From Lampropedia puyangensis (GTDB lineage: Bacteria; Pseudomonadota; Gammaproteobacteria; Burkholderiales; Burkholderiaceae_C): a stretch of 64,000 nt of DNA. Position numbers and translations under genes: made by a program. The stretch lies in NCBI RefSeq assembly GCF_004833285.1, contig NZ_STFG01000001.1, forward strand, positions 641,287 to 705,286, written 5' to 3'. Under the pieces are notes generated by a model. It was not told the DNA's origin. It saw nothing but the letters and a program-made list of their open reading frames with translations, and made no database searches. Positions 1-64,000 of the stretch are shown piece after piece; the first letter of the stretch is position 1; each line of letters opens with the position of its first letter.

Positions 1-699
1 TCGCGGCTGACGGCTATCTGATTCGAGGTGGCTGCGCAGGCGAGAAACGCACACATCTACCGTGCGGTCGTTAGGAGCTCGCTCGCGTCCGAACGCGTGT
101 TCCAGTAATTCATCGCGGCTGATGGGGCGGTGCGGGCGGCTCAATAGCAATTGCAGAATCTGGTAGTCAGAGTTGGCCAAGCTGATCACCACGCCTTCTG
201 GTGAATGGAGTTGACGCGCACGCGTATTGAGTTGCCAACCTTCAAAGTGGTAGGTGGCGGGGATGTCGTCGCTCTCGTTGTGGAGCGCGTCATTTGCTGA
301 CGGATTGAGTGCATTCTCAGGCGGGCTGCGGCGCAGCACTGCTTTGATACGGGCGAGAAGCTCTACAGGTTCAAACGGTTTGGCCAGATAGTCATCTGCG
401 CCCAGTTCTAATCCCAGCACACGGTCGAGTGTGCTGCCTCTGGCCGTGAGCATGATGATGGGGGTTTTGGCGTAGGTGGGGTGCGCGCGCAACTCTTTGC
501 ACAGATCCAAGCCATCCGAGCCTGGCAACATCAGGTCCATGACGATCAGGTCAGTGGGGCCTTGCAGCAGCGCTTCGCGCATGGCATCACCGTGTTCTGC
601 CGTTTTGACATTGAACTGTGCTTGGTGCAAGAACGTTGCAATCAGTTGGCTCATGTCGAAGTCGTCTTCAACAACAAGAATATGGGGGCGCAATGACAT
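1..699 (-). CDS. OmpR-family response regulator (3' end cut by window edge)
   Basis: Two-component response regulator with an N-terminal receiver domain and a C-terminal winged-helix DNA-binding domain. The visible 233 residues begin MSLRPHILVVEDDFD and contain the acidic pocket (EDD), the phosphoacceptor Asp in LIVMDLMLPGSDG, the conserved Thr in IIMLTARG and the Lys in DDYLAKPFEP. The wing helix NDRTVDVCVSRLRSHLE marks the OmpR/PhoB subfamily. The start is the ATG at 699; the reading frame runs open to base 1, so the last few residues and probably a sensor kinase gene lie outside. It is transcribed away from the siderophore receptor gene. A role in regulating that receptor is only a guess from position. 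Confidence 0.93.
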   Translation of the reverse strand, partial: MSLRPHILVVEDDFDMSQLIATFLHQAQFNVKTAEHGDAMREALLQGPTDLIVMDLMLPGSDGLDLCKELRAHPTYAKTPIIMLTARGSTLDRVLGLELGADDYLAKPFEPVELLARIKAVLRRSPPENALNPSANDALHNESDDIPATYHFEGWQLNTRARQLHSPEGVVISLANSDYQILQLLLSRPHRPISRDELLEHAFGRERAPNDRTVDVCVSRLRSHLESDSRQPR

Positions 700-1252
700 G
701 GGGAATTCAGCGTAAAGGGCGATGCGGCCTGAGAATCAAAAGTAATGGCTTGCGTGGTGCACATAACTCGCCACGTTGGGAGCGTGGGGACATGGCAACA
801 TCTTAAATTGAATCACTGGGGTGTGCGAGACGCGTCATCTGGTACAAACCAGCACGCTGGGGCGGCGTTCACGAGGTGTATGCCAAGAATGGCTAAATGC
901 AATATCGGCGCAGGTTTACAACGGTATCCTGACCGTAATGTAAGCGATGTTGCGCCACCCAAATGCGCTATTCTTTCGGGATAAAAATGATAATGAGAAT
1001 ATATTTCATTACATTTCATTGGCTCTGTAACCCCTTTTCCGAGCCGCAGATTTACTAGACTTCGCTCGCGTTCGAAATGCCTTCAAACAGCATCTGGATA
1101 CAAGCGAGCAGTGGCAGGATTGAGTTTTTCTGCAACTGGACGTGAAGGACTGAACGCAATCAGGTCACTACCACATACCAAGGACTGCCGAGTGCGTCCC
1201 ATCGCTTGTTGCGGTATGGGGGGTGTTGGCTTTATTCCATTCAGAGCAATCC
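700..1252. other. Intergenic region upstream of the siderophore receptor
   Basis: About 550 bases separate the divergent response regulator and TonB receptor. I see no convincing gene here: the short frames have neither domain signatures nor good ribosome sites. The recognisable element is a Fur-like box at 989-1007, about 245 bases upstream of the receptor start, implying a long leader or a second promoter nearer the gene. Confidence 0.6.
989..1007 (+). promoter_or_regulatory. Fur-like box upstream of TonB receptor
   Basis: The 19-base stretch GATAATGAGAATATATTTC matches the classical Fur consensus at 14 of 19 positions, counted by eye. It lies in an AT-rich patch upstream of a siderophore receptor, which is where iron repression is expected. 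The match is mostly in the left half. Confidence 0.65.
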
Positions 1253-3553
1253 ATGTCATCGAATCCATCTTCTTTCGCGCGCCGGGCTTTGCCGCCTTCG
1301 GTGGTTCCTACGGTATTGGCATTGAGCATCCAAGCACTCATGGCCTCAGGCGCTTATGCCCAGTCTGCAACCAACTCAGACACTCCGGCGCTGGCCGAAG
1401 TGCAAGTGAGCAGCACGGCCGAGGTGACCAATGCCAGTGAAGTGACCAAATCCTATGAGAACCCAGCCGTATCGGCATCGACGGGGCTGACATTGACGCG
1501 CCGCGAGACACCGCAGTCTGTGAGCACGGTCACGCGTCAGCAAATGGACGATGAAAACGTTGAAACCCTTGACGATGCGTTGTTACATGCCACAGGGATT
1601 ACGGCCACCCAGCTCGACATTGGTGCGCGTGTTGATTACCGTGCACGCGGCTACAAGATCACCAACTTCAAGGTCGATGGCGGTCGCATTGATGGTGACA
1701 CTGGCTTTGCTGGTCAGGGTATGTCGATCAACATGGATTTGTATGACCGTGTGGAAATTTTGCGTGGTGCCAATGGGTTGATGGGCAATACCGGAGATCC
1801 TTCTGGTGCCGTCGAAATGGTGCGTAAAGAACCACGTAAAACCCGCTCAACCACCTTGTCTGCGACGGTGGGCAGCTGGAACAAGCGCCAATTGATGGCT
1901 GATGTCAATCAACCCTTGACCAGTGATGGCCGGGTGCGTAGCCGCTTTGTGGTTTCGGGGGAGGATTCAGATGGTTTTCGCGATCGTGAAGAAAACAAAG
2001 CGGTTGGTGCGTTGGCCAGCTTTGCCATTGATGCCACGCCTGATACCAAAATTGGTTTTGGCGCGCAGTATGAGCGCCGCCGTTTGAATGGGGCAACATG
2101 GGGCACAAACGTACCGATCTGGTTTGCAGATGGCACGCCAACCAGCTTTAGCCGCAGCTTGAATTCAGCGGCGGATTGGAGTTTTAGCGAGCGCGAAAGC
2201 CGTGGTATTTTTGCTAATGTGGAGCACCGTTTCGAGAACAACTGGACTACACGCTTTCAGGCTTCTAGCGCTAAGGGCGAGAGCAAAACACACATTGGCG
2301 CATCCAAAGCCAATAGCGGCGGTAACCGTGGTTACTGGAACCAAGATGGCACAGGCGGCGCCATGAATACGATGTTCCAAGAAGGCGAGAACACTACGAA
2401 AAATGTGCAATGGAGTCTTAATGGCCCTTACGAGCTGTGGGGGCAGCGCCATGAATTCATGGTCGGCTTTAATGGTACAGACAGCAAGAGCACAACGTTT
2501 GGCCTGAAATGCACTACGGCAGAAGGCGTGGCATTGGGCGCTTGCATGAACCGCATCACTGACCAATTTGCGATTCCAGATTGGCGTGACTTTGTGGCCA
2601 ATGGCGATACGTTTGGCGAGATCACGGCTGCGCGCACAGGGATCAACACCACAAGTCGTCAAAAAACTTATGGGGGCTATATTGCCAATCGGTTCCGCAT
2701 TACTGAGCCATGGTCTGTGATTGCAGGCGCCCGAGTGAGCTGGCAGCGTAACTATTCCAATGGCAATCTGGCGTCCGAGTTCAGCAAAGAAATCACGCCT
2801 TACATTGGGACCGTGTACGACCTCAATGACAACTACTCTGTTTACGCTAGCTACACCGATATTTTTGAGGCGCAAAACCGCCGCAAAATCAACGGCGACT
2901 ACATCGACCCGAAAACAGGCAGCGCTTACGAGGCAGGGATCAAAGGCGAATGGCTCGATGGCTTGTTTGATGGCTCTTTAGCGGTGTTCTATACCAAACA
3001 GCAGAAGCTGGCCACTAAGGATCTGGACCCGCAAGGCAACGACCAATATGTGTACGGCAACGAAGCTGAAGGTGTTGCCTATATCAATGGTGCATCCGGC
3101 GTGCGAACAAAAGGTTTTGAGGTGGACTTTTCTGGCCGCATCACACCCAATTGGAATATGTATGGGGGCTACACCTATCTGAAGGTCAATAACCCCAATT
3201 CGCCTAATACGGACGATGATCCACGCCACTTGCTGCGTTTGAACACCAGCTACCGCTTGCCTGGTGCACTCAACCGTTTGACTGTCGGTGGTGGATTGAC
3301 ATCACAGAGCTCAATGCGCCAAAGTGCCACTGGTACCAGCCACCCTACGCAGGGTAGTAATGTGAATATTGACCTGAAAGGGTACACCCTGTTCCATGCG
3401 ATGGCGCGTTACGACTTCAGCAAGCAGCTGGTTGGTACGTTGAACATCAGCAATTTGTTTGATAAAACCTACTATCGCCAATACGGCTTCTACGCTGGAG
3501 CTATCTACGGTGAGCCGCGTGCTGTGAAATTGAATCTGCGCTACCAGTTCTAA
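1253..3553 (+). CDS. TonB-dependent siderophore receptor (FhuE/FpvA type)
   Basis: Outer-membrane receptor for a ferric siderophore, powered by TonB-ExbBD. The product (766 aa from the ATG at 1253) has a signal peptide ending near SGAYAQS, a plug domain with RRETPQSVSTVTRQQM and the RGANGLMGNTGDPSGAVE segment typical of the FhuE/FpvA group, and a long beta-barrel ending in aromatic Phe (LNLRYQF). No N-terminal secretin-like signalling domain is seen, so it is probably not a FecA-type transducer. The frame could also start at GTG 1223, but the signal peptide fits 1253. A Fur-like box lies upstream and a hairpin terminator follows. The exact siderophore cannot be read from sequence; hydroxamate and mixed types are typical ligands. 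Confidence 0.92.
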   Translation: MSSNPSSFARRALPPSVVPTVLALSIQALMASGAYAQSATNSDTPALAEVQVSSTAEVTNASEVTKSYENPAVSASTGLTLTRRETPQSVSTVTRQQMDDENVETLDDALLHATGITATQLDIGARVDYRARGYKITNFKVDGGRIDGDTGFAGQGMSINMDLYDRVEILRGANGLMGNTGDPSGAVEMVRKEPRKTRSTTLSATVGSWNKRQLMADVNQPLTSDGRVRSRFVVSGEDSDGFRDREENKAVGALASFAIDATPDTKIGFGAQYERRRLNGATWGTNVPIWFADGTPTSFSRSLNSAADWSFSERESRGIFANVEHRFENNWTTRFQASSAKGESKTHIGASKANSGGNRGYWNQDGTGGAMNTMFQEGENTTKNVQWSLNGPYELWGQRHEFMVGFNGTDSKSTTFGLKCTTAEGVALGACMNRITDQFAIPDWRDFVANGDTFGEITAARTGINTTSRQKTYGGYIANRFRITEPWSVIAGARVSWQRNYSNGNLASEFSKEITPYIGTVYDLNDNYSVYASYTDIFEAQNRRKINGDYIDPKTGSAYEAGIKGEWLDGLFDGSLAVFYTKQQKLATKDLDPQGNDQYVYGNEAEGVAYINGASGVRTKGFEVDFSGRITPNWNMYGGYTYLKVNNPNSPNTDDDPRHLLRLNTSYRLPGALNRLTVGGGLTSQSSMRQSATGTSHPTQGSNVNIDLKGYTLFHAMARYDFSKQLVGTLNISNLFDKTYYRQYGFYAGAIYGEPRAVKLNLRYQF

Positions 3554-3596
3554 AGGCCGCAGTTGGGCTGATCGCCAGTTCAGCCATTGCCCTCAA

Positions 3597-3629
3597 AGCA
3601 CTGACACACATGCTGTCAGTGCTTTTTTT
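3597..3629 (+). terminator. Rho-independent terminator of siderophore receptor gene
   Basis: Ten-base arms AGCACTGACA (3597-3606) and TGTCAGTGCT (3614-3623) with a seven-base loop are followed directly by a T-run. It sits 44 bases after the receptor stop codon. Confidence 0.9.
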
Positions 3630-4000
3630 ATGCCTAGAAAGCAAAGACAGGATGAAATAATTTTGTTGCCGCGCAGGTGACAGCCGGATCACGAATGCAT
3701 CATAAAAGAGACAAATTAAAAAATGATATCAAAAACCATTCTCATTTAATTTATATTTCGACTCCGTAAATTTTCGTCAATTTGACGTGTTACGCAGAAC
3801 TATTGATGGGTATGGCGGCGAAGCCAAAACGCTTCCGACTGGTGTCGGTGTTCAAGGCATCGGTCAGGCTGGTTGGAGCTGTACATGAGCAGCACACATA
3901 CCCAGTGCAATAGGCTTTTAGCTAGCCAAACATGGAAGATGCCAAAGGCACTTGCCACGACAAAGCCAGCCGATATCGTCCTTTTAAAAGGTTTGATTCC
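3630..4000. other. Intergenic leader of the fiu-like gene
   Basis: About 370 bases between the first receptor terminator and the second receptor start. The AT-rich part at 3715-3765 carries a weak Fur-like match. No other gene is supported. Confidence 0.5.
3731..3749 (-). promoter_or_regulatory. Possible Fur-like box upstream of fiu
   Basis: Read on the minus strand this stretch contains AATGAGAAT inside an AT-rich region and matches the Fur consensus at about 11 of 19 positions. The downstream gene is a catecholate receptor, so iron control is expected, but the match alone is weak. Confidence 0.4.
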
Positions 4001-6280
4001 ATGGCTTATATCCGTAGTCAAAAACACCGAGTTACTCGGCAAGTGGCTTCTTCTTCTGTGGTGGCTGCAATAGGCTTGGCCGCTTGCAGCTCTGTATTGG
4101 CACAACAAGTTGCGCCTGATGCGCGCAATGCTCGCACACTTGCTGAAGTGGAAGTGTCAGGTGATGCGCAGACCTACAAAACCGAGCAGGCTGCCAGCCC
4201 CAAAATGACAGCGAATTTGGTTGATACGCCGCAAACTGTTACGGTGATTAACCGTGAAGTGATTGAAGAGCAAAACGCCAGCACGTTGCAAGAGGCACTG
4301 CGCAATACACCGGGGGTGACTCTGTTGTTGGGTGAAGGCGGCAACTCCAACACCAAAGACAACATTTTTATGCGCGGTTTTGATACCAGCAGCAGTATTT
4401 TTGTTGATGGGGTGCGCGATTTGGGCAGCCAGAGCCGCGATACCTTCAATGTCGAGCAAATCGATGTGATCAAAGGGGCCTCCGGTTCTGAATATGGCCG
4501 TGGCGCCCCATCGGGCACCATCAATATGGCCACCAAAGTTCCTTTTACGGGCAACGCCAATGAAGCGCGCGTTTCCATGGGAACTGACGACCATAAACGC
4601 ATTACGGCGGACATCAATCGCAGTTTGTCAGATACGTCTGCCGTGCGTTTGAATGCCATGGCGCAAAACAGCGGGACCCCAGGGCGCGATTTTGTGCGCA
4701 ACAAGGGTTTTGGTTTTGCGCCATCGGTAGGATTTGGTTTAGGCACGCCGACACGCGTGTTTGCTGATTTATCGTATGTGAAAAAAAACAATCGCCCAGA
4801 CGGTGGCGTGCCCACATTGGGTTTGCCCGGTTTTTACAATGCGGCGCTGGCCAATGCAGGTGTTGATTTGAGTGGTTTGGCCGCTGTTGACAGCTCCAAT
4901 TACTACGGCAGCTTGAGTGACTACAGCAAGACCGAAAGCACCCAGGCCACATTGCGTGTGGAGCATGACTTCAGTGCCGATGCCACGCTGCGCAATACCA
5001 CCCGCATCGGGCAGAATGAGTTTGATCAACTGCTCACGGGCACCAGTGCTGTTGTTAGCGATGGCTCTGGCGCCAATGCCGTGGCCAGACTGGATCCTGC
5101 GACATGGACGGCGTCTCGCTCACGTCAGTTGCGTTGGCAAAAAAATTCGATAGCCACCAACCAAACCAATTTGAGTGCTCGCTTTGCGCTGGCTGGCATG
5201 CAGCACACGCTCAATACGGGGGTGGAGCTGATCTATGAGAAGCAGACCACTAAAGGTCTTACGGGCGCGGGTACCGTGGCACAAGCCAACTTGTACAACC
5301 CGAATGTGAATGACCCGATCGCAGGGCAAGACATCCAACGGACTGGCCAGCGCAGCAACGGTAACACCAAAACGCTGGCGTTGTATGCGTTTGATACGGT
5401 GGAGCTGCACCCTCAGTGGCAAGCCACAGGAGGGGTGCGGGTTGAGCGTTACCGCACGCAGAATGACTCGGTGACAGCACCTGATGCGGCTGGCGTTCAA
5501 ACCTTCAGCAACCTCAAAGCCAGTGATACCTTGGTGAGCGGCAAGTTGGGATTGGTGTTCAAGCCTACAGCCAATGGTTCTATCTACGGTGGAATCTCCA
5601 CTTCTCAGCAGCCTCCTGGCGGCAGCAACTTCACGTTGAGTGCAACCGAAAGCAGCATCAATAACCCCAATATGGATCCGTCTAAATCGACCAACGTGGA
5701 GTTGGGCACGAAATGGAACCTGTGGGATAACCGCTTGATGGTGACAGGTGCTGTGTTCCGTACAACGGTTAAAAACGACCTGACCCGCACGGTCGAAGGT
5801 GACATTCAGCAGTACGGTAAAAAGCAAGTCTCTGGCGTTGAATTGGGTGTTGTTGGGCAACTGACACCGGCCTGGAATGTAACGGCAGGCTTGGCACGCA
5901 TGAACACCAAGGTCAAGGATGGCTCTTCCACCCAAACAGGGGCGCAGTTGAACTGGTCACCCAAACTGAGCTTCACCAGCTGGACTTCCTATCGTTTGGG
6001 TAATGGACTGACCGTTGGTGGTGGCGCGCGGTATATGGATTCGGTGACACGTTCGGTCAGCAACAGTGCTGATCCAGCTATGTCCAATATGCTCAATACG
6101 CCGTCGTATTGGGTGTATGACGCGTACTTGGCTTATGAGATCAACCGCAATGTGTCCCTGCAGTTGAACGTATTCAACCTGGCTGATAAAAAGTACATCG
6201 CCAATTTGAATAACAACGGTGGCCGCTATACACCAGGTGCGGCGCGTTCTGCACAGGTGACTGCCAATATCAAGTTCTAA
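4001..6280 (+). CDS. fiu: Fiu-type catecholate siderophore TonB receptor
   Basis: Outer-membrane receptor for monomeric or linear ferric catecholates. The start chosen is ATG 4001 (759 aa), preceded by AAGG nine bases upstream; an in-frame ATG at 3932 would add 23 residues ahead of the signal peptide. The signal peptide ends near SSVLAQQ. Plug segments MRGFDTSSSIFVDGVRDLGS and SRDTFNVEQIDVIKG, the barrel stretch NRPDGGVPTLGLPGFY, and SQQPPGGSNFTLS closely follow E. coli Fiu; the C-terminus ends in Phe. The next gene is piuC, reproducing the fiu-ybiX neighbourhood of enterobacteria. Iron repression through Fur is expected, with a weak box upstream. I am confident of the subfamily; the natural ligand is inferred. 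Confidence 0.93.
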   Translation: MAYIRSQKHRVTRQVASSSVVAAIGLAACSSVLAQQVAPDARNARTLAEVEVSGDAQTYKTEQAASPKMTANLVDTPQTVTVINREVIEEQNASTLQEALRNTPGVTLLLGEGGNSNTKDNIFMRGFDTSSSIFVDGVRDLGSQSRDTFNVEQIDVIKGASGSEYGRGAPSGTINMATKVPFTGNANEARVSMGTDDHKRITADINRSLSDTSAVRLNAMAQNSGTPGRDFVRNKGFGFAPSVGFGLGTPTRVFADLSYVKKNNRPDGGVPTLGLPGFYNAALANAGVDLSGLAAVDSSNYYGSLSDYSKTESTQATLRVEHDFSADATLRNTTRIGQNEFDQLLTGTSAVVSDGSGANAVARLDPATWTASRSRQLRWQKNSIATNQTNLSARFALAGMQHTLNTGVELIYEKQTTKGLTGAGTVAQANLYNPNVNDPIAGQDIQRTGQRSNGNTKTLALYAFDTVELHPQWQATGGVRVERYRTQNDSVTAPDAAGVQTFSNLKASDTLVSGKLGLVFKPTANGSIYGGISTSQQPPGGSNFTLSATESSINNPNMDPSKSTNVELGTKWNLWDNRLMVTGAVFRTTVKNDLTRTVEGDIQQYGKKQVSGVELGVVGQLTPAWNVTAGLARMNTKVKDGSSTQTGAQLNWSPKLSFTSWTSYRLGNGLTVGGGARYMDSVTRSVSNSADPAMSNMLNTPSYWVYDAYLAYEINRNVSLQLNVFNLADKKYIANLNNNGGRYTPGAARSAQVTANIKF

Positions 6281-6351
6281 ATCAAGCCGGGCTGCCGTTG
6301 GCCATTTGCTGCTTGCTGTAGGAAAATGGCCAACACGAGTTCCGGCTTGAT
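6281..6351 (+). other. Long two-tier stem-loop between fiu and piuC
   Basis: Outer arms ATCAAGCCGG (6281-6290) and CCGGCTTGAT (6342-6351) and inner arms GTTGGCCATTT (6297-6307) and AAATGGCCAAC (6324-6334) nest into one extended hairpin starting right after the fiu stop codon. No T-run follows, so it does not look like a plain terminator. An mRNA-stability or differential-expression element is an inference. Confidence 0.75.
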
Positions 6352-6421
6352 ACTTGTTGGGGGGCGTGCGCACGCCTGCCCCATGCCAACTGATTCACCA
6401 GTAGATGAAAGAGCGCACACC

Positions 6422-7099
6422 ATGATGCTGCATATTCCCGGAGTGCTGACGCCAGATGAGGTGTTGGCGATACAGCAACGACTTCAACAAGCGGACTGGG
6501 GTGATGGGCTGGCCACTGTGGGGGCGTTGGGCGCTACGGTGAAGCACAATCGGCAGTTACCGCAACAAGCCCCTGTTGCGCAGGAACTGGCCCAATACGT
6601 CAGTCAGGCGGTACGCAAACACCCATTGTTTGTTTCGAATGCCTTGCCGCTGCATGTCTTGCCGCCGCTCTTTAACCGCTACGAAGGAGGCGAGAACTAT
6701 GGTCTGCATGTAGATGGCGCGATTCGCCAGTTGCCAAACGGACAGAGTATGCGCACCGATGTTTCCTGTACGCTGTTCTTGTGCGAACCAGATACTTACG
6801 AAGGGGGCGAGCTGGTGGTCGTGGACACGTATGGCACGCACGAAGTGAAGTTGCCAGCAGGCGATATGGTGGTGTATCCCTCAACCAGCTTGCACCAAGT
6901 GTTGCCTGTTACGCAGGGCGTGCGTTTGGCCTCGTTTTTTTGGGTGCAAAGTTTGGTGCAGGACGATCAGCGCCGAGCGATGCTGTTTGAGCTGGATCAA
7001 ACCATTCAACGTTTGCTGGCGCAGTTGGGCAGTACGACCGAAACCGTGGCGTTGACCAGCCACTACCACAACCTGATTCGCCAATGGGCGCAAACCTGA
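6422..7099 (+). CDS. piuC: PKHD-type Fe(II)/2-oxoglutarate hydroxylase PiuC/YbiX
   Basis: Predicted non-haem iron, 2-oxoglutarate-dependent dioxygenase of the PiuC/YbiX family, commonly found beside Fiu/PiuA receptors; its substrate is not established. Starting at ATG 6422 gives 225 aa, the usual family length, with AAAGAG just upstream; the longer frame from 6326 would begin inside the upstream hairpin. The metal ligands are visible as HVDG (His-x-Asp) in [14 protein letters not shown] and a distal His in [11 protein letters not shown], followed by the 2-oxoglutarate-binding Arg in [12 protein letters not shown]. It is probably co-transcribed with fiu, 141 bases downstream. Confidence 0.93.
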
Positions 7100-7106
7100 C
7101 ACCAGT

Positions 7107-7152
7107 GGCAGCACCGGTGGTGTTGTGTACAAAGGTGCTGCCGCGCCTGTTT
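7107..7152 (+). terminator. Possible terminator after piuC
   Basis: Arms GGCAGCACC (7107-7115) and GGTGCTGCC (7134-7142) with an 18-base loop are followed within ten bases by a short T-run. Plausible end of the fiu-piuC unit. Confidence 0.45.
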
Positions 7153-7177
7153 TGCAGTAAAGGCTATTTGTGTTTGT

Positions 7178-7519
7178 TCAGAATGGCCCTTTGAAAATGA
7201 AAAAAGCCCCCAGTCCTATGCAACCAAAGCCGATCAAATGGTTGAGGGTCAGTGACTCTTTGAGCACCAGCGTCGAAAATACGGCAAACACCACCAAGGT
7301 GATGACTTCCTGCATGGTTTTGAGTTCTGCTGCTGAATAGTGTGCGTGGCCTAAGCGGTTTGCCGGTACTGCCAAGCAGTATTCAATCAAGGCGATGGCC
7401 CAACTGATCAACACCACTTTGACCAGAGGCGCATGCGGAAACTTCAAGTGGCCATACCAAGCGATGGTCATGAAGACATTGGAGAACACCAGCAGAAGAA
7501 TGGGGAGCCATTTCGCCAT
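7178..7519 (-). CDS. DUF486 family small membrane protein
   Basis: A 113-aa inner-membrane protein of the DUF486 family, a four-helix group distantly related to drug/metabolite transporters; no substrate is known. Hydrophobic helices are visible at about residues 4-20, 30-50, 70-85 and 92-110, and the C-terminus is short (FFIFKGPF). The ATG at 7519 has a strong GGAGG ribosome site. It lies convergent to piuC and downstream of the diflavin reductase on the same strand, with a hairpin between them. I recognise the family but cannot state a function. Confidence 0.85.
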   Translation of the reverse strand: MAKWLPILLLVFSNVFMTIAWYGHLKFPHAPLVKVVLISWAIALIEYCLAVPANRLGHAHYSAAELKTMQEVITLVVFAVFSTLVLKESLTLNHLIGFGCIGLGAFFIFKGPF

Positions 7520-7548
7520 TCAAGAACCTCCGTCATTGGCATGGTTAT

Positions 7549-7572
7549 GCATGCTGAAGCAGCTCAGCATGC
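7549..7572 (-). terminator. Hairpin between diflavin reductase and DUF486 gene
   Basis: Arms GCATGCTGA (7549-7557) and TCAGCATGC (7564-7572) with a six-base loop form a strong stem in the gap. No T-run follows on either strand, so termination is uncertain. Confidence 0.35.
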
Positions 7573-7640
7573 GGCGATTGATTATCTCTGCAATGGCACG
7601 ACCAGAAGTTGGTGTTCGCTATCTTCAATGTTCAAGGGTG

Positions 7641-9407
7641 TCAGTACACGTCGCGTAAATAGCGTTTGTCTTTCTTGAGCTGGTTGACGTAGTCAGCTGC
7701 TTTTTCGTGTGACGTGCCACCATGTTCTGCCACAATGGTGTGCAGCATGTCGTCCACATCTTTGGCCATGCGCGTGGCGTCGCCACACACATAAAAGTGG
7801 GCACCTTCTTGCAGCCATGCAAAGAGTTCTGCGCCATGTTCGCGCATGCGGTTTTGCACATACACCTTTTCACCTTGGTCGCGTGAGAAGGCCAGCTCTA
7901 GTCGGCTGAGGTGGCCGTCTTGGTGCCATTGGCTTAGCTCATTTTCGTAGATGTAGTCGTTTGCACGGTGCTGGTCACCAAAGAAAAGCCAGTTCTTGCC
8001 TTTTGCACCTGTGGTTTGACGTTCTTGCAAGAAGGCACGAAATGGTGCAATCCCTGTGCCGGGGCCCACCATGATAATGGGCGCATCGGTGTTTTGTGGT
8101 ACGCGAAAGGCTTTGTTGGGGGAGATGAAAATGGCCGGTTTCTCCCCACGGCCAACCCGGTCGGCCAGGTAGGTAGAGCACACTCCACCGCGCTGGCGGC
8201 CTGCATGTTGGTAGCGCACAGCCGCAATGGTTAGGTGGACTTGGTTGGGGTACGCTTTGCCACTGGATGAAATGGAGTAGGCGCGGTGCTGCAAGGGGCG
8301 CAATTGCGCAACCAGCTCTTGTATGCCAATCGTTTGCGCAGGGTTGAGCATCAGTAAATCCAGAATGTCTTTGCCCCAAAGCCAGGCATCGAGCGCATCT
8401 TTGTCGTCATGCTCCAGAATGTATTGGAGTTCTTCGTGTTGACTGCCTTGCCCAATCCAGTCCACTAATTTGCGTGAGGGGGCTGAGATTTCCAGTTGGT
8501 GCGTAAGTAAGTCCCCCAAGCTGCTTTCATGGCCCGGCACTGGGCTGTCGTAGTCCACATTCAAACGCTCAAGCAGCAATTGAACCAAGGCCGGATCATT
8601 GACAGGAACGATGCCCAGTGCATCGCCTGCCTCATAGTGCAGGCCACTGCCTTCCAGGTCGAACTCAAAGTGGCGAATGTCTTTGGCTGATGCAGCGCCA
8701 GATAGTTTGTGGTTGCTCAGCAAGGTAGAGGCATAAGGATTTTTCCGGCCCGTGCCTGGAATGGCTGGCGTGGTTGGAGTGGCGCTGGCAGCAGGCGCGG
8801 CTATTGCCCCAGCACCTGCCGTGCGGGCGAATTGGGGCATGGCGGCTTCTATCCATGTTTGCGCTTGTGTTTCGTATTCAACGTCGCAATCGACGCGTTC
8901 ACACAGACGCTTTGCGCCGAGCTGCTCAAGCCGCATATCAATGAGCTTGCCGGCTTGGCAAAAGCCGTCGTAGCCCGTATCGCCTATAGCCAGTACGGCA
9001 AAGTGCATGTGCTCCACACGTGGGGCGGTGCTTGCTGAAATGGCATCCCAAAACAATTGCGCGTTGTCAGGCATTTCACCTTCTCCGTACGTGGAGCTGA
9101 TAACCAGAACGTGACGCATGGCGGCAAATACCCCTAAATCCACTTCGCCCAAGGCCTGAACGACCGGGGCCATACCTTGCGCGCGCGCCAGTGTGGCCGC
9201 ATGTTGGGCCAATGCTTCAGCATTGCCTGTTTGGGAACCGAACAAAATATGCAATGGCACTGAGGCAGTTGCAGCCTGCGCACCGGCGGCCGTGTTGGCG
9301 CTCTCCAAAACCAACAAGCGCGAGTGCAGGCCAGCCAAGAAGCCAGCGAGCCATGATTTTTGATCGGCACTGAACGGGGCGTCTTCAGGAATGTAAGGAA
9401 TTTTCAT
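7641..9407 (-). CDS. CysJ-like diflavin reductase (FMN/FAD/NADPH)
   Basis: Cytoplasmic diflavin reductase that moves electrons from NADPH through FAD to FMN, annotated in relatives as sulfite reductase flavoprotein alpha subunit. The 588 aa show a flavodoxin domain (LHILFGSQTGNAEAL, then SSTYGEGEMPDNA) at about 55-190, an FAD-binding domain with RAYSISSSG near 374, the NADPH site MVGPGTGIAPFRAFLQER near 450, YVCGDATRMAKDVDDML, and a C-terminal aromatic Tyr (YLRDVY). No cysI or other sulfur gene is adjacent; it sits beside the iron receptors. It may serve sulfite reduction with a distant partner or reduce ferric siderophores or cytochromes; the latter is only contextual inference. Confidence 0.88.
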   Translation of the reverse strand: MKIPYIPEDAPFSADQKSWLAGFLAGLHSRLLVLESANTAAGAQAATASVPLHILFGSQTGNAEALAQHAATLARAQGMAPVVQALGEVDLGVFAAMRHVLVISSTYGEGEMPDNAQLFWDAISASTAPRVEHMHFAVLAIGDTGYDGFCQAGKLIDMRLEQLGAKRLCERVDCDVEYETQAQTWIEAAMPQFARTAGAGAIAAPAASATPTTPAIPGTGRKNPYASTLLSNHKLSGAASAKDIRHFEFDLEGSGLHYEAGDALGIVPVNDPALVQLLLERLNVDYDSPVPGHESSLGDLLTHQLEISAPSRKLVDWIGQGSQHEELQYILEHDDKDALDAWLWGKDILDLLMLNPAQTIGIQELVAQLRPLQHRAYSISSSGKAYPNQVHLTIAAVRYQHAGRQRGGVCSTYLADRVGRGEKPAIFISPNKAFRVPQNTDAPIIMVGPGTGIAPFRAFLQERQTTGAKGKNWLFFGDQHRANDYIYENELSQWHQDGHLSRLELAFSRDQGEKVYVQNRMREHGAELFAWLQEGAHFYVCGDATRMAKDVDDMLHTIVAEHGGTSHEKAADYVNQLKKDKRYLRDVY

Positions 9408-9459
9408 AGTCTGGTTTGAGGGGGACGACCCTATCCGGTCGGTCCAAATATTGGAGTGG

Positions 9460-9489
9460 CCAATGCCTGCACAGAGTCCTAGGCATTGG
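9460..9489 (-). terminator. Possible terminator-like hairpin after glutamate synthase gene
   Basis: Arms CCAATGCCT (9460-9468) and AGGCATTGG (9481-9489) lie just past the stop of the large minus-strand gene. No T-run follows, so confidence is low. Confidence 0.35.
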
Positions 9490-9510
9490 TCGTGTTGCTG
9501 CTTCGCGGTC

Positions 9511-12500
9511 TTAACGTGCCGCGCTCAGGGCTGCAGTCAGATCTGGCAACGCTGCCTTGGCAAACAGCTCTTCAAAATCAGGCATGCGCCCAAGTGCAGC
9601 GGTATTGCGGCGGTCTTGGTCCATGATCCAACCATATGTGGCCGGCGCATCAATAGAGCGGATGTTGCGTTGTGCCAACGCCGCTTTGTAGTCCGCCAGG
9701 CGCTTGGCGGCAATCAAGGCTGCCAGTGCGTCATCGCTGTATGACTCAATGGCAGCACGGGCATGGCGTTGCAGCTTGCTCATCAAACCAAAGTCTTCGG
9801 TCATCAGTAGGTTGCGCACGGCTTTTTGGGCTGCGGCGTCTTCAACGCGCGTATCTTTGGGCAACTGGCTGAGGGCCAATTGCTGCGCCGTACGCAGCAC
9901 TGTGTAGTTGTTGAGCAGCACCAGCATTGCGTGGTTGTCCATTTCGCCATAAGCGGGTACGGCCCCAGCGGCAATGGGTTTACCGTCGCGCCACGCCCGT
10001 TTGAATTTGGCGACTTGGTGGCTGGCTAGCGCTGTAGAGAGTTCTTCGAGCAGCTCTTTGCGGGGTTTGTTCTGCAAAATGGCTGACGCATCTTGGTACA
10101 GCAGCAAGGCGCGCGGCATGGCAAATACAAAATGCACACGCTCGGCATCCCAATGGGTCAGGAGCCAGGCGGCCTTCTCTGAATGGGTGGCCTCAACATG
10201 CCAGCGCAGCAATTGCAAGATGGCCTGTTCATGCACACGCGGCATTTCGCCCTCGTCAGTGAGTTGGCCCAGCAATACAGAGTCGCTGGCGGCGTACTGC
10301 GCCAAGGTGTTGTACGGGTCGTATTGGTAGGCAAAGCCACCGCTCATGCCGTTGCCAAAGCCTTTGCCATACGTCCCCAGGTTGAGCACGACGCCGTTGG
10401 TCATGTATTCACAGCAGAAGTCGCCAACGCCTTCCACGATGGCTGTGGCGCCAGAATTGCGCACCGCAAAGCGATCACCAGCCTGGCCTTGTACAAACAA
10501 GCGACCGCCTGTCGCGCCAAACAGGGCGAAGTTGCCGATCAATACGTTGCCGCCCGGCTCTTGCGAGCCGCCACCTGGCGACAGCACGATCAGCTCACCC
10601 CCGCATTGGCCTTTGCCAACCCCGTCGTTACAGGTGCCGCTGTGTTGCATGCGCATACCGTCATTGCAGAAGGCGCCATACGATTGGCCTGCTGCACCGC
10701 TGGTGTGGATGCGCACACTGCCAGCGCCCAAGTAGCGGCGGCCACGGTCATCGCACAGTACCGCAGGAGTGGACTGCAATTGCTCCTCTGTCAGTTCGTG
10801 GTTGAGCATGCGTTCGATGTCGATGGCCAATTGGCCGCCCACGCTTTTGCAACGGTTGCTCAGCACCACCCCATCGCCGAGTTCAACGCGGTCGGCATGG
10901 TTGCCCACCAGTGCATGCCGCACAGGAGCCAACCAGATTTGATCGTGTGTGAAGTCTTTTTCTAAATACACCGGGGCAGCAATCGTGACTTCGGGCACTA
11001 CGGTGAGCATGGCGCGCAAGTCGAGTGCACCCACTTCATGCGCATGTGCCATTTGATGCAACAGGTCGCTGCGGCCACGCGCTGCGCGCAACGATGGCAG
11101 GCCAATGCGCGCCAAAATTTCACGCACTTCATGGGCCACATTCATGAAGTATTGGGCCAATTGCCGAGGGTCGCCATCGAAAGCTTCGGCATTGGTTGTT
11201 AAGCCTGCGGGACATTTGATGTTGCAGTTCTTGGCCATCACGCATTTGAGCATCATCAGCGCAGTGGTGCCAAACTCAAAGCTGTCGCCGCCCAGCAAAG
11301 CCGCTTTGACCACGTCGGAGCCGGTTTGCATGGCACCGGAGCAGCGCAATTGCACCTTGGCGCGCAAGCCGTTGGCACACAGCGCATGGTGCACTTCGGC
11401 AATGCCAATTTCAGCGACTCGACCGGTATATTTCAAACTGGTGACCGATGCGGCGCCAGTGCCGCCGGTATTGCCAGCTACGTTGATGACATCCGCCCCC
11501 GCTTTGGCAACCCCCACTGCAATGGTGCCAATGCCTTCGCTGGAGACGAGCTTGACAATGACTTTGACGCGTGCGGCCTTGCAGTCATGGATCAGCTGGG
11601 CCAAATCTTCAATGGAATAGGTATCGTGGTGCGGTGGCGGTGAGACCAGCTCTACCCCCGGTGTGCCGCCGCGAGCTGCGGCAATTTCCACCGTGACTTT
11701 GGGCGCAGGCAGTTGCCCGCCTTCGCCGGGCTTGGCCCCTTGACCGATTTTAATTTCCAGCTCTTCAAGCATGGGGTCAGCGAGGTAGCCTGCCCATACA
11801 CCAAAGCGGCCTGAGGCGAGCTGTTTGATGCGTGAGGCACGAATGGTGCCGTGGCGCGAGTAGTGTTCACCGCCTTCACCGCAGTTGCTCATGCCGCCCA
11901 CCATGTTGGTGCCATGGGCCACGGCTTCGTGGGCGGGGGCTACCAGGGCGCCATGGCTCATCGCGCCGGACGCGAAGGTGCGTGTAATTTCGCTGGCCGG
12001 TTGTACGGCGCTTAATGGCAAGCTGCTTGGGGCCTCAAAAAGGCGGCTCAAATAGTCAGCTGCTGCATTGCAGGCGTGGATGTGCAGTGCCTCGTTGTGA
12101 ACCCGCATGTCAAGAATCGAAGGCCCAAAGCGGGTGAGCAATGCATCACCAAGTGCAGCAAGGCGCGCGGGCGCTTCGAGCAATCCGTCAACACAGTCAG
12201 TCAGGTGCAAGGCAAAGCGCTGTCCTTCTTCAACGACTTGACTGCGCAGGCCGCGAACTGCAAAGCCGTTGTTGCACAAGGCGTAGCGGCCCAGTTTTCG
12301 GCCAAATTCGGCGGCACTGTCTACGTGGGTAAGGTCGGCGGGGAAGGCCAAGATATCGCGCAGCGCAGCGGGGCGCTTTTTACGCTCTTGCAGCATCAGA
12401 CTGGAGAATTCCCGGTAGGCCGGCGTGATGGTGAACCCGTCGATGGCCTGCGCAGGAATGCGGTCAAAGCTGTTGGCGTCGTAAGCCTTCGCATTCAATG

Positions 12501-15066
12501 CAAATGCATCGTGCAGTTTGGAGAGGGTAAGCAGGCGTAGAAATTGTTCGCCTTCATGGTTTGGAGCAGTAAATGCAATGGGACGCTCTGTCATGTCCAC
12601 AAAGCCGCGTACGGCGGTGGTGCCATAAGAGTGACCCGCGCCTTCGGAGCGCTCTTTGAATAGCCCCAGCAATGGCACATCGGACTCTGCGCTGACGCGC
12701 AATGCACTTTGGTGCCAGTCAACGACCATGTTGGCAATGTTCTGAAAGCGAGCGCCGCCAACTGGGGTGCGCAGATTGGGAAAGTATTTTTTCAGTACCG
12801 GGTCGTTGGTATCGAGAAAATTCGGTTCGAAAAACTCCCCGCATGAATAGCTCTCGACTGTGCACAGGCCGACTTTCCCCATGGTTTTCATAAGCGCTTT
12901 TTCAGCTGCTTTGGCGTAGCGTTTGAATGCTTTATTGCCTTCTTCACCTTCGCCGTATTTTTCTTCGGCCCGCATTTGCACGCCCAAGGGGTAGATGGCC
13001 GATGCGCCAAAACCCAATGCTGCTGCGATGTGGTGGGAGGAAATGCTTTGCCCACTTTCGACCACGAGAGACACATCCAGCCGCAGACCTTCCTGCACCA
13101 AACGCTGGTTGATGGCGGACACCACAATCAGCATTGGCATGGCTGCGCGGCTAGAAGAAACATGCCGGTCAGTCAATACGGCAATGCCCCCCTGTGAACG
13201 GGCAAAATCCACCACCGCATTGGCCAGGCTGTCAATGGCGTGCTCCAGCGCCAATGCGTTGTCGGTGCGTGTGCTGATACTGGTGCCAACGACGGGCGTA
13301 TACAACATGTCAAAGCGTTCATAAGGGGCAACGCGCTGCTCGCGCAGCCGCAACATGTCCAGATGCGTCAAGATGGGCGTGGGGACAATGACTTGCTGGC
13401 CTTTACTGCGGCCCAAATGCGGCTTGGCACCCAGTGCTACGCGCAGGGTCATGCCATCGGCTTCTCGGATAGAGTCCAGCGGTGGGTTGGTCACCTGTGC
13501 GAAGCGTTGAGAGAAATAATGGGCCACGCCGCCTTCATGGTCGGACAGTGCATTGATGGCGTTGCCATAGCCCATGGCTGAGATTTTTTCGCCTCCTGTG
13601 GCCAACATGGGGTCCATCATGAACTTGAAGGACTCCTGGTTGTAGTAGTACGCGACAAAGCGTTGGTAGCGCTGCAGATCACCGTTGTAGCGCATTGGCG
13701 AACCTTGTTGTTCGGCAGCAATGGCAGGCAAGTCATTGAGGGTGATGCGTGCTTGCGCCAACAGGGCGGGATAGTCCTTTTGCGCAGCCAGTTTCTCAAG
13801 GGCCTGTGCACTGGTGTAGCTGCGGCCTTCTCGGTGGTCAAAATAGAGCATTCCACCCGCTTCAATGCGCCCGCGACGAATCACAGATTCTGGAGCGAAA
13901 GCAATCTGCCCCGCTTCAGACATTGCGCCAAGGTAGTGTTCTGTTTCAATGGAGCGCAAGGGGCGCAGACCCAAGCGATCAAGTCGGGCACCAATGATTT
14001 GGCCGTTGCCGAAAATGAAGGCGGCCGGGCCATCATTTTTTTCCTCATACAGAGAGAAGTATTCCAGCATCGCCCGTACGCGTGGGCAGAGGGCGGTGTC
14101 GTTCTCCCATGCAGGCGGCATCATGGAGACAACGGCCTCAATCAAATCCAAGCCATCTTCAAGCAATCTGCTGTGTAGCGTTTGATCCAGACGTGAGCTG
14201 TCTGACTGCCCCTTGGGACGCACAATTGTTTTATCACGAGCCAAGGCCAAGGCGTTTTCTGCAATCCGGTTCTTGCGGTCGGTGTTGAGCTCGCCATTGT
14301 GCGCCATCAAGCGAAATGGTTGCGCCATTGTGGTGTGCGGGTCTGTGTTGGTGGAAAAACGGGTATGGAAAAACAGATCGCGTACCGCGTGATCCGGATC
14401 CATCAAATCCATGAAGTACGGGATGACTTCGTTGGAGTTCAAACGCCCTTTGAAAACCTGCGTGCGTGAAGACATGGACAGTGGATACAACCCGCCTAAT
14501 TGCGCGTCGGTGAATGCACGCGCTTCAATGGCCAGCAACGCCTGATAGATGCGCTTTTCAAATTCCTCTTGGCTTTGCGTGTCATCGGGCGAAGCAAAAA
14601 TCCATTGCACGATGGGCAGCTGAAACCGCTCTGCTGCTGGCCTTGCTGCAGCATGATTCAACGGCATATCCCGTTTAAAAAGAACGGGGAGTTTGAATTC
14701 CGCCAGTTTGGCTTCGACCCATTGTTCTGCTCGGTCACGCGCATCAGCATCTTTGGGGACAAAAAAATTGCCAACACCAAACTGGCCTGCTTGCAATGGC
14801 AATGCGGTGATTTTGCGAAAAAATGCAATAGACAGGTCTACATTCACCCCCGCACCATCCCCAACGCCTTCGGCGGACATGCCGCCCCGATGCGGCACAG
14901 TGCATAAGGCTTCGTGGGCCAGTTGCAGCACTTCATGCGTCTGTACCCCATCTTTTCGGGTTATGAAACCAACACCGCAGCTGTCAGTCGCATCGTCTGG
15001 GGTGTATAGCCCTGTGGATTCTGACCTGACCAATGCAGAGGGGGAGTGGTGATCCATATTGTTCAT
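9511..15066 (-). CDS. Large glutamate synthase-like protein (GltB family, extended)
   Basis: Member of the glutamate synthase large-subunit family, about 1,851 aa from ATG 15066 versus roughly 1,500 for typical GltB. Order: class II glutaminase domain with nucleophile Cys (about residue 30) in DDATDSCGVGF; central domain; FMN-binding synthase domain containing a [3Fe-4S]-type cysteine set in CVMAKNCNIKCPAG near 1270; GXGXG helix near 1510-1580 (GTYGKGFGNGMSGGFAY). About 190 extra residues follow the normal GltB end. All main catalytic features look intact. The frame is open further upstream to 15204 but that stretch has no good start. There is no gltD next to it, so this may be a paralogue of the housekeeping GOGAT rather than its large subunit. 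Upstream is an AT-rich region. Confidence 0.88.
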   Translation of the reverse strand: MNNMDHHSPSALVRSESTGLYTPDDATDSCGVGFITRKDGVQTHEVLQLAHEALCTVPHRGGMSAEGVGDGAGVNVDLSIAFFRKITALPLQAGQFGVGNFFVPKDADARDRAEQWVEAKLAEFKLPVLFKRDMPLNHAAARPAAERFQLPIVQWIFASPDDTQSQEEFEKRIYQALLAIEARAFTDAQLGGLYPLSMSSRTQVFKGRLNSNEVIPYFMDLMDPDHAVRDLFFHTRFSTNTDPHTTMAQPFRLMAHNGELNTDRKNRIAENALALARDKTIVRPKGQSDSSRLDQTLHSRLLEDGLDLIEAVVSMMPPAWENDTALCPRVRAMLEYFSLYEEKNDGPAAFIFGNGQIIGARLDRLGLRPLRSIETEHYLGAMSEAGQIAFAPESVIRRGRIEAGGMLYFDHREGRSYTSAQALEKLAAQKDYPALLAQARITLNDLPAIAAEQQGSPMRYNGDLQRYQRFVAYYYNQESFKFMMDPMLATGGEKISAMGYGNAINALSDHEGGVAHYFSQRFAQVTNPPLDSIREADGMTLRVALGAKPHLGRSKGQQVIVPTPILTHLDMLRLREQRVAPYERFDMLYTPVVGTSISTRTDNALALEHAIDSLANAVVDFARSQGGIAVLTDRHVSSSRAAMPMLIVVSAINQRLVQEGLRLDVSLVVESGQSISSHHIAAALGFGASAIYPLGVQMRAEEKYGEGEEGNKAFKRYAKAAEKALMKTMGKVGLCTVESYSCGEFFEPNFLDTNDPVLKKYFPNLRTPVGGARFQNIANMVVDWHQSALRVSAESDVPLLGLFKERSEGAGHSYGTTAVRGFVDMTERPIAFTAPNHEGEQFLRLLTLSKLHDAFALNAKAYDANSFDRIPAQAIDGFTITPAYREFSSLMLQERKKRPAALRDILAFPADLTHVDSAAEFGRKLGRYALCNNGFAVRGLRSQVVEEGQRFALHLTDCVDGLLEAPARLAALGDALLTRFGPSILDMRVHNEALHIHACNAAADYLSRLFEAPSSLPLSAVQPASEITRTFASGAMSHGALVAPAHEAVAHGTNMVGGMSNCGEGGEHYSRHGTIRASRIKQLASGRFGVWAGYLADPMLEELEIKIGQGAKPGEGGQLPAPKVTVEIAAARGGTPGVELVSPPPHHDTYSIEDLAQLIHDCKAARVKVIVKLVSSEGIGTIAVGVAKAGADVINVAGNTGGTGAASVTSLKYTGRVAEIGIAEVHHALCANGLRAKVQLRCSGAMQTGSDVVKAALLGGDSFEFGTTALMMLKCVMAKNCNIKCPAGLTTNAEAFDGDPRQLAQYFMNVAHEVREILARIGLPSLRAARGRSDLLHQMAHAHEVGALDLRAMLTVVPEVTIAAPVYLEKDFTHDQIWLAPVRHALVGNHADRVELGDGVVLSNRCKSVGGQLAIDIERMLNHELTEEQLQSTPAVLCDDRGRRYLGAGSVRIHTSGAAGQSYGAFCNDGMRMQHSGTCNDGVGKGQCGGELIVLSPGGGSQEPGGNVLIGNFALFGATGGRLFVQGQAGDRFAVRNSGATAIVEGVGDFCCEYMTNGVVLNLGTYGKGFGNGMSGGFAYQYDPYNTLAQYAASDSVLLGQLTDEGEMPRVHEQAILQLLRWHVEATHSEKAAWLLTHWDAERVHFVFAMPRALLLYQDASAILQNKPRKELLEELSTALASHQVAKFKRAWRDGKPIAAGAVPAYGEMDNHAMLVLLNNYTVLRTAQQLALSQLPKDTRVEDAAAQKAVRNLLMTEDFGLMSKLQRHARAAIESYSDDALAALIAAKRLADYKAALAQRNIRSIDAPATYGWIMDQDRRNTAALGRMPDFEELFAKAALPDLTAALSAAR

Positions 15067-15795
15067 AGGTTTTCTTGGTGTGTTCAAAACAGCCATTTGC
15101 ATGCTGAGAGGTCTGCAGTAAGTGTCCTGACTTTTTATTGGTGTCAAAAATGCGTTTGATATGCATTTACTAATTAGTGCAAAACCTATCTCGAAATTGC
15201 TCAAAGGCGCGCCAGATTACAGATATTTTTCAGGATGCTCAAGAAAAATAAATGGGGACGGTATTTGTTATATAAATTTGCTTATTATTTATAAATAAAT
15301 GGGGACATATATAAAGTTTTTATCCAGAATGAGGGGCATTGCCAATGCGTGGCGAACACAAGCGACTAGAAAGAATGGGGCGCTATGTCAATCAGGTGTG
15401 CACGAAAAATAGTGTGCAATGCAGCAGGCCTATTAAATGCAAGCGTGACAGTGCGCACAGGCCCATGTTTTCGGCGAATTCCAAAAAAAGTGCAGGGGGC
15501 TGTGGCGCAGAGGAGTCGGCCATACACGCTCTGGCCTGAATCAGCACGCTTGTGCGCACGACTGGCGCGGCTGATTTATGTGGTGTGAATAAGTCAATGC
15601 TGCGCCTGGCATCCAATGGATTGGTATTCTTTTCAGAGGGGCGCACCGAAGCGTGCGCCGCAGCATTGCTGGGTTGATTGACGCGTGTACAAACAGAACA
15701 ATGGCGAGCAGATGTTCAGATCGCAGGCCATTCTGGCATTCTTGGAAGCGCGCGAACCTGTCTATAGCGGCCCGTCGTTGACGGTAGCCTTCTTG
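15067..15795. other. Long intergenic region, AT-rich, no supported gene
   Basis: About 730 bases without a convincing gene. The part at 15215-15330 is far richer in A and T than its surroundings and contains a 14-base direct repeat. A hairpin with arms GGCGCAC (15640-15646) and GTGCGCC (15653-15659) lies near the right end without a T-run. Short frames, including one of 84 codons on the minus strand (15392-15646), lack domain or ribosome-site support. Confidence 0.6.
15246..15306 (+). repeat. Direct repeat AAATAAATGGGGAC in AT-rich segment
   Basis: The 14-mer AAATAAATGGGGAC occurs at 15246-15259 and again at 15293-15306, 47 bases apart, inside an AT-rich island upstream of the glutamate-synthase-like gene. 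It may be a regulatory repeat or the remnant of an insertion sequence end. Confidence 0.7.
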
Positions 15796-16341
15796 TTACT
15801 GAGTTGAAGCGCCTTGGGTGCGTTGTTTGGCTATGGGGTGTGTTTGAACCAGTCGTAGCGCCAATGAGAAGCCAGCGCTGTGCCCATCGACTGCGCCATC
15901 CATAAAGTCGATGTAGTAGATTAAGCCGGGTAGCGATGCAATGGGCGTTTGGCTCCAATAGGGGGCGCCATCGCCTAAATCTTCAACGTCAGGAAATACG
16001 TGGGTGTCAATGGCAGCCGTATTGCATGGCTGTATGACTAAACTGTGCAGTTGTTCAATCGTGGGGACTTGCCAACCCTGTCCTTGTTTTTTTGCTGCTT
16101 CTTGCGCCGCAGCAAGATTCATCAGTTGCACATCTCCTGTGCAGGACTGCCCATCCCATTGTTTGCCGATGCTGCAGCGCATCCAAGTCAAGCCGGTTTG
16201 ATGGTCGAGCACATGGGCTTCTTTTAGCTCGAAGCGAGAAGGTGTGGCACTGGGTGTGCTGTCCTTGCATGCGCTCCACGCTAAATTGGGTAGGAGTATT
16301 GCGGTACTAAGGGCGATTAAAACAGAGGGGATCGAACGCAT
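15796..16341 (-). CDS. Exported DUF1566 (Lcl C-terminal domain) protein
   Basis: A 181-aa secreted or periplasmic protein. From ATG 16341 it has a signal peptide (MRSIPSVLIALSTAILLPNLAWSA) and then a DUF1566-type domain, recognisable by the DHQTGLTWMRCSIGKQW core, GWQVPTIEQLHSL and YWSQTP. Several cysteines suggest disulfides. The frame extends 17 codons upstream, but that would bury the signal peptide. Function unknown; the domain resembles a lectin-like fold found in many surface proteins. It is not obviously in an operon and a MITE-like element lies about 100 bases upstream. Confidence 0.78.
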   Translation of the reverse strand: MRSIPSVLIALSTAILLPNLAWSACKDSTPSATPSRFELKEAHVLDHQTGLTWMRCSIGKQWDGQSCTGDVQLMNLAAAQEAAKKQGQGWQVPTIEQLHSLVIQPCNTAAIDTHVFPDVEDLGDGAPYWSQTPIASLPGLIYYIDFMDGAVDGHSAGFSLALRLVQTHPIAKQRTQGASTQ

Positions 16342-16441
16342 GCTGGTGGTGGTACGTATTGGCTTCAAAAGGGCGCCGATACTAGCATGCATGCCTCACA
16401 TCTGGCTCGGCCGCAATCGTATCCACTGCTAAGTATTCTCA

Positions 16442-16580
16442 GAGCGTGTTTAGGATCGGCGACCTGGTCGCGCAAGACTCAAAAAAAGAGGCGGTGCACA
16501 ACGGGTAACGCCGTCATATGCTTTTTGCTCGTAACCTATTGGACTCCACTGCAGTCAGCGAGGGGATCCTAAACACGTTC
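16442..16580. mobile_element. 139-bp MITE-like element with 16-bp terminal inverted repeats
   Basis: The left end GAGCGTGTTTAGGATC (16442-16457) and the reverse complement of the right end (16565-16580), GAACGTGTTTAGGATC, agree at 15 of 16 positions. The element is flanked by a perfect five-base duplication TCTCA at 16437-16441 and 16581-16585. It is too short to encode a transposase, so it must have been moved by one in trans. The right-hand duplication contains the TGA stop of the neighbouring DUF1653 gene. I do not assign an IS family. Confidence 0.85.
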
Positions 16581-16582
16581 TC

Positions 16583-16822
16583 TCATGTGCTGAGTGGTGT
16601 AAAGCGGGCGATGGCTGTGCCATTGTGGGTGACAGGCTCGCAAAACATGGCATAGGGGCGAACCCATAAACCACCATCGCCGTACAAGGGTTTGTACAGC
16701 ACCATAGGCTCAAGGGTTTCGCTGTGGCGAACAACGCCAAGCACCTCGTAGTCGTTGCCTTTGTAATGGTGGTAACGTCCAAGAGGAAGGGTTGGAAGGG
16801 GCGTTAGAGTCATCGTTGTCAC
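16583..16822 (-). CDS. DUF1653 domain protein
   Basis: A 79-aa protein of the DUF1653 family, of unknown function. The family core is clear: GRYHHYKGNDYEVLGVVRH, then SETLEPMVLYKPLYG and GLWVRPYAMFCEPV. The frame starts at ATG 16822, with a second ATG three codons on. Its last codon and TGA stop lie in the target duplication of the adjacent MITE, so the original C-terminus may have been changed by the insertion; the domain itself is intact. It is 22 bases downstream of rarD on the same strand and probably co-transcribed. Confidence 0.88.
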   Translation of the reverse strand: MTTMTLTPLPTLPLGRYHHYKGNDYEVLGVVRHSETLEPMVLYKPLYGDGGLWVRPYAMFCEPVTHNGTAIARFTPLST

Positions 16823-16844
16823 TGTGCTGGACTGGATTGAGGGC

Positions 16845-17780
16845 TTACTGGCCGTTCGCGTGACTGGCTAAACTGGCTTGGCGCAGCCGCCATTGCGCAC
16901 GAATCGAGTCGATGGAGAAAACCAGCAGCCCCAGCCAAATCAAACCAAAGGCGACCAGGTGCTGTTGGGTAAAGGGTTCGTGGTAAACAAAAACACCCAA
17001 CGCCAGTTGCAAAGATGGCGCCAGATATTGCACAAACCCCAAAGTGGACAGCGGCAGGCGTTGTGCCGCATTGGCAAACCACAGCAAAGGCACTGCGGTG
17101 GTCAGCCCTGATGCAGCAACCAGTGCCCAGCCTGCCCAACCATGCTGGCCGACTGCAAGCCCTTGGTCGTTACAACCCAACCAAAGCAAGTAAGCGATGG
17201 CCACAGGCACCACCAGCAACGACTCAACGGTCAGTCCTACCGTGGCCGATACGGGAGTAAATTTGCGAAAGAGGCCATACAATGCAAAAGAACTGGCCAG
17301 CATCAATGAGATCCATGGCACTTGGCCTAGGCGAAGGGCCATCCAGGCAACGCCACAGATGGCCAGGCCAACGGCCAGCCATTGTGCAAGACGCAAACGT
17401 TCGTGCAAGCACAGCACACCAAGCAACACGCTGAATAACGGGTTGATGAAATATCCCAGACTTGCCTGCACGACTTGGTCATGGCTGACCGCCCACACAA
17501 AGCCCAGCCAGTTGACGGAAACCAAGGCCGCAGTCAATGCCAAGACGGCCAGCAAACGTGGTTTGCGAAAAACGGCAGCCAATGCCCGGCCTTGTTGCAT
17601 GCCAAGTACCAATGGCACGATCAGCAGCAGCGTCCAAATCACTCGGTGGGCAATCATTTCCAGGCTGGGCACCCAGGCCACCCACTTCCAGTACACGGCC
17701 ATCAATCCCCAGGAGCCATAGGCCAACAGGGCATAGATCACGCCAGCTTTAGTGTCAGAGGAAGTCGCAGTGGATGGCAT
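16845..17780 (-). CDS. rarD: RarD, EamA-family permease
   Basis: Inner-membrane permease of the RarD (chloramphenicol-sensitivity) group in the drug/metabolite transporter superfamily; substrate unproven. From ATG 17780 it has 311 aa with about ten hydrophobic helices in two EamA halves. Signature stretches are GVIYALLAYGSWGLMAVYWK at the N-terminus, SLGYFINPLFSVLLG and LSTLGFVQYLAPSLQLALGV. The open frame begins 42 codons earlier, but that extension is polar and unlike the family. It is followed closely by the DUF1653 gene. Confidence 0.9.
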   Translation of the reverse strand: MPSTATSSDTKAGVIYALLAYGSWGLMAVYWKWVAWVPSLEMIAHRVIWTLLLIVPLVLGMQQGRALAAVFRKPRLLAVLALTAALVSVNWLGFVWAVSHDQVVQASLGYFINPLFSVLLGVLCLHERLRLAQWLAVGLAICGVAWMALRLGQVPWISLMLASSFALYGLFRKFTPVSATVGLTVESLLVVPVAIAYLLWLGCNDQGLAVGQHGWAGWALVAASGLTTAVPLLWFANAAQRLPLSTLGFVQYLAPSLQLALGVFVYHEPFTQQHLVAFGLIWLGLLVFSIDSIRAQWRLRQASLASHANGQ

Positions 17781-17916
17781 GAAGAGTCCAATAGCAGTGA
17801 GCGAGCGATCATACGACCAGATGCATGCGGGTAGAGCGTAAGGCGTGACATACGCAGGGCTGAAAGTTTTGTGGCGCGTGGAGATGCGTGCGCTTCTGGC
17901 GTTCAATGAAGGGAAG

Positions 17917-18876
17917 TTACGTGCGATCCAGCCAGATGCATGCGGCCATGCGGCCAGTACTGCCTAGTTGCGCTGCATCGCGGCGGTGTGAAAAATACCA
18001 TTGGGCGTTGCGCACCGTACACCACGGCGCACTGCCATCGTTGCCATGCAACTGCGTGATGCCCAGTTTCTGCAGGCGAATACGTGCCACGCCGCTCAAA
18101 TGTGCCATCCAGTGGTCAGGCCGTTGCTGGGGGTGGGGCAGAAAACAGGCCTTGTAGCGTGCATTCAACGCATCGAGTGAATCACAAAGGCTTTCAGACT
18201 CGTCGACAAAGGCATTGCGTACGTCCTTCCCGACTTCAAAGGCTTGCGGGCCAATGCAGGGCCCTAACCAAACCAGTGTGTCATGGGCGATTTCTGCATC
18301 GGTAAGGCTTTGGCTTTGCGTTTGAAACCAGCGCTTAACGGCTTTGCGGAAGGAATCAAAGCTGGTCTCCAGAATTCCCTGCCCATTGGTGCCAGCCAAG
18401 CCGCGCCAACCGGCATGTGCTGCCGCCACAACAGGGGCTTGCTTGTGTGCAAACAAGACAGGCAGGCAGTCGCCCACCATGATGGTGCAGACGACACCGG
18501 GTTGTGTGGTGATGGCTGCATCGGCGCAAACCTGCGTCGTATTTGGGGGCAAGTCTGTTGTAGCGTCTGCAGTCAGTGGATGAACGTCACAGCCATGCAC
18601 TTGTTTGAGATAGCGCGGTGCGGCCGCTTGTGTATACACGCTGGTCGCTTGGATGGCTTGCTGCAGCAGTGCTCGATTGGCTTGGACGTGGGCACGTTCG
18701 TCGCCAACGAACTCGCCCATGTTCCAACTGTCCCATGGCGCGGTACTGTGCCCGCCTTGGCGGGTGGTGAACAGCGCTTTAACGAAAGAGGGGGCAGGCC
18801 ATTGGGGGCGCAATACAAAAGCCTGCGTTGTCTGGTCTGGGAAAAGTGGAGTGGGCTGCGACACGGTTGCTTTCAC
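17917..18876 (-). CDS. pgeF: PgeF/YfiH family peptidoglycan-editing multicopper-type oxidoreductase
   Basis: Laccase-domain protein (YfiH, DUF152), 319 aa. In E. coli the homologue PgeF keeps wrong amino acids such as Ser out of peptidoglycan stems; other homologues show purine nucleoside phosphorylase activity. The metal/active-site pattern is present: LKQVHGCDVH, MVGDCLPVLF, AAAHAGWRGLAGT and LGPCIGPQAFEVG. The start is a GTG at 18876 with no clear ribosome site, so the first residues are uncertain. It is 40 bases downstream of the gspF-like gene on the same strand. Confidence 0.9.
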   Translation of the reverse strand: MKATVSQPTPLFPDQTTQAFVLRPQWPAPSFVKALFTTRQGGHSTAPWDSWNMGEFVGDERAHVQANRALLQQAIQATSVYTQAAAPRYLKQVHGCDVHPLTADATTDLPPNTTQVCADAAITTQPGVVCTIMVGDCLPVLFAHKQAPVVAAAHAGWRGLAGTNGQGILETSFDSFRKAVKRWFQTQSQSLTDAEIAHDTLVWLGPCIGPQAFEVGKDVRNAFVDESESLCDSLDALNARYKACFLPHPQQRPDHWMAHLSGVARIRLQKLGITQLHGNDGSAPWCTVRNAQWYFSHRRDAAQLGSTGRMAACIWLDRT

Positions 18877-18916
18877 TGCGTAAGGGGGGGATGAGCGATG
18901 CGCAAAGAGCGCAGAT

Positions 18917-20134
18917 TTACTGCACCCATGTATTCATTTGAATGATCGGAAGCAGCACGGCCAGAACAATCACCATCACCGCAACTCCCATGGCCACAAT
19001 CAGCAAAGGTTCAAGCATGGTGGCCAGGCGCACGGAGCGTCGCTGCACTTCGCTTTGCATTTGTTTGGCGGCGCGTTCGAGCATCAGTGGCAAGTCGCCT
19101 GTTTGTTCACCCAAGCGGGCAAACATGGGCAGCAGCGCGGGAAAACGTTTTTTTTGTGCAATCGCTGCGGCCAGGGGGGCGCCTTCACGAACCAGTACCA
19201 GGGCATCCATGGCATCGCGGCGCATGGAGCGGTTGCTGACGGTTTCAGCGGCCGCTTGCAGTGATTTCAAAATGGGCACGCCCGCTGCGCTGAGCATGGC
19301 CAGCGTAGAGGCAAAGCGCGATGCATTGAACTGCGCACTGAGTTTTCCTATGACCGGCAAGCGTAACCATGCCGCATCAAATTTTTCCCGTTGTGATGGA
19401 ATGCGCAGCCAGCGGCCTACGCCAAAAATGGCCACTACCAGTGCAATCAGAACCCAAAAACCGTAAGCACGGATCACGCCGCTGATACCCATGAGGATTT
19501 CAGTCAACAAAGGCAGGCGGCGGTTTCCACCCGAAAACACATTGGCCACTTGTGGCACTACATAGCTGAGCAAGAACGTCACAATCACAATGCCCACCAG
19601 CGTGACGATGGCTGGGTACAACGCTGCGCCCACAATCTGCGACTGCAATGCTTGGCGGTTTTCCAGTTCGTCGGCCAGCCGGTCAAGCACATGGCCGAGC
19701 TCCCCGCTTTGCTCGCCGGCACCCACCACTGCGACGTATACGTCTGAAAATTCGTTTGGCCAGGCGCTCAAGGCACGAGCAAAGCTGGTGCCTCCATTGA
19801 TCTCGGCGCGCAAACTGGCCACCAGCCGTTGCTGGCGCTCGTCTTCAGCTTCTTCTGCCAGCATAGCCAAGGCGCGTTCCAGTGTTAAACCTGAAGTCAC
19901 CAAGCCGGCTAACTGCCGCGTCCAAATCGTCAAGTTCGTGGCATTGAATACCTTGCTGCCCCAGTGGCGTTGCGAATGGGCCGCATCTTTACCCTGTGCG
20001 ACGGCTTCAACGGATAAGGGCACTAAGCCTTGCGCACGCAACTGGCTGCGGGCAGAGCGCGCAGAGTCCGCTTCTAACGTGCCTTTGCGAGATTGGCCTT
20101 GCGCGTCGATCGCATCAAAAGAATAAGCAGGCAT
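18917..20134 (-). CDS. gspF: Type II secretion / type IV pilus platform protein (GspF/PilC family)
   Basis: Inner-membrane platform protein that couples the assembly ATPase to pseudopilus growth. The 405 aa have the N-terminal MPAYSFDAIDAQGQSRKGTLEA, two repeated GspF domains (for example TRQLAGLVTSGLTLERALAML and FASTLAMLSAAGVPILKSLQ) and three hydrophobic helices near 170, 220 and 380, as normal for the family. It resembles GspF more than PilC. No gspE, gspG or other secretion gene is visible here, so it is isolated from its machinery. Confidence 0.9.
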   Translation of the reverse strand: MPAYSFDAIDAQGQSRKGTLEADSARSARSQLRAQGLVPLSVEAVAQGKDAAHSQRHWGSKVFNATNLTIWTRQLAGLVTSGLTLERALAMLAEEAEDERQQRLVASLRAEINGGTSFARALSAWPNEFSDVYVAVVGAGEQSGELGHVLDRLADELENRQALQSQIVGAALYPAIVTLVGIVIVTFLLSYVVPQVANVFSGGNRRLPLLTEILMGISGVIRAYGFWVLIALVVAIFGVGRWLRIPSQREKFDAAWLRLPVIGKLSAQFNASRFASTLAMLSAAGVPILKSLQAAAETVSNRSMRRDAMDALVLVREGAPLAAAIAQKKRFPALLPMFARLGEQTGDLPLMLERAAKQMQSEVQRRSVRLATMLEPLLIVAMGVAVMVIVLAVLLPIIQMNTWVQ

Positions 20135-20228
20135 GTGCGTTAATCATGTGGTCTTGAGTAGAGGGTGGAGTTGGTGGCATTGTGCACGCAACCGGCTATC
20201 TGGCACTGTAAGAAAACCGCGTTACCGC

Positions 20229-20780
20229 TTATTGACGGTGACGCCAAGCCCAAGGCGGCGTAGGATTGGCCTGCCCCCATAGCCCTTTGCCACTGCGTTT
20301 GGCGCGTGCTTCTGCAGCAACCAAGTGGGGGTAATCACCTGCCGTGGCGCGATAAGCCCATGCCAGACCGGCCTCCACCATGAAAGTCGCCACATCCTGC
20401 TGTTTGCATTGCAAATCCAACAGGCTGCGCCCGTATTGGTCACGTTCATGTTGCCGCGCCAATGTGAAGGTTTCGCGCAAACATAAGCGCTGCAATGCCT
20501 GGCGCGAGGCTGAACCATAAGGTTGGCGCAACTCGGGCGCATCAATGGCTTTGATACGAATGCGCACCTGTGTGCGGTAGCTGCCTTGCTGGCATTGCGC
20601 GCGCACAGTGTCGCCATCTGAGATTCGGTGAATAGTGCATGACATGGAGCCGCTGGCGGCACGTGAGGCTTGTGATTGACCAGCCGCAGTTTGGCAGCCC
20701 ACCAAGGCTATAGCAACCATGGCTGTCCATAAGCAACGCGAGATGTAGGAAAGAGCAAGAGGCAGGAACATGTTGCGCAT
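20229..20780 (-). CDS. Thermonuclease-like (SNase) lipoprotein
   Basis: A 183-aa exported nuclease of the staphylococcal nuclease family. The N-terminus has a lipoprotein signal with lipobox ALVGC (Cys 29), so it is probably anchored facing the periplasm. SNase features follow: ISDGDTVRAQC, RIKAIDAPELRQPYG, ERDQYGRSLLDL and KRSGKGLWGQ, covering the calcium-binding Asp and catalytic Arg/Glu positions. The start ATG 20780 lies inside a near-perfect palindrome (20770-20805); an alternative ATG at 20771 would shorten it by three residues. Substrate specificity cannot be read from sequence. Confidence 0.87.
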   Translation of the reverse strand: MRNMFLPLALSYISRCLWTAMVAIALVGCQTAAGQSQASRAASGSMSCTIHRISDGDTVRAQCQQGSYRTQVRIRIKAIDAPELRQPYGSASRQALQRLCLRETFTLARQHERDQYGRSLLDLQCKQQDVATFMVEAGLAWAYRATAGDYPHLVAAEARAKRSGKGLWGQANPTPPWAWRHRQ

Positions 20781-20805
20781 TATTTCAAGAAATCATGCGC
20801 AACAT
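20770..20805. repeat. 36-bp near-perfect palindrome over the nuclease start codon
   Basis: Left arm 20770-20786 (ATGTTGCGCATTATTTC) and the reverse complement of 20789-20805 (ATGTTGCGCATGATTTC) match at 16 of 17 positions around a two-base centre. It overlaps the first codons of the SNase lipoprotein gene. It could be an operator, or an RNA hairpin that hides the start codon. Confidence 0.85.
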
Positions 20806-21194
20806 ACGGTTTGGAATGGCATCGCCCTAACAGTAGAGCTGCAGATGGGGCGATGCCTGCTTTCGTATTTAGCGATGACGCGACGTTTTGTCGTATGGAG
20901 TTGTGCAAGGGAAGGATTGGCTGGCGCTGCCCATGGTTTGCGGCATAGAGGATTGGTGCCATTGACATATTGCAGGCACGGGGCATGCTGCAAGGTGCTT
21001 TGAGGATTGGTTTTTTGGGGGCTTTGGCTGGTATTTTTTGACGTGATGCACAAGTCATGGATGTGACGAAAAAAATCGTCTGTCAATAAATTCTTATTTA
21101 ATTGGCATCAACTTGCACTATATTCGCGCACTAGTTTGCGCAGAGCATGCGTGTATCCTCATGAGGAGTAGAGATTGATGACAAGGAGACCATC
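20806..21194. other. Intergenic region upstream of pnt operon
   Basis: About 390 bases between the divergent nuclease and pntA genes. The last 130 bases are AT-rich and should hold the pnt promoter, but I could not fix -35 and -10 boxes. An AAGGAGA ribosome site precedes pntA. No gene is supported. Confidence 0.5.
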
Positions 21195-22325
21195 ATGTTG
21201 ATTGGCGTACCACAGGAAACGGCGCGGGGAGAAACCCGGGTCGCGCTGACCCCGGAAACCGCAAAAAAACTCATTGCCCAAGGGCATGCGATTCGCGTGC
21301 AAAGTGGGGCGGGTGTGGCTGCATCTGTTACTGATGAAGCCTATCGCAGCGTGGGTGTTGAAGTTGTTGATGCGGCTGCAGCATGGGCTGCCGAGGTAAT
21401 TTTAAAGGTGCGTGCTCCATCCGATAGCGAGCTGGCACTGATGACGCCCGGCGCGGTATTGGTCGGGATGCTCAATCCATTTGATACGGCCGGCCTGCAG
21501 CGTATCGCTGCGGCCAACGTCACTGCGTTTGCGCTCGAAGCTGCCCCACGCACCACCCGCGCGCAGAGTATGGATGTGCTTTCATCGCAGGCCAACATTG
21601 CAGGTTACAAGGCGGTGGTCATGGCCGCCAATGCGTACCAGCGCTTCTTCCCTATGTTGATGACAGCCGCTGGCACGGTCAAAGCTGCTAAAGTGGTCGT
21701 TTTGGGAGTCGGGGTTGCTGGCTTGCAGGCCATTGCTACGGCTAAGCGTTTGGGCGCGACCATTGAGGCCAGTGATGTGCGCCCTAGCGTGAAAGAACAG
21801 GTTGAATCTCTGGGCGCCAAATTCATTGATGTGCCTTATGAAACCGCAGAAGAGAAAGAAGCTGCTGAGGGCGTTGGTGGCTATGCCCGTCCGATGCCTC
21901 AGAGTTGGCTGGATCGGCAAAAAATTGAGGTTGCCAAGCGCGTGGCTGCCGCTGACGTAGTGATTACGACTGCGCTGATTCCTGGCCGCGCAGCCCCTAC
22001 GCTGGTGACTGCGGAAATGGTGCAGGCGATGAAGCCGGGCTCAGTGATTGTGGACTTGGCTGCAGGGCGCGGACCTGATGGTGTGGGCGGCAACTGCCCT
22101 TTGACTGAAACTGATACCACAGTGCAAAAGCATGGCGTGACGTTGATTGGGGAGTCAAATTTACCCGCGTTGGTTGCTGCAGATGCCTCACAGCTGTATG
22201 CGCGCAATGTGCTGGATTTCCTCAAACTCATTTTGCCAAAAGACCAAGGGCTTCAGATTGATTTGGAAGATGACATCGTGGCTGCCTGCCTGATGAGCCG
22301 TGATGGAAAGGTGACCAAACCATGA
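21195..22325 (+). CDS. pntA: NAD(P) transhydrogenase subunit alpha, part 1 (PntAA)
   Basis: NAD(H)-binding domain I of the proton-translocating transhydrogenase, which uses the proton gradient to pass hydride from NADH to NADP+. The 376 aa comprise the alanine dehydrogenase/PNT N-terminal half ([20 protein letters not shown]) and the Rossmann domain [20 protein letters not shown] with [13 protein letters not shown]. It ends without membrane helices; those are in the separate pntAB, the Rhodospirillum-like three-gene layout. A strong AAGGAGA ribosome site precedes ATG 21195. Its stop overlaps the panD start. Confidence 0.95.
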
Positions 22326-22696
22326 ACCGCATCATGTTGCGTGCCAAGCTACACCGCGCCACAGTGACGGAAGCAGATCTGCATTACGAGGGGTCTTGCG
22401 GCATTGACGAGGACCTGATGGATGCGGCCAATATGCGCGAGTTCGAGAAAATCGAGCTCTACAACGTCAACAACGGTGAGCGGTTTTCCACTTACATCAT
22501 CAAGGCGCCGCGTGGTTCAGGGGCGATATCGCTCAATGGCGCTGCAGCACGTCGCGCGCATGTGGGTGACTTGCTCATCATTTGTACTTATGCACCGATG
22601 AGTGAAGAAGCTGCCGCGGTGTACCAACCCACGATCGTTTTATTGGGTGAGAACAACCGAATCACATCGATCAAACCGCCTAATCCTTCGCTTTAA
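22322..22696 (+). CDS. panD: Aspartate 1-decarboxylase PanD proenzyme
   Basis: Pyruvoyl-dependent enzyme making beta-alanine from L-aspartate for pantothenate and coenzyme A. The 124 aa have the family start [20 protein letters not shown] and the self-cleavage site YEGSCGID, where the Gly-Ser bond is split to give the pyruvoyl group; [15 protein letters not shown] and the C-terminal NNRITSI also fit. The ATG overlaps the pntA stop by four bases and pntAB follows 25 bases later, so it is translated inside the transhydrogenase operon. This placement is unusual compared with panBCD operons. Confidence 0.95.
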
Positions 22697-22721
22697 ACCG
22701 ATTCACAACAGGAGAGCCACC

Positions 22722-23051
22722 ATGGAGTTTGTATCCCCCATCGTGACCAATTTGATTATTTTTGTACTAGCCATTTACGTGGGTTACCACGTGGTCTGGA
22801 CAGTGACCCCCGCATTGCACACCCCTTTGATGGCGGTGACCAATGCCATTTCAGCCATTGTGATTGTGGGCGCCATGCTGGCAGCAGCACTCACTGAAAC
22901 TCCACTGGGAAAAACCATAGGCGTGCTGGCGGTGGCCTTGGCTGCGGTCAATGTGTTTGGCGGTTTTCTTGTCACACGCCGCATGCTGGAAATGTTCAAG
23001 AAGAAAGAACGCAAAGCAGCGCCCAAGACTGAAGGAGGCAATGCATCATGA
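22722..23051 (+). CDS. pntAB: NAD(P) transhydrogenase subunit alpha, part 2 (PntAB)
   Basis: Membrane part of the alpha subunit of proton-translocating transhydrogenase, 109 aa with three or four hydrophobic helices (TNLIIFVLAIYVGYHVVW; AISAIVIVGAMLAAALT; IGVLAVALAAVNVFGGFLVT) and a basic C-terminal tail. The ATG at 22722 has an AGGAGA ribosome site; the frame is open upstream but overlaps panD. The last codons overlap the pntB start by four bases, pointing to coupled translation. Confidence 0.95.
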   Translation: MEFVSPIVTNLIIFVLAIYVGYHVVWTVTPALHTPLMAVTNAISAIVIVGAMLAAALTETPLGKTIGVLAVALAAVNVFGGFLVTRRMLEMFKKKERKAAPKTEGGNAS

Positions 23052-24469
23052 GCATGAACCTCGTCACTTTGTTGTATCTGGTCGCCAGTGTCTGCTTTAT
23101 TCAGGCGCTGAAAGGCCTTTCGCACCCCACAACATCGATCCGTGGCAACGTGTTTGGCATGGCAGGCATGTTGATTGCTGTGGTAACTACGGCAGCCCTG
23201 ATCGTTAAGCTTGCCGGTGGTGCCATGGGTTTAGGGTGGGTCATTCTTGGCCTGCTGGTGGGCGGCACAGCAGGCTCGATCATGGCCAAACGTGTTGAGA
23301 TGACCAAAATGCCTGAACTGGTCGCTTTCATGCACAGCATGATTGGCCTGGCCGCTGTGTTCATTGCCATTGCGGCGGTGGCAGAGCCTTGGGCCTTCAG
23401 TATTTCCGCGCATGGTCAGCCGATTCCTGGTGGTAACCGGGTGGAGTTGGCGCTTGGAGCCTTCATTGGCGCCATTACCTTCACAGGCTCTGTGATTGCG
23501 TTTGGCAAGCTGTCAGGAAAATACAAATTCCGTCTGTTCCAAGGTAAACCGGTGCAATTTGCTGGGCAGCATTGGTTGAATTTGGGGTTGGGGCTGCTCG
23601 CTGCCTTCTTTATTTTTGGCTTCTGGCACAGCCAAAGCTGGCTAGACATTCTCTTGGTCGTTGCACTGGGTTTTGCGTTGGGTGTGCTGCTCATCATTCC
23701 GATTGGAGGCGCTGACATGCCCGTAGTGGTGTCCATGCTCAACAGCTATTCTGGCTGGGCGGCTGCTGGCATCGGTTTCTCGCTCAACAACTCCATGCTG
23801 ATCATTGCGGGCTCTCTGGTTGGTAGCTCTGGCGCGATCTTGAGCTACATCATGTGCAAGGCCATGAACCGCAGTTTCTTCAATGTGATTCTGGGCGGTT
23901 TCGGGGGGGATGCCACTGCAGCTGCAGCGGGAGAACAAGCACAGCGCAATGTTAAAAGTGGCAGTGCCGATGATGCCGCCTTCGTACTGGGCAATGCTGA
24001 AAGCGTGGTGATCGTGCCCGGTTATGGCTTGGCTGTGGCCCGTGCGCAGCACGCTGTGAAAGAGCTGGCTGCCAAGCTGACGGAGAAAGGCATTGATGTC
24101 AAATACGCCATTCATCCTGTGGCAGGGCGCATGCCTGGTCACATGAACGTGTTGTTGGCTGAAGCTGAAGTGCCTTACGACCAAGTCTTTGAAATGGAAG
24201 ACATCAATGGCGAGTTTGGGCAAGTCGATGTAGCGATCATTCTGGGGGCCAACGATGTGGTTAACCCTGCTGCACATGTCAAAGGCAGTGCCATTTATGG
24301 CATGCCGATTCTCGAGGCTTACAAAGCTAAAACCGTGATCGTGAACAAGCGATCCATGGCTGCTGGTTACGCTGGGTTGGACAACGAACTGTTCTACATG
24401 GACAAAACCATGATGGTTTTTGGCGATGCCAAAAAAGTGGTGGAAGACATGACCAAGGCCATTGAGTAA
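23048..24469 (+). CDS. pntB: NAD(P) transhydrogenase subunit beta (PntB)
   Basis: Beta subunit of the membrane transhydrogenase, 473 aa. About nine N-terminal membrane helices form most of the proton channel, then the NADP(H)-binding domain III occupies the last 180 residues (SVVIVPGYGLAVARAQHAVK, HPVAGRMPGHMNVLLAEA, VIVNKRSMAAGYAGLDNELF). It is the last gene of the pnt unit and is followed by a strong terminator. With pntA and pntAB it supplies NADPH. Confidence 0.96.
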   Translation: MSMNLVTLLYLVASVCFIQALKGLSHPTTSIRGNVFGMAGMLIAVVTTAALIVKLAGGAMGLGWVILGLLVGGTAGSIMAKRVEMTKMPELVAFMHSMIGLAAVFIAIAAVAEPWAFSISAHGQPIPGGNRVELALGAFIGAITFTGSVIAFGKLSGKYKFRLFQGKPVQFAGQHWLNLGLGLLAAFFIFGFWHSQSWLDILLVVALGFALGVLLIIPIGGADMPVVVSMLNSYSGWAAAGIGFSLNNSMLIIAGSLVGSSGAILSYIMCKAMNRSFFNVILGGFGGDATAAAAGEQAQRNVKSGSADDAAFVLGNAESVVIVPGYGLAVARAQHAVKELAAKLTEKGIDVKYAIHPVAGRMPGHMNVLLAEAEVPYDQVFEMEDINGEFGQVDVAIILGANDVVNPAAHVKGSAIYGMPILEAYKAKTVIVNKRSMAAGYAGLDNELFYMDKTMMVFGDAKKVVEDMTKAIE

Positions 24470-24530
24470 GCCCGCTTGCCACTGTTACCACTGAGGTGGA
24501 GAACGCTAGCGTCCATCACCTAAAACCACA

Positions 24531-24575
24531 AAAACGGGGTGCACAAAGCAATCACTTTGTGTACCCCGTTTTATT
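24531..24575 (+). terminator. Rho-independent terminator of the pnt operon
   Basis: Eighteen-base arms AAAACGGGGTGCACAAAG (24531-24548) and CTTTGTGTACCCCGTTTT (24555-24572) pair with one mismatch around a six-base loop and end in T-rich sequence, 60 bases after pntB. It may act in both directions. Confidence 0.93.
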
Positions 24576-24700
24576 TCGTTTGTATAGTCCGCGCATAGCA
24601 CAGGCTTATGCAAAGGATACTGGCGTGTAGTGGTGATATCGCCCTGACGTGGCAGACCCATGCAGCAAAGCTTGTTTCAATCACATAAGAAAGGATCGCA

Positions 24701-25663
24701 ATGCAACGGATCATGGAGTCGTTCTGGCGGGCGCTGATAGACAGCTTTCGTCCCAAAATCATTGCCTTGTCGCTTTTGCCCCTGGGCTTGATTGTGGTGG
24801 CTGCATTGGTGCTGGGGTACCTGTACTGGACCAGCGCGGTGGTGGCTGTGACGGATTGGATGCATGCCAGCACCATCTGGAGTTGGTTTGACGCGCGTTT
24901 GGCCACGATGGGGGTGAGCAATATCACTGCGATATTTGCACCGCTATTGGTGGTGTTGCTGGTGAGTCCTGTACTGGTGATCACCAGCTTGCTTTTAGTC
25001 ACCATGCTGATGACGCCCGCTATGGCCAAACAAGTGGCGCAAAAGCGGTTTCCTGGCATGCAGCCCCAACCGGGGGCCACCTTTTGGCGCAGCTTGGCGT
25101 GGTCGGCATCGTCTACCTGTTTGGCTTTTCTGGCTTTGGTGGTGACCTTGCCGTTGTGGTTGATTCCACCTCTGGCGCTGATCTTGCCACCACTGATTTG
25201 GGGCTGGTTGGCTTATCGCGTGATGAGTTTTGACGCGCTGGTGGAGTACACAACGGCAGACGAGCGTAAGCTGATTGTCCAAGAGCACCGTTGGCCATTG
25301 CTGCTCATTGGGGTGGTGTGTGGTTTCCTGAGTGCAGCGCCAAGCGTGGTCTGGGCATCTGGGGTGATTTTCGCCTTTGCCTTTGTTGCCTTGGTTCCAA
25401 TTGCTGTGTGGTTATTCACCTGGGTGTTTGCATTGACTTCGCTTTGGTACGCCCATTACTGCCTCAGCGTTGTTGCAGAGCGGCGGGGGCCTCAGGTGCT
25501 GGTGCGCGATGCCTCAGGCGACAACACGGGGGGCACTAACAGTGCTGAGGCGGCTGAACCTGCACCATCTGCACCAAGCGTCACTTCTGCACCATCATCG
25601 CCTGCTGCGCTCTTGGGCAATGGTGCGGCGGGCAGAGCGGGCGATGCTCCAGGCAGTGACTGA
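24701..25663 (+). CDS. EI24 domain membrane protein
   Basis: Inner-membrane protein of the EI24/CysZ-like superfamily, 320 aa. The N-terminal 265 residues hold several hydrophobic helices (LSLLPLGLIVVAALVLGYLY; IFAPLLVVLLVSPVLVITSL; LALVVTLPLWLIPPLALILP) and the family segment WGWLAYRVMSFDALVEY. The last 50 residues are an Ala/Ser/Pro-rich tail, probably disordered. An AAAGGA ribosome site precedes ATG 24701. CysZ relatives carry sulfate, but this branch is uncharacterised and I do not assign a substrate. It stands alone between the pnt terminator and the convergent hemG operon. Confidence 0.85.
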   Translation: MQRIMESFWRALIDSFRPKIIALSLLPLGLIVVAALVLGYLYWTSAVVAVTDWMHASTIWSWFDARLATMGVSNITAIFAPLLVVLLVSPVLVITSLLLVTMLMTPAMAKQVAQKRFPGMQPQPGATFWRSLAWSASSTCLAFLALVVTLPLWLIPPLALILPPLIWGWLAYRVMSFDALVEYTTADERKLIVQEHRWPLLLIGVVCGFLSAAPSVVWASGVIFAFAFVALVPIAVWLFTWVFALTSLWYAHYCLSVVAERRGPQVLVRDASGDNTGGTNSAEAAEPAPSAPSVTSAPSSPAALLGNGAAGRAGDAPGSD

Positions 25664-25730
25664 GCCAGATGCTCTAGGCTGAACTGGTTTGCGTTTTTTA
25701 CCAAACGCGATCGCGGCTTACGCCTGATTT

Positions 25731-26318
25731 TTACAGGCCTGCTTGGGCTGCAATGGCATGGGCCCAGCAGCGCACGGCTTTCCAATCGGTGTACTCGCTG
25801 TTGGTTGATGGATTGGTCTCGCCCCCTGTGATGCGCATGATCAAGCGGATCATGGCTTTGTCCAGCCAACCATAGCGGGGGTAGCGCAGCGCGCCTGCAA
25901 ATACGGCAACTGTTTCTGGATGCCAGCCGCGCCGATGCATGCGTTGGAGAAAGCGCCGCGTATAGGGATGGGTCTGTGGCGTGTTCTTTTCTGGCTTGCG
26001 GGCGGTCAGGCTCACCGAGGCAAAGGCTGTGGGCACATTGGCTAGCCAAGTTTTGTTGGCTTCAATAAAGGATTCGAGTTCGGGGGCAAAGTGGCCATAG
26101 CGGATCGAGGCAATCAACACCACACCGGCAACTTTTCCCTTGGACGTAGCCCATGCTGGAATTGGGTGGTGGCCTTCTTCTTGTGATGACAGGGCTGCAG
26201 CCAGTGAAGTGACGGGGGCGCTAAAGCCTCGTGCTGACAGTTCAGCGGCCACGACATGGGCAATTTTTTCGGCTTGCCCAAAACGGCTGGCATGCAAGAT
26301 GGCGATCGTTGAGGGCAT
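25731..26318 (-). CDS. hemG: HemG, menaquinone-dependent protoporphyrinogen IX dehydrogenase
   Basis: Flavodoxin-fold enzyme that oxidises protoporphyrinogen IX to protoporphyrin IX in haem synthesis, passing electrons to quinone. The 195 aa match E. coli HemG in distinctive stretches: LIASIRYGHFAPELESFI, LTARKPEKNTPQT, FAGALRYPRYGWLDKAMI and IMRITGGETN followed by YTDW. The family insert that distinguishes HemG from plain flavodoxins is present. It lies 24 bases after the J-domain gene and likely belongs to the mfd operon. HemG is best known from gammaproteobacteria; many betaproteobacteria use HemJ or HemY instead. Confidence 0.9.
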   Translation of the reverse strand: MPSTIAILHASRFGQAEKIAHVVAAELSARGFSAPVTSLAAALSSQEEGHHPIPAWATSKGKVAGVVLIASIRYGHFAPELESFIEANKTWLANVPTAFASVSLTARKPEKNTPQTHPYTRRFLQRMHRRGWHPETVAVFAGALRYPRYGWLDKAMIRLIMRITGGETNPSTNSEYTDWKAVRCWAHAIAAQAGL

Positions 26319-26342
26319 GAATCTCAGGCTTTCTGCGGTGCA

Positions 26343-27572
26343 TCACCGAAATGTGAAGCCGCTGCTGGCCAATGTGTGGAGCATTTTTTCATGCTGCATT
26401 TGCTTTTCGATGGCTTTGCGGGTGTTGTTTAGCCAGCGTTTGAGCCCTTTGCTGGTTTGCAGCAACGTCAATTGCTCTTCAATCTCTGCGATTTCTTCTT
26501 GCGTGCCCTCGACAAAATCCGTGATGATCGATTTGAAATCTTTCGAGGTGACGCTGCAGATCGGGTCAAGGTGGTAACGCATTTTGAACTGTGCCTGCAC
26601 TTGCAATAATTCGATTTTCAGCTCTTCACTTTGCTGCGTTAGCACGCGGTTGTAGTGTGAGAGTTGGGTGTCAGCCAACTGTGAGAGTTTGTTGGGATCG
26701 ATCTGTTCAACCTCTAACTGCAGTTGCAACAACTGCAGCAAATCCTTGGTGCGGTAAGCCGCGGTGACGCGCTGCATCAGCGCGGTTTTGCGTTCGCGTT
26801 CGGTTGGGTCAGGCTCGCGGTCGGGGTGTAGCGCGCTGCTGAGCTTGCGGAAAATGCTCTGCAGCGACTGGCTGGCCTGCTGTTCGGCTTCTCGTTGCTC
26901 TTGGAGTTTTTTCTGCTTGGCTTGCTCGCGCTTTTGCTGCGCTTTGGTCTGGGGTTTGGTTTTTGCTTCTGTTTGATGGCCTGCTCGATGCGGTTGGGTG
27001 GTGTCATCACTTTCGGCTTGCTCTTGTTGCAGGCGCTGCAGCATGCGCGCTATGAATGCTTCTGGATTGTCCAGGTCAATGTCTTCCTGGCTCAGGTCCA
27101 TGCCCAACATGTCTTCCATTTGTGCGCGAATTTGCTCTTTGGCTTCGTTCATTTGCGCTTCAAGCGTGCTGTCGCTGTGCTTGTCATAAAGGGCATGCAA
27201 TTGCTCGCGACTGGGCTCGTCCATGGCCGGTTTTTGGAGCAATTCTTCGCACAAATCAAGCACTACGTCGGACAGCGTTTCGAGGTCGGCTTCAGTGAGT
27301 TTGATGGTCGCGTTTGCGTTGTCCAATAGGCAGGCCAATTGCCAGTTCAGCAGGTTCTTTTTTTGCTCAAGAGGAACGTACTCTGTACGCCAAAGGTTTT
27401 GAAAAACAGCCTCTTCCTGCTCCCATTTCTTCAGGGCATCGCCTTGGCGTTGCAGTTTTTTTACCAAGTTGTTGAAATGCTTTTGCGCAGGGGTAAAGGT
27501 TTGTGCTCCTGTGGGGGCAATGGCCAATTGCTGCAGTAACTGTTTGCTTGGTGCAGATTCAGGCGAGGGCAT
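26343..27572 (-). CDS. J-domain-like protein with HPD motif and long coiled coils
   Basis: A 409-aa cytoplasmic protein whose best feature is a J-like segment near 238-290 (LQSIFRKLSSALHPDREPDP), including the HPD tripeptide at 249-251 that J-proteins use to stimulate DnaK. The J segment is short and followed by helices rich in Gln, Leu and Glu. The charged stretch at about 180-236 and the C-terminal 300-395 look like coiled coils. There are no DnaJ zinc fingers. It lies 41 bases after mfd and 24 bases before hemG. A DnaK co-chaperone role is inferred from HPD alone; the client is unknown. Confidence 0.75.
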   Translation of the reverse strand: MPSPESAPSKQLLQQLAIAPTGAQTFTPAQKHFNNLVKKLQRQGDALKKWEQEEAVFQNLWRTEYVPLEQKKNLLNWQLACLLDNANATIKLTEADLETLSDVVLDLCEELLQKPAMDEPSREQLHALYDKHSDSTLEAQMNEAKEQIRAQMEDMLGMDLSQEDIDLDNPEAFIARMLQRLQQEQAESDDTTQPHRAGHQTEAKTKPQTKAQQKREQAKQKKLQEQREAEQQASQSLQSIFRKLSSALHPDREPDPTERERKTALMQRVTAAYRTKDLLQLLQLQLEVEQIDPNKLSQLADTQLSHYNRVLTQQSEELKIELLQVQAQFKMRYHLDPICSVTSKDFKSIITDFVEGTQEEIAEIEEQLTLLQTSKGLKRWLNNTRKAIEKQMQHEKMLHTLASSGFTFR

Positions 27573-27613
27573 GTCGTCGAAAAGCTGGGTTTGGGTGGAA
27601 TTTATGGTGGCAT

Positions 27614-30600
27614 TCAGTGCTGCGTTGCTGTCTGGTGGCCGGGCGCGGAACCGTCAGCCACTGCCGCGGTGGGCTGTCCCAGGTTTCTCAGAACATCACG
27701 CACCATTTGCACGCGGTCTTTCATTTCAGGCAGTTCACGCTCGATGCGCAGCTTGTCGTTGCCTGCGAGTTTGATGTGCCTGTTTTTCTGAATCAATTCA
27801 ATAATGCGCAAAGGCTCAATCGGAGGGTTGGGCCTGAAGCTGATTACGATGGCTGCGGGCGAGGCATCTACCTTGTGCACGCCATAGGGTTCACACAGAA
27901 TGCGCAGGCGGTGCGTGTCAATAAGCGACTGCACCTGCTCTGGCGGTTTGCCAAAACGGTCGACTATTTCTTCGAGCATCACATCAATGGCATCCAGGCT
28001 GTGCGCAGTGGCCAGGCGTTTGTAGAACGACAAGCGCAGGTGCACATCGCCGCAATAGTCGTTGGGCAGCAGCGCGGGCACGTGCAGGTTGATTTCCGTG
28101 ACCGCCTGCATCGGGGCGAGCAAGTCAGGCTCTTTACCTGCTTTGAGGGCTTTGACGGCATCAGAGAGCATTTCGTTGTAGAGCTGAAAGCCAATCTCCA
28201 GCATATTGCCGCTTTGGTTTTCGCCCAGCACTTCACCAGCACCACGAATTTCAAGGTCATGCATGGCCAAGTAAAAACCACTGCCCAGCTCTTCCATGTC
28301 TTGAATTGCATCTAGACGTTGTTGGGCTTGCTTGGTCAGGCCTTCGGTGTCGGGCACCATCAGATACGCATAGGCTTGGTGGTGGCTGCGGCCTACTCGG
28401 CCACGCAACTGGTGCAACTGTGCCAAGCCGAACTTATCTGCGCGGCTGATCACAATGGTGTTGGCAGACGGCACATCAATGCCGGTTTCAATAATGGTGG
28501 AGCACAGCAGGATGTTGTAGCGTTGGGCCACAAAGTCGCGCATGACTTTTTCCAGCTCGCGTTCAGGCATCTGGCCGTGCGCGACCGCAATACGCGCTTC
28601 GGGCAGAATTTCTTGTAGTTTGTCGCGCCGGTTTTCAATCGTCTCGACTTCGTTGTGCAGAAAGTAAGCTTGACCGCCGCGCTTGAGTTCACGCAACACG
28701 GCTTCACGGATCACGCCCTGGTTTTCACTGCGCACAAAGGTTTTGATGGCCAAGCGCTTTTGGGGGGCTGTGGCAATGACCGAGAGATCGCGCAGGCCTT
28801 CAAGCGCCATGCCCAAGGTGCGGGGGATCGGTGTTGCGGTCAGGGTCAGTACATCGACCTCGGCGCGCAACGCCTTCATGGCTTCTTTGTGGCGCACACC
28901 AAAACGATGTTCTTCATCAATGATGAGCAGCCCTAAATTTTTGAAATCGATGGAAGATGACAGTAGTTTGTGTGTGCCCACGACAATATCAACCGTGCCT
29001 TGCGCCAAACCTTTGGCGGCTGCATTGATCTCTTTGGTGGTACGAAAGCGGCTCATCTGCTCGACCTTGACGGGCCATTTGGAGAAGCGGTCGGTCAGCG
29101 TCAGGTAGTGCTGTTCGGCCAGCAGTGTTGTGGGCGCTAGAAAGGCTACTTGCTTGCCCCCTAATACCGCAACGAAGGCGGCACGCAGGGCGACTTCGGT
29201 TTTACCAAAGCCCACATCGCCACACACCAGGCGATCCATCGGTTGCGGGCTGACCATGTCTTGAATCACTGCGTGGATTGCGGCTAACTGGTCAGGGGTT
29301 TCTTCAAACCCGAAATCTTTGGCAAATACCTCGTATTCACTTGGGTTGAAGCGGAACGAGTGGCCTTCACGTGCAGCACGCCGTGCGTAGATGTTGAGTA
29401 ACTCGGCGGCGACATCGCGCACTTGTTCTGCGGCTTTGCGCTTGGCCTTCTCCCACTGGCCTGAACCCAGCTTGTGCAGTGGCGCTTCGTCGGCAGCCAC
29501 ACCGCTGTAGCGGCTGATTTGTTGCAACTGACTTACGGGAACGTAGAGCACGGCTTCGCTGGCGTATTCCAGATGCAGGAATTCTTGCAGCGCTGGACTG
29601 CCGTCGGGGTTCTTTTGCCCCATGTCCATGTTGATCAGGCCGCGGTAACGGCCAATACCGTGTTGGGCATGCACGACGGGGTCCCCCACCTTGAGCTCAG
29701 CCAGATCCTTGATCAATGAATCTACATTGCTGGCTTGCTCGTGGCGTTTGCGCTTGCGTGTGGTCGGCTCAGCATTGAACAGCTCGGTTTCAGTGACGAA
29801 GTCTATGCCCGCATCCAGCCATGCAAAGCCACGTTGCAGCGCACTGGTGGCAATGCCGATTTTTTCGTCGCTGGATTGAAATTCTGCCAACGAATCAAAG
29901 GCTGGGCTGCTAAGGTGGCTGGCGCGCAGGAAGTCGGCCAAGCTCTCGCGTCTGCCTGCACTTTCCGCCAAGATCAGAACGCGTTGCTGGGTATTGCGCA
30001 AATGGGCTTGCAGGCGTGAAAGCGGGTCTTCGGCTCCGCGCACGGCAGAAATATCTGGCAGTGCAAGAAAGTCCGCCGCAGCATGGTTGGCATCGCTGTC
30101 AGCGGTTGCCTCATCACTGGCAGGACGCAGAGACAGTTGGGCCAGCGGTTTGCACAACGAATAGAACTGTTCAGTGGTCAAAAATAGGGTGGCAGGCGGC
30201 AGCGCCGGGCGCTCTTCATCGCCTTGCAGCAGGCGGTAGCGCTCTTGTGTGTCTTGCCAAAAGCGTTGCAGCGCGGCATCCAATGGGCCGTGCAACACCA
30301 GCGTGGTGTTGGTGCCCAAATAATCGAAAACGGTGGCTGTCTGCTCAAAAAACAGGGGCAGGTAATATTCAATCCCTGCCGTAGCGACGCCATTGCCCAT
30401 GTCTTTGTAGATGCGACTTTTGGTGGGGTCGCCTTCAAGCAACTCTCGCCAGCGGCTGCGAAAGTGTTTACGCGCCTGTTCGTCCATTGGGAATTCGCGC
30501 CCCGGCAGCAGGCGGATTTCTGGTACTGGAAATTGGCTGCGCTGGGTGTCAGGATCAAATGTGCGGATTGAGTCAATCTCGTCATCGAATAAATCAATGC

Positions 30601-31144
30601 GATACGGCAGGGCCGCGCCGTTAGGGTACAGGTCAATCAAGCTGCCGCGTACAGCATACTCACCAGGGCTGACCACTTGACTGACGTGCTGGTAGCCCGC
30701 CATCGTCAACTGCTCTTTGAGTTTGGCTTCATTGAGTTTTTGCCCTGATTGGAAAGCAAAGGTATAGCCTGCCAAAAAAGAGGGGGGTGCCAAACGGTAC
30801 AGGGCCGTGGTGGCGGGGATCAGTAGCACATCTGCCTGGCCTTGCTGAATGCTCCATAGCGTGGCCAAGCGCTCGCTGATCAAGTCCTGGTGCGGCGAGA
30901 AGCTGTCGTAGGGCAGCGTTTCCCAATCAGGAAACAATACGGGCTTAAGCGTAGGCTCGAAAAACACCATTTCACGCAGCAGGCGTAAGGCATCGCGGGC
31001 ATCGGCCGTGACAATCGCGGTGCGCTTGCCCTGTGCTTTCTCGCGCAATGCCAACTGGCACAGCAGTAAAGCATCTGCAGAGCCAACAGGCATGGGCATG
31101 GTGTAACGGTGACCGGCGGTGATTTTGGGGAGATGGATCGACAT
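27614..31144 (-). CDS. mfd: Transcription-repair coupling factor Mfd
   Basis: DNA translocase that removes RNA polymerase stalled at lesions and recruits UvrA. The 1,176 aa show the UvrB-like N-terminal module, the CarD-like RNA polymerase-interaction domain (LKVGDPVVHAQHGIGRYRGL, near 495), Walker A GDVGFGKTEVAL near 640, the DEEH box in IIDEEHRFGVRHKEAMKAL near 743, motif VI QLHQLRGRVGRSHHQAYAYL, and the C-terminal regulatory domain. Length and motifs are normal. First gene of the probable mfd / J-domain / hemG unit. Confidence 0.97.
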   Translation of the reverse strand: MSIHLPKITAGHRYTMPMPVGSADALLLCQLALREKAQGKRTAIVTADARDALRLLREMVFFEPTLKPVLFPDWETLPYDSFSPHQDLISERLATLWSIQQGQADVLLIPATTALYRLAPPSFLAGYTFAFQSGQKLNEAKLKEQLTMAGYQHVSQVVSPGEYAVRGSLIDLYPNGAALPYRIDLFDDEIDSIRTFDPDTQRSQFPVPEIRLLPGREFPMDEQARKHFRSRWRELLEGDPTKSRIYKDMGNGVATAGIEYYLPLFFEQTATVFDYLGTNTTLVLHGPLDAALQRFWQDTQERYRLLQGDEERPALPPATLFLTTEQFYSLCKPLAQLSLRPASDEATADSDANHAAADFLALPDISAVRGAEDPLSRLQAHLRNTQQRVLILAESAGRRESLADFLRASHLSSPAFDSLAEFQSSDEKIGIATSALQRGFAWLDAGIDFVTETELFNAEPTTRKRKRHEQASNVDSLIKDLAELKVGDPVVHAQHGIGRYRGLINMDMGQKNPDGSPALQEFLHLEYASEAVLYVPVSQLQQISRYSGVAADEAPLHKLGSGQWEKAKRKAAEQVRDVAAELLNIYARRAAREGHSFRFNPSEYEVFAKDFGFEETPDQLAAIHAVIQDMVSPQPMDRLVCGDVGFGKTEVALRAAFVAVLGGKQVAFLAPTTLLAEQHYLTLTDRFSKWPVKVEQMSRFRTTKEINAAAKGLAQGTVDIVVGTHKLLSSSIDFKNLGLLIIDEEHRFGVRHKEAMKALRAEVDVLTLTATPIPRTLGMALEGLRDLSVIATAPQKRLAIKTFVRSENQGVIREAVLRELKRGGQAYFLHNEVETIENRRDKLQEILPEARIAVAHGQMPERELEKVMRDFVAQRYNILLCSTIIETGIDVPSANTIVISRADKFGLAQLHQLRGRVGRSHHQAYAYLMVPDTEGLTKQAQQRLDAIQDMEELGSGFYLAMHDLEIRGAGEVLGENQSGNMLEIGFQLYNEMLSDAVKALKAGKEPDLLAPMQAVTEINLHVPALLPNDYCGDVHLRLSFYKRLATAHSLDAIDVMLEEIVDRFGKPPEQVQSLIDTHRLRILCEPYGVHKVDASPAAIVISFRPNPPIEPLRIIELIQKNRHIKLAGNDKLRIERELPEMKDRVQMVRDVLRNLGQPTAAVADGSAPGHQTATQH

Positions 31145-31484
31145 GGTGGTAATGCAGCGTTGGTCTTACTTGGCCCTTTGTGTCACCATCTTGCTGCTCT
31201 AGCAGAAGTGGTACATATCGCGCAAAGGCCTTCAACGCAGAGACGCTCAAAATAAAATGCCAATGCCCCATTCAATGGGGCATATGTATTCGTAATACAG
31301 CACATTTTATAGATAGATGGGAGGAGCGTTTTACGTTCCCTTTTTGCCACCTCACGATGCATCCTAGGCGGATACATCCTTTGCGCCATGTTGGTACACA
31401 GACTTGTTGGCGCTTAGTTGACTGCGATCTATGTAACACAAAGGTGAGCACTAGGACGCAGTACTTTGCTGGCGCAGAACAAGG
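31145..31484. other. Intergenic region upstream of mfd
   Basis: About 340 bases between the mfd start and the stop of the Bug-type gene. It must hold the mfd promoter. A perfect inverted repeat lies at 31263-31283 and a purine-rich GGGAGGAG stretch at 31319-31326. No coding frame is supported. Confidence 0.5.
31263..31283. repeat. Perfect palindrome upstream of mfd
   Basis: Arms ATGCCCCATT (31263-31272) and AATGGGGCAT (31274-31283) flank a single C. The site is about 120 bases upstream of mfd on the opposite side from the Bug gene. It could be an operator; as RNA its tip must open to form a loop. Confidence 0.7.
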
Positions 31485-32468
31485 CTAGTTCTGTGTTTTC
31501 AGTTGGCCATCTTGAATGACTTTTTTCCACTTCTGGTCTTCACTTCGAATGAATTCAGCCAACTCTTGGCGTGTAGTGGGATGAGGGGTCAAACCATGCT
31601 TTTGTAGCGCTTCTTTGACATCAGGTTTGTTGAGGACCTGGACCAGAGCATGGTTCCACTTTTCCAAGATAGTTTCAGGCGTGCCTGCTGGTGCAACAAA
31701 TGCGTACCAGTTGAGGGCATCAAAGCCGGGAAACCCAGATTCCGCTACGGTGGGAACATTGGGTAAATAGGCAGGACGTTGCAACCCCGTTGTTGCCAGT
31801 GCCGTGAGTTTGTCCGTTTCCACGTATGGCATGGCCGTGGGAGGAGCTGCAAAGTAAGAGGCAACACGTTCGCCCAGCAGGTCCTGCAATGCGGGAGCTC
31901 CGCCTTTGTAGGGCACATGCACCATTGGAGCTCCAGCTTTTTGGCTCAGCAACTCGCCTGTCAAATGGGACGCTGAGCCTGCGCCCGATGATGCGTATTC
32001 AACCGTGTTGGGGTGCTCTTTGGCGCGTTGAATGAATGCCTCAAAGGTGGTGATTCCAGTCCCTTTATGCACTACCAATACGTTGGGGAAATAGACACCT
32101 CCTGATATGGGGGCCAAATCCTTAAAGGGATCGTAGTTGACTTTCATTAAGTGGGGAGAGATGGTCAGTGGGCCAACAGAACCAAACAACAGCATGCTGC
32201 CGTCTTTGGGGCCTTTCGCAACTTGCCCGTGGGCGATGTTGCCACCTGCGCCTGCTTTGTTGTCGACGACCACAGACTGCCCGACCGTCTCGCTGAGTTC
32301 TTTGGCAATCAAACGTGCCGCTAAATCGGCTGCACCGCCGGCGGCAAATCCGACAACCATAGTGACTGGCTTTTGCGGGGGGAATTCTTGTGCTTGCACC
32401 GTATGGCTATTGGTGATGACAAAAGCGATAGTCGCAGCCATACCCGCAATTGAATTGCGTTTTCTCAT
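31485..32468 (-). CDS. Bug/TctC family tripartite tricarboxylate-type binding protein
   Basis: Periplasmic solute-binding protein of the Bug (TctC) family, 327 aa from ATG 32468, which has an AAGGAGA ribosome site. The signal peptide ends near SHTVQAQ. Family marks are PVTMVVGFAAGGAADLAARL, VVDNKAGAGGNIAHGQVAKG and HVPYKGGAPALQDLLGERV. It is the last gene of the tcu-like cluster, 38 bases after tcuB, so its ligand is probably tricarballylate, citrate or a similar carboxylate. No TctA/TctB membrane genes and no TcuC transporter are nearby; the membrane partner must be encoded elsewhere. Confidence 0.92.
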   Translation of the reverse strand: MRKRNSIAGMAATIAFVITNSHTVQAQEFPPQKPVTMVVGFAAGGAADLAARLIAKELSETVGQSVVVDNKAGAGGNIAHGQVAKGPKDGSMLLFGSVGPLTISPHLMKVNYDPFKDLAPISGGVYFPNVLVVHKGTGITTFEAFIQRAKEHPNTVEYASSGAGSASHLTGELLSQKAGAPMVHVPYKGGAPALQDLLGERVASYFAAPPTAMPYVETDKLTALATTGLQRPAYLPNVPTVAESGFPGFDALNWYAFVAPAGTPETILEKWNHALVQVLNKPDVKEALQKHGLTPHPTTRQELAEFIRSEDQKWKKVIQDGQLKTQN

Positions 32469-32506
32469 CGTGGTCTCCTTCTGGCTTGGTGCCAGTTCGT
32501 TAAAAA

Positions 32507-33697
32507 TCAGTCTGCGCCCAAGCCAATTGGATTGGGTTGGCGTTTTTCTACGTTGTGGCGAAGTAAGGCTGCGGTGCGGAAAATGCCGTGGGCGAATTTG
32601 TTGTAGGGCAGGGTGATGAATAGGGCCATCACGGCACCAAGGTGCACGCACAGCAGTAAGGCCAGTGCGGGGGTGGATCTTCCTAACCAAAGGGCCATGC
32701 CTGTGGCTGCCACAAAAAACAGCAATGCAATAAAGCCGAGATCCATGGTTTTTTGTTGGCGTGCCCCTTGTTCAGGGTTGCGTTTTTGATGCAGATACCA
32801 CAGTCCCGCAGTGCCTAGCATCATGGACGCACCGCCAACAGCACCCAGGAGTTTTGGGAGGCTGGGAAATTCATACGGCGCGACCCAGCCAAATACATAG
32901 TGGTAAATGGTAGCCAGGGATGTTGCGGCAAAGCACAGGAGGAAGCCATAAAAGGTCAGGTGATGGCACCGTCTGCGGGCATGGGTAAAGGCATCGTCTG
33001 CATTGGTGCAGCCTTGCCCATGTCCTCCATCCAAATATTTAAGCTCAAGGACGTTGCTTGTTGCCTCCAAGGCTGCTGGTGGCTTGAGGTCTGCACCGCT
33101 GGTTGCGGGCTTGATGTCACGCCAGAAGCGTCGTACCCCCATCGCTAGTGCAAGCATGGCAAAGAGAAAAATGGGTAGGAAAAGACTGATTAAAAGGTTG
33201 TGTGGAAAGAGGTTATAAAAATTGCCCTTTAAGTCCACACTGCCCCATAGCACAGCCAGCCCATGGCCGTTCAGGACGGTTGACAGAATAAGAAACAGCG
33301 ACAACGCGGCAAACAAAGCAAGAGACAGAGTCAACCCATTGCGTTGGTAAAGTTTGCCTAAGGGGGCAGGCCAGGCGTACTCGCTGTACGTTTGACCACG
33401 CACGACAGCCATTGCTTGAGGCACGTTGACAGCAAATTCATGCGGTGGGGCGTATTGGCACGAAGTTAGGCAGGCACCGCAATTGTGGCAAAGGTTGGCC
33501 AGGAAGTTGGTGTCTGCTTTAAAAAACTCCAGCCGGCGTGTCATCGCTGGAAAAACAGCGCAAAAGCCTTCGCAATAGCGGCAAGCGTTGCAGATTTGCA
33601 GTATGCGTGCCACTTCTTGTTCCGCTTCGGTCATTTCGACCGTCTCACCTGCGGCCAAGGCTTTGGCTTGTTGGGTCAGGAGTTCTATCGTTTGCAT
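32507..33697 (-). CDS. tcuB: TcuB-like iron-sulfur membrane electron carrier
   Basis: Membrane protein that reoxidises the FAD of tricarballylate dehydrogenase and passes electrons to the respiratory chain. The 396 aa carry two N-terminal 4Fe-4S cysteine sets (CNACRYCEGFCAVFP, about 36-50, and CHNCGACLTSCQYAPP, about 70-85), then about six membrane helices with several histidines that could bind haem or quinone (FYGFLLCFAATSLATIYHYV). Length and layout match TcuB. It starts 18 bases after the tcuA stop, consistent with one operon. Also called CobZ C-terminal-like in some annotations. Confidence 0.9.
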   Translation of the reverse strand: MQTIELLTQQAKALAAGETVEMTEAEQEVARILQICNACRYCEGFCAVFPAMTRRLEFFKADTNFLANLCHNCGACLTSCQYAPPHEFAVNVPQAMAVVRGQTYSEYAWPAPLGKLYQRNGLTLSLALFAALSLFLILSTVLNGHGLAVLWGSVDLKGNFYNLFPHNLLISLFLPIFLFAMLALAMGVRRFWRDIKPATSGADLKPPAALEATSNVLELKYLDGGHGQGCTNADDAFTHARRRCHHLTFYGFLLCFAATSLATIYHYVFGWVAPYEFPSLPKLLGAVGGASMMLGTAGLWYLHQKRNPEQGARQQKTMDLGFIALLFFVAATGMALWLGRSTPALALLLCVHLGAVMALFITLPYNKFAHGIFRTAALLRHNVEKRQPNPIGLGAD

Positions 33698-33715
33698 AGT
33701 TGGGGTTCCATGGAC

Positions 33716-35158
33716 TCAATGGCTGGCATGTTCTTGTTTTTCATCGGCAACAGGGCCGCTGAGTACGGATAAGCTTTGCGCGACGCGGGCGGCATTCAAG
33801 CCTGCAATACGGCCAAAAGCAGTGCCAATCGACATGCCAACTCCTGCCGTGTAACCCTTGCCCAGCACGTTACCGGCCATCATTTCGCCGGCAACAAAGA
33901 GGTTGTGGCTGGGGATATCGTTAAAGCGCACCGCTGCGGTGTCATCTACGCGTAAGCCCAAATAGGTAAAAGTCACCCCCGGGCGCAATGCATAGCCGAA
34001 AAATGGTGGCTTATCTAAGCGCAACGCCCAATGCGACTTTTGCGGCATCACTCCTTGTGTATGGCAGTTGTCCAGAACCGTATGGTCAAATTGGCCGGTT
34101 TGGCAGGCAGCGTTGTATTGCGCAATGGTTGCTTCAAACGCTGATGCGTCCAAGTCCAGTTTGTGCGCCAGTTCTGCCAAACTGTTGGCTTTGACGCCGT
34201 TGAATACTGGCGGCATGAAGCGGCCAATGGCTTTGCTGTCAATGATGGAGTAGGCAATCTGGCCTGGTTGCTGGGCTACTAAACGGCCCCAGATGGCGTA
34301 GCGTTTGGGCCAGAAGTCTTCTCCTTCATCGTAAAAACGTTTGGCCTCGCGGTTGACGACTACGCCTAACGAGACGCAGTCGATGCGTGTGCAAATACCG
34401 CCGTCATACAGTGGAGCCCGGGCATCAATGGCGACCATATGGGCTTGCGTGGGATCACCAATGCCATCGGCTTGATGCTCCTCTAGCATGTGACGCAATA
34501 AAACCCCTTGGTTGAAGGCTGTTCCGCGAATCAGGAAGTTGTCAGAAGGCCATTCTCCACGCTCGTTTTGTCCCCATGCTTGGCGAAGCCATTCACGGTT
34601 GGACTCAAAGCCACCGGCCGCCAGCACACAGGCTTTGGCGGTAATACGTTGACCGTTGCACCATGCCGCTTTGAATTGGCCTTCTTCAATCTCCAGTTTG
34701 TCGACTGGTGATTCGTAGCGTACTTCTATCCCTAGAGAGGCCGCACTGCGGTAATAAGCATTCACAAGGGCTTTGCCGCCGCCCATGAAAAACGCGTTGG
34801 TGCGCGCAACATGCAAAGCGCCGGAGAGTGGGGGCTGGAAGTGCACACCGTGGCGGCGCATCCAATTGCGACATGTGGAAGACGCTCGGATGACCATGCG
34901 TGCCAAATGCTCGTTGGTGTTGCCCCCGGTTACTTTGTAGAGGTCTTGCCAATACTCTTCTTCTGGGTAGGCATCGACCAGAACGTCTTGCGGGGCTTGG
35001 TGCATGCAGCGCAAGTTTCTGGTGTGTGCGGAGTTGCCTCCGCGCCAAGCCTTTGGGGCTGATTCAAGCAGCAGCACGCTTGCACCTGCTTCACGCGCCA
35101 TCAGCGCGGCACAGAGTGCAGCATTGCCACCACCGATGACCAATACATCGGCGTCCAT
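33716..35158 (-). CDS. tcuA: TcuA-like FAD-dependent tricarballylate dehydrogenase
   Basis: Flavoprotein of the fumarate reductase/succinate dehydrogenase family that oxidises tricarballylate to cis-aconitate. The 480 aa begin with the FAD dinucleotide fold DVLVIGGGNAALCAALMA, then WRGGNSAHTRNLRCMH, the FAD-linked ACVLAAGGFESN, and near the end VAGEMMAGNVLGKGYTAGVG. An AAAGGGG ribosome site precedes ATG 35158. Its partner tcuB follows. The exact substrate is inferred from the TcuA-TcuB pairing; related tricarboxylates are possible. Confidence 0.88.
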   Translation of the reverse strand: MDADVLVIGGGNAALCAALMAREAGASVLLLESAPKAWRGGNSAHTRNLRCMHQAPQDVLVDAYPEEEYWQDLYKVTGGNTNEHLARMVIRASSTCRNWMRRHGVHFQPPLSGALHVARTNAFFMGGGKALVNAYYRSAASLGIEVRYESPVDKLEIEEGQFKAAWCNGQRITAKACVLAAGGFESNREWLRQAWGQNERGEWPSDNFLIRGTAFNQGVLLRHMLEEHQADGIGDPTQAHMVAIDARAPLYDGGICTRIDCVSLGVVVNREAKRFYDEGEDFWPKRYAIWGRLVAQQPGQIAYSIIDSKAIGRFMPPVFNGVKANSLAELAHKLDLDASAFEATIAQYNAACQTGQFDHTVLDNCHTQGVMPQKSHWALRLDKPPFFGYALRPGVTFTYLGLRVDDTAAVRFNDIPSHNLFVAGEMMAGNVLGKGYTAGVGMSIGTAFGRIAGLNAARVAQSLSVLSGPVADEKQEHASH

Positions 35159-35288
35159 GGAAACCCCTTTCTTTTTTGCTTGATGACCTCTTGCAGGTCC
35201 TTCATCGTGTTGGGGCTGATTATCGAGATCAGAACGCCAAGCACTAGAGCAGAATCAGAATGGGGGTATCACTAAAAGTGATGGGGTG

Positions 35289-36257
35289 TCAGGGTTTTCC
35301 TGGGTGCAAATGAGCACCAAACCAACGCCCTGATCGCACTAATTCCCGTACGCAGTGCAGCAACACGACGCGCAGTGCCAATGCAGCAGGTGAGAGTTCT
35401 TCATCAGACAGACAGCATAAGATGTTGCTGCGGACGGCCAAGTTGTCATCAATCCGAGACCATTCAAAATGCTGCGCCGGCTCGGCTACACGGCCAAGTG
35501 CAGCCCAGGGTTGAATGGTGGAGCCAAGGCCATCAGCCACTGCAGCCATGACGACATGCAGCGAATCAATTTCCATCGAAATATAAGGTTGAATGCTTTG
35601 CCGATTGAAAGCCGCTTGCAACGTGCTTCGCAGGCCATGGTTGGCAGTAGGCAAAATCAGTGGCTCGTCTTTAATGGCGTTGAGCGTGACTTGTGCAGGT
35701 AACGCAGAAGAGGCCACTGTTTTACGGCGAAACAAGAACAGATCTTCATCCAGCAAACCTTGGGTTTGCCAACGTTGCCGCAGAGCCGGCTCTTGTGTGT
35801 GCGCTGCATGGGTGTGGGTATCAAACAAAATCGCAACGTCCAGTGAGCGTGCTTGGAGCATGTGCGCCAGATGCCCTGACATGCCATCGGTTAGCAGGAG
35901 CCGCACATCAGGGTAACGCTCACGCATGGCGCGAATCAACGGCACGGCCAGGATAGTAGCGGTTGTAGTGGGCAGGCCCACACTCACAGTGCCACTCAAG
36001 CGGGCTTGTTGGGCATTGTGGATGGCCTGCTGGGCATGCCGCAGTGTGAGCTGTGCCTCTCGAAAAAACGCCATCCCCGCTTCAGTGGGAATCACGCCTT
36101 GGGTCCTGCGTAGTAACAATCTGGTTGATAGCTCGCTCTCTAAGCGACTGAGCTGCTGACTGACAGCAGATTGGGCCAAGCCCAAGTCCAGCGCTGCGGC
36201 GCTCATAGAGCCAAGCTCCACAACACGCACAAAATAGCGAAGTTGGCGCAGTTCCAT
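35289..36257 (-). CDS. LysR-family regulator of the tcu-like cluster
   Basis: LysR-type transcription factor, 322 aa from ATG 36257 (the open frame runs 47 codons further up but without family sequence). The winged-helix start MELRQLRYFVRVVELGSMSA and SQQLSRLESELSTRLLLRR are typical; the rest is a periplasmic-binding-like effector domain. It belongs to the Nac/TcuR-like branch by its N-terminus. It is on the same strand and 130 bases upstream of tcuA, where TcuR sits in Salmonella. A 33-bp dyad upstream (36315-36347) is a likely binding site. Confidence 0.9.
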   Translation of the reverse strand: MELRQLRYFVRVVELGSMSAAALDLGLAQSAVSQQLSRLESELSTRLLLRRTQGVIPTEAGMAFFREAQLTLRHAQQAIHNAQQARLSGTVSVGLPTTTATILAVPLIRAMRERYPDVRLLLTDGMSGHLAHMLQARSLDVAILFDTHTHAAHTQEPALRQRWQTQGLLDEDLFLFRRKTVASSALPAQVTLNAIKDEPLILPTANHGLRSTLQAAFNRQSIQPYISMEIDSLHVVMAAVADGLGSTIQPWAALGRVAEPAQHFEWSRIDDNLAVRSNILCCLSDEELSPAALALRVVLLHCVRELVRSGRWFGAHLHPGKP

Positions 36258-36314
36258 ATTCGAGTGGCGATGCGTCGTGAACCATACGCAACGCAGTTTG
36301 TTTAGTAGCCCATC

Positions 36315-36347
36315 ACAATACGTGATATTCACATGGTCACGTATTGT
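36315..36347. promoter_or_regulatory. 33-bp dyad upstream of the tcu LysR gene
   Basis: Perfect 11-base arms ACAATACGTGA (36315-36325) and TCACGTATTGT (36337-36347) are separated by 11 bases, 58 bases upstream of the LysR start. Size and spacing fit a LysR-type autoregulatory operator. On the plus strand a T-run follows the right arm, so it could also terminate an antisense transcript. Confidence 0.75.
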
Positions 36348-36433
36348 TTTTTTATTCTGAAATCTTGTGCAAGTGGTGCCAAGCACGGATTCGCTCAATA
36401 GTGCTGATTGTGGTGCTTCACTTTTGGTGAAAA

Positions 36434-37366
36434 TTAATTAACGCGATCTAGCACTTGGCCATACGTCAAAAAATGCTCAACGTTGTGGATGACCCGCTCT
36501 TGCATCAGGTTCCGTGTCTCGTGGGTTGCGCTGGCCATATGGGGAGTTAGAACGACGTTGTCCAAGGCCTGCAATGCTTCAGGGGCCCCCGGTTCATTGG
36601 CCAGAACATCCAATCCAGCGCCGGCGATATGCGCATGTTGTAGTGCGTGAATCAATGCTGGCTGATCAATCACAGAGCCTCTGGAGATATTGATGATTAT
36701 TCCGTTGGCTCCAAGAGAACAGAGTACTGATTTATTGACTAGGTGTTTGGTTTGTGGCCCTCCTGTACAGGCTACGACAAGATAGTCAGCCCACTGTGCC
36801 AGATCGTTTAGTTCTGCGAAGAATTGGTACTTGCTGTCAGGCAATTGGCGCCTGTTATGGTAGCCAACGGCCATTCGGAAGCCGATGGCGCGTTGTGCAA
36901 TAGCTTGACCAATACGGCCTAAACCAAGCAGACCAAGGCGTTTGCCTGCCACGCTGCGCCCTAGGGGAAATTGGCCTAACTCTTGCCAATGACCTTGCCT
37001 TACATATCTATCTCCTTCAGGAATGCGGCGGGCAACGGATAGGATTAGTCCCCATGCCATGTCCGCAACGCATTCGTCCAATACATTGGGAGTATTGCTA
37101 ACTTGAATGCCCAGACTTGCTGCTGCATTGAGGTCGATGGTGTCATAACCAGCCCCCCAACTGCATATGGCTTTGAGTTGTGGCCATTTCTTCATATCCT
37201 CTGCGGAGCAACCTCTGCGAACACTGGTTACGAGAACTTGTACTGTAGTCGGCAAGTTCGTGTTTGCACCCTGCCAGAGAGGTATGGCTTGATGCTGATG
37301 ACGGAGCCGTGCATCGGCATCTTCGCCAATCGGAGTCAGTTGGACGATTTTTTGGGGCTGATTCAT
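36434..37366 (-). CDS. D-isomer-specific 2-hydroxyacid dehydrogenase
   Basis: NAD(P)-dependent dehydrogenase that interconverts a 2-hydroxy acid and a 2-oxo acid, 310 aa. Visible marks: WGAGYDTIDLNAA, the nucleotide-binding GLLGLGRIGQAIAQRA, the catalytic Arg in IINISRGSVIDQPAL, Glu in VLANEPGAPEAL and the catalytic His in VLTPHMASATHETR. It resembles the glyoxylate/hydroxypyruvate reductase group. Its start overlaps the stop of the RraA-like gene by four bases, so the two are translationally coupled. Last gene of the operon that starts with the aldehyde dehydrogenase. Confidence 0.92.
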   Translation of the reverse strand: MNQPQKIVQLTPIGEDADARLRHQHQAIPLWQGANTNLPTTVQVLVTSVRRGCSAEDMKKWPQLKAICSWGAGYDTIDLNAAASLGIQVSNTPNVLDECVADMAWGLILSVARRIPEGDRYVRQGHWQELGQFPLGRSVAGKRLGLLGLGRIGQAIAQRAIGFRMAVGYHNRRQLPDSKYQFFAELNDLAQWADYLVVACTGGPQTKHLVNKSVLCSLGANGIIINISRGSVIDQPALIHALQHAHIAGAGLDVLANEPGAPEALQALDNVVLTPHMASATHETRNLMQERVIHNVEHFLTYGQVLDRVN

Positions 37367-38064
37367 GAAGCGACTGACGTTGGCATGTAATGGCTGGCTT
37401 CACAAGCGCTGGTAAAGCCCATGCCTTGTTTTAAGCAAAGTTTCATTTGCGAGTCTTTGTAGGCAATGGTGCGGGCTTGCTGTAATACCAGTTGAGTGTG
37501 AGCACGTGGCACGACGACGATGCCTGTGGCATCGCCAACCACCAAGTCTCCTTGTGCAATGGATACGCCACTGATCTGAACGGGCTCGCCCATGCTGACT
37601 AACTGCAGGCGACCTTTACCTGTAATCGGAGAGACATGACGGCTGGCTAACCACAGTCCCGTAGCACGAATCTCAGTCAGATCTCGACAGGCACCATCTA
37701 GTAAAACACCGGCTGCTTTGCGCTGTACACAGGCGTAAGCAGCTAAACCGCCTAGACTGGAGATGGGTTGTTCTTCCATCGCCACTACAAGTATCTTTTT
37801 GGGACCCGTGGCTTCCACCAAGTGGTGTACACCAAATGCATGAGCAGCAAATGCATGGACTGTTGAACTGCACTGGTGCTGAGCGGTAACAGCTTCAGCT
37901 GCCACAATGCCTTGGCCACTGCGCAGTTCAATGCCTCTTAACAGGTTTATTGGTAAGTGCAGGCTATCGAGTGCGTCGCACCACGTGCTGACGTCGTACT
38001 GCGCGCATTCTTGCAGCCAATGTTGCGTTGCCATTGCTGTATCGGCGCTGGTCCGATCAGTCAA
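37363..38064 (-). CDS. RraA-like / 4-hydroxy-2-oxo acid aldolase family protein
   Basis: Member of the RraA superfamily, 233 aa, which includes the RNase E inhibitor and the HMG/CHA-type pyruvate aldolases. The metal-site motif is present in ISSLGGLAAYACVQRK followed by AAGVLLDGACRDLTEI (Gly-x-Arg-Asp). In a catabolic operon the aldolase role (splitting a 4-hydroxy-2-oxo acid to pyruvate) is more likely than RNA control. The best start is a TTG at 38064 with AGGAG six bases upstream, overlapping the Bug gene stop by eight bases; a TTG seven codons earlier and an ATG at 38034 are alternatives. Confidence 0.85.
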   Translation of the reverse strand: MTDRTSADTAMATQHWLQECAQYDVSTWCDALDSLHLPINLLRGIELRSGQGIVAAEAVTAQHQCSSTVHAFAAHAFGVHHLVEATGPKKILVVAMEEQPISSLGGLAAYACVQRKAAGVLLDGACRDLTEIRATGLWLASRHVSPITGKGRLQLVSMGEPVQISGVSIAQGDLVVGDATGIVVVPRAHTQLVLQQARTIAYKDSQMKLCLKQGMGFTSACEASHYMPTSVAS

Positions 38065-39061
38065 TTTTTGCTCCTGATAAGGCAACTGCTTCAGCCCAGC
38101 GTTTTTGCTCTGCTTCTACTAGTGCTTTGAAGGCAATAGGCCCAAGATTATTGACTTCGCCCCCCATTTCTTCCAGTTTCCGGGTCACTCCGGGCAAAGC
38201 CACAACGGATTGAATGTCTGCGGCAATTTTGTCGCGAAGTGTAGGATCCATATTGGCTGGTGCAAAAGTACCAAACCATGTGGCTGCAAGAAAGTCTTTC
38301 ATGCCCAGTTCATCAAAGGTAGGGATTTCTGGCATGGATTTCATGCGCTGGTGGTGCGCCAAGGCAATGGCTTTGACTTTCCCTGAGCTGATGTAGGGCG
38401 CTACTTCCGAGAGCGTAACAAACGCCGCATCCAATTGATTTCCAACCAAATCTGTCACCATTGGTGCGCCTCCACGGTAGGGGACGTTCGTGCCTTTGAT
38501 TCCCGTTTTTTGCTTAAAAAGTTCAGAGGTGAGGTGTTGCACGCTCCCCGTTCCGGGTGAGCCAATCGATAGCCCTTGCGGTAAGGCTTTGGCCCAGTTT
38601 AAAAATGAAGGTAAATCATTCGCAGGAACTTTGTTGGCAACTACCAGTACGAGCGGAATGGTACTGGTCAGCGTGATCGGAGTGAAGTCTTTGACCGGAT
38701 CAAAGGACAAGTTGCTGTACAGACTGGAAGTCACTGTGTGCGTGGCGGTAGTTTCGTACAAAGTGTAGCCATTGGGGGGAGATTTCGCGACAAACTCAGC
38801 ACCGACGGTGGTGCCAGCTCCTGCACGGTTTTCTACAATCACGGGCGTATTCCAACTGCGGTAGAGTTCATCTGACAAGATTCGGGCAATGATGTCAGTA
38901 GCTCCTCCGGGGGCATAGGGCACAATAATTTTGACTGTTTTATCTGGAAAGTTTTGTGCTGATGTTGTATTTGCCATGGGCAGGCAGATCAGCCAGCTTG
39001 AGCACGCGATGGCGATATTTTTCAGGTGAGTGCGCCATGTTTTTGGGATGGAATGTTTCAT
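38057..39061 (-). CDS. Bug/TctC family periplasmic binding protein
   Basis: Periplasmic solute-binding protein of the Bug family, 334 aa, with AAGGAGA before ATG 39061 and a signal peptide ending near NTTSAQN. Family marks are VKIIVPYAPGGATDIIAR, VIVENRAGAGTTVGAEFVA and NVPYRGGAPMVTDLVGNQ. It differs clearly from the Bug protein of the tcu cluster, so it should bind another carboxylate. Middle gene of the operon, between the epimerase and the RraA-like aldolase. No membrane transporter is adjacent. Confidence 0.93.
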   Translation of the reverse strand: MKHSIPKTWRTHLKNIAIACSSWLICLPMANTTSAQNFPDKTVKIIVPYAPGGATDIIARILSDELYRSWNTPVIVENRAGAGTTVGAEFVAKSPPNGYTLYETTATHTVTSSLYSNLSFDPVKDFTPITLTSTIPLVLVVANKVPANDLPSFLNWAKALPQGLSIGSPGTGSVQHLTSELFKQKTGIKGTNVPYRGGAPMVTDLVGNQLDAAFVTLSEVAPYISSGKVKAIALAHHQRMKSMPEIPTFDELGMKDFLAATWFGTFAPANMDPTLRDKIAADIQSVVALPGVTRKLEEMGGEVNNLGPIAFKALVEAEQKRWAEAVALSGAKID

Positions 39062-39094
39062 TTTTGTCTCCTTGGTTCTTATTTATGCATCCTG

Positions 39095-39123
39095 CCGGCC
39101 AGCCATACATGCGTGCTGACCGG
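39095..39123 (-). other. Hairpin in the gap between epimerase and Bug genes
   Basis: Arms CCGGCCAGC (39095-39103) and GCTGACCGG (39115-39123) pair at eight of nine positions, 34 bases before the Bug start. No T-run follows. It could set relative expression within the operon. Confidence 0.5.
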
Positions 39124-39165
39124 CCATCGTGGTGGCCATTAAATTAGCTGTCGACCTCAGTTCAA

Positions 39166-40185
39166 TCAGTGGTCTTGTGCTTGACGCCATTGCAATAATC
39201 GTTTGACACCCTCTTGCATAGACACAGAGGGCTGCCACTGTATTTCTTGCCCAGCCAGAGCGTGTGGAATACTGAATGCTCCGCCTGAAGTTAGGCGCAC
39301 TTTGCCGGGCTCTTCAGGCGGGGAAATAGGGACCAGTTTGCTATCGCAGTAATCCAGTACGTGTTGCACGATCTCACGTGTGGTGACGGTGTCAACTCCG
39401 GAAACATTTACAGCAACATCGCTGGCATCGCTTTGAAAGGCAGCAATATTGGCGCGGGCCACATCACCTACATAGACAAAGTGCTTAGTCTCTGACCCAT
39501 CACCAGGCAAAGTTGGCGCCTTACCTGCACGTACTTGGTCATAGGTGCTCATGATGTAGAGCGCATTGGCTGCACGGTAGTGTTGTCTTTCTCCATATAC
39601 TGTGGAGTAGCGGACCACTACATAGTTGAGGCCGTGTTTCTGGTGGACTTGCCTGCACAATTGCTCGCCAATAATTTTGGACGCACCGTACAGTATGGCT
39701 GCAGGTGGAGCGCCTTCAGAATGAAAAGGCGTTGTTTCAGTTAATTCGCCTTTAATCCCATTGCCATATCCGTAGACGGCATTGGAGGACGCAAATACCA
39801 GTTTCTTAACGCCATTGCGACGACAGGCTTCGACTACGTTTTGGGCGCCACGAATATTGACATCTAGTGCAGCCCAGGGGCTTTGATCAAACCCCAGTGT
39901 CATATAGGCCGCCAGATGCAAGACTCCATCGATTTGCTGGGTCGCATCTAAAAGCTCATGCAGTTGCATGATGTCTGCTTTGAGAATACGTACCTTGGGA
40001 TGGTCTTGTAAATGTGCGATCGCTTGCATGGCACCAAAGGCAAAGTTATCCAAGAGCACTAACTCTTTGGCACCTTCCGCTAGCAGCAAGTCTGCGGTGT
40101 GCGAGCCCACTAGGCTGGCCGCACCAATGATGAGAAAGCGATGGCCACGTATGGCAAGTCGATTGTTGGGTGTGTGTGTTGGCAT
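39166..40185 (-). CDS. NAD-dependent epimerase/dehydratase (extended SDR)
   Basis: Extended short-chain dehydrogenase, 339 aa. The NAD site is RFLIIGAASLVGSHTADLL; the downstream DGVLHLAAYMTLG, the VFASSNAVYGYG active-site Ser region and YGASKIIGEQL (Tyr-x-x-x-Lys) complete the catalytic set. Such enzymes act on nucleotide sugars, sugar acids or related hydroxy compounds. Being 24 bases after an aldehyde dehydrogenase and ahead of a Bug protein, it is probably catabolic rather than involved in surface sugars. Substrate unknown. Confidence 0.88.
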   Translation of the reverse strand: MPTHTPNNRLAIRGHRFLIIGAASLVGSHTADLLLAEGAKELVLLDNFAFGAMQAIAHLQDHPKVRILKADIMQLHELLDATQQIDGVLHLAAYMTLGFDQSPWAALDVNIRGAQNVVEACRRNGVKKLVFASSNAVYGYGNGIKGELTETTPFHSEGAPPAAILYGASKIIGEQLCRQVHQKHGLNYVVVRYSTVYGERQHYRAANALYIMSTYDQVRAGKAPTLPGDGSETKHFVYVGDVARANIAAFQSDASDVAVNVSGVDTVTTREIVQHVLDYCDSKLVPISPPEEPGKVRLTSGGAFSIPHALAGQEIQWQPSVSMQEGVKRLLQWRQAQDH

Positions 40186-40209
40186 AGAGTGTCCTTGTTA
40201 TTGGGCGCG

Positions 40210-41670
40210 TTAGCCCAGAGCCATTGGGGCTTGGTGCAGGCCCCAGTAAATACTTTTGTTTTGGCTGTAGAGCTTCAGGCCTTCAATGCCTTTTTCGCGA
40301 CCAATACCGCTGTCTTTGAAGCCCCCAAATGGCGTAGCGATATGGGACTGCTTGTAGGTGTTGATCCACACGGATCCTGCTTGAATGGCTCGCGCAATAC
40401 GCCAAGCCTTGGCGTAGTCACTTGTCCATATTCCTGCACCCAAACCAAATGCGGTGTCGTTGGCTTGTGCAATTAGGTCGTCTTCGTCATCAAAGGGGAG
40501 GGCGACCAGAACAGGTCCAAAAATTTCTTCCTGACATACGCGCGCACTGTTGCTGAGACCATCAATGAGTGTGGGCATGTAAAACGCGCCTTGTTGCAGT
40601 TCTGATCCAGACGGAGGCATTCCTCCTGCAAGAATTTCCCCGCCCTCATGGCGGGCTAGTTCTACGTAGTTGGCTACGCGCTGGCGATGCTTGAGGGAGA
40701 TCAATGGTCCGACCTGTACGGTGGGATCATCGGGTAATGCAACACGTATTTGCCGGGTTCTTTCTGCCAGGCTATTTACGAATGCTTTGTAGATGGTGCG
40801 CTGCACAAACAGGCGTGAACCAGCAACACAGCTTTGCCCTGCCGAGCCAAAAATACCAGATATGACTGCTGCTAAGGCTTTTTCTTGGTCTGCGTCTTCA
40901 CACACAATGTGTGGAGATTTTCCACCAAGCTCTAAAGCCACTGGAATGAGGCGCTGTCCGGCAATAGCTCCGATTGCTCGTCCTGTATCCGTCCCTCCGG
41001 TGAACGACACCATGCGCACACCCGCGTGTTTGACCAATGCAGCACCGACATCCTCACCATCTCCTGCGAGTACCTGTAGCATGCCTGTGGGCAAACCCGC
41101 CTGCTGTGCGATGCGTAGTAGCTCAAATGCCAACTGAGGAGTTTCCTCTGAGGGTTTGAGTATTACCGCATTACCAGCTGCTAGCGCAGGTGCGGCTTTC
41201 TGTGCTTCATTCATGATGGGGGAGTTCCATGGCGTGATGCAAGCAACCACACCGAATGGCTCTGCCAATGCCATAGAGAAGTACTCTCCACGCGCCGGTG
41301 TTAGTGCTCCCTGTAAGGTTTCACACACGGCTGCGTAGTACCGAAAATTTCCTGCTGCCGAATCGACCATATGCAGGCATTCTTTATAGGGTTTGCCACT
41401 GTCGCGCATTTGTAGAGCCGCGAGCGATTCGCGCTCAGCCAGAATGCCCTGTCCTATTGCATAGAGTACGGTAGCGCGTTGGTCTTGACGTAAGCCAGAC
41501 CATGCTTGGTGATGAAAGGCATCCCAAGCCGTTTGTACGCAGGCGTCAACGTCTTGCGCTGTTGCCTTTTGCACCTCGCCTGCGACTTGGCCATTCGCTG
41601 GATTGATGGAAATTAATTTGTTTTTGTTTGCCGCTAGATCGTAGTTGGTTTGGCTTGTTTGTGTGGCCAT
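40210..41670 (-). CDS. Aldehyde dehydrogenase
   Basis: NAD(P)-dependent aldehyde dehydrogenase, 486 aa from ATG 41670 with AAGGAG upstream (the open frame begins 15 codons earlier). Catalytic Asn in ITPWNSPIMNEAQKAAPALA, Glu in VALELGGKSPHIV and nucleophile Cys in GSAGQSCVAGSRLFVQ are intact. It belongs to the broad betaine/hydroxymuconic semialdehyde group. First gene of the five-gene catabolic operon and divergent from a LysR gene 76 bases away. Confidence 0.94.
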   Translation of the reverse strand: MATQTSQTNYDLAANKNKLISINPANGQVAGEVQKATAQDVDACVQTAWDAFHHQAWSGLRQDQRATVLYAIGQGILAERESLAALQMRDSGKPYKECLHMVDSAAGNFRYYAAVCETLQGALTPARGEYFSMALAEPFGVVACITPWNSPIMNEAQKAAPALAAGNAVILKPSEETPQLAFELLRIAQQAGLPTGMLQVLAGDGEDVGAALVKHAGVRMVSFTGGTDTGRAIGAIAGQRLIPVALELGGKSPHIVCEDADQEKALAAVISGIFGSAGQSCVAGSRLFVQRTIYKAFVNSLAERTRQIRVALPDDPTVQVGPLISLKHRQRVANYVELARHEGGEILAGGMPPSGSELQQGAFYMPTLIDGLSNSARVCQEEIFGPVLVALPFDDEDDLIAQANDTAFGLGAGIWTSDYAKAWRIARAIQAGSVWINTYKQSHIATPFGGFKDSGIGREKGIEGLKLYSQNKSIYWGLHQAPMALG

Positions 41671-41733
41671 GTTTTGCTCCTTTGCGTGTATTGGATGCGC
41701 AAAACATCTGCTCATAAAATTGATATTTATCTT

Positions 41734-41760
41734 ATATTTATAGGTTATGGCTATAAATAT
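41734..41760. promoter_or_regulatory. Inverted repeat enclosing the LysR start codon
   Basis: Perfect ten-base arms ATATTTATAG (41734-41743) and CTATAAATAT (41751-41760) flank a seven-base centre that contains the LysR ATG at 41747. Possible autoregulatory operator, or a hairpin that presents the start codon. It is the only clear dyad found in the divergent promoter region. Confidence 0.7.
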
Positions 41761-42715
41761 TAAATACCGAGCTTTAAAGGCATTTTTGTTGGTGGCGCAA
41801 ACACGTTCCTTTACGTATGCCGCTAACGATCTGGGGGTGACACAGCCCTCCTTGACAGCGTTGATTCATGATCTAGAGGAAACTGTTGGCATGCGTTTGT
41901 TTGAGCGCTCGACGCGACATGTGGAACTTACTGAGGCTGGTGGCGAGTTTCTTTCGCGCATCATGCGACCATTGGGCGATATTGAAGATGCCTATGCCAG
42001 TGCTGTGACTCACGCAAAAGGGGAAATCGGTTCGATCTCTATCGGCAGCCTACCTTCTGCCGCCATGGGCATGTTGCCAATTGCAATGGCTCAGCTCAGG
42101 CGCTCACACCCTGCATTGCGTACAAAAATCATTGAAATGCACAATGACCAGCTGCTGGAAATGATTCGAAGCAATCAAATTGAATGTGCGATCGGAGCTA
42201 TGACCGAATCCACTCAGGATTTGGATTTTGAGCCTTTGATAGGAGATGCTTTTTATTTGATCGTATATCCCAGTCACGCCTTTGAGAGTCGTCAGCGCCT
42301 GTATTGGCGCAATATTCAAAAGAAAGAGTTGATTGTTTTGGCACAAGGATCGAATGCACGGGCGCAGATCGAGCGTGAGTTGCCGGATCTTGATGGTGAG
42401 GAAAAGAATGAGCCACAGTACGATGTCACACACATCGTCACTGCGCTAAACCTAGTGCGTCAACAAGTGGGGGTAACTGTTGTACCTGGACTCTCTATGC
42501 TGGGCTTGCACTTGAATGGGTTGCACATCAAACGATTGCAAGACGCCAATGCGCAACGACGTATTGGCATCATTAAGCGTAAAGGCAAATTTCTTAGCCC
42601 AGCCACCACCATGTTACTCAATACTTTGCGCAGCATTGCTCCTTCGGTTGAGAAGAAGTTAGAGTCGCTTAATGTAAGGACGGATGTAGACAGAGCAAAG
42701 CGGAGTTTCAGCTAG
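41747..42715 (+). CDS. LysR-family regulator divergent from catabolic operon
   Basis: LysR-type transcription factor of 322 aa. The N-terminal helix-turn-helix reads YRALKAFLLVAQTRSFTYAA and VTQPSLTALIHDLEETVGM, then the effector-binding domain (ISIGSLPSAAMGMLPIAMA). It faces the aldehyde dehydrogenase operon and is probably its activator, responding to a pathway intermediate. The ATG lies in a tight inverted repeat and lacks a good ribosome site, so the message may be leaderless. Its 3' end overlaps the convergent NRPS gene by eight bases. Confidence 0.92.
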   Translation: MAINIKYRALKAFLLVAQTRSFTYAANDLGVTQPSLTALIHDLEETVGMRLFERSTRHVELTEAGGEFLSRIMRPLGDIEDAYASAVTHAKGEIGSISIGSLPSAAMGMLPIAMAQLRRSHPALRTKIIEMHNDQLLEMIRSNQIECAIGAMTESTQDLDFEPLIGDAFYLIVYPSHAFESRQRLYWRNIQKKELIVLAQGSNARAQIERELPDLDGEEKNEPQYDVTHIVTALNLVRQQVGVTVVPGLSMLGLHLNGLHIKRLQDANAQRRIGIIKRKGKFLSPATTMLLNTLRSIAPSVEKKLESLNVRTDVDRAKRSFS

Positions 42716-45700
42716 AAAACAGTTCTGGCGCAATAGCGCGTGTTGCAGCCAGTCCTGTCATTTCTGAATGTAGGAATGGGACTTCCAAAGTACGCAATTG
42801 GCTGGCGTAGGTATTCCACAAACTGGCTTGGAGTTGCGGTTTATTGGCGTGGTCTTTGCCTGCGCGGATGTGGGTGAGAACGCCGTTGTAGTAGCGGTGC
42901 TGGTGTTCTCGGATAAGGCGGTTGGTGTCGGTCACCACGCGGATCACGCCTGCCAAGGCTTCATCGGGCAATTGTCCTAATGCGGTGTCGCCCTGTTTCA
43001 GAAAGGCAATCACTTTGTCTTGGGTGTCCAGTTCTGGGTGGCCTTCAGGGTCATAGCCTGCAATCGCCAGCAGTGCGCGCAGGGCTTGCAAAGGGGATGG
43101 CTCAGGTTCGGCGCGCCAGACATCTGCAGGATAGGCATCGAGCATGGCAACCAAGCCCAGCGTTTTGCCCATGTTTTGCAAATGCACGGCAGTGGCCTGC
43201 GCAATGATGCCCCCGACGGACCAACCCAACAGATGGATAGGGCCATCGGGTTGGATTTGCAGCAGACGTTGGGCGTACTGCGCTGCCAGTGCATCAATGC
43301 TTTCAGGCAATGGTGTTTGTGGGTTCAGCGCTGGAGACTGCAGACCATACACCGCGCGTGGCACGCTGTGTTCGGACATGAAGTCAACATCTTTGGGGTG
43401 CGAGATAGCGCGGGCCAAGTGGCGATAGCCCCAGCTGATCCCACCTGCGGGGTGAATCACAAACAAGGGTGCATGGTCACTCAATATTGCCGAGCCATCT
43501 GCCATAGCGGCTGCGCTGGCCAATTGAATGACTGGGGCCAAGCCACTGTCGAAGCTGACTTTTTCGTCATCGATCAATGCAGCCAAGCCGCTGATGCTGG
43601 GTTGAGCGAACAAGGCGCCTAAGCCAGGGTTGCGCTGCCACTGTTCCTGTACCAATAGCAGCAGTTGCACAGCGCCAAGAGAGTCGCCTCCCAGGCTGAA
43701 GAAATCGCTGTCGGCATCTATTTTCTCTAATGGGACTTCCAATAATTGTGCAAATAGTGCGGCCAGCTTTTGTTCTGTGGCTGTTTGCACGGCTCGGCCG
43801 TTGCTGCTGCCAAAATCAGGTGCGGGCAGGGCTTTGCGGTCGAGTTTGCCGTTGCTGGTTACGGGCCAATCGTGCATTTGCACGATGGCAGCAGGCACCA
43901 TGTAATCGGGTACTTGGCTGGCAATGAAGCGTTTGAGTTGCGCGTGATCGAGTACTTCAGAGGCTTGCACATAGGCTACGAGTTTTTTGTCACCCACGCG
44001 ATCTTCGCGGACGATGACATTGCCGCGGCAGATCATGCCGCTGGCTTGCATGGCCGCGTCAATTTCACCCAGTTCGATGCGCAAACCCCGCAGTTTGACT
44101 TGGTGGTCACTGCGACCGATGTACTCCAAGGCGCCATCGGTACGCCAGCGAGCCAAGTCCCCAGTTTTGTACATGCGTTCACCAGAATGGAAGGGGTCTG
44201 GCACAAAGCTGGCACGGGTCAGGTCATCACGGCCTAGATATCCGCGTGCCAATTGCACTCCGGCCAGATACAAGTCACCGGCCACACCTGCTGGCACGGG
44301 GTGCAACTGGGCATCGAGAACGTACAGGCGCGTATTCCAGACGGGAAAGCCGATAGGAATAGGGCGTGAATGATCACTCGCACTGGCAGGCCAATAGCTG
44401 ACATCGACGGCGGCTTCAGTGGGGCCATAGAGGTTATGCAACTGAGCCGTCAAGGTGGCATGGGTGCGGTCGCGCAGATCGGCCGGCAACTCTTCTCCAC
44501 TGGTGAAGATGCGCTGCATATGGATGCCACGGGCACTGGGTTCGCTCAGGAAAGCAGCCAGCATCGAAGGGACGAAATGGCACGTACTAATGCGCTGTTG
44601 GCGGATGATGCGGGCCAACCAGGCAGGGTCGCGATGGGCTTCAGGAGGGGCCACTACAAGCGTGCCACCACATAAAAAAGGTAAAAAGAACTCCCATACA
44701 GAAACATCGAACGTGGCGGGTGTTTTCTGCAAAATCCGATCATCCGCACCAAATTTGTAGTGTTGGCGCATCCATTCCAGTCGATTGACGATGGCTTGGT
44801 GTTCGACCATGACTCCTTTGGGCTCTCCCGTCGAGCCGGACGTATAAATGACGTAGGCCAAATCGTGCGGTGAAGGCGCCTCCAGTGCACTCATGTCTCC
44901 TTCTGCTTGCTCGGGCCATTGCGATGTAGTCAGCAATGGCAACTCTTGCGGCAGCAGGTGGGCATCAGCCGGTTGTACTAAAGCGCACAGAGGTTTGGCC
45001 AACCGGACCACGCGCGCCAACCGTTCGGCGGGATGGTGCAAATCAAGCGGCAGGTAAGCGCCACCGGCGCGTTGTACTGCAAGTAATGCAATGACCAGTT
45101 CTAAAGAGCGTGGCAGTGCGACAGCCACTAGCGTGTCTTTGCCGACGCCTTGGCGTTGCAGGGCTTGAGCCAATGCGCGCGTGCGCTGTTCCACTTGCGC
45201 GTATGTCAGTGTGGTTCCTTCAAATTCCAGCGCAGGCGAATCCGGGGTGTGGCGCATTTGCGCTTCTATCAGGGCGACTAGGGTGGTACTGGGTACAGGG
45301 TGCTTTGTCGCATTGACATCAAAGACATAGCGCTGCGCCTCTTCAGGGCTGGCCAGGGTTATGTTGGCCAGCGTGGTGGCCTGCAATGCTTGGCTGATGA
45401 AGTGGGGGAGGCGCTGCAAATGGGCTTGTACGCTGTACAGGTCGTACAGGTTGGGGTTGGCTTCGATTTCCAGTTCGAGCGCATTGTGGCCGTCGCCTCT
45501 GAAGCCAATGGTGATGTCGTCAATCGGGCCTGTACCCAAAATCTCCAGTTGGGCATGTAAGCCGGTTAAGTGAATGGGCTGGTAAAACGGTTGCACATTG
45601 ATCAGCGCACCGTACAGGCGACGATTGCCACCCAGCAAGCCCAGATCGCGGCGCAACTGTTCGCTGCGGTAACGCCCATGGCGGCGTGCACGAACCTGTT

Positions 45701-46706
45701 CTCGTGCCATGGTCTCCAAGAAGTCTGAAAGGCTTTGTTGGCTGTTGGCAGCGACGCGAAGTGGCAGCACGTTCATGACCATGGCAGGTACGCGGGCGCT
45801 GGCGCTGCCCAGACGCCCCATAAAGGGAATGCCGACTACGGTCTCTTCTGCAGCAGCCATGCGTTGGCAGTACAGCGCAGTAATGGCCGTGAGTACATCG
45901 GGCCATGGGATACCTGCCTTGTTTGCAAAGTCCAGCAGGGTCTTGCGCCAATGGGCACTCAATGGCGTGCGCAGGTGGTGGCAGGTATGCGCAGCCTGTG
46001 CTTTGGCACTTTGGTTGCCCGCCATGCCTGCCACTTCTGGGATGGGGTGTAGCTGCGCTTGCCAATAGGCAGCGTCTTTGCTGCGTTTGTCCGCATTCCG
46101 GTAGGTATCCGCTTCCGCCATGACAGCCCCAAGCAAGCCGAGTGGTTTGGCGAGCGCCTGTTGGTGTGCTTGTTCGCCTTGTAAGGCTGCGTTGTAGAGT
46201 TCAACCACACGGCTTTCCCACAAGGCCATGCCGTAGCCATCGTTGAGCAGGTGGTGCGCGCGTTGGTACCAAACAGCATCGGTATCGGTTAACAGGAACA
46301 GGCACTGCTTGGCCAGTTTGTCTTGAGCAGGAAGAAGAGGCTGCACCATGTCAGCATGCATGGCTTGCCGGGCAGCGGTTGCATTGCTGTTGAGGTCCCC
46401 GTTGGCGCGCCAGTCCACCAGTTCTAGCCAGGGCGTATGGCTGGGGTCAAGATATTGCTCTGGTGTTTGGCTGGTTTCACGAAAGCGCAGGCGCAGTGAC
46501 TGCGCTTCTTGCGTGGCTTGGTTCACCGCTTGCGTAAAGGCCTCCAGTGCGATTGCGCCATGCAGCCATAGTGCATGGCCTGTATTGAGGCTCGGATTAT
46601 CTGGTGCCAGTTGCTGGGCATACCAAAGGCCCGATTGGGCTTCGCTCAAAGGCCAGACAGCTTGAGTGTTGAGAAAAAGGCTGTCTGGTGCATTCATGAG
46701 AAACAT
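42708..46706 (-). CDS. entF: EntF-like nonribosomal peptide synthetase, C-A-T-TE, serine code
   Basis: Single-module NRPS of 1,332 aa. Condensation domain (about 15-440) has HHLLNDG; adenylation domain (about 475-960) has YTSGSTGEPKGVMVEH and NGKLDRKALP; carrier domain near 1005 has the phosphopantetheine Ser in FFSLGGDSLGAVQ; thioesterase domain (about 1085-1320) has GWSVGG. Reading the ten specificity positions against EntF gives DVWHFSLVDK, the serine code. With the upstream aryl carrier protein this should acylate Ser with an aryl acid and release an oligomer, as in enterobactin. No MbtH-like gene is seen. ATG 46706 or 46697 could start it. Confidence 0.9.
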   Translation of the reverse strand: MFLMNAPDSLFLNTQAVWPLSEAQSGLWYAQQLAPDNPSLNTGHALWLHGAIALEAFTQAVNQATQEAQSLRLRFRETSQTPEQYLDPSHTPWLELVDWRANGDLNSNATAARQAMHADMVQPLLPAQDKLAKQCLFLLTDTDAVWYQRAHHLLNDGYGMALWESRVVELYNAALQGEQAHQQALAKPLGLLGAVMAEADTYRNADKRSKDAAYWQAQLHPIPEVAGMAGNQSAKAQAAHTCHHLRTPLSAHWRKTLLDFANKAGIPWPDVLTAITALYCQRMAAAEETVVGIPFMGRLGSASARVPAMVMNVLPLRVAANSQQSLSDFLETMAREQVRARRHGRYRSEQLRRDLGLLGGNRRLYGALINVQPFYQPIHLTGLHAQLEILGTGPIDDITIGFRGDGHNALELEIEANPNLYDLYSVQAHLQRLPHFISQALQATTLANITLASPEEAQRYVFDVNATKHPVPSTTLVALIEAQMRHTPDSPALEFEGTTLTYAQVEQRTRALAQALQRQGVGKDTLVAVALPRSLELVIALLAVQRAGGAYLPLDLHHPAERLARVVRLAKPLCALVQPADAHLLPQELPLLTTSQWPEQAEGDMSALEAPSPHDLAYVIYTSGSTGEPKGVMVEHQAIVNRLEWMRQHYKFGADDRILQKTPATFDVSVWEFFLPFLCGGTLVVAPPEAHRDPAWLARIIRQQRISTCHFVPSMLAAFLSEPSARGIHMQRIFTSGEELPADLRDRTHATLTAQLHNLYGPTEAAVDVSYWPASASDHSRPIPIGFPVWNTRLYVLDAQLHPVPAGVAGDLYLAGVQLARGYLGRDDLTRASFVPDPFHSGERMYKTGDLARWRTDGALEYIGRSDHQVKLRGLRIELGEIDAAMQASGMICRGNVIVREDRVGDKKLVAYVQASEVLDHAQLKRFIASQVPDYMVPAAIVQMHDWPVTSNGKLDRKALPAPDFGSSNGRAVQTATEQKLAALFAQLLEVPLEKIDADSDFFSLGGDSLGAVQLLLLVQEQWQRNPGLGALFAQPSISGLAALIDDEKVSFDSGLAPVIQLASAAAMADGSAILSDHAPLFVIHPAGGISWGYRHLARAISHPKDVDFMSEHSVPRAVYGLQSPALNPQTPLPESIDALAAQYAQRLLQIQPDGPIHLLGWSVGGIIAQATAVHLQNMGKTLGLVAMLDAYPADVWRAEPEPSPLQALRALLAIAGYDPEGHPELDTQDKVIAFLKQGDTALGQLPDEALAGVIRVVTDTNRLIREHQHRYYNGVLTHIRAGKDHANKPQLQASLWNTYASQLRTLEVPFLHSEMTGLAATRAIAPELFSS

Positions 46707-46782
46707 TACGCAAATGAAAACGGTTAAAAATGGGCAGCTGGGCGTGGAGTAATTGGCCGCACGTTACCTAGGGAGATGCCAA

Positions 46783-47034
46783 TTAAGGGGTGATCTGTTC
46801 CAAACGCTTTTGCACCACACTCCACCAGCCTTGCAAGGTGGTGTGTTCTGCAATCTCAGAGAAATCCAAACCAATGCCGGTTTCATTCCAACTTACCAAC
46901 AGATTCAGTACGCGCATGGAATCCAGCCCGAGATCCATCAGGTTGTCATCGAGTTGAATGTCTTCTGGTTGTTCATGCACCATGCGTGCGATGTCTGCGC
47001 GCATGCGTTCAAGGGTGAGTGTGTTCTGGCTCAT
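46783..47034 (-). CDS. Stand-alone aryl carrier protein (EntB C-terminal-like)
   Basis: An 83-aa phosphopantetheine carrier protein. The attachment Ser is in NLMDLGLDSMRVLNLLVSW, and the second half (IGLDFSEIAEHTTLQGWWSVV) matches the aryl carrier domain of EntB/VibB, including the Trp-Trp pair. EntB normally fuses this to isochorismatase; here it stands alone. It would carry an activated aryl acid such as 2,3-dihydroxybenzoate to the NRPS encoded 76 bases downstream. Start ATG 47034 is chosen from the domain; a longer frame begins at 47091. A Fur-like box lies about 160 bases upstream. Confidence 0.82.
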   Translation of the reverse strand: MSQNTLTLERMRADIARMVHEQPEDIQLDDNLMDLGLDSMRVLNLLVSWNETGIGLDFSEIAEHTTLQGWWSVVQKRLEQITP

Positions 47035-47141
47035 GGTGGTGAATGCTTGTAAAAGGCTGGTGGCGCAGGCGTAGATGCCATGAATGGGCAATGGCGCTTA
47101 GGTGGTAATGCAATGCGCCACACTGAAGTCAAATGTGAAAA

Positions 47142-47168
47142 GGAGTCAGCACTTAGATTGCTGACCCC
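47142..47168 (-). terminator. Terminator-like hairpin in leader of the siderophore genes
   Basis: On the minus strand GGGGTCAGCA (47168-47159) and TGCTGACTCC (47151-47142) form a ten-base stem (one G-U) with a seven-base loop and are followed by TTTT. It lies after the CDP-alcohol gene but also between the Fur-like box and the carrier protein start, so it may terminate the first gene or attenuate the second. Confidence 0.7.
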
Positions 47169-47194
47169 ATTAAGCGGCTATTTTGCCATAGCCT

Positions 47195-47213
47195 GAAAAT
47201 AGAAATCATTATC
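47195..47213 (+). promoter_or_regulatory. Fur-like box upstream of aryl carrier / NRPS genes
   Basis: GAAAATAGAAATCATTATC matches the 19-base Fur consensus at 15 positions, including the entire right half. On the minus strand it overlaps TTGATA, a plausible -35 element for the siderophore genes. This supports iron-repressed siderophore synthesis. Confidence 0.75.
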
Positions 47214-47262
47214 AACTGATGTAAAGCGCATCTTTACGGAACGGTTTGCTTACATCCGCCGT

Positions 47263-47937
47263 TCACTGCTGCTTCAATGCTGTCGCGATACCGTTTAAAC
47301 GCGTCAGGCAGGTGATGAGAGAGCCGGTTGTGATCACGGCGCAAGCCGTCAGCAGGGCGTATTGGGTATGGTTCAGTGGCGCTTCAAGTAAAGCAATAGC
47401 ACAGGCGGCAGTCATCAGTGCCATGCGGTGTTGTTTTGCCATTGGGCCGCGAAAGCTTTGTGCCAAGCCCAAGGATCCACCCAACACACGTACATAAGCC
47501 GTCAGGGCGGCAGCTAAGGCACCCAGCCAACCCAGCCAATCATGGCCCACCGCGTAACCGAGTGCCACAATCAAAATGCTGTCGGCAATGCGATCTGGCA
47601 CTTCGTTATAAAGCGCACCTGTTGGGGTTTTTTTGCCTCCTTCAATAGCCACCATGCCATCAATGACGTTGCATAGCAGGCGCAATTGAATGCCCAGAAT
47701 GCAGCCAAGCATGTTCCCGCCAGCAGGCAGCCACAATAAACTTGCTGCGCCTAATGCGGCAAATGCCACGCTGGCCACGGAGATGGCATTGGGTGTGATG
47801 CCTGTTTGAGCCAGCTGTTTGCTCAAGCGCTGAATCCAGGGATTTGAACGGGCTTGAATAGGGCGTCGGGCCATTTCCTGTGATTCTGCCGCGGCGTTGC
47901 TGGCCTGCGGATTGGGGGCAGAGGGTGGATTTGTCAT
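47263..47937 (-). CDS. CDP-alcohol phosphatidyltransferase family protein, atypical motif
   Basis: Integral membrane protein of 224 aa related to phosphatidylglycerophosphate and phosphatidylserine synthases. The signature region reads NVIDGMVAIEGG, GALYNEVPDRIAD: the first and third metal-binding Asp of the usual motif are Asn and the Arg of the AR pair is Ile, while the DG and the last Asp remain. Several hydrophobic helices follow. I recall this NxxDG version as a recurring subgroup, which would make it a real variant rather than a dead enzyme. Not obviously tied to the siderophore genes, though upstream of them on the same strand. Contrast the canonical PgsA at 60217-60786. Confidence 0.8.
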   Translation of the reverse strand: MTNPPSAPNPQASNAAAESQEMARRPIQARSNPWIQRLSKQLAQTGITPNAISVASVAFAALGAASLLWLPAGGNMLGCILGIQLRLLCNVIDGMVAIEGGKKTPTGALYNEVPDRIADSILIVALGYAVGHDWLGWLGALAAALTAYVRVLGGSLGLAQSFRGPMAKQHRMALMTAACAIALLEAPLNHTQYALLTACAVITTGSLITCLTRLNGIATALKQQ

Positions 47938-48066
47938 GCGCAGTCAAAGAAAAGGGTTGACCAACTGGTAAAACCGCTCAAAGCAAAGCGGCACGGCTGA
48001 TGCTGTCTTTTGGGCAGCGGTCTGGCACCGGTATCATGCCGGCTGGATTGTGCATCAACAAACAGT

Positions 48067-48543
48067 ATGAAACTGAAAATCATTGTCGGAACGGCTAGCG
48101 ACAACGCGCTTTACGCCGCCCAAGCCATTCAAACCGCGTTGGCTGGTGAATTGAACGCCATTGACGTTGTTTTGGCGAATGCCCATACGACAGGAGAGAT
48201 TCTGGAGGTCGGCGCTGATGAGGTGGTATTGGTGTGTACCTCCACACACGGTAACGGCGATGTGCCAGAAAACTTGCTGCCTTTGTATGCAGACCTTGAT
48301 GCGCATCCACGCTATCTTGGGGCGTTGCGTTATGGCGTAATTGCTTTGGGAGACAGCTTTTACGGCGAGACCTTTGCCGCAGGCGGCAAACTTTTTGATG
48401 CCCGCCTACAGGATTTAGGCGCACAGCGCATGGGTGACCTGTTCACTATTGATGCCAGCGAAATGCCCGATGCCGAGCCCGAGGCTGTGCAGTGGGCGCA
48501 GGTATGGGTTGCGCAATGGCTTAAACCGGGGGGTGATCGCTGA
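48067..48543 (+). CDS. Flavodoxin-like protein (MioC type)
   Basis: FMN-binding flavodoxin-fold protein of 158 aa, starting at ATG 48067 (the open frame runs 19 codons further up). The phosphate-binding loop IIVGTASDNALYAAQAI, the VCTSTHGNGDVPENL loop and VIALGDSFYGETFAAGGKLF match the MioC/CysJ-type flavodoxin group. It probably shuttles electrons; MioC supports biotin synthase in E. coli, but no partner gene is adjacent. Divergent from the CDP-alcohol gene, convergent with the Nudix gene. Confidence 0.88.
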   Translation: MKLKIIVGTASDNALYAAQAIQTALAGELNAIDVVLANAHTTGEILEVGADEVVLVCTSTHGNGDVPENLLPLYADLDAHPRYLGALRYGVIALGDSFYGETFAAGGKLFDARLQDLGAQRMGDLFTIDASEMPDAEPEAVQWAQVWVAQWLKPGGDR

Positions 48544-48551
48544 CGACCAGG

Positions 48552-49100
48552 CTAGTCAAGGCGTTCATCGTGCAACGCCCATTGGCCTTGTTTACGATCA
48601 GCAAAAAAACGTTCTAAAGTCACACGTGTGGTGTGAAATGCCAGTTCTTCCCAGGGAATTTCGTTTTCTGCATAAAGCTGGGCTTCTTGAGTTTCAGGGC
48701 CCGGGTTGACCTCGGGGCTGTGCATTTGTGCCAAATAAAACAAATGCACTTGCCCTACGCGTGGCACGCTGATGATGCTAAAGAGGGCGCCCATGTCTAC
48801 GCGAATGCCCGCTTCTTCCCAGGTTTCACGTGCAGCACCTTCGGCAGTGGTTTCATCTAACTCCATGAAGCCTGCAGGCAAAGTCCATTTACCCAAGCGA
48901 GGCTCAATGTTGCGCTTGCACAGCAACACTTTGTCTTGCCATACAGGGATGGTGCCCACCACGTTCAGCGGGTTGAGGTAATGGATGGTGTGGCAAGAAG
49001 GGCATACAGCCCGAATATGTGTGTCACCATCATCAGGAATGCGGTGTTCGACGGCATGCCCGCACAGGCGGCAGAAATTGATGAGGTTGCGAGGCTTCAT
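48552..49100 (-). CDS. Nudix hydrolase with N-terminal zinc ribbon
   Basis: Nudix-family pyrophosphohydrolase, 182 aa. A zinc ribbon (CRLCGHAV and CPSCHTIHY, residues 10-40) precedes the Nudix box GFMELDETTAEGAARE followed by TWEEAGI. The layout resembles NudC-like or ADP-ribose/NADH-type enzymes, but the substrate cannot be fixed from sequence. It faces the flavodoxin gene with an eight-base gap between stops. Confidence 0.9.
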   Translation of the reverse strand: MKPRNLINFCRLCGHAVEHRIPDDGDTHIRAVCPSCHTIHYLNPLNVVGTIPVWQDKVLLCKRNIEPRLGKWTLPAGFMELDETTAEGAARETWEEAGIRVDMGALFSIISVPRVGQVHLFYLAQMHSPEVNPGPETQEAQLYAENEIPWEELAFHTTRVTLERFFADRKQGQWALHDERLD

Positions 49101-49274
49101 GAGAGGCGAATATAGCAGTTGTGGTTGCGTTTGGAGACCAATCGACTCGCTTGTAGAAGGCTATGGACTGCGAAAAAACTGGGGCTATGGTGCCTTTTCC
49201 ATGCAGGAGAATACCTGATTCGCCATGACTGGTAGCTTGGGTTGTGGCCGTTGCTGTGCTTGACTGCCAATCTG

Positions 49275-50781
49275 CTAAGCAGCCGTGGCTTGTCTGACCG
49301 CATGCTCCCATTCCTCCATCAATGCGCTGGCACGTGCACGGCTCATTGTGGGGAAAAACTGCCGCTCTGCTTGCCAAAGGGCTGCGAGCTCGTCTGTATC
49401 TGCGTATACATGTGCCTGCAACCCAGCCAACCATGCCGCGCCTAATGCGGTAGTTTCAATCATGCGGGGACGCAGCACTGGAATGCCGAGCAGATCGGCC
49501 TGGAATTGCATCAATAGATCATTCACGCAAGCACCGCCATCTACCCGCAATTGCGTGACGGGGGGCGGCGCCAGCTTGCTGGGCATCCAGGCCCATAGCT
49601 TGCAGTAGAGCCGTGCTTTGGTAGGCGATACTTTCGAGTGCAGCCCTCGCAATGTGGGCAATGCTTGTGCCTCTGGTTATGCCCGTGATCGTGCCGCGTG
49701 CCTGCGGCTGCCAATAGGGCGCACCAAGCCCTGTGAAGGCGGGCACGACGACGACGCCACCGCTATCGGGTACTGATTCGGCCAAATGCTGTACTGCCCC
49801 GCTGTTGCTGATCGCGTTCAGGCCATCACGCAGCCATTGCACCACCGCACCTCCAACAAAGACGCTACCTTCTAGTGCGTACTGCGCGCGCGCATTGGGT
49901 TGCGCAGAGCTGGTGGTGATCAGACCATGGTGTGACAGATGGCATTGCGCTTCGGTATGCATCAACATGAAGCAACCCGTGCCGTATGTGTTCTTGGTCA
50001 TGCCGCTGCTAAAACAGGCTTGCCCAAAGAGAGCTGCCTGTTGGTCGCCAGCCACCCCACCAATGGGCAGCGCAGCCCCTAACCATTGGACATCGACGTG
50101 ACCGAAGTCGGCCGATGAAGGCAGCACTTGCGGCAGCACCGATTCAGGAATGTTCAAAAGTTTGAGTAAATCAGCGTCCCAGACATTGCGCCGGATATCA
50201 AACAGCATGGTGCGCGCAGCGTTGCTGACATCGGTGACATGTTTGGCCCCTGCGGTCAGGTTCCAGATCAACCAACTGTCGACCGTGCCAAAGGCCAATT
50301 CGCCAGCTTCAGCTTGCGCGCGAGCGCCAGGAACGTGGTCAAGCAACCATTGCAGTTTGGTTGCAGAGAAATAAGCATCGATGCGCAGGCCTGTTTTTTC
50401 CTGAATGCGCGCTTCATGCCCGGCTGCACGCAACACGGCACATGCAGGTTCGGCGCGACGATCTTGCCAAACAATGGCGTGGTGCAACGGTTGACCAGTT
50501 TTTCGGCTCCACAGTACGGTGGTTTCGCGTTGGTTTGTGATACCTACGGCTTTGATTTGCGCTGCGTGCACACCAGATTGTTTGATGACCTGTTGTGCCG
50601 TGGCCAACTGTGTTTGCCAAATGGTGCGGGCATCGTGTTCGACCCAGCCTGGGCTGGGATAAATCTGCGGCAACTCTTGCTGCGCCATGGCATGGATGCG
50701 ACCTTGGCGGTCAAACAATATGCTGCGCGAGCTCGAAGTGCCTTGATCCAGTGCGAGTAAATAGCTAGCAGACGTGTGCAT
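49275..50781 (-). pseudogene. glpK: Glycerol kinase glpK split by a one-base frameshift
   Basis: Glycerol kinase of the FGGY family, which phosphorylates glycerol to glycerol 3-phosphate. The first 405 or so codons (from ATG 50781) read normally: [37 protein letters not shown] and [15 protein letters not shown]. In a run of six identical bases (G at 49560-49565 on the plus strand) the frame breaks; the old frame stops at 49519, while the expected C-terminus ([20 protein letters not shown] to the stop at 49275) continues in another frame. Removing one base restores the whole enzyme of about 500 aa. So this is either a fresh pseudogene or a sequencing error. It follows creA by 42 bases. Confidence 0.88.
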
Positions 50782-50823
50782 CAGGCATCCTCAGACGGTG
50801 ACCGCAAAGTTGCGTGGGAAGGC

Positions 50824-51375
50824 TCAGTCTTTCAATTGAATAGGTGTTTGCGTGCCAATAGGAACGGCGGTGACGCTGTTTTGCGGCGAGCCGTCAATGA
50901 GCCGATCGGAATAGGTCAGGTAAATCAACGTATGGCGCTGCATGTCCACCATGCGCACAACCCGCAGACGTTTAAAGACAAGGGAGATACGTTCGCTAAA
51001 GACCTGCTCTTGTTTTGGAATGGGGGCGGAGAATTGAATGGGGCCCACTTGGTGGCAGGAAATCGAAGCTTCAGAGCGATCTTCAGCCAGTCCCAGGCTG
51101 CCTTTTACGCCCCCTGTTCTGGCCCGCGAGACATAACAGGTCACGCCTTGTACCGCTGGATCGTCATAAGCTTCAACGATGATGTCGTGGTCGCGGCCAA
51201 TCAGCTTAAAAGCGGTGTCCACCGTGCCAATCGTTTCACCTTTGGCCATGGCTGTGGATGGCGAGATAGATATGGCCGCAGTGATGCCCACAATCCATGC
51301 GCTAAGGCTGGTGCAGGCGATACGCAAGGCGCGCCCGTGGATGGTTTTGTTGGGAGAGCGGTGAATGTGCTGCAT
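50824..51375 (-). CDS. creA: CreA family exported protein
   Basis: Small exported protein of the CreA family, function unknown, 183 aa from ATG 51375, which has AGGAG six bases upstream. A signal peptide ends near STAMAKG; the mature part starts [20 protein letters not shown], then [20 protein letters not shown] and [14 protein letters not shown], all family-typical. Two cysteines (in VTCYV and ISCHQ) may form a disulfide. It precedes glpK on the same strand. Confidence 0.9.
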
Positions 51376-51718
51376 CAAGAACTCCTGATAAACCTTTGGT
51401 AGATGTAAGCATACATTCTAGGATGCTCCGTATCGGAAGACTGGTGTACTTGGGTTCTACTCTGTTATGGGAAGACGGGGCCGCCTCATTCTTTTTTTGC
51501 ATCGTGCTGATGCACGAATAGCAGCATGCTTTATCAGTTCGAAATCATGCTGTCGCAATGGCTTATATCAAGCAGTAGTGACTGAGCTTGGGACACCTCT
51601 TCGAAATGGAATAGTGGCAATGGAAATGAAGACGGCCTGCAAAGAGTCTTGCAGGCCGCTTGTTGAACTGAACGTGTGCATGGCTGCTGCGCATGCAGAT
51701 GATGCATTAGATGCGCGA
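51376..51718. other. Intergenic region between creA and thiolase genes
   Basis: About 340 bases with no supported gene. It holds the creA promoter on one side and the thiolase terminator (51633-51658) on the other, plus a small hairpin TCGTGC-GCACGA at 51502-51517. Confidence 0.5.
51633..51658 (-). terminator. Terminator of the beta-oxidation operon
   Basis: Perfect arms CGGCCTGCAA (51633-51642) and TTGCAGGCCG (51649-51658) with a six-base loop, 60 bases after the thiolase stop. On the minus strand a loose T-rich stretch follows. Confidence 0.75.
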
Positions 51719-52894
51719 TTACAGCACTTCGAAAATGCCCGCTGCGCCCATGCCACCACCAATGCACATCGTTACGCACACTTTTTTAGCGCCGCGGCGC
51801 TTGCCTTCAATCAGTGCGTGGCCGGTCAGACGTTGACCAGAAACCCCATAAGGGTGGCCCAGTGCAATCGCACCGCCATTGACGTTCAAGCGGTCATTGG
51901 AAATGCCTAGTTTGTCGCGGCAGTAAATTACCTGCACGGCAAAGGCTTCGTTGAGTTCCCACAGATCAATGTCGTCGATGCCAAGCCCCAGCTTTTTCAA
52001 CACTTTTGGAATGGCAAACACAGGGCCGATGCCCATTTCATCTGGTTCGCAGCCAGCTACGGCAAAACCCAAGAAGCGTCCCAAGGGTTTAAGCCCTTTG
52101 CGGCTGGCATAGGCTTCACTGACGATGGCGCAGGCACCTGCTCCATCGGAAAATTGGCTTGCGTTGCCCGCAGAGATCAAGCCGCCGGGCAAGGCTGAGC
52201 GCAGGCCTGCAATACTTTCTTTTGTGGTGCCTTCACGAATGCCTTCGTCTTGCGAGGCCGTGACTTGTTTGGTCATCAGCCCGCGAACCTTGTCAGCCAC
52301 GCCCATGGTGGTGGTGATGGGAACGATTTCATCAGCAAATTTGCCAGCTTGTTGTGCGGCAAACGCTTTTTGCTGGCTTGCAGCGCCATACTCGTCCATG
52401 GCCTCGCGCCCGATGTTGTAGCGTTTAGCTACTTGCTCTGCGGTTTGTAGCATGTTCCAGTAAATTTCTGGTTTCATGGCTTGCAGCTCTGGGTCAACGG
52501 CCATGTGCATATTGAGGTTGGCCTGCACGCATGAGATGCTTTCCAGCCCTCCTGCGACCAATACATCGTTTTCGCCTGCGATGATGCGTTGGGACGCCAA
52601 GGCAATCGCTTGCAGGCCCGATGAACAAAAGCGGTTGATGGTCATGCCCGAGGTGGTGACAGGCAAGCCTGCACGCGTGGCAATGAGGCGTGCCACGTTG
52701 CCGCCTGTCGTGCCTTCTGGCAGGGACATGCCCATGATCACGTCTTCAACTTCTGCGCCTTCGATACCCGCGCGTTCAACGGCATGTTTGACCACATGCC
52801 CACCCATGGTGGGGCCGTAGGTCATATTGAGGGCGCCTTTCCAGCTCTTGGTCAGAGGGGTGCGCGCGGTGGATACGATCAATGCGGATGTCAT
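51719..52894 (-). CDS. Acetyl-CoA C-acyltransferase (thiolase)
   Basis: Thiolase completing beta-oxidation by cleaving 3-oxoacyl-CoA with CoA. The 391 aa have the acyl-accepting Cys in [16 protein letters not shown], the conserved NEAF motif in [11 protein letters not shown], the base His in [13 protein letters not shown] and the C-terminal Cys in [24 protein letters not shown] precedes ATG 52894. It is 69 bases downstream of the FadB-type gene, with which it forms the two-subunit oxidation pair. Confidence 0.95.
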
Positions 52895-52963
52895 GAATTA
52901 AATCCTTTTCTGCGATCGGCCGCAGTCTGTTTTGTTTGTCTGTCGGCCGTGAGTGGGGGTGAT

Positions 52964-55063
52964 TTATTGGAACTGTTTGCCTTCCGCAGCCAATTGCTTG
53001 AGCAATGGCGCTGGTTGCCAGAAGTTGGCATCGTCATGCGGATTTTTGGCAAAACGTTTCATTGTTTCCACCACGTTGAAGAGACCAAATTCATTGGCGT
53101 AATTCATGGGGCCACCACGGAAGAAGGGGAAGCCATAGCCGTACAGGTAGACGATATCAATATCGCTGGCGCGCTGGGCAAAGCCTTCTTCAAGAATGTG
53201 TGCAGCTTCATTGACCAAGGAAAATACCAGTCGTTGGACGATTTCCTCGTCGCTGATTTTTCGCGGTGTGATGCCTGCATCTTTGCGGTATTGCTCAATC
53301 ATGGTGAGCACTTCTTGATTGACGATTGGCTCGCGTTTGCCTGGTTCGTAGTCATACCAACCCGCACCGGTTTTTTGACCAAAGCGACCCTTCTCGCACA
53401 GCAGGTCGGCAGTTTTGCTGTATCGCAAATCTGGTTTCTCTACGGCACGGCGCTTGCGGATAGCCCAACCGATGTCGTTGCCTGCCAAGTCGCCCATGCG
53501 GAATGGCCCCATTGCAAAGCCAAATTTCTCGACGGCCTTGTCCACTTGTTGAGGCGTAGCGCCTTCATCAATCAAAAAGCCTGCTTGGCGGCTGTATTGC
53601 TCGATCATGCGGTTGCCAATGAACCCGTCGGTGACGCCTGCAACGACGGCCACTTTTTTGATTTTTTTGGCCAATGCCATCACGGTAGCGAGTACGTCTT
53701 TAGCCGTTTTTTCGCCCCGCACGACTTCGAGTAGCTTCATCACGTTGGCTGGGCTGAAGAAGTGCATGCCAACCACGTCTTCTGGGCGCTTGGTAAAGGA
53801 TGCAATCTGGTTCAGATCCAATGTCGATGTATTTGAGGCCAGGATCGCCCCCGGTTTGATGACCGCGTCGAGTTGTTGAAAAACCTGCTCTTTGACGCCC
53901 ATTTCTTCAAAGACAGCCTCAATCACCAAATCTACATTGCCCAGATCCCCGTACTGCAGGGTGGGTGTCAGCAAAGCCATGCGCTCTTCATATTTCTCTT
54001 GTTTGAGCTTGCCTTTTTTGACTTGGGCTTCGTAGTTTTTGCGAATCGTGGCAATACCGCGATCCAAGGCCTCTTGCTTGGTTTCCAGAATCGTCACAGG
54101 AATGCCTGCATTGAGAAAATTCATGGAAATTCCGCCGCCCATGGTGCCCGCTCCAATCACTCCCACGGTTTTAATTTCGCGTAACGCAGTGCTGCTTGGC
54201 ACATCATCGATTTTTGATGCTGCACGTTCAGCGAAGAACAGGTGACGCAGTGCGCGCGATTCAGGCGTCCACATCAAGTTGATGAACAGCTCGCGCTCTT
54301 TAGCCAAACCGTCATCGAATTTCAGTTTGGTGGCAGCTTCAACGGCTTCCAGGCATTTGAGTGGGGCCGGAAGATTTTTTGCCATGGCGCCAACAGTGGT
54401 GCGGGCAAAGCCAAAATAGGCTTCATTTTGTGGATGCTTGCAAGGCAGATCGCGGACTTTGGGCAAGTCTTTTACGTTGGCCACGGATTTGGCAAAAGCA
54501 ATGGCTGCCTGCTCAAGCTCCTGTGGGGAGTCGACCAGTTCGTCAAATAGTTTTTGACCTGGTGCGTTAGCCAGCAACTCTGCGGGAACCGTTTCGCCAC
54601 TGACAATCATGTTCAGGGCAGCTTCAACCCCAATCACACGCGGCAAGCGTTGGGTGCCGCCAGCGCCAGGTAGCAAACCCAGCTTCACTTCAGGTAGAGC
54701 TACTTTGGTGCCTGCAGCCACTACACGGTAGTGACAGCCCAATGCCAGCTCCAGCCCTCCGCCCATCACAACGGAGTGAATGGCAGCAACCACTGGCTTA
54801 TCGGCATTTTCAACGACCGTGATGACCCCATGCAGGTTAGGTTCACGGAATGCAGCGTCTTTGCCAAATTCAGTGATGTCTGCGCCACCACTGAAGGCTT
54901 TGCCAGCACCTGTGATAACAATGGCTTTGACTTTCGAGTCGGCAAGGGCTTGTTCAACCCCATCGACAATGCCTTTGCGTGTTGCGAACCCTAAGCCGTT
55001 AACAGGCGGGTTATTCAGAGTGATGATGGCTACGTCATCATGCACTTTGTATTCAGCCGTCAT
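52964..55063 (-). CDS. FadB/FadJ-type enoyl-CoA hydratase / 3-hydroxyacyl-CoA dehydrogenase
   Basis: Bifunctional beta-oxidation enzyme, 699 aa from ATG 55063 with AAGGAG upstream. The N-terminal hydratase half has [29 protein letters not shown] and the catalytic Glu region [20 protein letters not shown]. The dehydrogenase half starts with the NAD fold [18 protein letters not shown] near 300 and has [19 protein letters not shown], then the C-terminal domain with [14 protein letters not shown]. Partner of the thiolase downstream. Confidence 0.95.
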
Positions 55064-55324
55064 GAAGTCTCCTTGGTAGGTGGTTGATTGAAATGGCAAA
55101 AAAGAATTTAAATAGAACGACCGTGCTATTTTTGCTTGATTCTATCGGACTTCACTTTGCGCTCACAATCGCAAAGGGGACAGGCGGCACTAGGGCATAT
55201 ACCTACTGCACCATCGGAAATGACGCGTCAACAAAATTCTTAAGCGTCAAAGATCGTAAACACGTTCTTAGACAGTGGGCAAAGCCTCTTGTTGCCCAAA
55301 AGATTGTTCATATAAAGTGCTTTG

Positions 55325-55720
55325 ATGTTGAAAAAACTATTGCTTCTTATTTGGACTGTGCAAACAGGCATTTGCTCTGCACAGATATACGAGTGCAAAG
55401 ACGAAAAGGGTAGTCGTATTTGGACCAATCAAGCTTGCCCAGAAGGTGTTGTGCTTCACCAAGGTGTTGACGCTGATGTGCAGCGTGACGCCGAACGTGC
55501 TGATCGAGAGCAACGTGCCCGACGTCAGAAAGAGTCGGCAGATGCAGCCCAGCGATTCAGGCAAAATGCCTATGACAGCCGAGTGCCCGGCAGGGCATCA
55601 ACCAAAAGTCTTCAGCGCTGTGATGCCACACGCCGTGCGCTGCGCATTGAGCGTGCGAAAACCCATTCGGATGGCGAGCGAATTCGCCAGCTTTCACGCG
55701 ATGAAAGCAAGTACTGCTGA
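55325..55720 (+). CDS. Exported DUF4124-type small protein
   Basis: A 131-aa exported protein from ATG 55325. Signal peptide MLKKLLLLIWTVQTGICSA is followed by QIYECKDEKGSRIWTNQACP, the DUF4124-like core with two cysteines, and then a long charged helical tail rich in Arg, Gln and Asp. Function unknown; such proteins are common in betaproteobacteria and are predicted to be periplasmic. It is followed 95 bases later by an alpha/beta hydrolase. Confidence 0.75.
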   Translation: MLKKLLLLIWTVQTGICSAQIYECKDEKGSRIWTNQACPEGVVLHQGVDADVQRDAERADREQRARRQKESADAAQRFRQNAYDSRVPGRASTKSLQRCDATRRALRIERAKTHSDGERIRQLSRDESKYC

Positions 55721-55815
55721 GCGGTTTACATTTCAGTTTCGATCGCCATGACGGCTTTGGCATGCAAGCCTCATTGGCGACAGCTCTTCTGCACTATTGC
55801 CCGCTATGCTGGGCT

Positions 55816-56796
55816 ATGCATTCAGAATTGACGTTTCCTTATCCTGAGATGCCAGCCGCGCAAGCTATTGTGAGCAATGGCATGGTGTTCTCAACACATT
55901 GCGCCGGTAGTGGTTTGCCTGTATTGCTGCTGCATGGTTTTCCAGAATTGGCCTACTCATGGCGACACCAAATTCAACCGTTGGTAGATGCCGGCTGCCA
56001 AGTGATCGTGCCCGATCTGCGAGGCTATGGGCATACCGGTTTGCATGGCTCGCTCAGCGATTACCGGATGCACAACCTTGCCTGTGACGTAGTGGGCTTG
56101 CTCGATGCTCTTGGTATCGCCCAATGTGTTGTGATTGGCCATGATTTTGGCGGTGCGTTGGCTTGGACATTGGCGAGAGACCATGCCAAGCGGTTTCTCG
56201 GCGTCGTCGCGCTCAATACGCCTTACACACGCCGTACGGAAGACCATTTGATTGACACCCTACGCAAATACCGTGGGGAAAGTAATTACATGGTGTATTT
56301 CCAAAAGCCGGGGCAGGGGGAGGCTTTGTTGGAGGCGAATGTGTATGCCACGTTTGCGGGCATGATGTGCCGCCCTAATGCGTTGATGCGTGATTTCAGC
56401 CAAGCTCCTGAAGCGCTACAAAGCTTACCTGCCAGCTTGCTTGGGCAAGATAAACGTATTCAAGGCGTTTCTTTCCTGACTGAGCAAGAGTTGAGCGTTT
56501 ATGTCAAAACTTACGAGAAAACGGGTTTTACTGGTGGCTTGAATTGGTACCGAAACCTGGCTCGTAATTGGCAGGATACCCAAGGGGTTGCAGATCGCGT
56601 CGAGTTGCCTGCATTGATGGTTTGTGCTGAGCACGACATTTTTTTACCACCAGCGACAGCGGAGGGAATAGAGCGTTATGTGCCTTTGATCCAGCGCGCG
56701 TTGATTCGCGATTGCGGACACTGGACGCAGCAAGAGCGGCCCGAGGAAGTTAACGCTTTGATCATCACTTGGTTGCGTGAGCGGCTTTGGTTGTGA
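55816..56796 (+). CDS. Alpha/beta hydrolase, epoxide hydrolase-like
   Basis: Alpha/beta-hydrolase fold enzyme of 326 aa from ATG 55816. It shows the oxyanion segment LLLHGFPELAYSWRHQI, nucleophile Asp in IGHDFGGALAWTLA, and the catalytic His in RDCGHWTQQERPEEVN, with a late acidic residue in CAEHDIFLPP. The Asp nucleophile and the cap Tyr in GGLNWYRNLARNW indicate the soluble epoxide hydrolase branch rather than an esterase. The start is uncertain (frame open from 55762; no strong ribosome site). Substrate unknown. Confidence 0.88.
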   Translation: MHSELTFPYPEMPAAQAIVSNGMVFSTHCAGSGLPVLLLHGFPELAYSWRHQIQPLVDAGCQVIVPDLRGYGHTGLHGSLSDYRMHNLACDVVGLLDALGIAQCVVIGHDFGGALAWTLARDHAKRFLGVVALNTPYTRRTEDHLIDTLRKYRGESNYMVYFQKPGQGEALLEANVYATFAGMMCRPNALMRDFSQAPEALQSLPASLLGQDKRIQGVSFLTEQELSVYVKTYEKTGFTGGLNWYRNLARNWQDTQGVADRVELPALMVCAEHDIFLPPATAEGIERYVPLIQRALIRDCGHWTQQERPEEVNALIITWLRERLWL

Positions 56797-56959
56797 TCGA
56801 TGTTGCTGTCCTAACCTAGGCTCTATCTGACAAACAACAGGGTTTAAGCATCCATGTTTGAGAGTTGTAGGACTGCACGTCCTCTGTCTACATTGTCCGA
56901 TCTAGCTGCTTTTCAAGCGCGATGTGTTTGATTCCATCGGCATCTGCCAAGGGGTATAT

Positions 56960-57445
56960 TCAGAAAAAACCTGGTTGCTGCACCTGCGGCGCGGCTTGGG
57001 CTTGATCAGGAGGTGCGTCATTCACAGAAACCGCATCCTGCATAACCGCATCGGTAAAAAAATCATCCGTATCTTGCTCTTGCCCAGTGTGCTCTTGTAG
57101 AGCATCTGAAAGTTTGGCAACTAATGTTTGCAATGCTACGGTTTGCGCAGCCAATTGTTCCTGCATATCTGTGTCTTGTGCATGGGATGCGGTTGGTTCG
57201 TCAGGAACTGCGGGCAACTGCGATTGCAACTGTTCATGAGCTTGCCTCAAATCGCCTAATTCGTAGGCTAAGTTCAAGGCTGCCAGAACTGCGATGCGTT
57301 CGCGGGCGCGAACTTTACCTGCATCATGAATGCGGGTCATTGCGTCATCAACCAAACGGACTGCATCAGACAGACGCGTCTCTTGCCCTTCTTTGCAAGC
57401 AAGCAAGTAGCTTTGCTGCAAAATTTTTACTTCTACTTGCTTCAT
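56960..57445 (-). CDS. zapA: Cell division protein ZapA, extended
   Basis: FtsZ-ring stabiliser. Residues 1-75 (VEVKILQQSYLLACKEG, RLVDDAMTRIHDAGKV, RIAVLAALNLAYEL) match ZapA; the coiled coil follows. At 161 aa it is longer than the usual 100-110 residues, with an acidic, Gln-rich C-terminal tail (about 105-161). Its start overlaps the stop of the small coiled-coil gene upstream by four bases, so the two are translationally coupled. Confidence 0.9.
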   Translation of the reverse strand: MKQVEVKILQQSYLLACKEGQETRLSDAVRLVDDAMTRIHDAGKVRARERIAVLAALNLAYELGDLRQAHEQLQSQLPAVPDEPTASHAQDTDMQEQLAAQTVALQTLVAKLSDALQEHTGQEQDTDDFFTDAVMQDAVSVNDAPPDQAQAAPQVQQPGFF

Positions 57446-57669
57446 GGCTTGCCTTCCAAGGCGTTCTGTAAGTCAGGCAAACGCTCCAGCAGCGCATCGA
57501 CGCGATCACGTGCGGTATGAAGCCGCTGAACCAAGCCGTCACGCTCTTGGGTCAATAGCTGAACTTGTTGTGCAAGCTGCGCATGGCCTTGTTCTGCAGT
57601 GCGCAGGCGCTCAAGCAGTTGATCAATTTGGAGTGACAGAGTTTCTGTCAATGAGTTGGGCGTTTGCAT
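57442..57669 (-). CDS. Small coiled-coil protein upstream of zapA (TIGR02449/ZapB-like)
   Basis: A 75-aa protein from ATG 57669, nearly all heptad-rich helix (LQIDQLLERLRTAEQGHAQL; VQLLTQERDGLVQRLHTARD). It matches the TIGR02449-type small protein usually found before zapA. It overlaps zapA by four bases. By position and shape it may be a divisome partner, but this is inference. The frame is open seven codons further upstream. Confidence 0.85.
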   Translation of the reverse strand: MQTPNSLTETLSLQIDQLLERLRTAEQGHAQLAQQVQLLTQERDGLVQRLHTARDRVDALLERLPDLQNALEGKP

Positions 57670-58072
57670 AGCTTTAAATTGTATGCGCACTGTATGTGTA
57701 TGGGTGTGTGTTCTTTACACAATGGGGGTTTCTTGCTTTTTGTTTGAGAAGGTGCGTGAGGCCTAGATGGTGGATCAGTGATGCATGTACCTAAAGGATT
57801 GCGCCTAGCTTGGTGCGGTGGAAGGGCAAATCAGTCGCAGAATTTTTCTTCAACGACTTATGGGCCGTGTTGGAGCCTTGCTCGTGGTGTGTTCTTGCGA
57901 GCGTATCTCTGATACATGTTTGAGGTGAGTAAACAGTGCGAGGGCGGCAATAATGCGCATAGTGACCTTGTCTTGAAAGCTGACGTGTAGAGCGCCGCAT
58001 ATGCGATCACTACCGATTGATTTCAGCTTGGCAAATCTTTTTTTCAATATCTACAAGCGATACGAGTGAGCA
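57670..58072. other. Intergenic region between zapA unit and sbcB
   Basis: About 400 bases holding the divergent promoters of the zapA unit and sbcB. I see no gene or clear RNA in it; short frames lack support. Confidence 0.5.
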
Positions 58073-59518
58073 ATGCAAACCTTTTTATGGCATGACTATG
58101 AGACTTTTGGTGCTAATCCCAAAAAGGATCGACCCGCGCAATTTGCAGCTATTCGCACAGATATGGAGCTCAATGAGGTGCAAGAGCCGATGGAGTGGTT
58201 TTGCAAACCACCTTTGGACTATTTGCCAGATGCGCAGGCATGTTTGATTACGGGGATTACCCCGCAACAGGCCATGCAAAAAGGAGAAATGGAGCACGTG
58301 TTTGCTGATCGAATTCAACAGGCATTCTCTCAGCCCGAGACGGTTGGTGTTGGATACAACACGATTCGTTTTGACGATGAATTCACGCGCTTTTTGTTAT
58401 GGCGTAATTTGTTGGATCCCTATGCGCGGGAGTGGCGTGATGGCAACAGCCGTTGGGATCTACTCGACGTGGTTCGCATGACTTATGCGTTGCGACCAGA
58501 AGGCGTGAATTGGCCTGTGGGAGAGGACGGAAAAACGAGCTTTAAACTTGAGTTGCTTTCTGCCTCGAACGGTTTGTTGCATGAAGCGGCCCATGATGCG
58601 GTATCTGATGTGCGTGCAACGATCGCACTGGCACGCCTTATTCGACAAAAGCAGCCTCGCTTATTTGAGTATGCTCTTGCACTACGCGATAAGCGGATGG
58701 TTGCGAAAGAGTTGGGATTTCCCGCTGCGCAGAACCAAGTTAAACCCTTTGTGCATATTTCAGGGATGTTTCCTGTTGAGCAGGGGTGCTTGGCAGTCAT
58801 GTGGCCTTTGGCCAATCATCCAACTAATCGCAATGAAGTGATTGCATGGAATTTGGCAAGCGATCCGCGCGAACTGCTTGACTTGGATGTTCAAACCATT
58901 CGCCAGCGCCTTTTCTCTCGGCAGGTTGATTTGCCCGAAGGGATCGTGCGTTTACCCATCAAAAGTATCCATATGAATAAATCACCAATGGTTGTCGGTA
59001 ATTTAAAAGTATTGACACCGCAGGTACAACAACGCTGGAATATGGATATGGCAACGCTGGAGCAGCACGCATTGTGGGCACAAGCTTTGCCTGATATGAG
59101 TGCGATTTGGGCGGAAGTCTTCAGCAGGCAAAAAAACGATCTTGGTGTCGCTGTGATGGCGGAGCAAGATCTGTATGGCGGTTTTGTGTCTGATGCCGAT
59201 AGAAAACGATTGCTGGAATTGAAAAAAAGGCCCTTGGATCAGTGGTCTGAGTGCAAAGGGCGTTTTGAGGATCCGCGCTTAGATGAATTGGTGTTTTTTT
59301 ACCGCGCACGCAACCATGTAGAAACACTGAGTGAGCAAGAAATGGCGCAATGGGAGCAGCATCGCAAGCGCGTATTGATTGAGGGGTATGCAGGGGCTCG
59401 AACTGCATCGCAATTGATGGCCGAAATTGACGCTTTGTCTGATGATGCGAGCGAGGCGCAGCAGGACATTCTTGGCGCGCTCTATGAGTGGACAGACTAC
59501 GTTACGCCAGATTGGTAA
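58073..59518 (+). CDS. sbcB: Exodeoxyribonuclease I
   Basis: 3'-to-5' single-strand DNA exonuclease acting in recombination and mismatch repair. The 481 aa contain the DEDDh catalytic residues: FLWHDYETFGANP (Asp 8, Glu 10), GVGYNTIRFDDEFTRF, and LHEAAHDAVSDVRATIALA, followed by the SH3-like and C-terminal domains (exonuclease I). Length is normal. A short inverted repeat follows the stop. Confidence 0.96.
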   Translation: MQTFLWHDYETFGANPKKDRPAQFAAIRTDMELNEVQEPMEWFCKPPLDYLPDAQACLITGITPQQAMQKGEMEHVFADRIQQAFSQPETVGVGYNTIRFDDEFTRFLLWRNLLDPYAREWRDGNSRWDLLDVVRMTYALRPEGVNWPVGEDGKTSFKLELLSASNGLLHEAAHDAVSDVRATIALARLIRQKQPRLFEYALALRDKRMVAKELGFPAAQNQVKPFVHISGMFPVEQGCLAVMWPLANHPTNRNEVIAWNLASDPRELLDLDVQTIRQRLFSRQVDLPEGIVRLPIKSIHMNKSPMVVGNLKVLTPQVQQRWNMDMATLEQHALWAQALPDMSAIWAEVFSRQKNDLGVAVMAEQDLYGGFVSDADRKRLLELKKRPLDQWSECKGRFEDPRLDELVFFYRARNHVETLSEQEMAQWEQHRKRVLIEGYAGARTASQLMAEIDALSDDASEAQQDILGALYEWTDYVTPDW

Positions 59519-59563
59519 TGCGTCTACGGTACTTTCTCTGTCCGTCTTGTTGGGTTGCCTGTG

Positions 59564-59586
59564 AATAGGCAATTTTGCCTATTTTG
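59564..59586 (+). terminator. Possible terminator after sbcB
   Basis: Arms AATAGGC (59564-59570) and GCCTATT (59577-59583) with a six-base loop and a few Ts, 46 bases after sbcB. The stem is short. Confidence 0.4.
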
Positions 59587-59626
59587 TGGAGCAGGAAAAT
59601 CTGACTCAACGCCTGTTCAATAGGCG

Positions 59627-59660
59627 AAAAAAAAGCACTTAAATTAATAAGTGCTTTTTT
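59627..59660 (-). terminator. Terminator of the hupB - tRNA-Val unit (bidirectional)
   Basis: Arms AAAGCACTTA (59632-59641) and TAAGTGCTTT (59648-59657) form a stem with A-run before and T-run after, so it can act on both strands. On the minus strand it lies 12 bases past the tRNA 3' end. Confidence 0.9.
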
Positions 59661-59671
59661 AAAACGGTGGG

Positions 59672-59747
59672 TGGTGGGTGCTAACGGGGTCGAACCGCTG
59701 ACCTACGCCTTGTAAGGGCGCCGCTCTACCAACTGAGCTAAGCACCC
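59672..59747 (-). tRNA. tRNA-Val (anticodon TAC)
   Basis: A 76-nt tRNA folds fully by hand: acceptor stem GGGTGCT / AGCACCC, D arm GCTC...GAGC, anticodon stem GCGCC / GGCGT with loop CTTACAA, T arm AGCGG / CCGTT with TTCGACC loop. The anticodon is TAC, reading GUA valine codons. The 3' CCA is encoded. It lies 13 bases after the hupB stop on the same strand and is probably co-transcribed with it. Confidence 0.97.
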
Positions 59748-59760
59748 CACCGGAAAAACG

Positions 59761-60033
59761 TTATTTTACAGCATCTTTTAGTGCTTTACCAGCACGAAAT
59801 TTAGGAACTTTTGCTGCTTTGATCTTAATTTCTGCACCAGTCTGAGGATTGCGTCCTTTTCGGGCTGCTCGTTTAGATACTTCAAACGTGCCAAAACCAA
59901 CAACGGCAACACTACCGCCTTTTTTCAACGTTGTCTTGATCGCACCAATTGTAGCATCCAATGCACGTGCTGCGGCGGCTTTGGAGATATCTGCGTTAGC
60001 TGCGATGTGCTCAACAAGTTCTGTTTTGTTCAC
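59761..60033 (-). CDS. hupB: HU-type DNA-binding protein
   Basis: Histone-like HU protein, 90 aa, which bends DNA and shapes the nucleoid. The family sequence is complete: [60 protein letters not shown], and [10 protein letters not shown]. The start is GTG at 60033 with AGAAGAGG upstream. The Pro for DNA intercalation is in RNPQTG. It is followed by tRNA-Val. Confidence 0.97.
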
Positions 60034-60184
60034 GATATGCCTCTTCTCTGATGAAAAAAAGTTCAGGACGCAACGAGAAATGGATCAAAGCTGATTCAAC
60101 TTCTTTTGTACTGCGGCAACCCGACACATGATTAAAGGATGAAAACCACAAGATGGCGATTAAATAGCGCCCCTCAGCGACTGT

Positions 60185-60203
60185 CAAGGATTTTAGATCC
60201 TTG
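60185..60203 (-). terminator. Possible terminator-like hairpin after pgsA
   Basis: Arms CAAGGAT (60185-60191) and ATCCTTG (60197-60203) with a five-base loop, 14 bases past the pgsA stop. There is no T-run on the minus strand. Confidence 0.4.
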
Positions 60204-60216
60204 CCTGCGCTTCATT

Positions 60217-60786
60217 CTACTGGTGTAAACGTGCCTTGATCGCTAAAGAGGCTTGTTTCATGTAATAAATCATCGACCAGATTGTTAAAACTGCAGCAAC
60301 CCAAAGGAGGATTTGCCCCACAAAGCGTGTGTGCAACAGTGTTAAGAGAGGGCCATCCAGCAACAAAAAGGGGATGGCAATCATTTGAACTGTGGTTTTT
60401 ACCTTGCCGATCATATGAACGGCCACACTTTTGGCCGCGCCAATTTGAGCCATCCATTCGCGCAGTGCCGATATGGCAATCTCGCGTCCAATGATGATTA
60501 GGGCGACAAATACATCAATTCGCTGAAGGTGTACGAGCAGCAACAGCGCAGCACACACTAAAAATTTATCGGCCACGGGGTCAAGAAACGCGCCGAATGC
60601 AGAAGCTTGTCCCAATTTACGCGCCAAATAGCCATCGAGCCAGTCTGTAATGGCAAAAACGATAAATAAGATGGCCGCAATCCAGTTGGCCAAGGCAATC
60701 TCAATGGGAAGGTAATAGACCACCACAATCAACGGGATGGCCACAATACGACTGAGTGTTAGCAGCGTCGGAAGATTCAATGGCAT
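60217..60786 (-). CDS. pgsA: CDP-diacylglycerol-glycerol-3-phosphate 3-phosphatidyltransferase PgsA
   Basis: Inner-membrane enzyme making phosphatidylglycerophosphate, the committed step to phosphatidylglycerol and cardiolipin. The 189 aa start MPLNLPTLLTLSRIVAIPLI and contain the canonical CDP-alcohol motif TDWLDGYLARKLGQ followed by FGAFLDPVADKFLV, with all four Asp. About five membrane helices. Length is typical. Confidence 0.96.
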   Translation of the reverse strand: MPLNLPTLLTLSRIVAIPLIVVVYYLPIEIALANWIAAILFIVFAITDWLDGYLARKLGQASAFGAFLDPVADKFLVCAALLLLVHLQRIDVFVALIIIGREIAISALREWMAQIGAAKSVAVHMIGKVKTTVQMIAIPFLLLDGPLLTLLHTRFVGQILLWVAAVLTIWSMIYYMKQASLAIKARLHQ

Positions 60787-61011
60787 GGCGCTTATAGTCG
60801 AAGAGGGGTGTCGGAGCGATTGAGGCGTTGAGCGATGCCACAGGCAATTGGCGTTGCATCAGCACTGTGTATTATCCGGTTGTTTTCGATAGGTATCTGC
60901 TTGGTACGCGATTCCACTTTGTGGTGGGGCAGCTGTGTGCAAGTCAGTCAAGTGGTTGATTTGCCCCTCTGCATCGAACACGTTTTTTTGCGCATCCTAT
61001 CGCGTTCCTTG

Positions 61012-61791
61012 TTACAGCTTCTTTTTCTGATCGAGAAAAAGAATAAAAACCAAGGCTGCAATATTCAGAAGCGCGAGAATGAACCAAGTGATGGCATAGC
61101 TGAGGTGGTTATTTCGAAACTGGATTTGTGTCATTCCGCCGCGCGGTTTGGTCTCGGACGTGGAGGATGAGTCGGAATTTGCAAAGGCATCCATGAAGAA
61201 TGGTGCGGTTGCTTTAACATCAATGTGACGAGCGGCACTCAGTTCTTGCGGCCAGCGACGGTACCAGCGATCCTCTGTGGGAACATTTTTGCGTAGGAAA
61301 AGATTCTCCTCTTCAGGGAAGCGCAGAAGCCCAGACACAACTGTGTTTGACAATTCTTGAGTCGGAAGGTTGGATTGTGCCTTTTTCGCTTCAGTGGGGA
61401 CAAAGCCTTGATTGATCCAGAGAATGGATTCTTTGTTTGTTTCGGCGGTGCTGTTTGGTGCTAGGGCAAATGGGGCCATGACCCAGTATCCTGGCCCTAA
61501 TTCTGTATTCGCATACACAAGGATTTTTTCTTGTTGCAGCCAGTGCCCTTTAGCTTGAATGGGTAAATACTCAGCATTTTCCCGCTTCCATTTTTGCCAT
61601 TCGCTTGGGTTAACTATGGGTTGTGGGGTAGCATGTATGCGTGAATCAACAGCAGCGATCAAGTCTCTCTTCCATGCCAGTCGTTGCACTTGCCATGTGC
61701 CGAGGCTGCAAAATACGATGGTGTTAATGAGGAAGAAACAAATCAAGCCTAAGCGCTTGGCTGTCAATTTTCCTGTGTTGTTTGTTGGCAT
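61012..61791 (-). CDS. SURF1 family cytochrome oxidase assembly protein
   Basis: Inner-membrane assembly factor for haem-copper oxidases, 259 aa from ATG 61791 (a TTG at 61824 would add 11 residues). N-terminal helix LICFFLINTIVFCSLGTWQV carries the family LGTWQVQRLAWKRDLI; the large outer loop contains GPGYWVMAPFALAP and ILWINQGFVP; the C-terminal helix has NNHLSYAITWFILALLNIAA. Usually beside cytochrome c oxidase genes, but none are here, so it is detached. Confidence 0.92.
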   Translation of the reverse strand: MPTNNTGKLTAKRLGLICFFLINTIVFCSLGTWQVQRLAWKRDLIAAVDSRIHATPQPIVNPSEWQKWKRENAEYLPIQAKGHWLQQEKILVYANTELGPGYWVMAPFALAPNSTAETNKESILWINQGFVPTEAKKAQSNLPTQELSNTVVSGLLRFPEEENLFLRKNVPTEDRWYRRWPQELSAARHIDVKATAPFFMDAFANSDSSSTSETKPRGGMTQIQFRNNHLSYAITWFILALLNIAALVFILFLDQKKKL

Positions 61792-61844
61792 GGTATTGAT
61801 GTGCGGGCTGAAGAGCGAGAGCAAGCCACTATGGGGCGGGGCAG

Positions 61845-62621
61845 TTACTCATGCCAATGTTGAGTTATCCACGAGGCTGGTCGTATAAAGCGCCAACGCC
61901 GGTTGCGCCTTCCTGCCGCAGCGTCTGGTGGGTTGCATTCACCATGAAAAATCACGATGCGCGCACCGTCCGGAATGAAGGGTTCTCTCCAGTAGTTTGT
62001 GGGCCATAAGGGGATACCGTGGTATTTGAAACTGGGGCACCACTGCTCAGGCCAATATGCCAATTGCCCTTGTTTGAAAAGAAAGTCAGAAAGGTAGGCC
62101 TGCTCATTACGAAATGCTTGCTGAACTTGTGCAACGTGCTGCTGAAAATACTCCAGCACATCTGTGTGCGCGCCGATCTCAAAGCGATAGACGGATGAGT
62201 TGCCTGTGATTCGGCGTTTTTTCCATGGGCGCGCATAGTCGTGGATGATCCTAAAGGAGCCTGATTGCGTGAAGAAATCATCTAATGAGCCAACAACAAC
62301 GACATCCAGATCAAGAAATAAAGCTGTTCCTTCTAGCTGGTATTTGTCTTTCAGATCCTGGGAAAAGGTAGCTAGTTTCTTCCATGCGCGATCTGGTTGA
62401 TTGGGATAGCGTTGCCAATCCAATTCAGGAATGGGAAAGCATTCGACTTCGCTTCGAATGCCATCGGTGTTGTCAGTGAGGCAGATAAAACGAAAATCCC
62501 CGTTCAGATGCCTGCGGGCCATCGCATAGAGACGATTGACGTATTCAGGGCCATATTTGCTGCCCCATTTCATGCACAAAACGTGTCGATTATGGGTGTT
62601 CACGGCAGGAGATTGCCCCAT
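61845..62621 (-). CDS. Glycosyltransferase-like protein with DxD motif
   Basis: A 258-aa cytoplasmic protein resembling GT8-like glycosyltransferases. It has an early stretch VLCMKWGSKYGPEYVNRLYA, the metal/nucleotide-sugar DxD in ALFLDLDVVVVGSLDDFF, and a late IVIFHGECNPPDA with the His often used by such enzymes. No signal peptide or membrane helices. No other polysaccharide gene is near, so acceptor and donor are unknown. Just upstream of SURF1 on the same strand. Confidence 0.78.
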   Translation of the reverse strand: MGQSPAVNTHNRHVLCMKWGSKYGPEYVNRLYAMARRHLNGDFRFICLTDNTDGIRSEVECFPIPELDWQRYPNQPDRAWKKLATFSQDLKDKYQLEGTALFLDLDVVVVGSLDDFFTQSGSFRIIHDYARPWKKRRITGNSSVYRFEIGAHTDVLEYFQQHVAQVQQAFRNEQAYLSDFLFKQGQLAYWPEQWCPSFKYHGIPLWPTNYWREPFIPDGARIVIFHGECNPPDAAAGRRNRRWRFIRPASWITQHWHE

Positions 62622-62725
62622 GGTGTGTGGCCCTCAAGTTTGACTCATTGGGTAAGGTTGAATGGCTTGCACAGCAGTATTGCTTCGCGCAAAGCCTTCA
62701 AATGTTTTGATGCGCAGTGCGTGAA

Positions 62726-63193
62726 TCAATCGAGTGATTTTTTTTTCGCGGAAGTCTGTTTGGGTTTGGATTTTTTGATATTTCCCCCCGCAGTCAAACG
62801 CTGATTGCCTAATACACGCAAGGTTTTGATCTCTGGCTTGAGTCCTAGTTTTTTGCTGTGTTTCACGACTTTGACGTCTACTGGTGCCTTGCCATCGCCA
62901 GCTGCTTTTGCTTTTGGGGCCTGAGGGCGCCAAATCACCAGCAACTTACCAATATGCTGCACTGCGGCTGCGTTGAGAGACTCGACCAGTGTTTGTAGAT
63001 AAGACTCACGGGTAGCGCGGTCATCACTGAAAACACGTACTTTGATCAGGCCGTGTGCGTCCAGGGCAGCGGCCACTTCTTTTTCGACAGCGGCAGTTAG
63101 TCCGTCTGAACCAATCAGTACAACAGGGTTGAGGTGGTGGGCATCCGCGCGCAAACTGCGGCGTTGCGCTGGGGTCAGGGTCAATGAAGTCAT
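62726..63193 (-). CDS. yhbY: YhbY family CRM-domain RNA-binding protein
   Basis: Ribosome-associated RNA-binding protein, 155 aa. Residues 1-95 are the CRM domain (LTPAQRRSLRADAHHLNPVV, LIGSDGLTAAVEKEVAAALD, HGLIKVRVFSDDRATRE, HIGKLLVIWRPQ). The rest is a Lys/Ala-rich basic tail (KKSKPKQTSAKKKSLD), longer than in E. coli YhbY. Divergent from rlmE, the usual neighbourhood; it likely acts in large-subunit assembly. Confidence 0.95.
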   Translation of the reverse strand: MTSLTLTPAQRRSLRADAHHLNPVVLIGSDGLTAAVEKEVAAALDAHGLIKVRVFSDDRATRESYLQTLVESLNAAAVQHIGKLLVIWRPQAPKAKAAGDGKAPVDVKVVKHSKKLGLKPEIKTLRVLGNQRLTAGGNIKKSKPKQTSAKKKSLD

Positions 63194-63284
63194 GGCATGA
63201 TTATCGGCGATGCAAGATGCTGTGACGTGCTTGGAACATCAATTCATGGTTGTTTCAGGTGTATTTCGAAAAGGTTTAAACACA

Positions 63285-63953
63285 ATGGCGACGAAGGGCA
63301 AGGGTTCAAAAGTAAATAAAACGTGGTTGTACGACCACCTCAATGACCCTTATGTGAAGTTGGCGCAAAAAGAAGGTTATCGCGCCAGGGCGGTATACAA
63401 GCTCAAAGAGATCGATGAAGAGCATCGCTTGCTGGCAAAAGCCCAAGTGATTGTGGATTTAGGGTGCGCGCCTGGTGCCTGGTGCCAATATTTGAGTCGC
63501 AAACTGAACTTGACGCTTGAGAGCGAAGGTAATGTTCTGGGGCCTAAAGTAGTTGGCGTTGACTTGTTGCCGATGGAGCCTGTTGCAGGTATTCACTTTA
63601 TACAGGGTGATTTTCAGGATGATGCCATCTTGGCGCAGCTGGAGAGTGCGGTGGGTGGCAGGCCGGTCGATGCCGTTGTTTCTGATATGGCGCCCAACTT
63701 GAGCGGGCATTCCGCTACGGATGGCGCGCGAATTGAAAATCTGATTGAAATGGCCGTAGATTTTGCGCAGCACCATCTCAAGCCTGATGGCGTTATGGTG
63801 GCTAAAGTGTTTCATGGCCCTGGGTATGACCATTTGGTCGGCTTATTTCGCGATACCTTCAAGCAAAGCAAGCCGTATAAACCCAAAGCATCACGCAGTC
63901 GCTCATCTGAGGTGTTTTTGATTGGGCAAGGCTTGCGAAAATCTGTCTGTTAG
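63285..63953 (+). CDS. rlmE: 23S rRNA (uridine-2552-2'-O)-methyltransferase RlmE
   Basis: SAM-dependent FtsJ/RrmJ methyltransferase of 222 aa that methylates U2552 late in large-subunit assembly. The start ATG 63285 is chosen because the family sequence begins KGKGSKVNKTWLYDHL, with AAGG upstream; the frame opens 25 codons earlier. The SAM site is VDLGCAPGAWCQYLS, and the K-D-K-E catalytic set is visible in RARAVYKLKEID, VVSDMAPNLSG, MVAKVFHGPGYD and SRSSEVFLIG. The following gene, just off the window, is usually ftsH. Confidence 0.96.
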   Translation: MATKGKGSKVNKTWLYDHLNDPYVKLAQKEGYRARAVYKLKEIDEEHRLLAKAQVIVDLGCAPGAWCQYLSRKLNLTLESEGNVLGPKVVGVDLLPMEPVAGIHFIQGDFQDDAILAQLESAVGGRPVDAVVSDMAPNLSGHSATDGARIENLIEMAVDFAQHHLKPDGVMVAKVFHGPGYDHLVGLFRDTFKQSKPYKPKASRSRSSEVFLIGQGLRKSVC

Positions 63954-64000
63954 GTCGTGACTAACTGTCAATTCCCTGACGATTATTAGGTTTGAATTTG

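Follow-up and report, generated by a model that had tools for sequence, protein, structure and literature searches.

An aryl carrier protein and an EntF-like synthetase of Lampropedia puyangensis that probably add serine in a catecholate siderophore pathway dispersed over four loci

The analyzed stretch of the Lampropedia puyangensis genome (64,000 nucleotides, hereafter the window) carries two adjacent genes on the minus strand, with 76 bp between them. The first encodes a stand-alone aryl carrier protein (ArCP, EntB'-type) of 83 amino acids (46783..47034, start ATG at 47034), which contains the attachment motif DLGLDSMRVL. Its 102-aa ORF matched PF00550 with 39.5 bits, and its best solved relative was 2fq1 (listed as Isochorismatase, which we take to be E. 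coli EntB), the match lying in the C-terminal ArCP region (E 2.4e-8). The first-pass annotation, made from the sequence alone, had described a carrier protein of the EntB C-terminal type, and these matches bear it out. ArCP orthologues adjoin the synthetase gene in all nine other genomes of the genus, with identities of 79–89%.

The second gene encodes an EntF-like non-ribosomal peptide synthetase (NRPS) of 1332 amino acids (42708..46706, minus strand) with the order condensation, adenylation, carrier, and thioesterase (C-A-T-TE), and each of the four domains scored above its Pfam cut-off. The condensation domain (residues 15-458; 45333..46664) contains the HHLLNDG motif, and it is followed by the adenylation domain (residues about 481-960, Pfam match 481-824; 43827..45266), the PCP/T domain (residues 979-1045; 43572..43772), and the thioesterase domain (residues about 1080-1329, Pfam match 1080-1270; 42720..43469). 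The motifs HHxxxDG, LGGDSL, and GWSVGG were unbroken in the alignment. At the ten positions that we take to be the specificity code, the residues were D, V, W, H, F, S, L, V, D, and K, identical to those of Escherichia albertii EntF at all code positions, so that the domain order and serine code DVWHFSLVDK read earlier were both upheld. The score against the EntF equivalog NF007605 was 848.7 bits, under the cut-off of 2400.

A Fur-like site scoring 15/19, as the same annotation had noted, lies at 47195..47213 (minus strand), approximately 160 bp upstream of the ArCP start, and aligns with a site scoring 13/19 in G014, the genome most closely related to that of the window. Sites of at least 15/19 numbered two in the window and zero in 20 Markov-1 simulations of 64 kb, and a score of 15 occurred with a frequency of 0.0003 in 3000 random 280-bp stretches drawn from the window and the genus loci. 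The second such site in the window, at 48069-48087, falls across the beginning of a flavodoxin-like ORF (at 48067). On the plus strand of the window, a gene for a Fiu-type, TonB-dependent catecholate siderophore receptor (3932..6280; NF007349, 816.8 bits, over the cut-off of 686; Fiu 6bpm, E 6.8e-168) is the proposed uptake gate. It is preceded by a 13/19 Fur-like site (3725..3743, plus strand) and adjoined by a gene for a YbiX/PiuC-type Fe(II) dioxygenase (6326..7099, plus strand; NF003975, 335.7 bits, over the cut-off of 180; PF18331).

The genes expected to supply and load 2,3-dihydroxybenzoate (DHB) were absent from the window, in agreement with the first-pass annotation: EntB, EntC, and EntE had no match there except for the NRPS's own adenylation domain, and the EntA query gave no match of at least 70 bits in the 64 kb. 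The implied absence of the DHB genes held for the window only. A family-based search of the genome of the window (G000; 3.97 Mb in 76 contigs, completeness 99.57%) located entA, entB, entC, and entE elsewhere in it, entA-, entC-, and entE-like genes having been named by the annotation as those to look for. The case of a genome devoid of DHB genes was thereby also checked, and the genes are present.

EntC is encoded on the same contig as the window at approximately 298 kb, some 385 kb from the NRPS, beside a TctC receptor gene (PF03401), and passes the isochorismate synthase model TIGR00543 (266 bits vs. a cut-off of 224.75). On a second contig (C67), a 221-aa ORF encodes a single-domain EntB with PF00857 only and no ArCP, matching 2fq1 across the isochorismatase part (E 3.2e-67); the overlapping gene encodes EntA, which passes the EntA/DhbA model TIGR04316 (333.8 bits vs. 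a cut-off of 300). The isochorismatase and the ArCP are thus separate genes on different contigs, unlike the fused enterobacterial EntB. EntE is encoded on a third contig (C18) after an MFS gene; its best solved match was the DHB-AMP ligase 1md9, and its score against the DHB-AMP ligase model TIGR02275 (701.4 bits) was slightly under the cut-off of 723.55, as was that of Ottowia EntE (722.6). Two other matches were set aside. A second isochorismatase-family gene (C23, stretch L039, 5040-5717) matched YcaC (60.9 bits), and another chorismate-binding protein on C13 was TrpE-like (TIGR00564, 517.7 bits, at the cut-off).

Each module in G000 sits between unrelated genes, which were read from the sequence as metG and ppk around EntB-A, thrS-infC and ribF around MFS-E, and hmgA and ATP-synthase genes around EntC. 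The closest relative, G014, has the same four modules, with hmgA near EntC and ppk beside EntA there too. As G014 is a separate assembly, an assembly artefact is an improbable cause of the dispersal. From the window alone, the pathway would look incomplete; genome-wide, it looks complete and split over four loci.

The best Fur-like scores (of 19) in the 280 bp upstream of the modules in G000 and G014, respectively, were 15 and 13 for ArCP-F, 12 and 14 for MFS-E, 12 and 14 for B-A, and 11 and 10 for TctC-C. The sites of the first three modules align, or overlap at a 6-bp offset, between the two genomes. Taken singly, the MFS-E and EntB-A sites in G000 are weak (p 0.06 each), and the EntC module lacks a good site, with 11/19 before TctC (p 0.24) and 9/19 before EntC. 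The evidence for Fur is uneven: across all genus modules the best scores lie between 8 and 15, several of them no higher than background. From these motif scores, the modules may be under Fur control.

Of the accessory partners that the first-pass annotation had listed, MbtH had no match over the cut-off in G000 (of four weaker matches, the highest reached 17.1 bits vs. 27), and AcpS was the sole phosphopantetheinyl transferase (PPTase) found. The PF01648 search of this genome retrieved one PPTase, AcpS, and none of the Sfp/EntD type. One PF01648 match was also obtained in each of the other five split-type genomes searched (L. hyalina, a Comamonadaceae MAG, Ottowia, Pseudorhodoferax, and S. 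maltophilia). It was AcpS by family scan in G000, L. hyalina, and Pseudorhodoferax, AcpS by reading the sequence in the Comamonadaceae MAG, and HetI/Sfp-like in Ottowia and S. maltophilia. The E. albertii control, the only one of the seven genomes with MbtH over the cut-off (one match), had three PPTase matches.

Among the top 80 of at least 593 confirmed stretches, the closest NRPS relatives were those of Lampropedia hyalina (73%), the Comamonadaceae MAG (69%), Ottowia (63%), and Pseudorhodoferax (62%), followed by Stenotrophomonas and others (up to 57%). Across 60 relatives (E up to 1e-150), the NRPS was present in 10 of the 10 genomes of Lampropedia (the genus of L. hyalina; G000 and G009–G017), in one of the 26 others of the family, and in three of the 24 others of the order. 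Stenotrophomonas, Salinicola, and others have one contiguous cluster, MFS-C-E-B-ArCP-F-A. Within the genus, G000 and G014 have four loci (ArCP-F, MFS-E, B-A, and TctC-C), G009 has B-A-C-ArCP-F in one place with MFS-E about 120 kb away, G010 has two groups (ArCP-F and B-A-C-E), and G012 and G017 have ArCP-F, E, and TctC-C-B-A, the EntE of G012 being a fragment at a contig end. G011 has C-ArCP-F, MFS-B-A-C, and E, and therefore two EntC. G013 and G015 (99% complete) have ArCP-F and MFS-E; the EntB query had no match in them at E 1e-20, and the EntC query matched a TrpE-like protein only (33% each). ArCP-F was the only module in G016 (77% complete), which also gave a TrpE-like match (29%); these three weak matches, TrpE-like at 509-515 bits, were rejected as EntC. 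EntB and EntC were thus found in seven of the 10 genomes, in none of which a single locus holds all the genes. A flavodoxin and/or Nudix gene flanks ArCP-F in seven genomes (G000, G009, G010, G013, G014, G015, and G016), making this the commonest ArCP-F site, and neither gene was seen in the stretches examined from G011, G012, and G017.

Phylogenetic trees of EntE, EntB, and EntC were rooted at the midpoint and are cited with paired support values. For EntE, all eight genus sequences fell in one clade (100/99), with Comamonadaceae cluster genes adjacent. The EntB sequences of G000, G009, G010, G011, and G014 formed one clade (98/98) with Pseudorhodoferax alongside (97/95), and those of G012 and G017 belonged to another group (99/96). 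For EntC, G000, G014, G012, G017, and Ottowia formed a clade (100/99) of the TctC-linked type and not of the cluster lineage, while the sequences of G009, G010, and G011 (two copies) grouped with Pseudorhodoferax (99/96). TctC is the neighbor common to all members of the first EntC clade, in convergent orientation in Ottowia. The named relatives of this lineage, among the best 120 of 3961, include Ottowia, Oryzisolibacter, Pulveribacter, Comamonas, Bordetella, and Pusillimonas. G000 EntC is only 35% identical to the cluster EntC of L. hyalina. According to these placements, G000 and G014 are mixed, with EntC of one lineage and EntB and EntA of the other. Depending on the genome, the DHB genes of the genus have changed position, have in part given way to a second lineage, or were not detected.

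We consider it highly probable (roughly 85%) that the ArCP and NRPS (42708-47034) form the end of a catecholate siderophore pathway at which serine is added, the remaining predicted enzymes being encoded at three further loci in this genome. EntC would convert chorismate into isochorismate, from which the single-domain EntB and EntA would produce DHB. EntE, encoded with the MFS exporter, would activate DHB and load it onto the free-standing ArCP, and the condensation domain of the EntF-like enzyme would join DHB to serine on its own T domain. The thioesterase would then free DHB-serine or short oligomers, whose iron complex would re-enter the cell through the window's Fiu-type receptor. Both carriers would have to be armed by AcpS, and the synthetase would do without an MbtH partner. 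The pathway predicts that NRPS carriers are armed by an AcpS-type PPTase and that MbtH is dispensable for EntF-like enzymes of this kind. Counted against this reading were that AcpS alone would have to serve, that the EntC module lacks a good Fur-like site and its EntC is remote from that of the L. hyalina cluster, that EntF and EntE score under the NCBIfam equivalog cut-offs, and that the 12/19 sites before MFS-E and EntB-A in G000 are singly weak.

The first-pass annotation had proposed an aryl-capped serine compound. That part of its product reading is strengthened by the DHB synthesis and loading genes in the genome and by the serine code shared with EntF. The implied lack of DHB genes had to be dropped at the level of the genome. 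The most likely product appears to be DHB-serine or its short oligomers. Like E. coli EntF, the NRPS might instead trimerize DHB-serine and release enterobactin, the cyclic trilactone, in place of DHB-serine or linear oligomers. The EntF-like domain order and serine code and the intact serine of the thioesterase GxSxG would fit such an activity, which we nevertheless regard as unlikely: the NRPS falls under the EntF cut-off, and the nearest studied system with a split ArCP and a single-domain EntB, that of S. maltophilia, reportedly yields DHB-serine and probably related molecules instead of enterobactin (PMC12210187). That the window's receptor is of the Fiu type also speaks against enterobactin, though Fiu is reported to bind ferric enterobactin too (PMC11005823).

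It is very improbable that another aryl acid, such as salicylate, caps the assembly line. Although EntE is under its equivalog cut-off and has salicylate ligases among its solved relatives, the motif HNFPMSSPG, whose serine we take to be a mark of DHB ligases, was kept in all eight genus EntE sequences aligned. Further, the salicylate synthase model TIGR03494 excludes EntC (86.3 bits vs. a cut-off of 325.15), and both EntB and EntA are present in the genome.

The dN/dS of the NRPS was 0.10 between G000 and G014 (dS 1.65, near saturation) and 0.15-0.19 among G013, G015, and G016. That of EntE was 0.11 between G013 and G015, and that of ArCP was 0 in the lineage without detected DHB genes (dS 0.11-0.35). 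These low values indicate that EntE, ArCP, and NRPS are still under selection in that lineage. That the scattered genes are remnants of a decayed pathway, or have unrelated functions, would fit their dispersal, the EntC from another lineage, and the two relatives that lack detectable EntB and EntC, but this explanation is hardly credible given the low dN/dS of the NRPS, the compared EntE, ArCP, and NRPS stretches uninterrupted by stop codons, the NRPS retained throughout the genus, and the Fur-like sites that align or overlap between species.

For the genus as a whole, we tentatively suggest, at somewhat less than even odds, that EntE-ArCP-EntF is a fixed assembly core and that the supply of the starter acid is a plug-in that was moved, replaced by a second EntC-EntB-EntA lineage, mixed as in G000, or lost. 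The species without detected DHB genes are the surprising part of this picture. The two with a selected EntE-ArCP-EntF and without EntB or EntC (G013 and G015) might be DHB scavengers, finishing the siderophore only when neighbors supply DHB. Siderophore pathways are usually sought as one cluster, and by that practice the window alone would be called incomplete. The genus forms a natural series, from a near-complete cluster through four loci to species without detected DHB synthesis, and thereby offers a direct way of testing how dependence between bacteria arises from shared precursors.

A literature search of limited scope retrieved no paper on this pathway in Lampropedia. A split ArCP has precedents: one report describes a separate ArCP (EntB') and a single-domain EntB for S. 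maltophilia (entCEBB'FA) and a split isochorismatase/ArCP for griseobactin producers (PMC12210187). In the same source, the S. maltophilia entC mutant is reported to lose siderophore activity and the entB mutant to show reduced activity, and entA and entF are reported as required too (PMC12210187). G000 resembles S. maltophilia in its single-domain EntB, separate ArCP, EntE, EntA, and EntF-like C-A-T-TE enzyme with an identical serine code (in the aligned strain) and in the absence of MbtH over the cut-off (in the strain searched), with identities to Stenotrophomonas of 55-57% for the NRPS, 67-72% for EntE, and 55-65% for ArCP. It differs in having four loci in place of one contiguous cluster with the MFS gene, an EntC from another lineage, and AcpS in place of a HetI/Sfp-like protein as the sole PPTase found. 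The Escherichia enterobactin system shares the predicted chemistry of each step, the serine code, and the Fiu-type receptor; however, its EntB is an isochorismatase-ArCP fusion, it has MbtH (YbdZ) and EntD, for which the searches of G000 gave no counterpart over the cut-off, and the E. albertii NRPS is only 37% identical to that of the window. Griseobactin of Streptomyces is a different product. Its isochorismatase and ArCP (DhbB/DhbG) are likewise separate proteins, as described in PMC12210187. Siderophore synthesis from several loci is not in itself without precedent: rhodochelin of Rhodococcus jostii, another siderophore in an actinomycete, is produced from three independent gene clusters according to the title of Bosello 2011. 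As far as the literature found goes, what is new in Lampropedia is that the genes are dispersed, that supply genes of two lineages are mixed, and that some relatives have no detected supply.

The divergence among the relatives suggests that EntE was exchanged between species, because the EntE sequences of G017 and G012 (both genomes of the same genus) are close to those of the genus members G013 and G015, while their NRPS is farther from that of G013. Between the EntE of G017 and that of G013 and G015, dS was about 0.2; in G012, EntE is a fragment with 99–100% identity to the protein of all three genomes. For the NRPS, dS was 0.09 between G017 and G012 and about 0.5 between these two and G013 (loci compared: L220 and L221 in G017, L141 in G012).

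The TctC-linked EntC lineage was adjoined by a TctC-type receptor gene in five genomes (L035 at 9690–11958 in the window's genome; L206, L139, L219, and L138). The genome G011 carried two EntC genes, both of the cluster lineage, in separate modules (L212 and L214).

In the window, a divergent CDP-alcohol phosphatidyltransferase-like gene (47263–47937; NF040950 at 76.6 bits, under the cut-off of 180; no Pfam match at 1e-3) lies between the ArCP gene and a flavodoxin/MioC-like ORF (48067–48543), the start of which is overlapped by the window's second 15/19 Fur-like match (48069–48087). The gene held this place also in the closest relative, G014, and in none of the eight remaining genus loci read; in G009, entC-A-B occupies it. 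The glycerol-kinase-like ORF (49519–50781) matched FGGY_C only over positions 3–143 of 198, so that the terminus of the ORF could be truncated or shifted.

A second TonB-dependent receptor (1223–3553), preceded by a 14/19 Fur-like site (989–1007), is likely a hydroxamate xenosiderophore receptor; its nearest match was the alcaligin receptor FauA (516 bits, under the cut-off of 900).
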